From positions 1-45,113 of the IMG/VR virus record IMGVR_UViG_3300046167_000689: DNA of 45,113 nt; one strand, given 5' to 3'. Below the pieces are notes generated by a model. It was given only the letters and a program-made list of their open reading frames with translations. It made no database searches and was not told where the DNA came from. Below are positions 1 through 45,113 of this stretch, one piece after another (position 1 is the stretch's first letter; each line of letters starts with the position of its first letter). The position numbers were made by a program, and so were the translations under genes. Source of the DNA: a virus.

Positions 1-404
1 GCATCCTCGATAGCTCTTGCTGGCACAATAGAGGGCAAATTGGCCCCAGTATTGCTGAAGAAATGATCGCAGAAGGGTGTCGATGGCGCCCAAGCGACAG
101 ATCAGCGGGTGCAAGGGTAGCTGGTAAGAACCGTTTCCATGAGTTGCTTAAAATAGACGAAGTAACGGAAAAACCCGGCATCATATTCTTTAACAACTGC
201 CGTCAGATTATCGCCGATTTACCTGTCATCCCATCAGACCCTAAAGGTGGCGACGACATCGATCAAAGATACACCTCAGATCATGCCTACGACAGCGTTC
301 GTTATGGGATAATGAGCCGACCTAAATCTTTCTCACCATTTGATTTCGGCACTGGCACTAACCAACACACCTACCGACCGGTAGACGCAGTTTTTGGATA
401 TTAG
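1..404 (+). CDS. terL: Terminase large subunit, C-terminal part (truncated by window start)
   Basis: The frame is open from base 3 to the stop at 402-404, so the true start lies outside the window. About 133 residues are visible. They begin ILDSSCWHNRGQIG and later contain a CRQIIADLPVIPSD stretch followed by an acidic segment and DHAYDSVRYG. This pattern is typical of the end of the nuclease domain of phage large terminases, the motor that cuts concatemeric DNA and pumps it into the prohead. Position directly upstream of the portal gene fits. The ATPase domain is not in the window. Confidence 0.85.
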   Translation, partial: ILDSSCWHNRGQIGPSIAEEMIAEGCRWRPSDRSAGARVAGKNRFHELLKIDEVTEKPGIIFFNNCRQIIADLPVIPSDPKGGDDIDQRYTSDHAYDSVRYGIMSRPKSFSPFDFGTGTNQHTYRPVDAVFGY

Positions 405-412
405 CACGAAAA

Positions 413-634
413 TTATTTGCGCTGGATTAACTGTTTGAGCTTCAGAACCGCCAAAGTTGTGCTTTTTGATCTTGCGAGTGGGAGGTTTTTCGAAACCGAC
501 GGCTTACTGGCTGGTTTATTGCCAAACCCATATTGGAAATCTTCATCAAAAACTTTGCGTTCATCGGGCGTCATTTGAGAAACGGATTTACCCGCAAATG
601 AGTTTCTTAACATTTGCTTTTCTTCTTCTGTCAT
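413..634 (-). CDS. Small hypothetical protein opposite to the virion genes
   Basis: Encodes 73 residues, hydrophilic and charged, beginning MTEEEKQMLRNSFAGKSVSQM and rich in Lys/Arg at the end. A GGGAG ribosome site lies 8 bases before the ATG. It points against its neighbours, in the gap between terminase and portal. No signal peptide or membrane segment is visible. I do not recognise the family. The overlapping plus-strand frame (457-681) reads as low-quality sequence and lacks a ribosome site, which favours the minus-strand reading. Function unknown. Confidence 0.55.
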   Translation of the reverse strand: MTEEEKQMLRNSFAGKSVSQMTPDERKVFDEDFQYGFGNKPASKPSVSKNLPLARSKSTTLAVLKLKQLIQRK

Positions 635-693
635 ATTCGGCGGCTCCCAGTGCGCCTACAGCCAATCACCTCCAACTATAAAAGTAAACATTC

Positions 694-2850
694 ATGGCTT
701 TAATGCAAAAACCCACTGACGTTGATCCTGAAAACATGACCGAGACTGCTACAGTTACGGCCTTGGAGGAGGATGGTGATGTTGAGCAGGAAAATACAGA
801 ATACTCAGGTATAGCAGCCTATGTTGAAGGTCAGTTCCGTCGTTCAAAAGATGATCGAATGGTGGACGAAGAGCGTTGGCTGATGTCCTACCGCAACTAT
901 CGTGGACTGTACGGCCCTGATGTCCAGTTTACTGACAGCGAAAAGTCTAAAACATTCGTAAAAATCACGAAAACTAAGGTTCTGGCCGCATATGCTCAGA
1001 TCGTGGATGTCTTATTTGCTGGATCAAAGTTTCCAATTGGAATTGAGCCTAGAAACTATCCAAACAATGTCGCTGATGCTGTACATTTCGATGCCAATGC
1101 TCTGACGACTGAAGTAGTCAAAGAAAAGACTGGTGTAGACTACCAAGTACCTCGCTCGATTGTCCGACCCGACGTAGCAAAAGACCTTGGAGTATATCAG
1201 GCCCGAGTTGAGCCGTTGGGCGACCAAATGGAGCAGGGCGCTGGGCGAACACCTACAGCAATAACATTTGAGCCTGCTAAAAAGGCCGCTCAGATGATGG
1301 AACGTAAGATGCATGACCAGCTTGAGGAAAGTCAGGCATCAAAGCACCTTCGTTCAATGGCATTTGAATGCTGTCTGTTTGGGACCGGTATTATCAAAGG
1401 TCCTTTTGCCTTTGACAAAGAATATCCCAGATGGAATGCGGAAGGCACTTATGACCCTCTGTATGAAACCATCCCAAAAGTAGAGTACGTTTCTATTTGG
1501 GATTTTTATCCTGATCCTGACGCACGAAATGTGGCGGAATCCGAGTTTACCATTCAACGCCATCGTTTAAATCGCACCCAAATGCGTGGTTTGAAGCGCC
1601 GGCCTCATTTCCGTGAGGAAAGTATAGAATTAGCCATCGAGTATGGCACGAATTATGTTCGTGAGTACTGGGAAGACAGTCTTGATGACAGTGGTCTCGT
1701 TGAAGGCGTCGATCGCTTTGAAGTGTTAGAATACTGGGGTGTTCTTGATACAGAGTTGGCTGAAGAAGCTAATATTGAAATGCCTGATAGTCTCGAAGAT
1801 CGTGATCAAATTCAGGTGAATGTTTGGGTTTGCAACGGTCAGATTTTACGACTGGTTTTGAACCCCTTTACGCCCACACGCATTCCTTATGCTTCCGTTC
1901 CCTATGAGCTAAACCCTTACAGCATGTTTGGCATTGGTGTTGCCGAGAACATGGAAGACACCCAGCTGCTGATGAATGGCTTCATGCGGATGGCGGTTGA
2001 TAACGGCGCACTGTCCGGCAATCTCCTGATTGAGATCGATGAAACCAACTTGGTGCCTGGGCAAGACTTATCGGTGTACCCCGGCAAAGTATTCCGCCGG
2101 CAGGCTGGCGCTCCTGGGCAAGCCATCTTTGGGACTAAGTTTCCAAACGTGTCGCAGGAACTTTTGATGATGTTCGATAAGGCTCGGCAGTTGTCAGACG
2201 AAAGCACTGGCATCCCTTCATACAGCCACGGCGTAGGTGGTGTGATGGGGGTAGGGCGGACTGCGTCAGGCATGTCGATGCTAATGGGCGCCGCAGCACA
2301 AAATATCAAAGCTGTAGTTCGCAATATCGACGATTATCTTCTGTCTCCTTTGGGCAAAGCACTCTTCGCATTCAATATGCAATTCAACTTCGATGAAGAG
2401 TTTGTGAAGGGTGACTTAGACGTCCGTGCCAGAGGCACTGAGAGCCTGATGCGCAATGAAATCCGTAGTCAGCGTTTGCTGCAATTTATGCAGATGTCTC
2501 AGAACCCAGCAATGGCGCCCTTTGTGAAGTATGATTACATCTTGCGTGAGATCGCAGCCTCAATGGATTTGGATGAGGACAAAATCTTAAACGACCCAAG
2601 AGAAGCCGCAATTCAGGCTAAGATGATGGCTGAAATTCAGGCTATGATGCCTCAGCCACCACAAGGCGTTCCTGCACCTCAGGGAGGCGCCTCAGGCGTC
2701 CAAGACCCCACTGGAACTGGCGCTGGTAACACTGGACCGGGTAATGCCCCAGAACCGGGCGCACCGGGCTTCACAGGGGCTGGTGGCGGTGACAATGGTG
2801 GCCAGCAACCTGTGCCTCCAAATGCAGCACCGCAAGGCCCCGTACAGTAA
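694..2850 (+). CDS. Portal (head-tail connector) protein
   Basis: Encodes 718 residues, the usual size for podovirus portals. The portal is the dodecameric ring at the capsid vertex through which DNA passes and to which the tail attaches. Visible support: an N-terminal segment with ERWLMSYRNYRGLYG and KITKTKVLAAYAQIVDVLF, typical of portals, a long alpha/beta middle, and a region near residues 440-560 with GIGVAENMEDTQLLMN and a repeated Met/Gly stretch. The last ~80 residues are Pro/Gly/Gln-rich and probably disordered. Position between terminase and scaffold/capsid agrees. No strong ribosome site precedes the ATG. The stop overlaps the next start (TAATG). Confidence 0.9.
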   Translation: MALMQKPTDVDPENMTETATVTALEEDGDVEQENTEYSGIAAYVEGQFRRSKDDRMVDEERWLMSYRNYRGLYGPDVQFTDSEKSKTFVKITKTKVLAAYAQIVDVLFAGSKFPIGIEPRNYPNNVADAVHFDANALTTEVVKEKTGVDYQVPRSIVRPDVAKDLGVYQARVEPLGDQMEQGAGRTPTAITFEPAKKAAQMMERKMHDQLEESQASKHLRSMAFECCLFGTGIIKGPFAFDKEYPRWNAEGTYDPLYETIPKVEYVSIWDFYPDPDARNVAESEFTIQRHRLNRTQMRGLKRRPHFREESIELAIEYGTNYVREYWEDSLDDSGLVEGVDRFEVLEYWGVLDTELAEEANIEMPDSLEDRDQIQVNVWVCNGQILRLVLNPFTPTRIPYASVPYELNPYSMFGIGVAENMEDTQLLMNGFMRMAVDNGALSGNLLIEIDETNLVPGQDLSVYPGKVFRRQAGAPGQAIFGTKFPNVSQELLMMFDKARQLSDESTGIPSYSHGVGGVMGVGRTASGMSMLMGAAAQNIKAVVRNIDDYLLSPLGKALFAFNMQFNFDEEFVKGDLDVRARGTESLMRNEIRSQRLLQFMQMSQNPAMAPFVKYDYILREIAASMDLDEDKILNDPREAAIQAKMMAEIQAMMPQPPQGVPAPQGGASGVQDPTGTGAGNTGPGNAPEPGAPGFTGAGGGDNGGQQPVPPNAAPQGPVQ

Positions 2851-3020
2851 TGTGGGTGCTGGTGTTTTTTCAGCTAGTCAACAACAACGTGACTCACTAC
2901 CAATTAGGTCAATTTCTTAATCAAAAAGAGTGTTTAGAGCATAAAGCTGAAGCAACAGTTTTGGTAACCACCAGCAATATTGCTCTTTATTGTTTCGAGG
3001 TGGATGACGGACAGGGTTAA
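2850..3020 (+). CDS. Small protein coupled to the portal gene
   Basis: Encodes 56 residues, beginning MWVLVFFQLVNNNVTHYQLG and containing a CLEHKAEA segment and a second Cys in ALYCFEVDD. It starts on the last base of the portal stop (TAATG), so translation is probably coupled to portal. The N-terminal hydrophobic strand followed by polar turns reads like a small beta protein, not a membrane anchor. Small proteins of this form are familiar next to phage structural genes, but I cannot assign a function. The two Cys may form a disulfide. Confidence 0.7.
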   Translation: MWVLVFFQLVNNNVTHYQLGQFLNQKECLEHKAEATVLVTTSNIALYCFEVDDGQG

Positions 3021-3060
3021 ATTTTCTTCTGCCTAATTTTAGGAAGCTGGTCTAGTCAGT

Positions 3061-3333
3061 TTACTTTTCATATTCACCTGAAATGCCTGTTTGGTCTGAG
3101 CAAATTTGATCAAGGATGTTGATACGGCAAACAATGTATCTGCGATCTAGCAGCATTGTAAGTAAGTGGCCCGCACCGACGCCTGATTGTTCCACATTAG
3201 ATAAGATCAAACCTTCCTCATGAGCCTGCACGATAAGCTCTATCGCTTCTTCTCCCTTAAAAACGTCTCCAGCAGCGACATGGCTTCCCCAAAGAACTGC
3301 GACTGATGCGAGTAACGCTGCTAATTTTTTCAT
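3061..3333 (-). CDS. Small secreted protein, minus strand within the virion block
   Basis: Encodes 90 residues with a clear signal peptide: MKKLAALLASVAVLWGSHVAAG, with cleavage likely after the AA of HVAA. The mature part is about 70 residues with two Cys near the end (VCRINILDQIC) that could form a disulfide in the periplasm. I chose the ATG at 3333 because it gives the signal peptide and has GAGGG five bases upstream. A longer frame starting at 3474 would bury the signal peptide and overlap the divergent gene. Its start lies only 9 bases from the divergent plus-strand start at 3343. Function unknown; a periplasmic role during infection or lysogeny is inferred. Confidence 0.65.
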   Translation of the reverse strand: MKKLAALLASVAVLWGSHVAAGDVFKGEEAIELIVQAHEEGLILSNVEQSGVGAGHLLTMLLDRRYIVCRINILDQICSDQTGISGEYEK

Positions 3334-3342
3334 AAGGCCCTC

Positions 3343-3558
3343 ATGGATCAACAATTTTACAGAACACTTTTGCTGCTGGTTAACGACAAGAAAATTATGG
3401 GCGACATCCAAAGCTATGTAAATGCGAGGATAGATATTTTGAGAGATCATCTCGAAACCTCGTCCGACCCTCAAAGAATTTCAAAAATTCAGGGCGCAAT
3501 TGGTGAAATGCGTAGGTTCCAAACTCTCCGTGACGAAGTGATCGAAGGATCAAAATAA
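3343..3558 (+). CDS. Small hypothetical protein in virion operon
   Basis: Encodes 71 residues, largely helical and charged: MDQQFYRTLLLLVNDKKIMG then NARIDILRDHLETSSDPQRI and a C-terminal helix. A weak AAGG lies before the ATG. The stop overlaps the next start by one base (TAATG), placing it in the same coupled series as its downstream neighbour. No known domain is recognised. Position between portal and scaffold suggests a head-assembly or accessory role, which is inference only. Confidence 0.65.
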   Translation: MDQQFYRTLLLLVNDKKIMGDIQSYVNARIDILRDHLETSSDPQRISKIQGAIGEMRRFQTLRDEVIEGSK

Positions 3559-4217
3559 TGCTCACACTGGCTCAATCCCGCAAGGGCATCAACACCGCAG
3601 AAGGCTTGAAAATGGCTAAAAAGAAATTCCAATTAGACGAAAAAGCTGCCGACAAAGATGGCGATGGCAAACTCTCTAAATACGAAGAAACTGTTGGCAA
3701 AGCTGTTCAAGAGGCCATCGAAAAAGAAGAGTTGGTCGAGATGAGCCATGGTGGGATGCCATGCGGTTTGATGAGTGAAGATGCTCCTTTGGGTGTGACT
3801 GATAATGAGGTGGCTGACGATATTCCGGCGCTGATCTCCGAAAACGAATACGTCTTAAACGCTCAAACCGTGAAGTGGCATGGGCTTAAACATATCATGC
3901 AAATGCAGGAGGAGGCCGAGGCTGGTCTCATGAGCATGTATGGCATGGGATTGCTGGTAGAGGTGGACGGTGAAACGCAAGAAGAACCCGATGGCGAAGG
4001 CGTTGAGGACGCCCAAGTATCGGATGCGGGTTATTCCGAACAAGAAGCGGAAGACTACATTGAAACACCCGAAGGCAACGAAATTGAATTGGCTTCAGTA
4101 GAGACAATCTACGAAGAGCCTGACGTCGATGAAACCGAAGAATATCAGAATAATTCTTACGGAAAAATGACGTCCTACAGCATGATGAAAACGCCAAAGG
4201 TTAGTTTCATCGTGTGA
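3558..4217 (+). CDS. EF-hand-containing structural/accessory protein
   Basis: Encodes 219 residues. Residues 32-43 (DKDGDGKLSKYE) form a complete 12-residue EF-hand loop with acidic or polar residues at positions 1, 3, 5, 9 and 12 and Gly at 6, so calcium binding is likely. Residues ~78-120 hold ADDIPALISENEYVLNAQTV, a segment type seen in a small protein next to portal genes in many phages. The C-terminal half is very acidic. The start at 3558 overlaps the preceding stop and has GAAGG nearby; a second Met at residue 19 (MAKKKFQ) with its own GAAGG is an alternative. A virion or head-assembly role is inferred from position. Confidence 0.75.
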   Translation: MLTLAQSRKGINTAEGLKMAKKKFQLDEKAADKDGDGKLSKYEETVGKAVQEAIEKEELVEMSHGGMPCGLMSEDAPLGVTDNEVADDIPALISENEYVLNAQTVKWHGLKHIMQMQEEAEAGLMSMYGMGLLVEVDGETQEEPDGEGVEDAQVSDAGYSEQEAEDYIETPEGNEIELASVETIYEEPDVDETEEYQNNSYGKMTSYSMMKTPKVSFIV

Positions 4218-4259
4218 ACTAATGGGCCACCCGCAAAGCGGCCCCCAAAGGAAAATCAA

Positions 4260-5030
4260 ATGGCAAAATATAGACGTCTCGAAGAGGCAGAGGATAATCT
4301 GTCTTACGCAGAAGAGATTCAAGCAGAGCAATCTGCATCAATGACTTCAGATGTAGATGAAGCATCTTTCAAAAAGCGATACGGCGATTTACGTCGGCAT
4401 AGCCAGCAACTGATGCAGCAAAAAGATCAAGAAATTGCTAACGTCAAGAAACAGTTGGACGCTGCTGCTAAGGGTCAGATCAGGTTCCCGAAGACTGACG
4501 ATGAAATAGACCAGTGGTCCCGTAAATATCCTGATGTGGCAAAGATCGTGGATACAATTGCTCGAAAGAGAGCGAATGAAGCCTTGGAAGAGGGTGAGAA
4601 GCGGCTAGAGGGCCTGAAACAGCTTGAAAGCAAGCTCACTCGCAAGGAAGCTGAACAGCAACTGATGAAGGCTCACCCTGACTTTAGTGACATACGGCAA
4701 GACCCCGCATTTCATGAGTGGGTGGCCTTACAGCCCAGCAACATCCAAGACAGTCTGTATAAAAATAACACAGATGCTCGTGCTGCTTCCCGAGCGATCG
4801 ACTTGTACAAGTCAGATACCGGTAAGCGCAAAACCACTAACAAAAACTCAGCGGCTCAAGCCGTCGGGCGAACAAGTTCTTCAGCACCAACAGCGCAAGG
4901 CAAAATGCAGTTTTCTGAAAGCCAAGTAGCCCAAATGAGTGATAAAGAATTTGAGAAATATGAAGAGGCGATTAATGCAGCAATGGCTGCTCGCACCTTC
5001 GACTATGATTTATCTGGCGGCGCTAGATAA
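4260..5030 (+). CDS. Capsid scaffolding protein
   Basis: Encodes 256 residues, almost entirely polar and helical, rich in Glu, Lys, Gln and Ala. Residues 38-75 and 100-140 look like coiled coils (MQQKDQEIANVKKQLD; EGEKRLEGLKQLESKL). A good AAGGA precedes the ATG. Scaffolds are poorly conserved in sequence, so the call rests on composition, predicted coiled coils and position directly before the major capsid gene, the standard order in podoviruses. It would act inside the prohead as a template and then leave. A short hairpin (GGGCC/GGCCC) lies between it and the previous gene. Confidence 0.8.
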   Translation: MAKYRRLEEAEDNLSYAEEIQAEQSASMTSDVDEASFKKRYGDLRRHSQQLMQQKDQEIANVKKQLDAAAKGQIRFPKTDDEIDQWSRKYPDVAKIVDTIARKRANEALEEGEKRLEGLKQLESKLTRKEAEQQLMKAHPDFSDIRQDPAFHEWVALQPSNIQDSLYKNNTDARAASRAIDLYKSDTGKRKTTNKNSAAQAVGRTSSSAPTAQGKMQFSESQVAQMSDKEFEKYEEAINAAMAARTFDYDLSGGAR

Positions 5031-5255
5031 TCACCGATCGATAGTATTTAAATCGATCTCCCTTCAATTGCAGGACCGCCTGTTAGCCCACTCCTGCAAT
5101 TGTTATTTTCAGAAGATTTAAGACGTTAGTCCACCAGTCGGAACTGGCCTTTCGCTATTTTGCGTCACCACCCAGACCAACCGTACTGCCACTTCCTTGT
5201 CCCTTCTGTGCTGACCGGACGCCTTTGCGTCCTGCCATTCACAAGGAGTTTAGAA
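5031..5255 (+). promoter_or_regulatory. Hairpin-rich leader upstream of the capsid gene
   Basis: This 225-base gap has no gene but three perfect or near-perfect hairpins. The largest has 11-bp arms at 5065-5075 and 5092-5102 and is followed by TTATTTTC, so it may act as a partial terminator after the scaffold gene. The second is CCAGT/ACTGG around 5130-5143. The third is GGACGC/GCGTCC at 5218-5233, just before the AAGGAG at 5243-5248. Stacked hairpins here could stabilise or attenuate capsid mRNA. No convincing sigma-70 promoter is visible. Confidence 0.5.
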
Positions 5256-6597
5256 ATGGCATTTCAAAAAGCAGGAGGTTATTCCAACCTCCCAAATGGA
5301 AACTTTTCCAGCGTAATCTACTCAAAGAAAACGCAAAACGCATTTCGTAAAGCAACAGTTGTTGGCGACATTTCCAACTCGGATTATTTCGGCGAAATCG
5401 CCTCCCAAGGTGATACAGTAAAAATCATTAAGGAACCTGAGATTTCTGTCTCAGCTTACGCACGAGGAACTACGGTTTCGGCGCAAGACCTCAATGATGC
5501 GGACTTCTCATTAGTTGTTGATAAAGCTAACTATTTTGCCTTCAAAATGGATGATGTGGAAGAAGCTCACGCTTAATTTTTGGGCGCTTCAAGGAGTAAT
5601 CCTTGTCGAAAAATTAGTTGAATTGTCTGGGACACCCTACTGCGTAATGGCAAGGGCAATCAGCAGCGAAGCCTTGAAAGAGGAACGTCCAACGACCATC
5701 CCGAAAGGGAGTAGAGCCAAGCGGCTCGAAGCGGCTAACCCCTAACAAGTTAGGGTGATGATATGGTCTTCTCTGCATAGTAATATGCAGCAGTTCATAA
5801 GAGAACGGGTAGGTGATTAGCGCAACCTATCGAAAACATGGCATGTAAACTTTATGCAGCTTGCAACTGATCGTGCTGCCTACCGGCTTGCAGATCAGTA
5901 TGACCAAGAAGTTCTTGGTTATTTGTCTGGCTACAAGCAATCGGCACTTCACGGAGCGGCCAACACAGTCAACGACCAAGTTAATGGTACAAAGGCTGAC
6001 ACGACCGCTGGTAGTGACGAACTCTTGGCTTCGATGAAGCTGAAAAAAGGTGACTTTGGCAACATCACAACAACATCTGCTGGGGAACATTCGATCCCAG
6101 TAGCTGCTCGTTTGCCAGGTGCAACTGCACTTCCAACTGCTTACGCCTCACCAGCAATGGTCGTCGCTCGCATGGCTCGTTTACTCGACCAACGTCAGGT
6201 TGATACCACAGGTCGCTGGTTGGTAGTTGATCCAGTGTTCATGGAAATTCTGCGTGATGAAGACTCCCGTCTTTTCAACTCAGACTTCGGTGAATCTGGT
6301 GGCCTTCGTAATGGTCTGGTTCTGAAGAATTTCCACGGCTTCCGTGTTTATACGTCTTCAAACCTTCCAGCTGTTGGTACCGGCGCTGGAACCACAGGCA
6401 CAGCTAACCAAAACGCAAACTTTGGTGTGATCGTAGCTGGCCATGACAGCGCAGTCGCAACTGCTGAACAGATCAACAAAACGGAAACTTACCGTGATCC
6501 AGACAGCTTTGCTGACATCGTTCGTGGCATGCACTTGTACGGCAGGAAGATTCTGAGACCAGAGGGTCTCGTAACTGCCAAATATAACGCAGCTTAA
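5256..6597 (+). CDS. Major capsid protein, gene split by a group I intron
   Basis: The coding sequence joins exon 1 (5256-5573, 106 codons) to exon 2 (5842-6597), giving 357 residues after splicing. Exon 1 begins MAFQKAGGYSNLPNGNFSSV with AAGGAG upstream. The spliced junction reads ...DDVEEAHA|HVNFMQLATD, a smooth continuation. Unspliced, translation would stop after residue 107 and lose most of the shell domain. Size, position after scaffold and content (SVSAYARGTTVSAQDLND; VDPVFMEILRDEDSRLFN; a C-terminal RKILRPEGL) fit HK97-fold capsid proteins of HMO-2011-type phages. A hairpin with GGGGC/GCCCC arms follows the stop at about 6608-6631. Confidence 0.88.
5574..5841 (+). ncRNA. Group I self-splicing intron in the capsid gene
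   Basis: The intron is 268 nt and carries no endonuclease gene. Exon 1 ends in T (...CACGCT) and the intron ends in G, as group I introns require. P1: exon CGCT pairs with GGCG at 5583-5586, including the U-G wobble. P2: CAAGGA/TCCTTG at 5590-5605 with a GTAA loop. P7: GACCAT at 5694-5699 pairs exactly with ATGGTC at 5763-5768. Between them lie hairpins TCCC-GAAA-GGGA (5699-5710), GAGCC/GGCTC (5714-5727) and a P8-like stem (5739-5756). P9: CTGCATA/TATGCAG (5773-5790) with a GTAA loop. Layout and wording closely resemble the T4 td-type (IA2) introns, compared from memory. Confidence 0.92.
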
Positions 6598-6654
6598 ACA
6601 ACCTTTTGGGGCTGGCTTGGTGGTCGGCCCCATACCTCCAACTGAAGGTTAGCC

Positions 6655-7344
6655 ATGCCCAGCACTTACATTAGTTTATGCAATCAGGTCCTACGCCGTC
6701 TCAATGAGGTTGAGATCGCAGAAGCCGACTTTCTTTCGACCACAGGTATCCAATCTCTGGTCAAAGATGCAGTGAAAGCTGCAGTTGCTAAGATCAATCA
6801 AGCTGAGTTTGAGTGGCCTTTTAATGCCGCAGAGCATACCGAAACCTTAGTAGCTGGGCAGGAAGAATATACTTGGCCGGAGTACTTCAAGGTAGCGGAC
6901 TGGAACACGTTCCAAATCCAAGAAGACAGTAGTTTGAGTGCTACATTCACAACCCTCAAATTCATTGAGCGTGATGAATGGTATCGCAGCTTCCGTGATC
7001 GAGATGCGGCTTCTGGTGCGACGGGAATTTCTGCTCCAGTCAATGTCTTTGCAGGTCACGGAAATGGGTTCGGTGTTAGCCCTTCACCGGATAAAGCCTA
7101 CACCCTCAAGTTTCGATATTTTTTGAATTATTCAGATTTAAGTAATGCGGACCATGTGACCCGTATTCCTACAAGCTATGACACCGTTCTGATCGATGGT
7201 GCGACTTACTATTTATATATTTTTAAAGACAACATGGAAGCAGCACAGGCGTCTTATGCAGCCTTTGAGAAAGGCATCAAAGACCTGCAATCGTTGTATA
7301 TCAACACTTATCAGTCACTCCGAGATACCCGGATTAAATATTAA
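6655..7344 (+). CDS. Head-tail adaptor / tail tubular A-like protein
   Basis: Encodes 229 residues beginning MPSTYISLCNQVLRRLNEVE, with a helical N-terminus, a Trp/Tyr-rich middle (AGQEEYTWPEYFKVADWNTF) and a C-terminal helical stretch (DNMEAAQASYAAFEKGIKD). This is the form of gp11-like tail tubular A/adaptor proteins, which bind the portal ring. GAAGG lies before the ATG. It is directly after the capsid gene and overlaps the next start by one base, the usual adaptor-then-nozzle order. The family is inferred from form and order. Confidence 0.7.
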   Translation: MPSTYISLCNQVLRRLNEVEIAEADFLSTTGIQSLVKDAVKAAVAKINQAEFEWPFNAAEHTETLVAGQEEYTWPEYFKVADWNTFQIQEDSSLSATFTTLKFIERDEWYRSFRDRDAASGATGISAPVNVFAGHGNGFGVSPSPDKAYTLKFRYFLNYSDLSNADHVTRIPTSYDTVLIDGATYYLYIFKDNMEAAQASYAAFEKGIKDLQSLYINTYQSLRDTRIKY

Positions 7345-9038
7345 TGCCTGATCAAATCCAATCATTTAAGCTCGTCTGTGGTGGAGGTCTCAACTCGAAT
7401 GAGAACCACTTAGACCTGTCTGAAAACAGTCCTGGCGCCGCCACTCGATTGCTGAACTATGAACCATCTTTATTCGGTGGCTATCGGCGCATTCAGGGCT
7501 TTGAGTTATATGATGGAGACTATGGTGAAGTCACCATTGACGGTGCTGCGACAGGCGAGGGCAAGGTCCTCGGATTAGCAATCTTTAAAAACGATGTAAC
7601 GTCAGGAACAACCATAATTGCCGCCAGGAAAGACGTCGGCGCTAACACCTACAGTTTTTACTATCACACGCCGTACATCGGTTGGCGAAAATACACATTG
7701 GATCATGGCGCAAGTCGGTTGATGTCGGCAAATGGCCTCACCGTAAACCGCCTGCGTCACGTCCAATTCAATTTTGGTACTGGCAATAAAATCTGTTTCG
7801 TTGATGGAGTGAACGAGGCCATCGTATTTGACGGTCTGCACTGGGAAGAAATTAAAACTACTAATGCTGGCGGATATACCGCTGGAAGTAGTCATAATGC
7901 TGGAGCAGGCACTGGGGGAGGGGCTTTAGCCCTAAACGCTCCAGCATTGGTTGACGTATTTGAAAACCACTTGTTCTTAGCGGGACAAGAGTCTTCAAGG
8001 GCTGCGATCGCTCATAGCGCCCCCAATGATCCCTACACTTGGACGGCAGCGGCTGGTGCTGGGCAACTGGCTGCAGGTTTTGACGTCGTACAAATCAAAC
8101 CCTTCCGAGATAACCTTTTCGTTTTCGGCAACAAAAACATTAAAAAGATCACCGTAAATTCTTCAGATGAATTTGCGCTAGAGAATGTAACCACAAATAT
8201 CGGGTGCGTTGCTCGTGACAGCGTTCAGGAAATCGGTGGTGATCTAATGTTCCTGTCGCCTGATGGTTTCCGGCCGGTTGCCGGTACCTCTAGGGTTGGC
8301 GATATTGAAATTGAAACCCTTTCCAAACCGATACAGTCCAGTTTGGTGGAGATCATTCAAAATGAGGACATGGATGCCCTCACAGCAGTTGTGGTTCGCT
8401 CGAAATCACAAATCCGATATTTCATTTCTTCTACTTTTGCGGGTTCTCTTGTTGAAACTAATGACAGCATCGGCATCATTGGTGGCTTAACCAACAAATC
8501 TGGGTCGATTGGTTGGGAATTTGGGCAACTGCTAGGTATCAGAGCCTCCTGCTGCACCAGCGATTATGTAGGCACTCGTGAATTGATCCTTCATGGTGAT
8601 CATGATGGAAACGTATACCAGCAAGAAAGTGGGACCTCGTTTAATGGTTCCAGTATTATCTCGATTTACTCGACGCCGTACTTAGATTTCGGCGAGACTG
8701 AGCAACGTAAAGTATTACGCAAACTAAACACCTTTGTTAGGGCCGAAGGGCCTTTTGAGATGAACGTAGCCATAGACTACGACTGGGGTGATTATAACAC
8801 CGCTGTTCCAAGCACCTACACTCAAGAAACTCTTGGCGCCCCAACGATCTATAACGGTCGGAACATCACTTATGATGGTGAAAATGTCATTTATGGCGGC
8901 GCTTCAAAACCAATCATGACTTCCAACATTCAAGGATCGGGCTTCTCGGTTAGGGCCACTTTTGTGACCGACGGGCAAACAGAACCATTCAGTATTCAAG
9001 GCTTGGTCTTTGAATTTTCTACCGCAGGGAGACGATAA
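7344..9038 (+). CDS. Tail nozzle / tail tubular B-like protein
   Basis: Encodes 564 residues. It begins MPDQIQSFKLVCGGGLNSNE and then FGGYRRIQGFELYDG, an opening typical of podovirus tail-tube (nozzle) proteins that bind the adaptor ring and close the tail. The rest is beta-rich with repeated short strands, consistent with a beta-propeller domain; VDGVNEAIVFDGLHW and ENHLFLAGQESSRAAI look like propeller blades. The start overlaps the previous stop (TAATG), so translation is probably coupled. Assignment is by N-terminal form, size and order. Confidence 0.75.
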   Translation: MPDQIQSFKLVCGGGLNSNENHLDLSENSPGAATRLLNYEPSLFGGYRRIQGFELYDGDYGEVTIDGAATGEGKVLGLAIFKNDVTSGTTIIAARKDVGANTYSFYYHTPYIGWRKYTLDHGASRLMSANGLTVNRLRHVQFNFGTGNKICFVDGVNEAIVFDGLHWEEIKTTNAGGYTAGSSHNAGAGTGGGALALNAPALVDVFENHLFLAGQESSRAAIAHSAPNDPYTWTAAAGAGQLAAGFDVVQIKPFRDNLFVFGNKNIKKITVNSSDEFALENVTTNIGCVARDSVQEIGGDLMFLSPDGFRPVAGTSRVGDIEIETLSKPIQSSLVEIIQNEDMDALTAVVVRSKSQIRYFISSTFAGSLVETNDSIGIIGGLTNKSGSIGWEFGQLLGIRASCCTSDYVGTRELILHGDHDGNVYQQESGTSFNGSSIISIYSTPYLDFGETEQRKVLRKLNTFVRAEGPFEMNVAIDYDWGDYNTAVPSTYTQETLGAPTIYNGRNITYDGENVIYGGASKPIMTSNIQGSGFSVRATFVTDGQTEPFSIQGLVFEFSTAGRR

Positions 9039-9041
9039 ACG

Positions 9042-11101
9042 ATGGCAGGTTATACACGACAAAGTACTGCTTCTATTATTAACGGATCATCGATCACCGC
9101 TCCGCCACTTAATGCAGAATTTAACCAATTACTCGCTGCGTTTAATTCTACTTCCGGTCATGGACACACCGGCGGCACGGGTGATGCACCTCCGATACCT
9201 CTAGCAACATCAGTTTCAGGTTACCTTCCTGCCGCCAATGGCGGTATTGGTGGTAAAAACAAGCTGGATGCTACAACTACTCCAATAGCTACCAATGATG
9301 GCACAGAAGGCTATGCTCCCGGTTCTATGTGGGAGAATACGACCACAGGGCGCATCTACATTTGCGTTGGTAATACCACGGGTGCTGCGGTCTGGCGGGA
9401 GTTACTTCAAGTTACATCAGGCAATGCGGTTTTACCTGTCACGACTGACAGCATCGATCTGGGTAATGTTACCACTCGCTTCCAAGACTTGTTCTTGAGT
9501 GGCGGCATTTCAGCTTCGGGCAATGTAGCTATCGGTGGCACTCTAAACGTAACCGGCACCACTACAGTCGGTACAATAAATGGTACAACAGCAACGGTAA
9601 GTGGACTAACTACACTAAACCAAGTTGATGCTAACTCTGGTACGATTGATGGTACGGTTATCGGCGGCAACACAGCCAGCCCGATCACTGGTACGACAAT
9701 CACATCCACAGGCGGCTTCACAGGTGATCTGGTAGGCGATGTAACTGGCGATATTACTTCTGCTAACACATCGACCTTCAACAACATCACGGCCACCGGT
9801 ACAACAACCGGTACGTTTGTAGGTGACATCACAGGCAACGTCACAGCCACTACAGGTTCATCACAGTTCAACAACGTGACCATTCAACGGCACGCTTGAA
9901 TATGGATGGCGCTACAGCCGCTACGATTGAGAACCTTACTGATCCGGTAAACCTGCAAGACGCAGCCACAAAGAACTACGTCGATGTAGGGTTAGCTAAC
10001 TTAGTCGATGCCTCACCCTGCAGCCTTAGACACGCTTAATGAGCTTGCGGCTGCGCTGGGAGATGACGCTAACTTTAGCACCACAATGACTACGGCTTTG
10101 GCTGGTAAAGTAGCAGACACAGGCGACACGATGACCGGGCAACCTGGTTATGTCAGGCTCTACAGGTAACTGGCCTACCGCTACCAACAGCAAATACTGA
10201 GGCTTCTTCTAAGCAGTATACCGACCAGCAGGATGCTCTTCAGGTATCACGGGCTGGTGATAACATGTCCGGTCCTCTGGCGATGGGTCTGAACAAGATC
10301 ACAAACCTTGGTACGCCAAGCGCCAATACTGATGCCAGCACAAAAGGGTATACGGACAATATTCTAGGCTCTGCTACAGCGGCTTCTGCTTCGGCAGCGG
10401 CGGCAGCTACATCTGAGGCCAATGCTGCGGTATCGGAAGCTAACGCACTTGCTTCTCAGAACTTAGCTCAAGATTGGGCAGTCAAGACAAACGGCACCGT
10501 TGATGGCAGTGACTACTCTGCAAAATATTGGGCCACACAGGCTGACGTAGGAACAGTTGCAACCAACATAAGTTCTATAAACACAACGGCGGCATCAATC
10601 GCTAACGTCAATCTCACAGGCGGATCAATCGCAGCGGTTAATACTGTGGCGAACAACATCAACAGTGTTAATGACTTCTTTGATACATACTTTGTTGGAG
10701 CCAACCAGCCCACAAGTTCAAATGTAACAGAAGGCGATTTGTGGTTCGATACAACCGCCCAAATTTTAAAAGTCAGATCAGCAAGTGGCTTCCAAAGTGC
10801 GGGTTCGTCAGTAAACGGCACGGCTGACCGTGAAGAATACACAGCTACAGCTAATCAATCATCATTCGCAGCTACATATGACCCAACCTACTGTGATGTA
10901 TACCTAAATGGTATTAAATTAGCACCCGCAGACTTTACCGCAACCGATGGAGCCAATGTGGTCTTGGCCTCACCAGCGGCAGCGGGAGATAGCGTTTCTA
11001 TCGTTAGCTTCGGCACCTTTGAATTGGCAGATCACTATAACAAAACAATAGTCGATGCTCTGATCGACGATGTGGAAACACTAGCATTGGCAGGAATCTA
11101 A
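9042..11101 (+). CDS. Tail fibre protein (reading frame broken at five points)
   Basis: The N-terminal 285 residues and the C-terminal 278 are intact and joined by a region (9886-10166) with several stops. Removing one base at each of about 9886, 9899, 10016-10018, 10137-10139 and 10165-10166 restores one frame of 684 residues, and 2060 minus 5 is divisible by 3. The restored part reads TMTGNLVMSGSTVTGLPL and DAATKNYVDVGLAN, standard phage-fibre repeat wording. The N-terminus (MAGYTRQSTASIINGSSITA) is the likely attachment domain. Short repeats of the TG-D-T type and Thr/Gly/Ser richness mark a trimeric beta fibre. The breaks are probably sequence errors. It binds the host surface. Confidence 0.8.
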
Positions 11102-11102
11102 A

Positions 11103-12938
11103 ATGGCTTTAAATACAACTACACTTGAGACAAATCTCAACACCAAAATGAATGCAACCACAGGCACAACTGAGGGCAAGGAGTTCCTTTTGCTAGGCAA
11201 GGCTGTCGAGGCGGTTGGCAATGCGGTAACGACAGGCACTCTTGCTGTGACAAACAATCTTTCCGATGTTGCTGATGCAGCTACGGCTAGAACAAACTTA
11301 GGAACAGTACCCGCAGCATCACCCACCTTCACAGGCACCGTAAGCGCCGATGCACTGACGCTCTCAGGAAATTTGATTGTTAACGGTACAACCACCACGG
11401 TGAACAGTACCACGCTGGACGTTGCAGATAAGAACATTACAATTGCTGACGGTGCGTCAGATGCGGCTGCGGCTAACGGTGCTGGGCTTACAGTCGATGG
11501 TGCTTCAGCAACGATGCTCTACACTTCGGCAACAGACACATGGGATTTTAATAAAGACCTTGTTGTCGGCACTACTGGTTCATTAACGGTCCCAGACGGA
11601 ACTGCGGCTCAAAGACCAAGTAACCCATCCGCAGGGGCAATCCGGTTTAATACTGATGACACTAGCTTTGAAGGCTATGACGGATCGGCGTGGGCAGCTA
11701 TTGGCGGTGGTGGTGGTGGTGTCACGGTAAACACAGTTACAAATACGTTTGATTTTAACAACACCACCAACAAGGTTTCTTTATCAGCCCATACTGTTTT
11801 TAGTCCCGCTAACATAGCCGAGGGCGCAGAAACTTTCTTGAAGGTAATCACAAATGGTTACACGCCTGTCTTCGCCAACTCCGTTTACTTTATAGATGGT
11901 GTGGCCCCAGATTGGAGAGAACACGCCATCTGGCTAGTCAATCTTGTTGCGATTGATGGCTCTACTGTTGTGGCTCAACCTATGGGTTATTCACTTGTGG
12001 CCCCGAAAGCCAAGTTTGTATACCACGAAGCGGGAAATCATACTTTTGTAGTTCCCAATAATACCACTCAAATTATTGCTGTGGCTATTGGCGGCGGCGG
12101 TAGCGGGGCTGATTTTGGCTCTGGGTCTGGCGGCGGTGCTTCCATGAAGACCTTTAATGTTTCACCCGGCACAACTGGTTCTATTGTTGTAGGTGCTGGC
12201 GGTGCCCGTATTAAATCAAGCACGGGTAATAACGGTGTATCTTCTACGTTTACGATGGGTGGTGCTACCATTACTGGGGGTGGCGGATTAGGCGGTCTTG
12301 CAAACACGGAGCGAAGTGGGGGTGCTGGTTCTGGTGGTGACGTTAATGGCACTGGCGGCAAGGGTGGTGCCTATTCCAACAACCCCTCCACTGACTTATA
12401 TACGTTCCCTACCGCACAAGCCCGTCAGTCAGGTACAGGCGGCGGTGCGGGCGGCGGCGGCTCTCCTTCTGATAATGGTAACGCTACACACGGCGGCTTT
12501 GGAAGTGGCTTTGCTGGCGGCGGCGGCGGTGCTGGGTCAGATAATGGTATCGGCGGTAATGGCGGCCAGGGTGGCCCTCATAGTGCGTATGAGCATAACC
12601 CGCATGGTTTTGGCGGCGGTGGTGGTTCTACTGACGGCACTAATGTTACTTCTTTAGGTGGTTTCGGTGCTACCCACGGCGGGCGTGATGCCATAGCCGC
12701 AAACACAAACGCTGCAACAGGGCCAATTGGCGAAGCAGTTAACGGTGGCGATGGCGGTGGACCCAACGGAGGTTTGGGTGGCATTGGTGGCGACCAGCGT
12801 GGCGGTGGTGGCGGCGGTGGTTCCTTCGGCGGCGGCGGTGGCGGCAACAGGGAATTTACAACCTCTGGTGATTTATCCGCTGGTGGTGGTGGTGGCGCAG
12901 TTATCATTCTTGTCGGCCACCCGGCTCCTTATAGCTAA
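11103..12938 (+). CDS. Tail fibre / adhesin with glycine-rich receptor-binding tip
   Basis: Encodes 611 residues. Residues 1-150 hold a beta-repeat segment (FTGTVSADALTLSGNLIVNG) nearly paralogous to the proteins at 9042 and 13190. Residues ~330-600 are dominated by runs such as GGGGSGADFGSGSGGG and GGNGGQGG separated by short linkers, ending in a hydrophobic strand VIILVGHPAPYS. Gly-rich segments like this form polyglycine-II helix bundles at the tips of T2/S16-type adhesins, where loops between them contact the receptor. AGGA precedes the ATG, two bases after the previous stop. A receptor-binding role is inferred from composition and location. Confidence 0.75.
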   Translation: MALNTTTLETNLNTKMNATTGTTEGKEFLLLGKAVEAVGNAVTTGTLAVTNNLSDVADAATARTNLGTVPAASPTFTGTVSADALTLSGNLIVNGTTTTVNSTTLDVADKNITIADGASDAAAANGAGLTVDGASATMLYTSATDTWDFNKDLVVGTTGSLTVPDGTAAQRPSNPSAGAIRFNTDDTSFEGYDGSAWAAIGGGGGGVTVNTVTNTFDFNNTTNKVSLSAHTVFSPANIAEGAETFLKVITNGYTPVFANSVYFIDGVAPDWREHAIWLVNLVAIDGSTVVAQPMGYSLVAPKAKFVYHEAGNHTFVVPNNTTQIIAVAIGGGGSGADFGSGSGGGASMKTFNVSPGTTGSIVVGAGGARIKSSTGNNGVSSTFTMGGATITGGGGLGGLANTERSGGAGSGGDVNGTGGKGGAYSNNPSTDLYTFPTAQARQSGTGGGAGGGGSPSDNGNATHGGFGSGFAGGGGGAGSDNGIGGNGGQGGPHSAYEHNPHGFGGGGGSTDGTNVTSLGGFGATHGGRDAIAANTNAATGPIGEAVNGGDGGGPNGGLGGIGGDQRGGGGGGGSFGGGGGGNREFTTSGDLSAGGGGGAVIILVGHPAPYS

Positions 12939-12944
12939 ATTATA

Positions 12945-12973
12945 GTCGGGGCGGCTTCACATATAGCCCCGAC
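12945..12973 (+). terminator. Stem-loop after the glycine-rich fibre gene
   Basis: Perfect 8-bp arms GTCGGGGC (12945-12952) and GCCCCGAC (12966-12973) flank a 13-base loop. No T-run follows, so it is either a weak or Rho-assisted terminator, or a hairpin protecting the 3' end of the upstream mRNA. Confidence 0.45.
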
Positions 12974-12999
12974 AGTTACTCCAGTAAGGAAAGCACCCC

Positions 13000-13185
13000 A
13001 TGAGTAAAGCAAGATTATTAGCCGACCTGATGCGAGACAGCAAAATATCCCTAGCGGAAGTTTCTGGGGAAGCATCCGCATCAGATTTCAACGTAAACCA
13101 ATCCGATTATCAAACATCCGATATTAGCCTCAATCTCAAGGTAGAGGCTCTTGAAGACGAAAACTTATTGAATTTAGGGGTCTAA
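13000..13185 (+). CDS. Small acidic protein between fibre genes
   Basis: Encodes 61 residues beginning MSKARLLADLMRDSKISLAE, then a Ser/Asp-rich segment and a short acidic C-terminus (KVEALEDENLLNLGV). TAAGGA lies 9 bases before the ATG. It overlaps nothing and stops 4 bases before the next fibre gene. Small proteins of this opening are common next to fibre genes in marine phages and might help fibre folding or attachment, but this is inference. Family not recognised. Confidence 0.65.
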   Translation: MSKARLLADLMRDSKISLAEVSGEASASDFNVNQSDYQTSDISLNLKVEALEDENLLNLGV

Positions 13186-13189
13186 ACCA

Positions 13190-14056
13190 ATGCCTACAAC
13201 AAACACGAATTTTACCTCGCTCATCACAGCGATTGACACAAAAGCGCAGTCACTTGCTGCGTCTACAACTGATCCGAAAGACTTAGTGTTTTTGGGCAAA
13301 GCGGTAGAGGCTTTAAACGTAGCCGATACGGTTTCTGCGGTTATTAACGAAGGTGATACGCAGGTAGCTGCGGTTGCCGCTCAAGGTACAACATCGATTG
13401 CTGCGGTTGCGGCACAGGGCGCTAACTACGCCCAACTAGCTGGTGCTACATTTACTGGTGCGGTTACGATCCCTGACCTGACTGTAACAGGTACTACCAC
13501 AACCATTAACTCTGCTACGCTCGACATTGCTGACATCAACATCACGGTTGCAAATGGCGCAGCCGATAGCGCAGCGGCTGACGGTGCTGGTCTTACGATT
13601 GAAGGTGCTGGGGTTAACTTCCAGTATTCCGACAGCGGCAAGCACATGAGCCTAAACACAGGTTTGAAGATTCAAGAAGTTAAAGAAAAATATACTAGCA
13701 TAAGTACCACCTCTGGTGCGGTTGAAATGAACTTAGCAGAGGGTGCGGTTGTTTATATTACATCAGCTTCCGCTGCAAATAGAACTATAAATTTTAGAGG
13801 TGATGCTACAACAACTCTTAATAGTATTATGTCAATCGGCGAAAGCATGACCTGTGCAGTTTTATTCACAAACGGCTCAACAGCATATATGTTGACAGGA
13901 TTTACTATAGATGGTGCCTCCCAATCAAATATCAGGTGGCAGGGTGGCGCACCTACCGATGGAAATGCTTCTGGTACTGACGTTTATAGCTTCACAATTT
14001 TCAAGACAGCGGATGCAGGTTTCAGTGTAATAGCTTCCCTCGCAGCATTTGAGTAA
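13190..14056 (+). CDS. Tail fibre protein, paralogue of upstream fibre
   Basis: Encodes 288 residues. The N-terminus (TDPKDLVFLGKAVEALNVAD) matches the matching part of the 11103 gene (EGKEFLLLGKAVEAVGNAV). Both then carry near-identical segments such as TVTGTTTTINSATLDIADIN here and IVNGTTTTVNSTTLDVADKN there. The remainder is beta-rich and ends in a compact ~110-residue domain (SGAVEMNLAEGAVVYITSAS) that differs from the Gly-rich tip of its paralogue. This suggests duplication with exchange of tips. A GGGG ribosome site precedes the ATG. Probably a fibre subunit or short fibre. Confidence 0.75.
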   Translation: MPTTNTNFTSLITAIDTKAQSLAASTTDPKDLVFLGKAVEALNVADTVSAVINEGDTQVAAVAAQGTTSIAAVAAQGANYAQLAGATFTGAVTIPDLTVTGTTTTINSATLDIADINITVANGAADSAAADGAGLTIEGAGVNFQYSDSGKHMSLNTGLKIQEVKEKYTSISTTSGAVEMNLAEGAVVYITSASAANRTINFRGDATTTLNSIMSIGESMTCAVLFTNGSTAYMLTGFTIDGASQSNIRWQGGAPTDGNASGTDVYSFTIFKTADAGFSVIASLAAFE

Positions 14057-14068
14057 GGAGTAACTGCC

Positions 14069-15190
14069 ATGAGTTTGATTATTCCTAAGAAGCCGCAAAT
14101 CCTATATGCGCCCATGCTTGGTTCGCTTGGCGGCGGCTCTGCTAGGGGCTTTGGTCGTGGTGTTGGTGGTGGCTTTTCCCCCTATGAAACTGGCTTATGG
14201 GCTATGGGCGACAGCGCAGGTTCAGACGGTTATGGTATGGTCAAGTATGATACAGAAAACTTTGACCGTTTAAGTACAACTACAAATATACCTTGTTCCG
14301 GTTCCTTTCCATCACAAATGGCTGATACTTTTGTTGATAGCGCTGGAACTATATACCTTGTTTCGGTAGATAGTTCCGTATTAAGAGTATGGAATTCATC
14401 CACTCTTAGTTCTGTTGGAAGTGTCAACACTGGTTACGCCTCAAGAGGTATGATGGTCTACAAAGGCTATGTGTACTGGGCACCAAATGGTTACAACAGT
14501 TTTAAAAAGTACGATTTAAGCACTCCCAGTAACCCTTCAAACGTGGCAAATTTATACAACGGCGTAGGCAGTCAAGATTGGGAGGCTATGGTTGGGGTTG
14601 ATAATAAATTAGTATTTGGAGGAGCATCTGGGAATGTAGTAGTTGTGAATGCGTTTAACTTTAACCGAATAGGCAATTATCAGATAAACGGTAACGGAAA
14701 TGAAATAACTGCGATGTGTTATGGTGCAGATCGAACATTTTATTTTGGGTATACAAATGGTACTGTTTCGAAAGCTGTCATGAACTCTAATGGAGATCTT
14801 TCCTATTCGAACAGTACAAGCATTGCCTCCGGTACTACTATTGAAGATTTAGAGGTGGACAGATTTGGCAACATTCATTGTATAAGTCGAGGCGGTACTG
14901 ACGCTTATGAAGTTTTTAGTGGGAGCGATTTGACCAGAATAGCTGTTGGCACCGCCCCTCCAAGTGGAAATAATCCCGCAAGTATAATTTTAAATGATTA
15001 TATGTATATAGCAGACCACCAAGCCCTTGGGCAGCACTATAAGTATTACATTCCAGATGTGCTTGCGGGGACGTTTAACCCAACAGATGCCGGTAGTAAA
15101 AAAGGCCCATCAACTAACACTTTGCTGAGTTCGTATAGCCAATCTGACTTGCATCAGAAGAACTTAGAGCAAGGTGGTCTTTCGTTCTAA
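14069..15190 (+). CDS. Beta-propeller-like tail/receptor-binding protein
   Basis: Encodes 373 residues. After a Gly/Arg-rich N-terminal linker (ARGFGRGVGGGFSPYETGL) the protein is built from repeated beta segments with Asp/Gly turns (VDSAGTIYLVSVDSSVLRVW; MVYKGYVYWAPNGYNSFKKY; GNEITAMCYGADRTFYFGYT), as in WD- or NHL-like propellers. It has no signal peptide. AAGGAG precedes the ATG. The last gene of the fibre cluster before the acyltransferase gene, it is likely virion-surface located and a candidate acylation target of that enzyme (inference). Confidence 0.65.
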   Translation: MSLIIPKKPQILYAPMLGSLGGGSARGFGRGVGGGFSPYETGLWAMGDSAGSDGYGMVKYDTENFDRLSTTTNIPCSGSFPSQMADTFVDSAGTIYLVSVDSSVLRVWNSSTLSSVGSVNTGYASRGMMVYKGYVYWAPNGYNSFKKYDLSTPSNPSNVANLYNGVGSQDWEAMVGVDNKLVFGGASGNVVVVNAFNFNRIGNYQINGNGNEITAMCYGADRTFYFGYTNGTVSKAVMNSNGDLSYSNSTSIASGTTIEDLEVDRFGNIHCISRGGTDAYEVFSGSDLTRIAVGTAPPSGNNPASIILNDYMYIADHQALGQHYKYYIPDVLAGTFNPTDAGSKKGPSTNTLLSSYSQSDLHQKNLEQGGLSF

Positions 15191-15196
15191 AACCCC

Positions 15197-15225
15197 TTGC
15201 TAATACACTAGCTAAATGATATAAT
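15197..15225 (+). promoter_or_regulatory. Promoter for the acyltransferase gene, with TAATACACTA element
   Basis: TTGCTA (15197-15202), a 17-base spacer, then TATAAT (15220-15225). The 10-base element TAATACACTA (15201-15210) overlaps the -35 end and sits in a near-palindrome, GCTAATACACTAGC. It begins 10 bases after the previous stop and is followed by AT-rich sequence up to the ATG at 15254. Binding of a repressor there would block RNA polymerase directly. It is the only convincing promoter I see inside the virion block. Confidence 0.6.
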
Positions 15226-15253
15226 TATTTCTATAATTTACGGCTAGTTTTAC

Positions 15254-15676
15254 ATGGATTTACAAAAAGCAGTCCTCGACAGCTTGTACTTGTTTAACCA
15301 ATCCCCAGATCATCGAATATACACTTTGGTAGAGTTTAACCATTATTGCATATTCCCGCTTCTGCATCAAAAAGCGCAACTTTTTTACGATGGTACCAAG
15401 CCTAAGGGCTTTGTGTCATGGGCATGGTTAACAGACGAAGAAGCTCACAATTTTCTGCAAGAACGCTGGGTTCCTGACGAAGAGGTATACCAGCGGCCTG
15501 ACAAAATCACAGATGAACTTCAGCTATGGGGCATTGAGTTCATAGCCCCATTCGGCGGCACACTGAAAGTCATGCGAGGCATGATGGAACACTCACAAAC
15601 AATTTTGGGCAAAAGAGTATCGGCCCACTGGCGGCGTTTAAAACAGCCAGACGTAGTTCACAAAAAGGAGTTTTAA
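15254..15676 (+). CDS. HlyC-like toxin-activating lysine acyltransferase
   Basis: Encodes 140 residues. Sequence features of the HlyC/RTX acyltransferase family are visible: NQSPDHR (His20, matching the catalytic His of HlyC), FYDGTKPKGFVSWAWLTDEE, and WGIEFIAPFGG followed by RGMMEH and KRVSAHWRR. In HlyC the catalytic Asp lies in WFIDWIAPFG; here that place is Glu95 (IEFIAPFG), a conservative change. Family enzymes move an acyl chain from acyl carrier protein to a Lys of a toxin. No RTX toxin is in the window, so a virion surface protein could be the target. The start has a weak ribosome site; a promoter lies 28 bases upstream. Slightly shorter than the ~170-residue HlyC. Confidence 0.85.
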   Translation: MDLQKAVLDSLYLFNQSPDHRIYTLVEFNHYCIFPLLHQKAQLFYDGTKPKGFVSWAWLTDEEAHNFLQERWVPDEEVYQRPDKITDELQLWGIEFIAPFGGTLKVMRGMMEHSQTILGKRVSAHWRRLKQPDVVHKKEF

Positions 15677-15677
15677 T

Positions 15678-17039
15678 ATGGGCGGCGGTGGTGACACAGT
15701 AACCAACACAGGTTTGGGCGACGAACAATACGACAAACTGTCAGCCAATCAGGCGCAGATGTCTTCTGACATGGAGGCACAGCAAGCTGCTAATGAAGCT
15801 GCGTTGGCTGAACAGAATGCGGCAATGCAAGCACAGATTGATGCAGCCAATGCTAGTGCTGCGGCATCTGCAAGTGCGGCCTCAGCGGCCAGCGCAGCAA
15901 ACAGTGGGCGCTTTGATCGATTAGATACAAGTGTCTCTGGCGTAAACACCAACGTCACAACAGGCTTTGCATCGATCGAAGACTTGCTGGGCCAATACAA
16001 TACTGCGTCAGAGCAGCAATTTAACACCCTGAACGCAGGTCAAACTGCTGGTTTTAAGGAAATGGGTGGACGCTTTGATACGGTGGACCGTTCCAACGAA
16101 AACATCCAAAGCTCAGTGGATCAGGGCTTTGTTGACCAGGCACAAGGCTTTTCAGATGCGCAAGTAAACAGAACTGCCAATGCTGCTGCAAACACCGCAG
16201 ACTTTGCCGCAGCTGGTGAGGCAATGAATAAAGGTTTCACAGACACATCCAACCAAATGACCCAGACCCAAGCAAATGTTCTGGGTGGTCAGGGTGAGAT
16301 TAAAACAGACTTAGATACCATGTCGAACACAGCTGACACCTACGCACTGCAATCCCTTCAAAATCAGACTGCACTTCAGGAAGGGCAAGACGGTTTTGTG
16401 AGTAGTTTTGATACTTATACAAATCGATATGGCGAAGATCAGAGACTGGCCAGTCAGGCTCGCAACGATCTACTTCGGGCGCAAACCAATCAAACGGATA
16501 GTCTCCGCAGTGACATCGGCAACTATGCTCAGGCGGCTGCTTCTGGTCAGGGTGAAATAACACAACAGGTCAAAAGTTTAGAAAAATCTGCAGGCAATCC
16601 AAGTGAGGTGGCACAACAGGTTGCAAACTTGGATAAGCAATTTGCACAAGGCCTCGCAGGTCTAGACGCCGACCAAATTACGCAGGCACGAGATATGGCA
16701 AAGATTGCTTCAGGGCAATCAGACCTAAGCATGGATATGCGTCAGAACTTTAACCAGCTTGCTACAGCCTTTGATGACAACGGTAAGCTCATTCAAAACA
16801 GTATCGACCAACAGGGTAACACCACTCTGCGCTCAGTTGATGAGATGGGTAACCTTTTGCTCCAGAGCTACGACACCTTTGGCACAAATGTCGGTAACAA
16901 TATGATAAATTTACGGGAGTCACTGCAGCAACTCAGTGACTTACAGCAAGGTGCAAACGGACAGATGGGCAATCTTAGTCCTGCTACCCCTGCAGTTGCT
17001 TCTGGTGGCTTTGCTTCACCTTACACAATGACAGGTTAA
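15678..17039 (+). CDS. Coiled-coil internal/tail protein
   Basis: Encodes 453 residues beginning MGGGGDTVTNTGLGDEQYDK. It is very rich in Gln, Ala, Asn and Ser with long predicted helices and heptad-like runs (AQMSSDMEAQQAANEAALAE; ASAAASASAASAASAANSGR) and repeated segments such as GRFDRLD/GRFDTVD. The MGGGG opening is typical of a phage tail or internal protein found next to large virion proteins in marine podoviruses. AAGGAG precedes the ATG, one base after the previous stop. No enzyme motif. A structural role in the tail or ejectosome is inferred. Confidence 0.65.
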   Translation: MGGGGDTVTNTGLGDEQYDKLSANQAQMSSDMEAQQAANEAALAEQNAAMQAQIDAANASAAASASAASAASAANSGRFDRLDTSVSGVNTNVTTGFASIEDLLGQYNTASEQQFNTLNAGQTAGFKEMGGRFDTVDRSNENIQSSVDQGFVDQAQGFSDAQVNRTANAAANTADFAAAGEAMNKGFTDTSNQMTQTQANVLGGQGEIKTDLDTMSNTADTYALQSLQNQTALQEGQDGFVSSFDTYTNRYGEDQRLASQARNDLLRAQTNQTDSLRSDIGNYAQAAASGQGEITQQVKSLEKSAGNPSEVAQQVANLDKQFAQGLAGLDADQITQARDMAKIASGQSDLSMDMRQNFNQLATAFDDNGKLIQNSIDQQGNTTLRSVDEMGNLLLQSYDTFGTNVGNNMINLRESLQQLSDLQQGANGQMGNLSPATPAVASGGFASPYTMTG

Positions 17040-17042
17040 ATT

Positions 17043-17774
17043 ATGCATCCACAAACAATCTCAAAGTCCGGCATTGAGTTGGTCAAGAAGTTCGAAGGTC
17101 TGCACCGACTGCAGTCCGATGGTATGGTCTCAGCTTACAAATGTCCCGCTGGCCGTTACACTTGCGGATATGGCGCCACCAAAGGTGTCCGCTCCGGCAC
17201 TAAGTGGACGCAAGCCTACAGTGAGCAACGGTTACTGGACGATTTGGAAGAGCATGGCAAAATTGTTAAGAAATCTGTCAATGTGCCACTTACCCAAGGC
17301 CAATATGATGCTCTCGTCTCATTTGTCTTCAATTTGGGTGGTGCGGCCTTTCGCAGTTCAACACTACTCAAAAAGCTAAACTCTGGCGATTATGATGCCT
17401 GCCCAGAGCAGATCATGCGTTGGAATAAGGCACGGGTGGATGGCAAGCTGACACCCCTACGAGGCCTCACACGCAGACGTGCCGCAGAGGCCGCTATCTT
17501 CTCCTCAGAGGCCCAATTGCCGTCTGATGAGGGTGGGCCAGAGATGGCTCAAAGGCCTACTGCAGCAGCCCCAAAATCATTAGCCAAATCTAAAACTATG
17601 GCGGGGGTTGGACTAGCTGGTGCGGCAACAGGTTTGAACGAAGTAGCAGGCCAGCTTCAGGGCTTAGTTTCCTATGCTGACGGCCTCAAAACTATCTTTC
17701 TCATCTGTGCAATCGCCGGCATTGCTCTGGCAGCATATGCTCGAATGAAAGACCATAAAGACGGCGTGCATTAA
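17043..17774 (+). CDS. Endolysin, GH24 lysozyme with C-terminal membrane anchor
   Basis: Encodes 243 residues. Residues 11-45 show the lysozyme signature: IELVKKFEGL (catalytic Glu18), SAYKCPAGRYTCGYGAT (Cys34 at the usual Asp/Cys place, Thr40). Residues ~88-115 (PLTQGQYDALVSFVFNLGGA) are also standard for GH24. After ~residue 160 there is an Ala/Pro linker and then a hydrophobic segment (LKTIFLICAIAGIALAAYA, ~215-233) ending in charged RMKDHKDGVH. The enzyme hydrolyses peptidoglycan; the tail suggests a membrane-tethered or holin-fused form. No separate holin is visible nearby. The stop overlaps the Rz start. Confidence 0.9.
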   Translation: MHPQTISKSGIELVKKFEGLHRLQSDGMVSAYKCPAGRYTCGYGATKGVRSGTKWTQAYSEQRLLDDLEEHGKIVKKSVNVPLTQGQYDALVSFVFNLGGAAFRSSTLLKKLNSGDYDACPEQIMRWNKARVDGKLTPLRGLTRRRAAEAAIFSSEAQLPSDEGGPEMAQRPTAAAPKSLAKSKTMAGVGLAGAATGLNEVAGQLQGLVSYADGLKTIFLICAIAGIALAAYARMKDHKDGVH

Positions 17775-18016
17775 TGTTTGGTATTGTCGGTAAAATCAAA
17801 ACATACATTATTGCGGCTCTCGCTTTAGCTTTGCCCGTTATCTATTTGATAGGTAATATTAAGGGGCGATATAAAGAAAAGAATAAAGTCATTAAAGACG
17901 AGCTTCAGGCGCAACAAAAAGCGTCTACTTTTTATAAAAATATGGCAGAACATGACACTGAAAATCTCACTGATAGCAGGTCTCTTGCTGACCGGTTGCG
18001 GTCAAACGGTTTATAG
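17774..18016 (+). CDS. Inner-membrane spanin subunit (Rz-like)
   Basis: Encodes 80 residues: one N-terminal membrane segment (~8-29, IKTYIIAALALALPVIYLIG) followed by a charged helical stretch (RYKEKNKVIKDELQAQQKAS) that would extend into the periplasm. This is the i-spanin form. It starts in the stop of the endolysin gene (TAATG) and overlaps the lipoprotein gene at 17952 by 65 bases in another frame, the classic Rz/Rz1 arrangement. Its role is to disrupt the outer membrane at lysis together with the Rz1-like protein. Confidence 0.75.
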   Translation: MFGIVGKIKTYIIAALALALPVIYLIGNIKGRYKEKNKVIKDELQAQQKASTFYKNMAEHDTENLTDSRSLADRLRSNGL

Positions 18017-18200
18017 AACGCAACTCGAAGTATATTGCCCTCCAATTGCGCAGTATAGCGACCGATTTAACTCCCAACTTGCAGACGAACTTGAGAGCTT
18101 ACCGCCTGATAATAAGGCGATCCCTCAGGCTATGAAAAATTACATCTATCTGCGTGACCGAGTGCGGCTCTGCAACGAAGAAAAGGATAAAATCTTATGA
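17952..18200 (+). CDS. Outer-membrane lipoprotein spanin subunit (Rz1-like)
   Basis: Encodes 82 residues: a lipoprotein signal MTLKISLIAGLLLTGCGQTV with lipobox LLTGC, acylated Cys16. The mature part is ~67 residues with helical, charged sequence (RDRVRLCNEEKDKIL). It begins inside the Rz-like gene in a different frame and ends overlapping the next gene by four bases. The pair forms a complex spanning the periplasm. Lipobox, size and overlap together make the assignment strong, although o-spanins are usually Pro-richer. Confidence 0.78.
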   Translation: MTLKISLIAGLLLTGCGQTVYRTQLEVYCPPIAQYSDRFNSQLADELESLPPDNKAIPQAMKNYIYLRDRVRLCNEEKDKIL

Positions 18201-20533
18201 GCTATTGGAGCGAAAATTTTGGTGACGGAAATAGCTTCTCGGAGAGTGTAGCAAATGTATTTACGCCAAGTGATGGAGCGAAATATGTAGGCGGTGATCT
18301 CGTTCATGATGGCGGAGATAATGACGGCCAAGCATTGACAGCTGGGTCCGTGTCTCACACCGGCGATACAATTAGCGGAAGTATGAACTCGGATTCCACT
18401 AATGCTGCTGCAACCGCTGCAATTACTGTAGGTGAGGCTCCATCAGGATTATCCGCTGCTTTAGGATATGTTTCGGGTGTTGGTATTCTTGGAAAAATCG
18501 CCGGCTGGGCCAACAACATTGATCCCGGTAAGGATACAAAAACCGAATTGGGGAATGGATCAGGTGGTACAAGGGTCACTTACACCAATGCAGATGGTTT
18601 TACCTATTCCTACAACATGCTGGGAATGCCGTATGAAGTAACAGAAATTGATGGTGTGGCAGTTGATACTCTTTCGATCAAGGACCCTGTAACCAAGTTA
18701 ACCGGTTACGAAAAAATGGCTCAGGAAGCCCGTGATCGTGGTGACAACGATGAAGCCGACGCAATTATGCAAGAGGCTGCAGACAATGCCCAAGAGGCTG
18801 GTGGGGCTGAAGCCTATTCGTCTGATGCTATCCTTCAGATGGCTCAACAAGCAGGGATGGCTGGCAGTAACGAACAAGTTCAGGCCATCATGGATGATCC
18901 ACAAGGCTGGTTGCGAAACAACGGTGCTCTGCTAGCTGAAAAAATTCCTACTTTGGATGCTGACACTTTTGGCACCAGCCTCGATCCAAATAATCCAAAT
19001 TACGCTAAAAACACCACTCCAGTTGGAGAGGTTGTTACTGGTGAAGCCGTGACTGCTAGTGGTGTCGAAAATCCTGGTGCGGTCAGCTTTAACGCTGCTA
19101 CAACCGCTGACAGCCTCGGTACAGATGCAACAACGGTCGATCCAGCTACTGGCGAGATTAGAGATGAAAACCTTGTTACAGCGGCTTCAATTGACATTAC
19201 CGGCGCCGCCACAGGAACAAATACGGATGGTACTACCAGCGTTGTTGGCGAAGCATTAAACGACTTCGAAACGCAGAACATCAGCAACATCATTGATACC
19301 TCTACGGTCTCTGGAAAACTGCTCGCCCAGAAATTAGGGGAAGGGGGCTACACTGACAGTAAGGCCACCATCTTAGGTCAGATGGAAATCATCTCGGCGG
19401 AGTTTAAAGACAGTAATGGTAGCCCCGTCATTCCGCCATGGGCGCAGAGTTTAGCCCGAGATGTATCTAAAACGATGGCCTTTTCGGGTATCACTGGCAC
19501 AGCACAAACTGCTGCAATGTCTAATGCGATCATGGAGGCGACCTTAGGAATCGCTGAGAAAGAGGCGACATTTTTTCAAACACTAACAACTAAAAACTTG
19601 GATAATCGCCAAGAGGCCACCATCAACCGAGCCAGTGTTTTGGCTAAATTTGAATTAGCTAATTTAGATAATAGACAACAGGCCGTAGTTCAAAATGCCA
19701 AAGCGTTTCTGGAGCTTGATCTTCAAAACCTAACAAATCGTCAGCAGGCTGAGGTAATCAACACTCAGTCAATGGTGGAAGCACTATTCAATGACCAGTC
19801 TGCCATCAATGCGGCACGTCTTTTTGGTGCAGAGCAGTCCAATGACATGGCTAAGTTTTACTCAAACTTGAATGCTGAGATTGATCTACACAACAAAGAA
19901 CAAATAAACCTCATGACCCGCACCAATATGCAGGAACAAAATGATGGTACGGAGTTTAGGGCAAAACTGGAGCAATCTCGCCAAGAGTTTTACTCGTCGA
20001 TGCAATACAACGTCGATTTAGCCAATGCTAAGTGGCGCCAAAGTGTTGCCGACACCAACAACCAAAACAGTTTTGAAGCCGCCGCCGCTGACGTCAAAAA
20101 CACCATGGATATTTCACAAGAGGCCCAAAATAGGCTGTGGGATCGAGTGGATAATATGTTGGATTATATCTTTAGAGGCTGGAACGCAGAAGCCGATAGG
20201 GATGCCACAATTCTTGCAGCCCAAATGAGTGCGCAGGCTAACTCCAAAGGCGGTAATGGCTTTATGGATGGTCTCTTCAAGCTGGGAGCCGCTTGGATCA
20301 CTTCAACATCTGATGAACGTCTAAAAACCAATATTCAGTACTACGACACTCTGAAAGGCATCAAGTTTTATACTTGGGACTGGAATGAGGAAGGCATTCG
20401 TGTGGGTGCCGATCAATTCCCTCCCTTCGGCGTGATAGCTCAGCAAGTCCAACGAACCAATCCAGAGGCCGTGGTCGAAGGACCAGACGGATACCTCATG
20501 GTGAATTATGGGAAACTCCAAGATGAAGTTTGA
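18197..20533 (+). CDS. Large virion protein with C-terminal S74 intramolecular chaperone-like domain
   Basis: Encodes 778 residues. Residues 1-350 are Asp/Gly/Thr-rich. Residues ~440-660 are helical with repeats (NLDNRQEATINRASVLAKFE; NLDNRQQAVVQNAKAFLELD; NLTNRQQAEVINTQSMVEAL), three related copies of about 30 residues. From residue 705 it has SDERLKTNIQYYDTLKGIKF and later PPFGVIAQQVQRTNPEAV, the hallmark of the peptidase S74 self-cleaving chaperone; cleavage would fall before Ser705. That domain normally helps trimeric fibres and spikes fold, so this could be a trimeric tail-associated protein. AAGGA precedes the ATG. Its exact virion place is unknown. Confidence 0.75.
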   Translation: MSYWSENFGDGNSFSESVANVFTPSDGAKYVGGDLVHDGGDNDGQALTAGSVSHTGDTISGSMNSDSTNAAATAAITVGEAPSGLSAALGYVSGVGILGKIAGWANNIDPGKDTKTELGNGSGGTRVTYTNADGFTYSYNMLGMPYEVTEIDGVAVDTLSIKDPVTKLTGYEKMAQEARDRGDNDEADAIMQEAADNAQEAGGAEAYSSDAILQMAQQAGMAGSNEQVQAIMDDPQGWLRNNGALLAEKIPTLDADTFGTSLDPNNPNYAKNTTPVGEVVTGEAVTASGVENPGAVSFNAATTADSLGTDATTVDPATGEIRDENLVTAASIDITGAATGTNTDGTTSVVGEALNDFETQNISNIIDTSTVSGKLLAQKLGEGGYTDSKATILGQMEIISAEFKDSNGSPVIPPWAQSLARDVSKTMAFSGITGTAQTAAMSNAIMEATLGIAEKEATFFQTLTTKNLDNRQEATINRASVLAKFELANLDNRQQAVVQNAKAFLELDLQNLTNRQQAEVINTQSMVEALFNDQSAINAARLFGAEQSNDMAKFYSNLNAEIDLHNKEQINLMTRTNMQEQNDGTEFRAKLEQSRQEFYSSMQYNVDLANAKWRQSVADTNNQNSFEAAAADVKNTMDISQEAQNRLWDRVDNMLDYIFRGWNAEADRDATILAAQMSAQANSKGGNGFMDGLFKLGAAWITSTSDERLKTNIQYYDTLKGIKFYTWDWNEEGIRVGADQFPPFGVIAQQVQRTNPEAVVEGPDGYLMVNYGKLQDEV

Positions 20534-20705
20534 AGACGCAGTGAAAAAATCCATCAAGGCCTTCATGCAAGGCAAAGCCCCCAGTGCAACTACTGCCATC
20601 AACAAAGACGGATTGTTTTATAGCCCTGCGTACTTTGATGAATTGGAGGAAACTTTAATGGAAGAGGCTCCCAAAAAGGCCAAAAAATCAACAGGGAGCC
20701 TTTAG
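20523..20705 (+). CDS. Small helical protein in virion operon
   Basis: Encodes 60 residues: MKFEDAVKKSIKAFMQGKAP then a Lys-rich end (EEAPKKAKKSTGSL). The ATG at 20523 overlaps the preceding stop by 11 bases and has GGGA upstream. An ATG at 20508 would add five residues and has no better site, so the shorter form is preferred. Basic, soluble, no known domain. Location before internal virion proteins hints at a small virion or assembly factor. Confidence 0.6.
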   Translation: MKFEDAVKKSIKAFMQGKAPSATTAINKDGLFYSPAYFDELEETLMEEAPKKAKKSTGSL

Positions 20706-21269
20706 ATGAAAACATTTAACGCACCCATCGCCGGGGCAAACTATACGGCGGATATTCGAAACTATCCTTGGCACCGTCCACCTGACATTTCCAACTATGA
20801 TGAAGGTGTTGATTATCTTTTAGGAAAGCTGAAAGAGCCTGAAACCCACGAGTTGGTATTCAGCATGTTAGATTTGGACATGCCAATATCAACCGTCGTT
20901 TCGACATTGATGATGCAGTCCATCTCTAAAGGTAAATTTGCGATTGATTTGTCTATTCTGATGGCAGGCCCTGTTGCCCGTTACATCAGTATCATCGCTG
21001 ACAGCCAGAATGTTAAATACGACATGGGCGTAGGTGACGCTGATCGCATAAAAATCACTCCTACATCCCTTAAAATGGCTCTTGGAATTTTGGAGGCTGA
21101 TGAAGCTGAAGAGATCGATGAAGCAACTGAAGAGGCTCCAGAAGCCGTGTCAGAGGGTCTGATGGGTGCGCCTGAGTTAGCTGAAATCACACAGGCTTCA
21201 GACGATGAACAGGCTTCGATGTTGGGCCTAAATGTTGAAGAAGAGGAGCCAACGAATGGGATGGCGTGA
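20706..21269 (+). CDS. Hypothetical virion-module protein
   Basis: Encodes 187 residues. The N-terminal ~130 residues form a mixed alpha/beta region (MLDLDMPISTVVSTLMMQSI; LSILMAGPVARYISIIADSQ) and the last ~55 are strongly acidic (ADEAEEIDEATEEAPEAVSE). GGGAG precedes the ATG. It overlaps the next gene start by 14 bases. Proteins of this shape lie between fibre and internal virion genes in related marine podoviruses; I do not recognise a domain. Function unknown. Confidence 0.65.
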   Translation: MKTFNAPIAGANYTADIRNYPWHRPPDISNYDEGVDYLLGKLKEPETHELVFSMLDLDMPISTVVSTLMMQSISKGKFAIDLSILMAGPVARYISIIADSQNVKYDMGVGDADRIKITPTSLKMALGILEADEAEEIDEATEEAPEAVSEGLMGAPELAEITQASDDEQASMLGLNVEEEEPTNGMA

Positions 21270-23931
21270 TACACAAGCTGCCGTACAATCTGGTGAACTA
21301 AGTTTTGCCCCTAATGATGATTTTGGACAGGCTTTTGCCAGTGCAGCAGACATCATTGCCGAAAAATGGATGACTGATGCAGCAGACGCCAAAACTAAAA
21401 AGTTGGCTGCTGAAAAAGCGGCTAAAGATGAACGAGATCAGTTAGAAGAAGACCGTAAAGCCGCTGAAGCTGAAGATCGTAACAACCGTAAGACAGCAAA
21501 AGCCGCACTAGCTGTTGCAAGGGTTCCATGGTCACAAGATGTCGAAAACCACGCATTCCAAATGATCCAAGGTGGCAGCACTCAGCTTCAGGTCTCTGAG
21601 TTCTTCTCTGAAGGCATCAAAAGTGGTGATATTGTTGTCGATGCGCCCGAACTGCAGGGGCCAATGCCCGGTGTGGCGCCGACTTCGAATGTACTGACCA
21701 AATATGAGAGTGGCAGCGGTGGTGCGGATGCACTGCTTAATCAGGCTCAGACTGGTGAATTTTCCAATATTAGCGTTTCCACAATGACGATGGCGGACCT
21801 GATGAAGTTCCAACAGGCTCGGGGTGCTGGCTCGTATCACAATTACTCTAAAGCAAATATGCCGGCAGGCACGGAGGCAGCAGAGAAGGGTCTGGGTTCA
21901 ACACCGGTTGGTAAATATCAGTTTGTTGGCGACACTCTAAAAGACCTCAAGAAGCGTGGCATCCTCGACGAACTGGGAATTACAGATGAAACTGTCTTTG
22001 ATGAAAAAACTCAGGACGCCATCTTTGTCCGGTACGCACAAGAGCGCCTCCAATTGGCGGATACTCCCGAAGGCCGGCGTGCAGAAATACGCAAAGTTTG
22101 GGAAGGTCTTCGCAAGGCCAGTGACAGTGAAGTAGATGAGGTTATTGCGCAGGTTGAAACAGGGCTATTTGATGGTAAAGCCGCTGTGTCACCCGGCCGT
22201 ACTGATGCAATCCAACCTGGCGAAAGCATAGATATTGTCTACGCTTCAAAAGCTAATGCCGGCGAAACTAAGAAATTCAATTTCAAAGTAGATGAAAACG
22301 GGCTGCTTAAATTTGGGTCTCGCACCTTCGACACAACCACAGATGAATATAATACAATGGCTAAAATTGAGGCTGCTTTCAAAGAGTACAATGATGAAAT
22401 GAACCCAGATTATACCAGCGTGGTTCAGCGTACTCCGAATGAAGCCTTAGTTGAGGCCGAACGCACGGACGAGATGGATGGGGGCTTAATGATCTTCCCT
22501 CAAACCGTAGCTGGTTTGGACATTGATGAGTACATCAATGCGATCGATGCGCCGACAGACATGGCGAAGCAAATTGCCCGGATTGATAATAACAACGTAA
22601 TGTCAGAAGCCGAAAAGGAAGATGCCAAAACTCGCATTCGGAAATATGTAACCAACCTTCCAAGCAGCAAAATGACCAACGAAGACTTGGCCAAGCTGGA
22701 AGAGGACGAGTTGCAATCCCTGTTGGCGTTAGTTCAGGCAGAAGTGGATGCAACTCCAGAAGGGGAGATTAGTCCAAAATCTGAGTTGCTGACGAGAGTT
22801 CAAACTGCCCTCGACGGTAAAGTTGAGCCGTTCGATATTAATGACTACGACGACGTTAAAACCCCGACAATCCAAACGAGAATTGATAACGAAGCTACAC
22901 CTGAGGAAGAGCGTATTCAATTACAGGCGCTGCTTGTTAATCGTAACGCTAACAAGCCGTTCAAATTGCTGCAGGGCAGCCCGTCCTTCATCACGACTTA
23001 CCAAGAGATGAATGACGATGGTAATCCAGTAGGTGATCCGCAGGTTACAACTACCATGCTCACCGATGGTGACCCACCACAACACGTTGATCTCTCAACT
23101 GGGCAAGCTGTTGTCCCTGTTGGACAGCCTCAGAACCGAGGAGAGTTGCGTGAATTGGCTTCTGATTTTGCTAAGATCAATACTTCGCTCCTCAAGCCTC
23201 TTAAAGTGGCTCGGACCAATATGGTTCTTGCGGTTCAGTCTGCCAAAAACCTGGCTGATATTGTTAACCGAACACCGTCAGTTCAGACAACGATTGGTGG
23301 AAAATTCCCACGGCTTCTCAAACGTATAGGCATTGAAATTGAAGCAGCCGATGAACTCTTCTTTGGTGGTGCTAACGCTCAAGAGTTTGAGGCTCATCTA
23401 AACAGTACGCTGTTGAGTGAGAACGTGCAGGGTGCCGCCAGAGATCAGGCGCTTTACGAGGCCGAGCTATATAAGTTTGCCTTCACTTACGCCTCAAGCC
23501 GTTTGGGTCAATCAGGGCAAGGCTTGTCCAATAAGGACTTTGAAAAGGCACTTGCCATTGTAGCTGCTGGCACAGGCCAAGGGTTTATTGATGGTCTGAA
23601 AGGTAAGGTCAGTGAGATTATCAAAATCTCAGATGACGCCATCATGAATCTTAACGAGGATGGCTCAGCCATAATCATGAACACACTCGACACCTCGGGC
23701 AAACTGATGGCTGGCTACCAACGTACTTCTGAAGAGTATGCCAACCAGCGAGGCTATGGTGAAGCATTTGCATGGGCCAAAGGAACAACTCCAGATGGTG
23801 GCGGTGGTTTCAAAACTGTCACGCAAGCGATGGTGGACGGAAGCTCGCTAATTACGCCTGCCATGTTGGGCAAAAAAATCAAAATTGTGCGTCGTAACGG
23901 ACAGACCACTGTCGTTGTGGAGGGTGAATAA
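21256..23931 (+). CDS. Virion-associated peptidoglycan hydrolase / internal virion protein
   Basis: Encodes 891 residues from the ATG at 21256 (MGWRDTQAAVQSGELSF), which has GAGGAG nine bases upstream; a start at 21232 would lack a site. Residues 40-85 are a charged coiled coil. Residues ~145-265 resemble a phage muramidase or transglycosylase: VLTKYESGSGG, then GLGSTPVGKYQFVGDTLKDL and TQDAIFVRYAQERL, wording typical of virion lysozyme domains; Glu in KYESG is the likely catalytic residue. The remainder is long and helical as in ejection proteins. It would open the cell wall locally when DNA is injected. The stop overlaps the next start. Confidence 0.75.
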   Translation: MGWRDTQAAVQSGELSFAPNDDFGQAFASAADIIAEKWMTDAADAKTKKLAAEKAAKDERDQLEEDRKAAEAEDRNNRKTAKAALAVARVPWSQDVENHAFQMIQGGSTQLQVSEFFSEGIKSGDIVVDAPELQGPMPGVAPTSNVLTKYESGSGGADALLNQAQTGEFSNISVSTMTMADLMKFQQARGAGSYHNYSKANMPAGTEAAEKGLGSTPVGKYQFVGDTLKDLKKRGILDELGITDETVFDEKTQDAIFVRYAQERLQLADTPEGRRAEIRKVWEGLRKASDSEVDEVIAQVETGLFDGKAAVSPGRTDAIQPGESIDIVYASKANAGETKKFNFKVDENGLLKFGSRTFDTTTDEYNTMAKIEAAFKEYNDEMNPDYTSVVQRTPNEALVEAERTDEMDGGLMIFPQTVAGLDIDEYINAIDAPTDMAKQIARIDNNNVMSEAEKEDAKTRIRKYVTNLPSSKMTNEDLAKLEEDELQSLLALVQAEVDATPEGEISPKSELLTRVQTALDGKVEPFDINDYDDVKTPTIQTRIDNEATPEEERIQLQALLVNRNANKPFKLLQGSPSFITTYQEMNDDGNPVGDPQVTTTMLTDGDPPQHVDLSTGQAVVPVGQPQNRGELRELASDFAKINTSLLKPLKVARTNMVLAVQSAKNLADIVNRTPSVQTTIGGKFPRLLKRIGIEIEAADELFFGGANAQEFEAHLNSTLLSENVQGAARDQALYEAELYKFAFTYASSRLGQSGQGLSNKDFEKALAIVAAGTGQGFIDGLKGKVSEIIKISDDAIMNLNEDGSAIIMNTLDTSGKLMAGYQRTSEEYANQRGYGEAFAWAKGTTPDGGGGFKTVTQAMVDGSSLITPAMLGKKIKIVRRNGQTTVVVEGE

Positions 23932-26900
23932 TGGCTCAAGAGTTGTCTGCTGAAGAACAAATCGAGGCTTTGGAAGCATTAGGGTTTACCATCGAAGATG
24001 AGGATGATCCAAATTCGCCTGTATCTGACGTTGACGCAGAATTGGAGGCTCTAGGCTTTGAGATAGGAAATGAAGAGGTTCCTGATCCAGCGCCAGAACC
24101 GGAAGTTTTAGATGCTATAAGCACTCAGATGTACGCCGGCATGACCTTTGCCGATGCGCAACAACGATATGATGACATCACGTCGGGGCCAAATGTTACA
24201 AATCCGATCATGGGACTTGGTTACGCTGTGTACAAAGACCCTGAAACTGGGCGCAGGGAGTTCATTCCCAGACCTTTGCCAAGAATGTTCGGCGAAGACG
24301 GATTGATTAAGAATTTTGGTCGGGCCGCAATTAAAACCGTAACAGGTGACTTCTCTGGTGCCGCATCTGAATTTGATGATACCGCAGCAACAGTTTCTGC
24401 AACTGACAAAATGATCTTAGGAGGCAGTGAAAGCCTTGGTGGCTTGGTCGAGAGTGGTGCTGCCGTGGCCGAAAAGGCGGGAATGGATGGCGCCCTCGAT
24501 GCCGTAAGCCCCTTAGTGGTGAACATCGATACCGGTGACAGCTTTACCGATGCCATGCTCACAGACGCAGTTCCAGCAGCTGTAGCGGCAATTGGTACAG
24601 GCGGAGTCATCTCTACTGCTGTGAAAGGTTATCCGCTTCTCATACGGGCGCTTGCTACAGCCGTACCAGCAGAGGTTGCTGCATCACTCACAACATCTAC
24701 CGATGAAGGCACGATGTTTCTTGGGGAAAATGCAGCAATCAAGACTATTTCGAATGGCATCGACCTCGGTGATGAAGAAGCTGATAAAATCCTCGAACAG
24801 CGTTTAAACGTGTTGGGTGAGGGCTTAGCCCTAACCAGTGGTTTCAGTGGTGTATTGCCGGTAGGAGCAAAGCTGCTGGAACTTGGTGGCAAGTTCGCAT
24901 TCTTCCCAATCTATGCGGCTATTGCAGGCGGCAGTGCTATGGAGCGTCGTATATACGAACGTATAGCCAATCAGTTGGCTCAGATTGATGAGGGCGCATC
25001 ACCTCAACAGATTATGGAGGTGCGTCGGCAAGTCGCCAAAACTATCGAAGAGAACAAAGACGTCGTCGTCCCAATGCTAAGAAACATGGATGAGAACCAA
25101 ACAGTCACGCTGGACACGGTTTCATCTTTGCTGCGAGGTACGGATGATCCAGCTATGCGAACAACTGCTGGTGGCATCTTACAAGGCCAATTGCAGCGTG
25201 GGGGCAGGGCGCCTCTTACCGTTGCGGCAGTAGAGCAGCCACAAGCGGTCTTACAGTCTGAGATCAGAGATTATCTTGCAGAAGTTGGAGGAAAGACCTC
25301 TGCAGACCAAACAGCCACCATGGGTGCTGCTGCAGATGAGTTAGCCGGCCAAGGGCGGCAGTTTGTTCAGGAGGGTGATGCAGCGGTAGTAGCTGCCACC
25401 CAAAAGTTCGATGTCGCTTCTGAAGCGGTCGTTAAAGGGTTCAGGGATGACTTAGAGTTTGGGCAGCAATTAGATGCACTCGAAGACTTGGTCGGCACGG
25501 AAATAGTGACGGGTCAAACATCCTCATTCCAATCTGTAAGAGACGGTCTGAAGTCTGCCTATTCGACTATGACCAATCGTAAGAATGATCTGTACAATGC
25601 TATCCCAGAAGGAACCACGTTCGATATTGCCGGGTTTGGTGACGCCTTAGAAGTTGCCACACAGAACGCTAATGACTTCAGCACCGTTGGACAGCAGTTG
25701 TTAGGTAAGAGGCTAATTAATACGCTTCGCAAAGCCTATGGTAGGACAGAGCCGCTTGCCACCACGGATGAGTTCATGCGTGTTGTAGATGGCTCGCAGG
25801 CTGTTCCAATGGATCAGGTGGTGAAGGAAATTGCTGAAAGTGGGGTAGACTTTAAAGTTCTATACACGAAAGTCCGTCCTGAAATCGCCAAACTGATAGA
25901 TGAAGCGTTCACCAATGGTGAAAAAGAAGTTGGTCGCCGTTTGATCGACATTAAAAACTCAATTGACGACCAAGTTGAATGGATCGCTGAAAATGGCGGT
26001 GAAGCAGCCGCTGATGCTGCCACCGCTGCTAGGGATTACTACAAGGGTGTAGGAGATGAAGTTGGCTATGCTGAGATATGGCGTGGCGGCGGTCGCATGG
26101 AAGAGTTTGGAAACCTTTATGATCCCGTGTTCAGCCGTGGTGTTGGTGATGCAGGCTTTCAGGAAGGTTCCCGTGACTTGGTGAAAGACATCCTGTCAGG
26201 CCAAAACGCAGACGCAGTCTCAAACATGGCTAGGGCGCTCCAACAGGTCCAAAATCCAGCACCTATTGCCGATTATATGGTTGCGGACGTCATCAACGGT
26301 TTTGCCGGCGAAATACGCTCTAAGGGGCTGTCAGGGGCTAGCTTGGCTAAGTTTAGCGAAAACCTGCAACAATACTCAGAGGCGTTAAATCAAGTGTTCC
26401 CCGAACGGGCTGCAAAGGTGAACCAATTCATTCGGGCAGTTAATCAGGCAGCTGGCAGTAAGGCTGAATTGGAAAACGTCTTAACGCTGGCGACAGAGAC
26501 GGCTGAAGCAACCCGCAATGCAGTTAAACAGAGTGAATTGGGAGGCTTTCTCAGGCAGGCGCTGGGCAGCGAGTTTGATACCACGACTGGGCCATATAAC
26601 GCCTTCAAAACGATCTTCGGTGATAGCAAGGACGGCATTGGGAAGCTCTCCGACATCAAAGCACGACTGGCTGAACTCCCAGAGGCTCGGCGCCAAGTTG
26701 TTCAGGACGGCATGGAAGCGGCTTATATGCGAATGCTGGGCAATAAGGTCAGTGCAGCCAAAATGGAGTCTGGCGGTTCACAGAGCCTCAAAATGGGAAG
26801 TATCGACGGCCTAATGCAGGAGAGTGACCAAGTCTTGGAAGTTGGTCGGCTGCTGTTCAGCGATAAGCCTGAGTTCATGAATGGTTTGAGTGATCTTTTA

Positions 26901-27305
26901 GAAGTGTCTCGGATGGTCGGGAAAGGGAAGGGCGCCACGCCCGTCGCTGCCTTCAGTCCAACAGTGTTTAACGCAGAGGCTACCAAAGCAACCAACAGGC
27001 TTATTATGACCTTTATCGGGGCTCTCAGTCGCCCTGGCGCTCGACTACGGGCGTTAGCCGGCGGTATCTTCGATCAGTTTGACCCAACTCGTCGAGCCGA
27101 AATGATGCTGGATAACATCTTCGCAAATCCAGATGAGTATTTAAGGCTGTCTCGCAAGTACGACGTTGATCCAATGGACCTAGCAGTCAAAGAAAATCTG
27201 ATTACTGGTTTGACGACTGGTTTCCTCAAGGGAGTGAATGCCGAAGTCAGTTTTCTTGAGGATCAAAACAACGTAAGTCAACAGATGAAGGATTTGGTGC
27301 CTTAG
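23931..27305 (+). CDS. Very large internal virion (ejection) protein
   Basis: Encodes 1124 residues, the longest gene in the window. It opens with two related acidic repeats (AEEQIEALEALGFTIEDEDD and DVDAELEALGFEIGNEEVPD). Residues ~180-330 contain Ala/Gly-rich hydrophobic stretches (DAVPAAVAAIGTGGVISTAV; FAFFPIYAAIAGGSAMERR) that may insert in membranes. The rest is helical and Ala/Gln/Glu-rich. This matches gp16-like ejection proteins that form a channel across the envelope. GGAGGGT precedes the ATG and the start overlaps the previous stop. No enzyme motif seen. It closes the rightward virion block. Confidence 0.7.
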   Translation: MAQELSAEEQIEALEALGFTIEDEDDPNSPVSDVDAELEALGFEIGNEEVPDPAPEPEVLDAISTQMYAGMTFADAQQRYDDITSGPNVTNPIMGLGYAVYKDPETGRREFIPRPLPRMFGEDGLIKNFGRAAIKTVTGDFSGAASEFDDTAATVSATDKMILGGSESLGGLVESGAAVAEKAGMDGALDAVSPLVVNIDTGDSFTDAMLTDAVPAAVAAIGTGGVISTAVKGYPLLIRALATAVPAEVAASLTTSTDEGTMFLGENAAIKTISNGIDLGDEEADKILEQRLNVLGEGLALTSGFSGVLPVGAKLLELGGKFAFFPIYAAIAGGSAMERRIYERIANQLAQIDEGASPQQIMEVRRQVAKTIEENKDVVVPMLRNMDENQTVTLDTVSSLLRGTDDPAMRTTAGGILQGQLQRGGRAPLTVAAVEQPQAVLQSEIRDYLAEVGGKTSADQTATMGAAADELAGQGRQFVQEGDAAVVAATQKFDVASEAVVKGFRDDLEFGQQLDALEDLVGTEIVTGQTSSFQSVRDGLKSAYSTMTNRKNDLYNAIPEGTTFDIAGFGDALEVATQNANDFSTVGQQLLGKRLINTLRKAYGRTEPLATTDEFMRVVDGSQAVPMDQVVKEIAESGVDFKVLYTKVRPEIAKLIDEAFTNGEKEVGRRLIDIKNSIDDQVEWIAENGGEAAADAATAARDYYKGVGDEVGYAEIWRGGGRMEEFGNLYDPVFSRGVGDAGFQEGSRDLVKDILSGQNADAVSNMARALQQVQNPAPIADYMVADVINGFAGEIRSKGLSGASLAKFSENLQQYSEALNQVFPERAAKVNQFIRAVNQAAGSKAELENVLTLATETAEATRNAVKQSELGGFLRQALGSEFDTTTGPYNAFKTIFGDSKDGIGKLSDIKARLAELPEARRQVVQDGMEAAYMRMLGNKVSAAKMESGGSQSLKMGSIDGLMQESDQVLEVGRLLFSDKPEFMNGLSDLLEVSRMVGKGKGATPVAAFSPTVFNAEATKATNRLIMTFIGALSRPGARLRALAGGIFDQFDPTRRAEMMLDNIFANPDEYLRLSRKYDVDPMDLAVKENLITGLTTGFLKGVNAEVSFLEDQNNVSQQMKDLVP

Positions 27306-27835
27306 CAAAGAAAAATCCCCGTGGTTTGCACCACGAGGACCTTTGTAACTAACGACGAGTGGTGACCAAACCTCCCGCTTGATTCGTAGATTACATAGTT
27401 TCAGGGGCTATTAAAGTTTTAATTTTGCGTAAATCAGCCGATTTAGCCTCCAAACCGAAAGTTTTTTTCGTGGCAGAACCTCATAACCTTATGGTCGTAG
27501 GCCCAAAAAAATGGCTCTAATTGATTGATTTGAAGTGCCTTAATTTCCGGAAAAGTGGTGAAACCTACGACCTAAAGGTTATGAGCCTCAGTTTTAGCTG
27601 TTTTCAAGTACATAGCCCTACTTTTTTCCATATTGCCCCTTACGCCATGCAAATTTCCCGGCTACGTTAGTCTCATGTTGGCGCATACCGGTCTATTGGT
27701 AGCTACGATTAAGGCAGTTGAAATCGTTTATGGAGTTGTGGCCTGACCAGCTACGACGAGCATCGTAAACGGGATTGATTGCAAAACTGAAGGTGCTCCT
27801 TGAGGGCCTTTGTAACTAACGAAAGGGGTTTGCAA
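27306..27835. repeat. Non-coding region with 22-bp inverted repeat and direct repeats
   Basis: No gene is convincing in these 530 bases. A 22-bp inverted repeat with two mismatches has arms at 27480-27501 and 27564-27585 around 62 bases. A 16-base direct repeat, CCTTTGTAACTAACGA, occurs at 27340-27355 and 27807-27822, so it brackets the region. A 13-base repeat, AGTGGTGACCAAA, occurs at 27358-27370 and again at 28515-28527. I saw no tRNA. The long stem could form in RNA or as a cruciform. Possible roles are an origin, a regulatory RNA, or the trace of an inserted element. Confidence 0.6.
27311..27345 (+). terminator. Stem-loop at the end of the virion operon
   Basis: Arms around CGTGG and CCACG (27320-27334) flank a short TTTGCA-type loop, six bases after the last virion stop. 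On the plus strand the following T-run is weak (CCTTTG). On the minus strand a run of T follows, so it may stop transcription in both directions. Confidence 0.5.
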
Positions 27836-28108
27836 ATGCAGCTTACCCACCAGATGGCTCAACAGATGGGTCTGGAGACTTTAGCCGAAGCTAACCGGCT
27901 TTTAGAATTTGGAAACGCTCTGATTGAGGCATCAAGAAACGGCCAGGATCATATTGTATATCCCGGCGCCTATGGCGTGGACGTTCATGCTATCACTGAC
28001 AGCGATCATTTCGAATATAATCCAAATGAGGATTACCTGATCACAGATTGCTCCAATGTTGATGAAGCGGGGCAGGTGCCTCCTGATCGTCCAGGGCTGG
28101 CCGCATAG
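27836..28108 (+). CDS. Small acidic hypothetical protein
   Basis: Encodes 90 residues from the ATG at 27836: MQLTHQMAQQMGLETLAEAN followed by a helical stretch and a Tyr/Asp-rich second half (HIVYPGAYGVDVHAITDSDH). AAAGGGG lies eight bases before the ATG. A start at 27800 would place the ribosome site inside the gene. It stands alone, with a terminator at 28121. No domain recognised. Its place in a spacer next to the integration region suggests an accessory or lysogeny-related gene (inference). Confidence 0.6.
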   Translation: MQLTHQMAQQMGLETLAEANRLLEFGNALIEASRNGQDHIVYPGAYGVDVHAITDSDHFEYNPNEDYLITDCSNVDEAGQVPPDRPGLAA

Positions 28109-28120
28109 CTAAAATGGATC

Positions 28121-28147
28121 AGGCCCTTTGGGGCCTTTTCCTTTGCC
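28121..28147 (+). terminator. Rho-independent terminator after the 90-residue gene
   Basis: GGCCC (28122-28126), loop TTTG, GGGCC, then TTTTCCTTT. Compact GC stem plus T-rich tail 13 bases after the stop. Confidence 0.75.
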
Positions 28148-28161
28148 TGTGACTCAGCATG

Positions 28162-28177
28162 ACACTACATTTAGTGT
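28162..28177. promoter_or_regulatory. Dyad ACACTA-CATT-TAGTGT, candidate operator
   Basis: Perfect 6-bp arms with a 4-base centre. A related dyad, ACACT...AGTGT, is at 28937-28953, and the ACACTA half is shared with the TAATACACTA element at promoters elsewhere. No promoter is certain here. Confidence 0.4.
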
Positions 28178-28291
28178 TTTGGAAAACCTGCCGATTCGGG
28201 TTTTGGTCGAGTTTTTGGATGATCCCAAAAACCTTTTGAGGCCACATAACGCTACATAAGGGTCAAGCAAATTTTAAATACAACATATTGT

Positions 28292-28305
28292 GTGACAGGT
28301 GTCAC
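28292..28305. promoter_or_regulatory. Dyad GTGACA-GG-TGTCAC, candidate operator
   Basis: A perfect 6-bp dyad with a 2-base centre, about 18 bases before GATAAT (28323-28328), a possible -10. A similar half-site pair (GTGAC...GTCAC, wider spacing) overlaps the -10 of the promoter at 44118-44146. The rest of 28109-28592 holds no credible gene. Confidence 0.35.
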
Positions 28306-28439
28306 GAAAACAAGATGTATGCGATAATATGGGACTTTACGAAAAGATCACTCGTTTCAATGCGATGAACAAAAAGTGAATATCACTTATCACCCAAATA
28401 CAGTGTCAAGCATTTTTTAAGGATTTATTTGTTAAAAAA

Positions 28440-28512
28440 TCGTTGATCCGCCTTTGGCACATTTGGTAATGTGAGCCACCATCTAAATATCTAAATATGG
28501 ATGGGCGGACGG
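28440..28512 (+). promoter_or_regulatory. Structured leader upstream of the 84-residue gene
   Basis: Outer arms TCCGCC (about 28446) and GGCGGA (about 28505) enclose a stem with TGGC/GCCA and CACAT/ATGTG, and an AT-rich stretch containing ATCTAAATAT. The parts can form a three-way junction if transcribed. It may be a 5' leader element for the gene at 28593. No match to a known riboswitch was recognised. Confidence 0.3.
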
Positions 28513-28592
28513 AAAGTGGTGACCAAAAACGAAACTGGGGTGCTGTGTACCAAATAGCATGGCCCCCTCTCCCATATGAGGCAAAAGGTTGA

Positions 28593-28847
28593 ATGAAGAT
28601 AGACGAGATTAAAGGCGCAAAGGTAAAGCCAAAAGAGACCATGAAAGTTGAGGCCGTTAATGCCTTGGAAATCATCCTCACGAAAGATGACTTAGGAGAG
28701 ATGATAAATGCGATGGAAGATGCCTACAACAATATGGGCAATACCCATAACGCAAATCTCATGGTAGAAGGCTCTGCAGAAACCGGGTTCATTTATGACA
28801 TATCATATACATGGACCAATAGCGGAGCGACCACACCGTTTTACTAA
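28593..28847 (+). CDS. Small hypothetical protein
   Basis: Encodes 84 residues: MKIDEIKGAKVKPKETMKVE, then an amphipathic helix (DLGEMINAMEDAYNNMGNTH) and a beta-rich end (TGFIYDISYTWTNSGATTPF). AAAAGG lies five bases before the ATG. It is a free-standing gene followed by a strong terminator. No domain is recognised. It is in the accessory spacer between virion and integration genes. Confidence 0.6.
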   Translation: MKIDEIKGAKVKPKETMKVEAVNALEIILTKDDLGEMINAMEDAYNNMGNTHNANLMVEGSAETGFIYDISYTWTNSGATTPFY

Positions 28848-28874
28848 CGTGTGATCCACACCTGACTATAAATT

Positions 28875-28903
28875 GGCCCTTCCAGTGGAGGGGCCTTTTT
28901 TTT
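28875..28903 (+). terminator. Strong Rho-independent terminator
   Basis: GGCCCTTCC (28875-28883), loop AGT, GGAGGGGCC (28887-28895), then eight T (28896-28903). It ends the 84-residue gene and separates it from the candidate small RNA. Confidence 0.85.
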
Positions 28904-28952
28904 GTCATAACGGTAAAAAGATGTTGTCTCAAAATGACACTTGAGTTTAGTG

Positions 28953-29076
28953 TTGACGTACTTCCCTTGGAGCAGCGTCTTACGTTTCAGAAGATTGTCC
29001 TTCTAACAAATTTATCTTCCCATCGTAGTGTAAGGACAAACTGGCCAGCTTTCTCACTTTGAGAGGCTGGCTTTTT
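28953..29076 (+). ncRNA. Candidate small RNA with its own terminator
   Basis: No gene is credible here. An 8-bp stem (TTGTCCTT 28995-29002 / AAGGACAA 29032-29039) is followed at once by a terminator hairpin (GCCAGC 29044-29049 / GCTGGC 29066-29071, then TTTTT). A TTGACG (28953-28958) could be a -35, but the -10 is poor. A dyad (ACACT/AGTGT) overlaps this start. The transcript would be about 100 nt and isolated by the terminator at 28903. The remainder up to 29268 contains an 8-bp inverted repeat, GGGTGAAC/GTTCACCC (about 29209-29236), and a 29-codon frame I do not trust. Confidence 0.4.
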
Positions 29077-29268
29077 CCTTGGTTACTTGAAGTCGATCGC
29101 AGATGAACCACCTGAGAAGGGAAAATGACTTATAGTTGTTTTCTTCTCCGAGGGAGATCGGTGTTCGACTGGGAGGCGGGCGCTGGTCGCAGGACGGCCC
29201 ACGAATGTGGGTGAACGCAGCGTGGGCTGTTCACCCTATAAATCAATAAGCGGTAGTAATTGTACGAT

Positions 29269-29451
29269 ATGAATAAGCATCAAGAATTTTTGAAGTTCGA
29301 AGCTGTATTGGCTTATTGTGAGAAGCAGGTACCAGACGGTTCACTCTTAGCTGCCATGGATTACGGACGTGAAATGCAGTTGTTTGACGGACACAACTCA
29401 CTGTCTGAAGCAGGTCAGCTTCTAGCTGAGACGATATTGTCTAGCACCTGA
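29269..29451 (+). CDS. Small hypothetical protein before attP
   Basis: Encodes 60 residues from the ATG at 29269: MNKHQEFLKFEAVLAYCEKQ then VPDGSLLAAMDYGREMQLFD and a helical end. The ribosome site is weak. It could be a small regulator acting near the integration region, but no helix-turn-helix is evident. The frame opens three codons earlier at a TTG, which I reject as start. Function unknown. Confidence 0.5.
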   Translation: MNKHQEFLKFEAVLAYCEKQVPDGSLLAAMDYGREMQLFDGHNSLSEAGQLLAETILSST

Positions 29452-29472
29452 GGTTAATCAGTTCGTAAATGG

Positions 29473-29688
29473 TGGCATTAAATGGCATTATTTATGGCAT
29501 TACCTTTAATATTTTAGCTTAGCAAAAATAACCTGTAAATTATTGTTTATATTGTAATAAATTCAGTAATGCCAAATTATAATGGCGGAGAATGCCGTTT
29601 CCCTTCGTCTCCGCCATACCCCTTTTTTTATGATAACCCTTGTATATAAGGCTTATTTGCACTATCACTGGCATTATATGTGGCATTA
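29473..29688. other. Probable attP with six TGGCATTA arm-type sites
   Basis: TGGCATTA occurs at 29473, 29483 and 29495 (spacing 10 and 12), inverted (TAATGCCA) at 29567, and again at 29669 and 29681. These flank a core at 29595-29617 whose TCCCTTCGTCTCCGCCA reads like the 3' end of a tRNA-Ser gene. Integrases of the lambda class bind such arm sites on both sides of a core. The integrase gene starts 13 bases after the last site. That the core equals a host tRNA end is from memory, not a search. Because this attP is intact and flanked by phage genes, the phage is not integrated here. Confidence 0.7.
29582..29629 (+). terminator. Perfect hairpin with T-run inside the attP core
   Basis: Ten-bp arms ATGGCGGAGA (29582-29591) and TCTCCGCCAT (29608-29617) with a 16-base loop, followed by seven T at 29623-29629. 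It works as a terminator and also holds the tRNA-like core. Both uses may be real: an attP at a tRNA end often carries its own terminator. Confidence 0.65.
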
Positions 29689-29700
29689 TGGAGCTGGTAT

Positions 29701-31503
29701 ATGACGTATCCTGATTGTAAATTGGTCCAAAGAGCTGAAGGTGTCAGCTGGTATTTTCAATGCACGATTCCGTCAGAGTTACGTCCACTGTTCAAAGGTC
29801 GCAAACAAATTAGAGCGACTACCGGAACCTCAGATCGGCGGTTAGCGGAAGAAAGACGGTTCGCTGTCACGGCGTCTATCTACAAAAAATTTGATGACGC
29901 ACAGCAGAAAGAAAAAGATTATGACAAGGACTACGCCAAATCCTTGATAGAGGCTGTTGCGCAAGTGATCGGCATCAAAGCTAGTGGGTCACAGCCACCT
30001 AAAGACTTTCTAATTGCTGATGCAGAATTTGAGAGGCTTACGCAAGAAATTGGTACACCTGAGACGGACGAGGACGCAGAACGCTTAGAAGGCGCTATGG
30101 TTGCTCTTCAAGAAGCTGGCCGGAGATGGGAGCAGAGTAACCCTGTTTTCTCATTCTCGCAGAAGAACAGCTATAAGCAGCTTTGTGACGTGAAGCGTCG
30201 GATGGATATTATGGTCGAGAGCGTGTTTATCAACAAACACGGTTTTAAAGGACCTTTTGGCACTGACATGCTTGCAGCCTCTGGGACGCATGGTGACATT
30301 TTAATTCGTTATCATGAGGATAACTTCGTCAGCGACTTTTGGCAGCTGAAAATTGAAGCAGCTTTCATGCAAGAGAGGCTAGTCGATGAGGAGCGCATAA
30401 AGCACAACGAAATTCGCCCAGTCCGTATGTCACCTAATTACGAGCATGTGGGCTTTAAGAGCTTCGAGGCTTGGCATGCAGACGAGTTAAAGGCCAAAAC
30501 ACCTGAAGACAAAATCCAGAAGTGGCACAACCTTGCGAAAGTGTCTGAGGTGCCTGAGGTCCGTGCCGCTGGCTTAGATGTGGAAACTAAAGCGTCAGGC
30601 CAAGGTCCGAGGATGGACGATCTTATTGGGCCTTACATCGAAGCCAGAACATGGGGCAGAGAGAAGACCAAAAAAGGCGTTTTGCGTAAATTAGAAACTA
30701 TTTCAAGATTACTGGATAACCCTCGACCATCAGAAATCAGTCAGAAAAGTGTTATCGAATTTGCCGAGAAATACATAGCAGAGGTCAAAGAGAAGAGGGG
30801 TCAGCCACCAGCCATAGGGTTGGTAGAGGCATTTAAGTCTGCTGGGTCAGGGTTCATGAGGATTATGATTCGAAAAGGTGAGGCTGATGGTAACCCCTTT
30901 ATTGGTGCTGATCTCAAAGACCTTGGTGCTAATGAGGTTGTGAAGAGTTACCGACCGTTCGACAAATCCGAACTCACCGATTTATTTGCGTTAGAGATGC
31001 CAGCAGAGGACAAATTACTTTTCTCAATACTTTTAGCCACAGGAATGCGGCTTGATGAGGCTGCTCTATTGGATTGGAGCCAAGTCAAAACCGAGGATGG
31101 CATCAGATATTTCTCTCTACTTGATGGTGAAGATGCAAATGTGATTGTCAAAAACCAAGGTTCATTGCGCAATGTACCGATACCAGATGTGCTCAAACTG
31201 CCTGAGACGGGTTCAGGGCGCTTGTTCTCGTATGCGGTAGATGAGGACGGCAAGGCAAACCAAGCGTGTTCAAAACTGCTTATGAAGCATGTTCGAAAAA
31301 TAACAAAAATGGATACCAAGGTCATTCATAGTTTGCGTGGGAACTTAAAGGATTTGTTGAGGGATGCAGGCGTGGCTAAAGAGTTGAACGACTTTATAAC
31401 AGGTCACTCATCTGGAGATGTTGCTGGCAAGTACGGATCAGGCTTTAGTCTGCAAAAACGATATGAAGCAATTAACTCCGTAAAACATCCTTGGCTGAGC
31501 TAG
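29701..31503 (+). CDS. int: Tyrosine recombinase / phage integrase
   Basis: Encodes 600 residues from the ATG at 29701, with GGAG seven bases upstream; a GTG at 29680 is rejected because it overlaps an arm site. The N-terminus (VSWYFQCTIPSELRPLFKGR) matches a short DNA-binding domain (DUF6538-like) of large alphaproteobacterial integrases. The catalytic domain has TGMRLDEAALLDW (Arg450), KNQGS (possible Lys484), HSLRGNL (His543, Arg546), GHSSG (His569) and Tyr578 in GKYGSG. It joins attP to the host site by a covalent Tyr-DNA intermediate. It is next to attP. About 240 residues longer than lambda Int, as usual for this subfamily. Confidence 0.93.
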   Translation: MTYPDCKLVQRAEGVSWYFQCTIPSELRPLFKGRKQIRATTGTSDRRLAEERRFAVTASIYKKFDDAQQKEKDYDKDYAKSLIEAVAQVIGIKASGSQPPKDFLIADAEFERLTQEIGTPETDEDAERLEGAMVALQEAGRRWEQSNPVFSFSQKNSYKQLCDVKRRMDIMVESVFINKHGFKGPFGTDMLAASGTHGDILIRYHEDNFVSDFWQLKIEAAFMQERLVDEERIKHNEIRPVRMSPNYEHVGFKSFEAWHADELKAKTPEDKIQKWHNLAKVSEVPEVRAAGLDVETKASGQGPRMDDLIGPYIEARTWGREKTKKGVLRKLETISRLLDNPRPSEISQKSVIEFAEKYIAEVKEKRGQPPAIGLVEAFKSAGSGFMRIMIRKGEADGNPFIGADLKDLGANEVVKSYRPFDKSELTDLFALEMPAEDKLLFSILLATGMRLDEAALLDWSQVKTEDGIRYFSLLDGEDANVIVKNQGSLRNVPIPDVLKLPETGSGRLFSYAVDEDGKANQACSKLLMKHVRKITKMDTKVIHSLRGNLKDLLRDAGVAKELNDFITGHSSGDVAGKYGSGFSLQKRYEAINSVKHPWLS

Positions 31504-31562
31504 CGTTGCATTAATCGCATAACGGGAATGCAGCTGTGTGGGATGAAATTTAACGTAAAAAA

Positions 31563-31571
31563 TGCTATAAT
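31563..31571 (+). promoter_or_regulatory. Extended -10 promoter before the DUF1127-like gene
   Basis: TGCTATAAT is a full -10 with the TG extension, 28 bases before the ATG at 31599. No good -35 is visible, which the extension would make less necessary. Confidence 0.5.
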
Positions 31572-31598
31572 ATTAGTTGTAAAAGCAAGGAGACTAAA

Positions 31599-31820
31599 AT
31601 GCTTAAACGACTTTTTAACGCAATGATTGTAGCCCGTCAGTTGTCCGCAGCCATGCAAACACTGCAGTACATGAGTGATAGCCAGCTAGAAGACATTGGC
31701 TTCACCCGTGAGACTTTTATCGAGCAAGCCAAAGCAAATATATTAGCTGAATTAGATGCTGCAAACGCAGAAAAATCTCAGGCAGCACCAGTAAACCCAA
31801 ATTTAGTAGGCGCCGTGTAA
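31599..31820 (+). CDS. DUF1127-like small protein
   Basis: Encodes 73 residues: MLKRLFNAMIVARQLSAAMQ then LQYMSDSQLEDIGFTRETFI, the core of DUF1127 (arginine/leucine-rich helix plus a DxQLxDIG-type motif) known from alphaproteobacterial small RNA-binding or stress proteins. AAGGAGA lies six bases before the ATG with an extended -10 upstream. It stands alone in the plus strand next to the integrase, so it may be expressed in the lysogen. Probable host-derived gene. The 213 bases after it contain only a hairpin (CCAGCC/GGCTGG, 31852-31873). Confidence 0.65.
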   Translation: MLKRLFNAMIVARQLSAAMQTLQYMSDSQLEDIGFTRETFIEQAKANILAELDAANAEKSQAAPVNPNLVGAV

Positions 31821-32034
31821 GCAGCGCCTAACTACGTCTTAAATAAAAGGACCAGCCCCACGGATGAGGCTGGCCAAGTCAGGAAAAGAGCCTGCTAGTT
31901 ATGTCTGAAGTTTTGTACAGCAAACCCATGATTTTGAAGTAGCTCAGACCTGCCTGCTGCAATGCGACCGATTGCTCCAACCTTGTTCAAACATACCAAT
32001 TGACGGCAATGTCAGTTGAGAACAAAATAGGAAC

Positions 32035-32283
32035 ATGACAACACTATCTTCAATTCCAGTGAATCATTTGGCACTTGAATGTGCTTGTGGCTACGTTGGG
32101 CTGGTTCCTGTAAAATCGTTATTGGACCGGTATGGTCCAGACGCTTTAGTTGCTGATGTCACCAAAAAGGCTCGTTGTAGCGTCTGTAGGTGTAAAATGA
32201 TCCAGCGCACACAAATCATTTATATCGGTAACTCAGAGCTAGCTAGCTTAGGCTCAGAGGTGCCACCACATTCAAAACCGTAA
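32035..32283 (+). CDS. Small zinc-ribbon-like protein
   Basis: Encodes 82 residues with CACGY near residue 15 and CSVCRCK near residue 49, a pair of Cys knuckles likely to bind zinc. Between them lies a helix (PVKSLLDRYGPDALVADVTK). AGGA precedes the ATG. It overlaps the minus-strand nuclease-like gene by 41 bases at the convergent ends. Small proteins of this form are common in Rhodobacteraceae and their phages; function unknown. Confidence 0.65.
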   Translation: MTTLSSIPVNHLALECACGYVGLVPVKSLLDRYGPDALVADVTKKARCSVCRCKMIQRTQIIYIGNSELASLGSEVPPHSKP

Positions 32284-32680
32284 ACTGGGATGCTGGGATG
32301 TCATAGAAGCGTTCTCCGCTTGGTACAGTGACGTTTTTAACTTCTATCAGTGGACTTGCTAAAATCACGTTCCTGTTAACCAGAGCGGCGTGTGTGAGGC
32401 CCTGATTGAATATCATGAAGTGACTAGGGGCTGACATGAATTTGCGCTTCCTGAGCGCAATGTGAAGGGTAGGGAACGCAAACTCTGCTCCATGCCATTG
32501 CGTTTTTACCTCTACCTCACAACCAAACTGACGTCCTTTGCCACTGACCAATAGGTCGATGCCAAATTCATCAGGGTTTTCAATGCAATTAAAACCAAGT
32601 CGTTCCCAAAATTCGGTGGCGGCTTGTTTTGCAGGGGCATCAAATAACGCCCACTGCTCAGGCTCAAACTGTTTAAGCAT
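32243..32680 (-). CDS. Putative PD-(D/E)XK nuclease-like protein
   Basis: Encodes 145 residues. Residues ~35-65 read NPDEFGIDLLVSGKGRQFG then CEVEVKTQWHG, giving the D...E-x-K core of PD-(D/E)XK nucleases (Asp in GIDLLV, Glu and Lys in EVEVK). The protein is short, as in some Holliday-junction resolvase or restriction-like proteins. It is the last gene of the leftward early operon; its ATG overlaps the previous stop by eight bases. Substrate is not known. Confidence 0.65.
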   Translation of the reverse strand: MLKQFEPEQWALFDAPAKQAATEFWERLGFNCIENPDEFGIDLLVSGKGRQFGCEVEVKTQWHGAEFAFPTLHIALRKRKFMSAPSHFMIFNQGLTHAALVNRNVILASPLIEVKNVTVPSGERFYDIPASQFTVLNVVAPLSLS

Positions 32681-32834
32681 AAAGGCGTGCCTTGTTCTTT
32701 AAAAAGGCACGGTCCCATCCACGTTGCCACTCACGGGCGTAAAAGGAACCTTTTCGATAACGACACTGCTCGTTGGTAATAAAAGCGTTCCAACCGACTT
32801 GGTAGGGACGCTCTGCGGGAAAGACCGGGTTCAT
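32673..32834 (-). CDS. RMF-like small protein
   Basis: Encodes 53 residues: MNPVFPAERPYQVGWNAFIT then CRYRKGSFYAREWQRGWDRA and KNKARLYA. The GWxAF...C-Y...W-RGW-A pattern resembles ribosome modulation factor and CrpP proteins. RMF pairs ribosomes into inactive dimers; a phage copy could alter host translation, but the match is modest and judged by eye. GAGGT lies six bases before the ATG. It overlaps the nuclease-like gene start by eight bases. Confidence 0.6.
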   Translation of the reverse strand: MNPVFPAERPYQVGWNAFITNEQCRYRKGSFYAREWQRGWDRAFLKNKARLYA

Positions 32835-32881
32835 ACTTCAACCTCATTTTCTATCTCTCCCTTTGATTTCTCCTGGCTTTG

Positions 32882-34567
32882 CTAGATGCCGCACGATCCA
32901 CCTGTTCCACTAATGTCGCAGATGTCGTGTGTCTCAACGTGTTCATCGAACTCTTCACCGAGCTTTGCCACAGCCTCGCTGTAGGGGACGCTGGTGAGGG
33001 GTTGTCCGCCACGGCTACCGTCGGGGTAAACTGTGAAACCACGAAGCCGAGGGGCATATTTTGCTAATGTGTTGGCGAACTTTGGAACGGTGTCCTCGTT
33101 GTTCAGTTTGCTGCCCCAAGAGGGTAAATTGATCGTGCTTGAGATCGACATATCAACGTAATCTTGGACATCGGCTTGGAAGGCCATACGGCGCTCGTAG
33201 TCGTCTGCTAGGTCAAGTGCGCTTTCCACCGTTTCTGGCGAGGCGCCATAGCGATCTATTAGTTCTTGGGCAGCGGAATCGACGACGTACTGGTAGACCC
33301 ACCGGTTGTTTCCACGCAAGTATCGGCGCTTATACGCAACAGCAAATATAGGCTCAACGCCAGTGCTAGTACCGGCAAGAATACCAATGCTGCCTGTCGG
33401 AGCGATGGCACGGTTAGCCACCGGCTTGGAAATATCCAAGCTATCAGAAATTTCTCTGCTAACTTTGTCAGAAACGCCTTTATAGACTGAAAGCCATGCG
33501 TGTAATTCGGGGGTAACTTCATAACGTGATCCTCGTTGAATAAGCCACTCGTGCATGCCCATTAGGCCAAGTCCAAGGCGGCGATTTTTCTGACGTGTGT
33601 CATAAACTTTTTCGTATGGAAGTTTCGCTTTTAAAGTTCCGCAAATAAGAAACTTCGTAGCCATCTCAACCACTTCAGACATCTCGTTAATGTCGCTAAT
33701 TCGGCCCATATTAACGGAACCTAAATTGCATACGTCACTATCATCTGCTGATGTGACTTCTGTGCAGGCATTACGAAGTGTCTCATCTTCTTTGTCGAAG
33801 AAGTTAAAACTGAAACCGGGTTCGGCAGACTTCATGGCTTGGTGGACGTTTTCCAAGAATACATCACCAACATCACCAGTTTTATAGTAATTAAGGAGCC
33901 AAGCAGTGTCATAATTCACGCTGATATTGGTCATATCCAGCGGTGCAGGAAAATTGAAATCCTCTTGCTTGATGTCCCACAATGTTTTGCCTGTGGAGCC
34001 AACTTTCATGCTTTGCCAATCTTTGGCGCCAAGGAACTCAAGTATGTCCCCGTGTTGCCAATTAAGGCTGGCATAGATGGCAGATCGCCGGCTTCCGCCC
34101 TGCATGACCCTACGCCCAATCTCATTAATCATGTTCATTTTCGGGATAGGACCGGAGGCTTGGCCACCAGTACGCTGTATGGGCGTCCCTGCAGCCCTAT
34201 AAACGCTATAATCCACTCCGATGCCGCCACCGGTCATCAGACAGCTTTCCGCCTTCCACGACAGGTCTGCCCAATCCTCACGGGTGTCTTCCTCTGCTTT
34301 CAAAAGGTAGCAGTTATTGAAGAACTTGTTGGGTCGGCCAGCGTAATACAGATACCGACCGCCAGGAATGAATTTCATATCCCGAATAAACTCGTACAAT
34401 TGCTGTACTTCTTGCTTTGGTAAAAAGTCGCCACAAACATCTGTCACCAAAGTGGATGCCAATGCATCCCATGTTTCAGCGCCATCATGGCGGTATTTAT
34501 GATTGAAAATGTCTTCTGAAAATTTGGACCTGAACATTGGGTTCACGTTCGATTTGAAGTTACTCAT
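32882..34567 (-). CDS. nrdJ: Ribonucleotide reductase, class II (adenosylcobalamin-dependent)
   Basis: Encodes 561 residues. Visible: FNNCYLL (redox Cys), TGGGIGVDYS, RNACTEV (N-x-C-x-E active-site loop), CNLGSVNM, NRRLGLGLMGMHEWL, AIAPTGSIGILAGTSTGVEP, and the C-terminal pair in CDISGTGGSCGI. This is the order of a class II enzyme, which uses vitamin B12 to make the thiyl radical. It would produce deoxynucleotides for phage DNA. There is no small subunit, as expected. Its start is 3 bases from the MazG-like gene stop, inside the early operon. B12 supply is therefore a condition for the host. Confidence 0.92.
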   Translation of the reverse strand: MSNFKSNVNPMFRSKFSEDIFNHKYRHDGAETWDALASTLVTDVCGDFLPKQEVQQLYEFIRDMKFIPGGRYLYYAGRPNKFFNNCYLLKAEEDTREDWADLSWKAESCLMTGGGIGVDYSVYRAAGTPIQRTGGQASGPIPKMNMINEIGRRVMQGGSRRSAIYASLNWQHGDILEFLGAKDWQSMKVGSTGKTLWDIKQEDFNFPAPLDMTNISVNYDTAWLLNYYKTGDVGDVFLENVHQAMKSAEPGFSFNFFDKEDETLRNACTEVTSADDSDVCNLGSVNMGRISDINEMSEVVEMATKFLICGTLKAKLPYEKVYDTRQKNRRLGLGLMGMHEWLIQRGSRYEVTPELHAWLSVYKGVSDKVSREISDSLDISKPVANRAIAPTGSIGILAGTSTGVEPIFAVAYKRRYLRGNNRWVYQYVVDSAAQELIDRYGASPETVESALDLADDYERRMAFQADVQDYVDMSISSTINLPSWGSKLNNEDTVPKFANTLAKYAPRLRGFTVYPDGSRGGQPLTSVPYSEAVAKLGEEFDEHVETHDICDISGTGGSCGI

Positions 34568-34570
34568 CGG

Positions 34571-35002
34571 CTAGCCTCTTACTAAATCTGATAGGTTTGG
34601 TTCTTGGTAATTGGGGCCTTTCAAGACTTTCCCGTCTTCCCGAAATATGGGTCGGCCGTCATAACCTAATTTGCTCATGTTGCTTGCATGAACTCGCCGT
34701 AAGCCGGCGTCTAAATCCCAGCCAAAAGTCGCTGCGTAGCCATATGTGACGTACACAAGGTCAGCTAACTCTTTGAGAAGGTTTTCTTGGTTTTCTGCTG
34801 CACATACTTCGTCAAATTCTTCCGAAACTAAGCTCAAGCGCATTTTGTCCAAAAAGGAGTTCTGGATGTAATCGTAATCCAGTGTTTGACCCATGCATTG
34901 TGCAAACTGTGTCACCATTTGAAGTGGCGATTTGTTGATGTAATGGTCAGGATCAAGTGAAACCGATTGTTGTTCGGTAAATTCCTCATAGCCAGGGGTC
35001 AT
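34571..35002 (-). CDS. MazG-like nucleotide pyrophosphohydrolase
   Basis: Encodes 143 residues. Helix with RLSLVSEEFDEV and then KELADLVYVTYGYAATFGWD gives the E-x-x-E ... E-x-x-D metal-binding core of the MazG/HisE fold. The end GRPIFREDGKVLKGPNYQEP is typical of phage members. The family hydrolyses nucleoside triphosphates and may lower (p)ppGpp or clean damaged nucleotides. It overlaps the DUF3310 gene by four bases (ATGA) and lies beside ribonucleotide reductase. Confidence 0.8.
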   Translation of the reverse strand: MTPGYEEFTEQQSVSLDPDHYINKSPLQMVTQFAQCMGQTLDYDYIQNSFLDKMRLSLVSEEFDEVCAAENQENLLKELADLVYVTYGYAATFGWDLDAGLRRVHASNMSKLGYDGRPIFREDGKVLKGPNYQEPNLSDLVRG

Positions 35003-35307
35003 TGGCCAATCCTTTCTTTAAGATAGATTAATCGATCGATGTACCAACGGGCCTTTTTGAGGTCTTCGAGACCGTTCTTGTACGGCCACCGCCAAAGGTA
35101 TTTAAAAGCATTTTGCCAACAGTAGGCTTCGTGAGGAGGCACCTCAGAGGGTTCCACCATGGCACTCATTGCCTCGATGCATTCAATGCCAGCACTGTTG
35201 TAATGCACTGGGCTATTTACGCTGTCGTCAGACGCCAAAGGCTGTCCATCGACTACATGACGCCAAAGCTCGGCTTTGCGTTTTTCGAAATCTGTTGCAT
35301 CACTCAT
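34999..35307 (-). CDS. DUF3310 protein (nucleotide kinase-like)
   Basis: Encodes 102 residues. NSPVHYNSAGIECIEAMSAM and then CWQNAFKYLWRWPYKNGLED and KARWYIDRLI are characteristic of DUF3310, often annotated as nucleotide kinase in phages, though enzymatic activity is not proven. ATGA overlap with the MazG-like gene and one-base overlap with the gene upstream place it in the coupled early operon for nucleotide supply. Confidence 0.8.
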   Translation of the reverse strand: MSDATDFEKRKAELWRHVVDGQPLASDDSVNSPVHYNSAGIECIEAMSAMVEPSEVPPHEAYCWQNAFKYLWRWPYKNGLEDLKKARWYIDRLIYLKERIGQ

Positions 35308-35651
35308 CAGTGGATCGTCCGTTTTGCGAAGTTGAAGACATTGCCGTTTTCAGCTGGTTTCTTCGCCTTGTCGGTCGGGGTAGGCTCCTGATCCAAAGAC
35401 AGTTCAGGTCCAAATTCTTCACCCCACATTTCCGTCAATTCTCGGAACATTGCGCCAAAGTTGGATACAAAATCAGGATGCTCTTTGGTCAAAACAACTA
35501 TGCCTTGCAGAAGATTAAGGGCTGCATCTATTTCCTCTTCATCCAAAAACTCTTTGGTAAGGCAATGACCAGCAGCAAGCATCACTTCGCCATCTGGTTT
35601 TAGTTGAAGAATAACTGACATCTGGTTGTCATCTAACTTTATTTTTTTCAT
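35307..35651 (-). CDS. Hypothetical early protein
   Basis: Encodes 114 residues beginning MKKIKLDDNQMSVILQLKPD. Mixed alpha/beta N-terminus, then helices (MFRELTEMWGEEFGPELSLD) and a Pro/Lys-rich tail. It overlaps the upstream gene by 23 bases. No domain is recognised. Location suggests a role in replication or host takeover. Confidence 0.7.
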   Translation of the reverse strand: MKKIKLDDNQMSVILQLKPDGEVMLAAGHCLTKEFLDEEEIDAALNLLQGIVVLTKEHPDFVSNFGAMFRELTEMWGEEFGPELSLDQEPTPTDKAKKPAENGNVFNFAKRTIH

Positions 35652-36000
35652 ATCGACTTCCCTTTGACAGTTCTATGAAGTGGTCGGCATCGACCACAGC
35701 AAGTGGTTTTCGACGATCAGCCTTGATAATTACCAATGGCTCAGCGCCCTCTGGGCAGTTGCTCTTCGCTTGATCGACGTGCTTGTAAATCGATACCGCT
35801 TTGAGCGATTTGCATTCGACGGAGTAAGGAAAGACGTCCCGTGCGGCCTTGGCCAATAAGACATCTTCTCCGGCTGCGCCCATGGAGGTTGAGCGCACGT
35901 CTGAAATGTCTAACTTTGGAAATGCAGCTAGGATGCGATCACGAACCCATTGCTGCAGTCGTCTCCCCTTCGCCTTGGCGGAAGAGGTTTTTATGGGCAT
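35629..36000 (-). CDS. PD-(D/E)XK endonuclease (possibly Holliday-junction resolvase-like)
   Basis: Encodes 123 residues. RRLQQWVRDRILAAFPKLDI precedes the core MGAAGEDVLLAKAARDVFPY-SVECKSLKAVSIYKHVDQ, where Glu-Asp, Asp and Glu-x-Lys form the nuclease signature. The size is right for small phage resolvases that trim branched DNA before packaging. The start overlaps the preceding stop by one base (TAATG). Which substrate it cuts is inferred only. Confidence 0.75.
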   Translation of the reverse strand: MPIKTSSAKAKGRRLQQWVRDRILAAFPKLDISDVRSTSMGAAGEDVLLAKAARDVFPYSVECKSLKAVSIYKHVDQAKSNCPEGAEPLVIIKADRRKPLAVVDADHFIELSKGSRYEKNKVR

Positions 36001-36857
36001 TAGTCCCCTTCAACATACCAATAGTGAGGCGGATTTTTGGCTTCAGACCTTGGATGAGGTCTAAACTCGGCCTCAGGCCAACAGGCTCCTAAATAACTGC
36101 AGAACTCACATGTCTTGCAGAGCCGTTTGTCACCTGTGGGTTTACCACGCCATTTGTCTTCTACTGGCTCAAAGCACCGCTTGAACTCAGCGTTAGTATT
36201 TATGGCAGTGACGTTGGCCTCGATCTTTGCGCTTACGGCGTCTTGCTCACTTTGTGAGACATCGCACAGGACGACTCTGATCCGGCCAGTGCTTTTGCAT
36301 ATAACGATCCAGCCACCAGGTTCTTTGCCTTTCGCCTTGGCATAGCCAATTAACTGGCCAACATAGCCGAAGTCATCATTATCCCGCAGATGCTCGTAGC
36401 CTTGGCTCCATTTATTGTCGAAAGCCCACTGACTGCACGTTTTGATGTCGAAGACTTTATGGTCAATCTCAATATCGTCTTCGCCTCGTATTACGGTACC
36501 AGCAACTGCCAATTCGACTTTGTCTTTGGAGCCAGTGATATTTGCTCCAGCGATTTTCAGAAGCACGTCCGTCACGCTTTCTACTGCATCGCCAATCAAC
36601 ATCTGCAATTTGAAGTTATAAGGCTTACGAGAGGGCGTTTTGCCTGCTGCTGCCATCTGTAACTGACACAGAGGGCGACCTACGTTGCTCATACGCAAAC
36701 GGAAGTCATTTTTACCCTGATCGGTCAATTGGCGCCGGAGAGCGTCCTTAAACGCTTCTCCAGCTTCGTCTATCCAGCTTTCTTCAACATGCACTTTGTC
36801 ATGTTCGTCATTGGATAGACGATCCAAAATCAGATGGATTTCGGGTTCGAGCATCAA
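36000..36857 (-). CDS. RecB/Cas4-like PD-(D/E)XK exonuclease with probable Fe-S cluster
   Basis: Encodes 285 residues. Core: GDAVESVTDVLL, GEDDIEIDHKVFDIKTCSQW (Asp, then D-I-K as the (D/E)-x-K), and a downstream YVGQLIGYAKAKG helix (QxxxY-like). Near the C-terminus LCKTCEFCSYLGACW supplies four Cys, as in the 4Fe-4S group of Cas4/AddB nucleases. It may resect DNA ends for recombination-dependent replication. No CRISPR array is present. ATGA overlap with the gene upstream. Confidence 0.8.
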   Translation of the reverse strand: MMLEPEIHLILDRLSNDEHDKVHVEESWIDEAGEAFKDALRRQLTDQGKNDFRLRMSNVGRPLCQLQMAAAGKTPSRKPYNFKLQMLIGDAVESVTDVLLKIAGANITGSKDKVELAVAGTVIRGEDDIEIDHKVFDIKTCSQWAFDNKWSQGYEHLRDNDDFGYVGQLIGYAKAKGKEPGGWIVICKSTGRIRVVLCDVSQSEQDAVSAKIEANVTAINTNAEFKRCFEPVEDKWRGKPTGDKRLCKTCEFCSYLGACWPEAEFRPHPRSEAKNPPHYWYVEGD

Positions 36858-37708
36858 GCTACGTCAACCAAGTCAGCGTCTAAGCTGCCTTCGAGAGCAT
36901 CTATGGCGGCTTGATCTAAGGTGTCATTGCGCAAAGCCTTTTTATAGGCAGCATTGACCCGATCATTCTCAGAGCGAATTGCATCCCGAATGGCTTTGAT
37001 GCTTTCCATGACCGTTTCATCTAAACCAAGAGGGGTTTTTAGGTCAGGGGCGAAGTGAAACGTAAACCATGTGACGCTGCCGTTTTTGTGGCGCTTGCTG
37101 GTCAGCTTGGCCTGATAATCCCATAGATTGCGAGAGCGAGGGATGACCTTCATAAACTCATCTTCGAACGGATTAAAGTTAGTGCCTTTAAGCATCAAAA
37201 TTACAGGTTGGTTTTCGTAAACCACCTCTTCGCCATCAACAGTCTTACCTTTGTAGGAGACTAGGCCACGAACCTGACGAAAGCAGGTTATATCTGCGTA
37301 ACGATCACGTTGCTCTTGCGGCAGATCACGGAGAACAGAAGACTTAGGTTTACCACAACGAATACCGCCTTTGATGTCTCGGGCTTCTTCACGAAAGCTG
37401 TTCATGATAACCGATTTATTGGCCAGTTTTTTGGCTTCGGTATCATAATGCAGGTATTGGAAGTGATGCCCTAAAGGACGAAAGTTCACACTTTCTGCAT
37501 AAGCTATTGTCTCTAAGCCCTTGATGTAGAATTGACCTCGAGGAATAGGATTTCCGTTCTCATCATCAACTTGTGAGTTGATTTTCAGCTCAGGCAATCG
37601 GCTGGCATTAGTGCCGCTTGAATTATTGGCAACTGACATTCCCATTTCTGCGGCTAACTTAGCAGCTGATTGAGTGTCCAGTGATAAAGCGTTTCCGGTA
37701 TCTGTCAT
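36854..37708 (-). CDS. Probable ssDNA-binding/replication accessory protein
   Basis: Encodes 284 residues from the ATG at 37708, with AAGGA seven bases upstream; a longer frame to 37843 would include the promoter. Beta-rich middle (PIPRGQFYIKGLETIAYAES; NQPVILMLKGTNFNPFEDEF; GSVTWFTFHFAPDLKTPLGL) and an acidic C-terminal end (DALEGSLDADLVDVA), which is the usual form of phage ssDNA-binding proteins. It is the first gene of the operon and next to DNA polymerase. No sequence family is recognised, so this is an inference. Confidence 0.55.
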   Translation of the reverse strand: MTDTGNALSLDTQSAAKLAAEMGMSVANNSSGTNASRLPELKINSQVDDENGNPIPRGQFYIKGLETIAYAESVNFRPLGHHFQYLHYDTEAKKLANKSVIMNSFREEARDIKGGIRCGKPKSSVLRDLPQEQRDRYADITCFRQVRGLVSYKGKTVDGEEVVYENQPVILMLKGTNFNPFEDEFMKVIPRSRNLWDYQAKLTSKRHKNGSVTWFTFHFAPDLKTPLGLDETVMESIKAIRDAIRSENDRVNAAYKKALRNDTLDQAAIDALEGSLDADLVDVA

Positions 37709-37762
37709 AACAATTCCTTTTACAACGTATGTGTGATTCTGCTGTTTCGCAGGATGTACTAC

Positions 37763-37805
37763 TTTATAACTAATGCGTTGCACAAAGTCAAATACTAATA
37801 CACCA
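37763..37805 (-). promoter_or_regulatory. Promoter of the nucleotide/recombination operon with upstream regulator element
   Basis: On the minus strand: TTGACT (37786-37791), spacer 17, TATAAA (37763-37768). Directly upstream, three bases before the -35, is TAATACACCA (37796-37805 plus), one base different from the shared element. A hairpin AATACT/AGTATT surrounds it. The leader to the ATG at 37708 is about 47 bases. Confidence 0.75.
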
Positions 37806-37827
37806 GTATTATGTATTATACTTAAAT

Positions 37828-39934
37828 TTAATCCATCAACCAATTTGTACCTGACGTACCTTCAATCTTTAAAGGAAGTACAAAAGTATGACCCCAACGA
37901 TCTTGTGCCTCAGATAAAACATCGACCATTGCCCACTCCAAGATTTGGTTCACTTCAGTGACCTCATCGGGATGTGTATCGATCACAATGCTATCGTGTA
38001 CGGTAAGGATCAGGAGGGATTTTAGGTGTGTTTCCTTAAATCGACGATGCGCTCGTACACACGCCAATTGCACCAGATCGTTCCCAAAGCCTTGGACGGG
38101 GTAATTCACCACCTGAGTGGCATTGCTAATACGGCCATTCTTAAATCGTTTAGCGTCTGGCCAATGATATTGGCGCCCACTTGGAGTTTGTACGATCCCA
38201 TCGTGTAGGACGCCGTCCATCAAACTCTTATGGTACTGAGCCAAACCTTTATAGATTTTGAAGAACTCACGAAAATAGGTTTGGATGTGAGGTAGTTCGT
38301 TCATCCCCATACCGCCAAATGTAGGTGCGAACGTAAATTTCTTTACTCCGTCCCTCATTTTTTTGGTGACGTCGCCGGCCTCGCATCGATGAATAATAGT
38401 AGCTGTCTGACGATGGATGTCTTTGTTGTTCTCAACGTCGGCTATTATTTGAGGGTCACGAGACAGTTCTCCAGCGCAAATCCATTCCAAAGACGAGTAA
38501 TCAAATTCTGTAATCAAACCGTTTTCAAAGCGAGACACCACGCACTTGCGTATAGGAAACCCTCGCTTTGGTTGGTTCTGAAAGTTTGGATTGGACGAAC
38601 TCAAGCGACCAGTGGCAGTCACACATTGATTGAAGTTGGTGTGAAGCAGACCAGTTGATCGTGTCCAAGTTTGAATGCCTTTCACAAAGCTGTCCAAGTA
38701 TGTCGAAACAGCGTTAAGCCGACTGATCTTGGTTAGGAACTCTACAGCAATGTCGGAGCCTTTCGCTTCTGCATCAGAAATAAGAAGCTGCAGTGTCTCT
38801 TTATCGGCTTTGAACCCATTGATGGACGCATAACTTGCATCTTTTGGAGTGAGCTTTAAGCCGGCAACCTTTCCGGTTGATTGGTATAAGGCACCAGCAC
38901 CAGAGCAAGCCGCACACTTTGACATGTTCTTGTATGGGTCGCCGTTTCACCTTCAATTTTTGAATACGGCCACGGCCATTACAGGCATCACAGCAAGAAG
39001 CCACGGTGCGGTGTACAACTTCGGTTGTGGTGCGGACTGCTTTTTGAAACTCACCCGCCTTCATACGAGGGGGACGAAGCGGCTTGCCGTTTGCACCAAC
39101 ACCAATGTTGAACATGCTTTGATGGATTTTCCGATCCTTAACCCGGCGAGAGTACACAACTTGGGTCATGTCAGCCCCAGAGTTTAGATTGATAGGAGTA
39201 TCACCCATAACGGTTTCAACAATTTCGTTGAGCCGCTTGGTGAGTTCGTTTTTCTCAGTTTGGAATTGCTGTTCAACATCGTTTAAGGCGTCTCGATCAA
39301 CATTGATGCCATTGCGTTCCATGGAGACCAAAGAAAGCAGCATCTCATTAGACAAGTCTAAGATGGGTTTGAGCGATGCATTTTCGTCCAGGCTGAAGTC
39401 ATTCAGCTGGTCCAGGTATATTTCACCGCAGGATTTTACATCGGCCTCAGCATACTCAATTACAATGTCGAGGGGCATCGCTTCAAAACCCACACCGGAT
39501 TTGAATAGCTCATCAACCAGATCAGATTTCTTTTGAGTAAAGATCATGCCGCCACACTCCTGCGTTCAGCAGTTGCTTTAAGGCTGATCTGGCGACGTTG
39601 GCCCTTCGACAGAAGATATTCACCAACCATTGTGCAGTAAACGGTGGGAGGAATAGGGAGGCCCATCTCTGCGAGCCAAAGCACGTCAAATTTGGCGTTA
39701 TGGGCTATAAGTACATCAGCCTCCTCTAACGCCTCTCGAAGGGGTGCAGGGTCATCTGCAGCCTCTTGTTCGTTGTGATTGAATACCAAGTGCTGGACTT
39801 CATCGACGGTGTCCCAGCCAATCCAACCGAAATGTGCGCTGACGCAACGATTATCAGGGTTGAAGGGACTATTGTCGGTTTTACCGCCGACTTTTTGCAC
39901 CGGTCGTTTCGAGGTCTACGACAAGCTGTTTCAT
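37828..39934 (-). CDS. Family A DNA polymerase with embedded DnaJ-type zinc finger (frame broken)
   Basis: Starts at 39934 (MKQLVVDLETT) overlapping the gene upstream (ATGA). Three frame breaks lie near 39900, 39545-39560 and 38945-38947; the total 2107 bases minus one net base gives 701 residues. The exonuclease domain has VVDLETT, HNAKFDVLWL and YAEADV. Mid-protein are two DnaJ-like knuckles, CDACNGRG and CAACSGAG, about 30 residues apart. The polymerase domain has EFDYSSLEW (motif A), KKFTFAPTFGGMG (motif B) and LTVHDSIV (motif C). It copies phage DNA; the zinc finger may bind DNA or a partner. The breaks are probably single-base sequence errors. Confidence 0.9.
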
Positions 39935-40107
39935 TTGCGCATCCCCATCAGTTTCATATTAAGGGCATGTACCCTTTGATTTAACCAGATTTGTTCCTTG
40001 AGTAAGTCACAATGCTCTTGCATCAGCGGTTTGAAGTCGCTGGTGGTTTTAGAGGCCATATCGTCCAGCATGGCGTAATATTCATCCAAGTCCGCAGAAC
40101 CAATCAT
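39931..40107 (-). CDS. Small protein between helicase and polymerase
   Basis: Encodes 58 residues: MIGSADLDEYYAMLDDMASK then helical sequence to RVHALNMKLMGMRK. Its start overlaps the helicase stop (ATGA) and its stop overlaps the polymerase start (ATGA), so all three are translationally coupled. No known domain. It might be a helicase or polymerase accessory factor by position. Confidence 0.7.
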   Translation of the reverse strand: MIGSADLDEYYAMLDDMASKTTSDFKPLMQEHCDLLKEQIWLNQRVHALNMKLMGMRK

Positions 40108-41326
40108 GCTGTGTACCGGCTGATTTCAGGCTCGATCATTACTGGAATCGTTCCGTGGTAACCTGAGATTTTGTTCTTACTGATAGTCAGAAAGCGGGTG
40201 TTGTCCGGTTCGCCGTCATCATTGGCGCCGGAGTGCTTGCCAATACCTAAAAACACATCACATTCTGCGGCCTTACCGGTTTTGCTGTTTTCCGCCATTG
40301 AGAAATCAACTCTGGTTTTGCCTTCTGCCTCGGCGCTGGCCTGACACACACCGATCACCGCACAATCGTGACGTTTCCCTAACTCACGGATCGACCGGTA
40401 AAGCTCACGGATACGTTCGTGTGAGCTATTATAAGAGCCGCCAATCGAAACCTTGTCGGCTTGGTCAATTACAAGCACGTCTGGTTTTATAGTTTGGCAG
40501 TAGTTCGAAATCTTACTGAGCGTCCACTCTTGCGTGTCTTTCATGATGAGGTTTGGTTCGATGACCTCAAACTGAGATGCAGCAAGTTTTGGATCGTCTG
40601 CTACTTCCTCTCGGGTCATTCCGGCATTGGCTTGCATTGCTCGAAGCATAGTGCGCTTGCTGCGTTCCTCATTGGCCAAGAACAGCACCGTTGCCCCTTG
40701 CGCACAAAAGCCATCTGGGCCGGCAAGCATTGAGGTGATGAATGTGGTTTTACCACACTCTGGCCGTGCCATTACGACCATAAATTCCGCAGGGACCAAT
40801 TCCATAAAGCTCACGGGACAGGGAGCGGATATTGAATTGCCAGCGGTTCTCATCGGAAGTCTCTTCCAGCAATTCATAGATGTCTGTGGTGGTAGGAGGG
40901 CCAAAGTCATCTACCGCATAGCTTTCACCAACTCGCTCCATCAAATTTTGGAGTAGGGGCATCGCACTCTCATCGCCCTCGCTAATGTTAATGCCGAGGT
41001 TTGTAATCTCACGGCCAACTTCCCGCTGCCACAGTTTGGCGATGACGTCTGACGCTACATCAGCGGAGATTGCGTTTGCGTTGCGAATGTCATCCAGTAA
41101 ATCTTGAAAGTCGGCTTTCTCAGAATTGGTTGCCACTGGATGATCCTGCAATCCATAGGCCGTACATATCTTCTAAGAGCAAATCATGCTCATACTTGGC
41201 GTGAGCCATATCGAGGAGGTCATATAGTTCCGCTGCATCATCGCTGAAGATTGAACGCTTCAGCTTAGGTTGATTCGACCTGTAGCTGTCAGAAGACAGC
41301 AGTGTTTTTAAGAGTTGTAATTCCAT
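40104..41326 (-). CDS. Replicative DnaB-like helicase (frame broken twice)
   Basis: Starts at 41326 (MELQLLKTLLSSDSYRSNQP) after AGGCGG. Two extra bases, in 41158-41161 and in the CCC run at 40792-40794, split it; 1223 minus 2 gives 407 codons (406 residues). The N-terminal domain is followed by GIGPAEFMVVMARPECGKTTF (Walker A, GKT), then LFLANEE, KPDVLVIDQADK (Walker B) and GVCQAS with NSKTGKAAECD, as in RecA-like replicative helicases. It unwinds DNA ahead of the polymerase. Strong promoter at 41351-41379. Confidence 0.85.
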
Positions 41327-41349
41327 TTTGTCCGCCTAAATGTGTTTGC

Positions 41350-41379
41350 TAGTGTATTAAGTAACACAGTGTAAGGCAA
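41350..41379 (-). promoter_or_regulatory. Promoter of the helicase-polymerase operon
   Basis: On the minus strand: TTGCCT (41374-41379), spacer 17, TACACT (41351-41356). The -10 lies within TAATACACTA (41350-41359), so a protein on this element would block it. A second dyad, TTACACTGTGTTA, lies in the spacer. Confidence 0.6.
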
Positions 41380-41408
41380 AAATAAAGCCCCGATCAAGAG
41401 ATCGAGGC
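41378..41408 (-). terminator. Terminator between primase and helicase units
   Basis: Minus strand: GCCTCGATC, loop TCTT, GATCGGGGC, then a T-rich run (41378-41386). One mismatch in a 9-bp stem. It ends the operon of the 150-residue gene and adjoins the next promoter. Confidence 0.75.
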
Positions 41409-41430
41409 CAAAATATTAGAGTACGGTTTG

Positions 41431-41883
41431 TTAGAGCTTAAAACTCTTCGGAATGGGAACCGCCTTGAGGTAAGCCTCACTGCTCTCAGCAAGAATTTTT
41501 GTAATCTCTTTCGAAGGCACACCGTCCCGTAGAAGGTCTTTAGCTGCCTTGACCATCGCATTCTTGTGTTTTGGGTCTCTGTATTTTGGCATAACAATAT
41601 CGGGAAGAAGGTTCGGCCCTCGTGTGCCACGGAAAACGATGTTATTTAGCGCACCGGTAGGGCCACGGCGCTCTGATAGTAGCAGTTCTGATTTTGTTTG
41701 AGTAAAGCTAACGTGTTGCCCAACATTAGTTTTGCTGGCTTCACCACCTTTTTCATAACGGTCTGCAAACTTCTGTGCAAACTCTTTCAATTCAGCTTGA
41801 AACTCTGCTGCAACGTCAAATCCACCATCAAGTTCGATGTCGAATACGACTACGGCACGCATTGGCTTGCCTTTGTTCTCCAT
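41431..41883 (-). CDS. Hypothetical replication-module protein
   Basis: Encodes 150 residues beginning MENKGKPMRAVVVFDIELDG, with GGGAGA five bases upstream. Charged helical sequence (EFQAELKEFAQKFADRYEKG) then a Gly/Arg/Asn segment (RGPTGALNNIVFRGTRGPNL) and a helical end. It follows primase by 29 bases and is followed by a terminator. TATAAT (42060-42065) after TAATACACTA inside the primase gene may give it an internal promoter. No family recognised. Confidence 0.7.
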   Translation of the reverse strand: MENKGKPMRAVVVFDIELDGGFDVAAEFQAELKEFAQKFADRYEKGGEASKTNVGQHVSFTQTKSELLLSERRGPTGALNNIVFRGTRGPNLLPDIVMPKYRDPKHKNAMVKAAKDLLRDGVPSKEITKILAESSEAYLKAVPIPKSFKL

Positions 41884-41912
41884 TGTACTCTCCCAAGTAG
41901 CGATCGTAATCG

Positions 41913-42687
41913 CTATGTCCTTAATATTCTGCGAAGTTGGGGTATCCCCAGTTCCTTCGGATCGTGGTCAGTAGTTCTAAGAAAAACCTGTCCCCTGATT
42001 TTCCTAGTCATTTGTGCGGCTTTACCTGTCGCATCATTGTCTAGCAGTATATAAATTTTATTATACTTATGTAAAGTACTTTTTAGTGTATTAGTTAAAT
42101 TTGTACCAAGTAATGCGATACCGGTGAAGTCAGGCAGTCTAGAAATGGCACATGCGCTGGCTGCATCCTCGACTAGGACCGCTTTATCAGCACCTCCGAC
42201 ATGGATACCGCAAGACGTGTCTCCGTAGCTCAACCATTTAGGGCCACCTTTAAGTGCCCGTCCCTACGGCTCCTGATTTGTCTGAATTGTAAAATAAAAC
42301 TCTACCGGTTCGAGGATCGTAACGAATATCAATTAAGCCGTTTTCGTAGGCTTCTTTGGAGTTAACGGCTTGTATGTATTCGCTGGCTTCCATGCTGTTT
42401 TCGATACGAGTGGTAAGTGCAGGCAGAGGGAGAGCCTTAGACGCATTTCCCTGCTTTCGATTGCCAGCAACATAGGCTTTAGCCGCTTCGACTGATCTAC
42501 CATTATTTTTACTACCTCTGACGGTGCATGATGCACGAAAGCAGTTCCACAACAGGCGTCCATCTGCAAGTCGGTCGATCGTGAATTTTTTATGGCCTCC
42601 ACAGAAGGGGCAGTCCAAGGTTTTATGTTCACCTTCACGGATTTTGATTTTGCTGATGACAGCCAACTGGTCTCTATAATTGAACAT
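41913..42687 (-). CDS. DNA primase with zinc finger and TOPRIM domain (frame broken once)
   Basis: Starts at 42687 (MFNYRDQLAVISK) with AGGAG five bases upstream. The N-terminal part has CPFCGGHKKFTIDRL and WNCFRASC, a zinc-ribbon as in phage primases. An extra base in the CCC at 42262-42264 shifts the frame; 775 minus 1 gives 257 residues. After it come GGADKAVLVEDAASAC (TOPRIM Glu), then KIYILLDNDATGKAA (DxD-like). It makes RNA primers for replication. There is no helicase domain; the separate helicase follows. Confidence 0.85.
42060..42093 (-). promoter_or_regulatory. Possible internal promoter with TAATACACTA in the primase gene
   Basis: Minus strand: TAATACACTA (42084-42093), 18 bases, then TATAAT (42060-42065). 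The -35 is poor, but the full -10 and exact copy of the shared element stand out. Would serve the gene at 41431-41883. Confidence 0.35.
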
Positions 42688-42699
42688 GGAAGCTCCTAC

Positions 42700-42735
42700 A
42701 AAAAACCCCGCCAGAGCAGGAGAACTCTAGCGGGG
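42700..42735 (-). terminator. Terminator after the zinc-ribbon gene
   Basis: Minus strand: CCCCGCTAGAG, loop of eight, CTCTGGCGGGG (42706-42735), then six T (42700-42705). It separates the DUF932 unit from primase. No primase promoter is clear, so some read-through is likely. Confidence 0.85.
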
Positions 42736-42792
42736 TGAGGGTGCCGTGTTCGGTGGCACCTGGCACAGGATGAGGCTCTGTGCTTGATGAGG

Positions 42793-43061
42793 TTAGGCAA
42801 CGTGCTGCAGATCAATCTCAACGCCGGCGATTTCAACTCGGCTACCACTATTGTCTATGACCTGCCTGAGTGAAGGAACCTGTACCAACATGGTCTCCGC
42901 ACTCGATGCAAAACAGGCGATTGCTGATGGGCTTCACAAAATACTCGCCCTTGTACTCAACAAATTTGGCTCTGTACTGGACCCTTGGGTTGCAGCAAGG
43001 CTCACAGTGACGATCGCCCTATAGTGCTTACCCAGAAGGTTTCGTGGTCGGCGCCGTTCAT
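42793..43061 (-). CDS. Small zinc-ribbon protein (frame broken, probably twice)
   Basis: Starts at 43061, overlapping the DUF932 stop (ATGA). With one base removed at 43017-43019 it reads HCEPCCNPRVQYRAKFVEYKG and RLFCIECGDHVG, a four-Cys zinc ribbon. With a second base removed at 42879-42880 it continues to QVIDNSGSRVEIAGVEIDLQ and a stop at 42793; 269 minus 2 gives 88 residues. Without the second correction it ends at 42848. Function unknown; likely nucleic-acid binding. Confidence 0.55.
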
Positions 43062-44037
43062 GCTGACAACAGTGAGAAGAGGCGAGAGCCAATCACTTTA
43101 GCAATCTGGTCTTCTCTTTTAGCGAGAGCTTCGGCTTCGTTGTTCACGTTCCCGCTGTTGCGCACATAAAACCGTTCATTGTTATGTGTGCTGAACGAGG
43201 TGCAGGCTGCATAAAGGCTCCAGACTGATTTGCCACGAGCTTCAACTTCCTCAGCAAATTGGTCCATGATGTCGCCACACTGCGTGTTAGATAGGTGACC
43301 ACTTTGTGACAGTGCCTTACTTGCTTGATCCGTTGTAATAGGCGTCATAGCCCATTTACGCATTCTGGTTACCCGATCACGAAAGCCATGAATTTCCGAC
43401 TGCATAAACTCTTCCATCTCAGCGGTGCTGAAATTTTCGGTATGCCTTGCGCTGGATTCTACGTTCGATCCGTAAATCAGGATGTTGTCGCAGCTGGTGT
43501 CCACAGAAGCAGCTTTGACCCGAACCGAAGTGCCGCCATGCGTATTCTGTACGACTACCATAAAGTTGGCCTGCGTCTTTGTTCCATTCAGCTGGTCAAT
43601 GGTCCCAGACAAAGCAGGGTTCTGATACTCAAGGCGAACAAATGCACCGTCACGACAGATTTTCTCTTTCAAGACTGTCTGATTGGCGATCTGTGAGATC
43701 AGGCAATTGTCGAACGCTCTCTGCACAGCTTCATGCAAGGTTCTGTTCTGCACAGTGTGATAAGCACCGCCAACCACGCCCAGCGGTAGATCTGTGTCGG
43801 TGCGAGCAATAAGACGTCCGACAGTTTCTGGTACAGGAATAGCCATACCTTTCTGTACGCAGTTAGGACTGCGGTCTTCTGAGAACAAAGGTTTCGGTTT
43901 GCACCTCGAAGTCAGCAGCCATCAATTCAGGGAAGCTGCTAGTGGTGTCTATCTCCGTTTTCGTCCATACGGTCCGTAGGGGCGATGAACAAAGTTGGAG
44001 TTTTAATGGCTGATACAGCCGCAGAGAAGTTTGTCAT
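43058..44037 (-). CDS. DUF932 (phage/plasmid-like) protein (frame broken twice at its start)
   Basis: The main frame (43058-43888) encodes 276 residues with MAIPVPETVGRLIARTDTDL, PLGVVGGAYHTVQNRTLHEA and a C-terminal helical region, the DUF932/TIGR03299 form. Upstream, an ATG at 44037 begins MTNFSAAVSAIKTPTLFIAP. Two single-base removals (about 43951 and 43879) join it: 980 minus 2 gives 326 codons. The family is widespread on phages and plasmids but its action is unknown. It is the first gene of the early unit, with a promoter at 44118. Confidence 0.8.
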
Positions 44038-44117
44038 AGTAATCAATCTTTCATTTTACGTTACAAGATGTGGTCCGTGTCGTCGTTAGGCCGCTAGGTA
44101 TCTCCAGCAGTGACGTA

Positions 44118-44160
44118 CTTATGTCACGATTCTTGGAGATTGTCAAGCGCTAATACACTA
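44118..44160 (-). promoter_or_regulatory. Early promoter with regulator element upstream of -35
   Basis: Minus strand: TTGACA (44141-44146), spacer 17, CATAAG (44118-44123) with a TG extension. Three bases upstream of the -35 lies TAGTGTATTA (44151-44160), the same place and orientation as at the promoter 37763-37791. A dyad GTGAC/GTCAC overlaps the -10. Confidence 0.7.
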
Positions 44161-44163
44161 CAC

Positions 44164-44253
44164 TAAATATTGCGTAAAACATAAATAAGTGAATTTAATT
44201 TACTAATATTAAGTAATTCACTTATGAATACATAAATAATGCAGTAAATATTG
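44164..44253. repeat. AT-rich region with 11-bp inverted repeat and direct repeats
   Basis: ATAAGTGAATT (44185-44195) and AATTCACTTAT (44215-44225) are perfect inverted arms around 19 bases. ACATAAATAA occurs at 44179 and 44230, TAAATATTG at 44164 and 44245, so the inverted repeat is nested in two direct repeats. It lies between the early promoter and the end of the second integrase gene. It could be an attachment site, replication origin, or terminator of that gene; nothing else is in 44038-44293. Confidence 0.55.
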
Positions 44254-44293
44254 AGTTTAAATTTTTATTTACATTTTAGATAAGTTTACGCAA

Positions 44294-45113
44294 CTATACT
44301 ACCGCACAGCCCGTTTCGAAGCGTTTGGCTTGAGCAGCAGCTGCCATTTCCCGGTTGGTTTTAACGTATGTATTCAGGATTTGACGGGATTGATGTCCTG
44401 TAACGGCTCTAATTTCGTCTTCGCTGCACGAGCTATTACCAAGAAGGGTGGCGCCAGTCCGCCGTAGGTCTGCCACCTTCAGGTCAGAGGGTAGGCCAGG
44501 CGTGTTCACGGACAAGTTGAGCCTTTCTTGCGATATAAGCGATCGCTGTATGGCTTACCTGTGCCTTCATACATTGCGATTGTATCGGCTGGGTTGCGAT
44601 TGGAGGCGATGGCGCCAAGTCTAGCCGCCAATGTCTTGCTTGCCGGCACCTCGACAGTCACGCCCGTCTTCTCCTGTGTGAAGCGGAACAGCCCATCATT
44701 GTAATTGGCCCACTGCATTTGCCGGCAGTCACCAGGGCGCTGACATAGATCAAAGGCCATAAGAATGATTGTGCCAATGCTACTTAGACCGTGTTTGTCG
44801 GCAGCACGCACGGCTAGTTGCACCTGATGCTCAGTCCAGACGACCTCACGGGATGCTACATGCAGCAAGCCCAGCTTTGAGAATGGATTGGACTTCACAA
44901 GCTGCAGGCGCTCACCATTAGACCACACCACGCTTAGAACCTTAATGACAGAGTTGGCGCTTGAAGCAGAGTGTGCATCACACAGCGATGAATATAGCTC
45001 TTCAGCTGCCATCGGGGTTACCTCATCGACCCAAGTCTCCGACAAGGTCTTGGCGCCAGAGATATTCGCAGCCAGGGCGATCTTGATAGAGGTGTTGTAT
45101 GCACGAAGGCTGT
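44294..45113 (-). CDS. Second tyrosine recombinase (5' end beyond window, frame broken)
   Basis: The frame is open from the right edge (SLRAYNTSIKIALAANISGA), so the start is outside. Catalytic marks: FDLCQRPGDCRQMQW (Arg), QEKTG (Lys), ADLRRTGATLLGN (Arg of HxxR, with Asp at the His place), TGHQSR (His) and LNTYVKTN (Tyr). A break near 44498-44526 is repaired by removing two bases, giving KKAQLVREHAGLPSDLKV, a natural sequence. It differs from the 29701 integrase in size and domain set. Similar genes are common in Rhodobacteraceae. An AT-rich repeat follows. Confidence 0.85.

Follow-up and report, generated by a model that had tools for sequence, protein, structure and literature searches.

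A group I intron in the major capsid gene of an HMO-2011-like phage, with relatives at eight sites of the same gene

The window, by which we mean the whole 45,113-nt stretch of viral DNA analysed here, carries a major capsid gene whose two exons are separated by a group I intron. The exons, the intron and the helices predicted for it are as follows.

5256–5573, + strand: major capsid gene, 5' exon, codons 1–106 (PHROG 267 major head protein, E 9e-17)
5574–5841, + strand: group I intron, 268 nt, no ORF (RF00028 at 86.8 bits, covariation, empty-site homologues)
5842–6597, + strand: major capsid gene, 3' exon, codons 107–357 (PHROG 267, E 2e-37)
5570–5586, + strand: P1, exon CGCU/UAA (5570–5576) with guide UUGGGCG (5580–5586), U-G at the 5' splice site
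5590–5605, + strand: P2, GUAA loop at 5596–5599, 3 pairs changed on both sides
5614–5738, + strand: P3, 5614–5620 with 5732–5738, 3 pairs changed on both sides
5624–5688, + strand: P4 (5624–5630 with 5660–5665), P5 (5635–5638 with 5653–5656), P6 and P6a (5666–5688), from the RF00028 match, drawn fold and covariation
5694–5768, + strand: P7, GACCA (5694–5698) with UGGUC (5764–5768), pseudoknot with P3 and G-binding helix
5699–5727, + strand: P7.1 and P7.2 hairpins (5699–5710 and 5714–5727), compensatory changes in both
5740–5755, + strand: P8, from the drawn fold and covariation
5773–5830, + strand: P9 (GUAA loop at 5780–5783), P9.1 and P9.2, from the drawn fold and covariation

The 5' exon aligns with codons 1–106 of HMO-2011-type coat proteins and the 3' exon reaches 79.7% to the coat protein of Roseobacter phage CRP-9, the best figure among HMO-2011-like coat proteins. 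The gene is flanked by two SU10-type genes, one for the portal on its upstream side and one for the adaptor on its downstream side, and the 3' exon gives a match to Pfam P22_CoatProtein (PF11651) below the cut-off (19.8 vs 24 bits). Judged from its homology to HMO-2011/CRP coat proteins and its place in the head module, the interrupted gene is a P22/HMO-2011-type major capsid gene. Immediately upstream of the intronless capsid gene of one relative (L003, 1997–2566), a PacI-like HNH endonuclease is annotated.

A sequence-only reading had placed a group I intron at 5574–5841, between capsid codons 106 and 107, and had proposed a covariance model as the check. The match to Rfam RF00028 (Intron_gpI) spans 5564–5790, scores 86.8 bits against a cut-off of 50 (E 6.6e-21) and is the only one in the 45-kb record, even at E ≤ 0.1; the boundaries are exactly those proposed, and the flanking ORFs join in frame at ...EEAHA/HVNF... 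to give a protein of 357 codons. A second Rfam match in the window, to isrG, reaches 24 of 100 bits and was set aside as a chance match. The last base of the 5' exon is U (GAAGCTCACGCT) and that of the intron is G at 5841 (ACATGG), and the U-G pair of exon and guide is invariant in all 20 aligned introns described below. The comparison with homologous capsid genes, also suggested by the sequence-only reading, gave the same answer: in tblastn searches with both exons, the genes of CRP-13, CRP-1, HMO-2011, Manatee Spring phage and a Rhizobium phage (L002–L006) are contiguous at codon 106/107, as are most of the 80 closest IMG/VR homologues, and 5574–5841 is therefore an insertion and not a segment of the protein. 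Only 4 of these 80 homologues have an intron anywhere in the capsid gene, and none was found in any HMO-2011-type isolate inspected; with so few carriers among the homologues, the intron is dispensable in this phage group. As anticipated, it encodes no endonuclease: no ORF lies within the 268 nt. A Pfam scan for free-standing homing endonucleases, covering 30 window proteins with only some of the small ORFs among them, gave no HNH, GIY-YIG or LAGLIDADG match.

To describe the fold, 20 introns inserted after codon 106 (site 106) were aligned, the group I structure was drawn on the window sequence and its 71 pairs were counted. In the complete fold 98.6% of the cells are paired, against 91.2% in shuffled and 32–46% in slid controls, and 28 of the 71 pairs are changed on both sides, against 17 in shuffles and 1–6 in slid controls, although a structure drawn on one member sequence somewhat favours itself; one pair of the extended P1 fits the window sequence only. 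P3 and P7, which form the pseudoknot of the conserved P3–P8 core, are 100% paired over the 20 sequences and show compensatory changes, P7 occurring as GACCA with UGGUC, GACUA with UAGUC and GAUCA with UGAUC (2 pairs changed on both sides). The pairing of the guide with the 5' exon is likewise kept by compensation: the window is the sole row with CGCU and GGCG, the other 19 having CUCU and GGAG, which amounts to a double compensatory change, and at site 99 (after codon 99) the combinations are GGAU with GUCC, UGAU with GUCA and CGAU with GUCG. The compensations between exon and intron and within the P3/P7 pseudoknot would be hard to explain other than by the group I fold. The P1, P2, P7, P8-like and P9 stems and the terminal G named from the sequence alone are all present in the drawn fold or the sequence, as are the GTAA loops foreseen on P2 and P9. 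Two extra hairpins, P7.1 and P7.2, lie between P7 and P3; from these and the P9.x helices we take the intron to be IA2-like, as are T4-type introns. MFE folding of the single sequence does not set the intron apart from shuffles (z −1.95) and does not show the core, so that MFE folding is uninformative alone, the group I core being shown by the covariance model together with covariation.

A table of introns in this gene was compiled from IMG/VR with two scans anchored on protein sequence and several based on patterns, and only introns obeying the exon-U/intron-G rule were retained. Pattern matching supplied the introns at sites 96 and 106 of four loci, and a site-96 row of L102 was left out as false. 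In this phage group at least 51 distinct introns occupy eight exact insertion points of the capsid gene (after codons 20, 50, 61, 99 and 106 and within codons 44, 55 and 96), and the exon-U/intron-G rule, which is also the table filter, holds in 51 of 51 tabulated introns. Several genes carry two introns, and that of L309 carries three. All eight sites fall within the first 106 of the 357 codons, a clustering that is partly a product of the search design, one scan having been anchored at codon 107. Gene-agnostic scans recovered sites 20, 50, 55, 61, 96 and 106 and, among the matches listed, none further 3'; moreover, codons 125–330 are uninterrupted, with no intron found there, in 76 of the 80 loci retrieved with the 5' exon as query. 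Higher conservation of the 5' part was not borne out as a source of the clustering, the identities, read as ~82% for exon 1 and ~86% for exon 2, running in the opposite direction. At site 106 there are 26 distinct introns, that of the window included, all of 265–272 nt, lacking an ORF and sharing the same base of insertion and the same fold. LAGLIDADG_2 proteins are confined to sites 44, 61 and 99 among the eight, where they are encoded by copies of ~900 nt (E 7e-25 to 2e-30 in four longer copies); at site 99 the L102 copy has the ORF and the L097 and L112 copies are short. A stop in the capsid frame lies within 0–8 codons of every 5' splice site, and at index 0 in 22 of the 26 introns at site 106.

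Some side observations concern these relatives. In L112, L245, L097 and L300 the LAGLIDADG ORFs terminate in ...DIV-stop over GATATAGTC, and the endonuclease frame therefore overlaps the 3' strand of P7; the I-TevI reading frame overlaps the core of the td intron. On the reverse strand of L316 (~3407–3660), an intron starts like those at site 55 and ends like those at site 96, with capsid codons 56–96 missing; this looks like a chimera, produced either by recombination between two introns or in assembly, and some of the multi-intron contigs might be assembly chimeras as well.

The cores at sites 20, 50, 96 and 106 share a mean identity of 77–82% with one another and of ~70% with introns in other genes, a set that contained one capsid locus, L316. 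The 3' motif of P9.1/P9.2 is found in 46 IMG/VR contigs, in 40 of them within this capsid gene (37 contigs of the table and L099, L108 and L316). Outside capsid genes it was seen in one gene in L304, L305, L319, L320 and L329 and, by eye, in a ribonucleotide reductase gene in L326. Target and guide are shared between sites, GCGUU and GACGC being common to sites 20 and 96, and CUCU and GGAG to sites 50 and 106; the introns most closely related to those of sites 50 and 96 fit this pairing of sites, and in the intron tree the site-20 intron of L109 groups with site-96 introns (support 99/97). These four observations favour a route by which ORF-less introns moved between sites of the capsid gene: reverse splicing directed by the guide/target match of 4–6 nt, then reverse transcription and recombination. 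We regard this route as possible but with the odds against it: the sequences are short and the deep nodes weak, shared targets among eight sites could arise by chance, and the same picture would result if introns within a gene converted one another or if an endonuclease cut ectopically. AU tests of a single origin gave p 0.058 for site 20 and p 0.23 for site 106, values at which single origins are not firmly rejected and repeated transposition is suggestive but not significant; intragenic reverse splicing therefore has the standing of a good hypothesis only. The introns of the window and of L323 are 92% identical and their 3' exons 77%, and at site 106 identity is often higher between introns than between the exons around them; this would suit lateral transfer, but also functional constraint on the ribozyme. 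A gene with eight invaded sites, in which some copies encode an endonuclease, others have no ORF and many alleles are empty, is a natural system for testing how ORF-less introns move.

A census of host genes drew on a gene-agnostic, core-motif sample of IMG/VR, in which the open frame upstream of each intron was taken and 119 frames were scanned with Pfam and PHROG. Among the matches listed, major head families lead (PHROG 267, n = 17; 1328, n = 11; 3437, n = 7), with Pfam counts of 12 for SU10_MCP and 7 for Phage_capsid_2; the other hosts listed include ribonucleotide reductase families (3–4 members each), RNA polymerase (2) and terminase (2). Because one member may match several families, the capsid total is given as an estimate, of 27–40 of the 119 frames scanned. 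In a second sample, drawn with a 15-base motif, the major head family PHROG 1328 was again first (8/73); we give more weight to the first census, since the second includes chance matches and intron-encoded HNH genes. As the motif was derived from this intron type and the sample consists of the matches listed, the census speaks for this subtype and not for all phage introns. Introns with the same core were also noted, by eye and in pooled Pfam/PHROG matches, in SU10-type, T7-like and HK97-type capsid families (L230, L204, L262, L215, L284 and L218), and a head gene of an unrelated phage has consecutive intron cores, L293 with as many as five matches and L302 with three.

Phage group I introns are said in the literature to favour genes of nucleotide and DNA metabolism, a bias that has been called mysterious (PMC12350094). 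The sequence-only reading was true to that literature in describing phage introns as better known from metabolism genes, but capsid-gene introns have been published, in LittleE and Tuc2009, and capsid genes are the commonest hosts in our census. As they lead two gene-agnostic samples, and in unrelated capsid families, the published preference may be partly an effect of sampling cultured phages, and it appears that self-splicing introns favour the shell genes of phages as a location, one that has been overlooked. The stronger proposal is that ORF-less introns have multiplied from site to site inside the capsid gene of HMO-2011-like phages through guide-directed reverse splicing, and that in uncultivated phages this intron type resides chiefly in capsid genes generally and not in those of nucleotide metabolism; it is speculative, and we doubt that both parts will hold.

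With a probability of about 0.9, the intron is best read as a spliced, near-neutral and largely selfish mobile group I element in the capsid gene, and not as a regulator. The capsid exon would pair with the intron guide in P1, a guanosine bound by P7 would attack the 5' splice site and the exons would be ligated after the terminal G, restoring the 357-codon ORF. The first intron codon is an in-frame TAA stop (5574–5576), which would keep ribosomes off the folding core, and because of this stop at the junction mature capsid protein requires splicing, in support of the earlier claim that all capsid depends on it; this is not evidence of regulation. Early in-frame stops that keep ribosomes out of the core are a general feature of group I introns (reviewed in PMC3073962), which weakens the case for the regulatory gate suggested in the sequence-only reading, in which capsid synthesis is held until splicing becomes efficient, late in infection under active translation or high GTP, so that head assembly is timed. 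The position of the intron, ahead of 70% of the coding sequence and with its stop at the junction, would suit such a gate; moreover, splicing of T4 introns depends on translation and on the state of growth (Sandegren and Sjoberg, cited in PMC3073962), and the introns of Bastillevirinae have been suggested to act as switches (PMC11878797). However, with 4 of the 80 closest homologues carrying any capsid-gene intron, and no inspected HMO-2011-type isolate, the group manages without one, and we consider a gate improbable.

More improbable still is a broken capsid gene, whether its insert is an intron that has degenerated and no longer splices or an artefact of chimeric assembly. The window is a single metagenomic contig, and L316 shows that intron chimeras occur or are assembled, but 26 distinct introns agree in fold and in the exact base of insertion, and their pairing, including that to the exon, is kept by compensation. 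We infer instead that the mobile element outlined above most likely persists by efficient splicing, and that it is one of many that colonised the first 106 capsid codons in HMO-2011-like marine phages. The relatives at sites 44, 61 and 99 that encode LAGLIDADG endonucleases are presumably able to home; ORF-less copies, such as that of the window, may have spread by recombination, with a helper endonuclease in trans or by reverse splicing.

One of the closest known systems is the intron in the major capsid gene of mycobacteriophage LittleE (Pope et al. 2013, PMC3706429), most likely of group I, for which RT-PCR and sequencing of the protein N-terminus showed splicing in vivo. It shares with the present intron the preceding U and the terminal G, but it is ~819 bp long, has a LAGLIDADG ORF on the opposite strand and is known from one site in one phage of an unrelated host. 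The tail-gene intron of BAKA and Optimus, which is spliced (PMC3706429), resembles ours in size (265 bp), in having no endonuclease and in its late structural gene, but not in the gene itself or the phage group. Lactococcus phage Tuc2009 has a group I intron in a structural gene, with DNA similarity to the window intron; PMC3706429 terms the host gene a capsid subunit gene, but the record names it major structural protein 4, and the site and the host are different. The T4 nrdB intron matches the core of the window intron at 84% over 64 nt; the introns of T4 td, nrdB and nrdD (sunY) and of Twort have core similarity, but they lie in nucleotide-metabolism or other genes and several carry endonucleases. 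In Jug phages, late and essential genes such as terL, nrdD and polymerase contain many small group I introns, of which 37 of 76 are supported by metatranscriptome reads (PMC12363816); we are not aware of a capsid intron among them. Capsid-gene introns are thus already known; what is new here is the multi-site pattern and the host-gene bias, and in the literature outside most subscription journals we found no publication on capsid introns of HMO-2011-type phages.

Elsewhere in the window, ~2.4 kb (27306–29679) without a long ORF separates a gene of 1124 codons from one of 607 codons (29680–31503), the latter with a DUF6538 and a weak phage integrase match. On the reverse strand, at 37828–39547, a DNA polymerase A domain lies in a 365-aa ORF that overlaps an upstream ORF of 248 aa, and this polymerase may be split or frameshifted.
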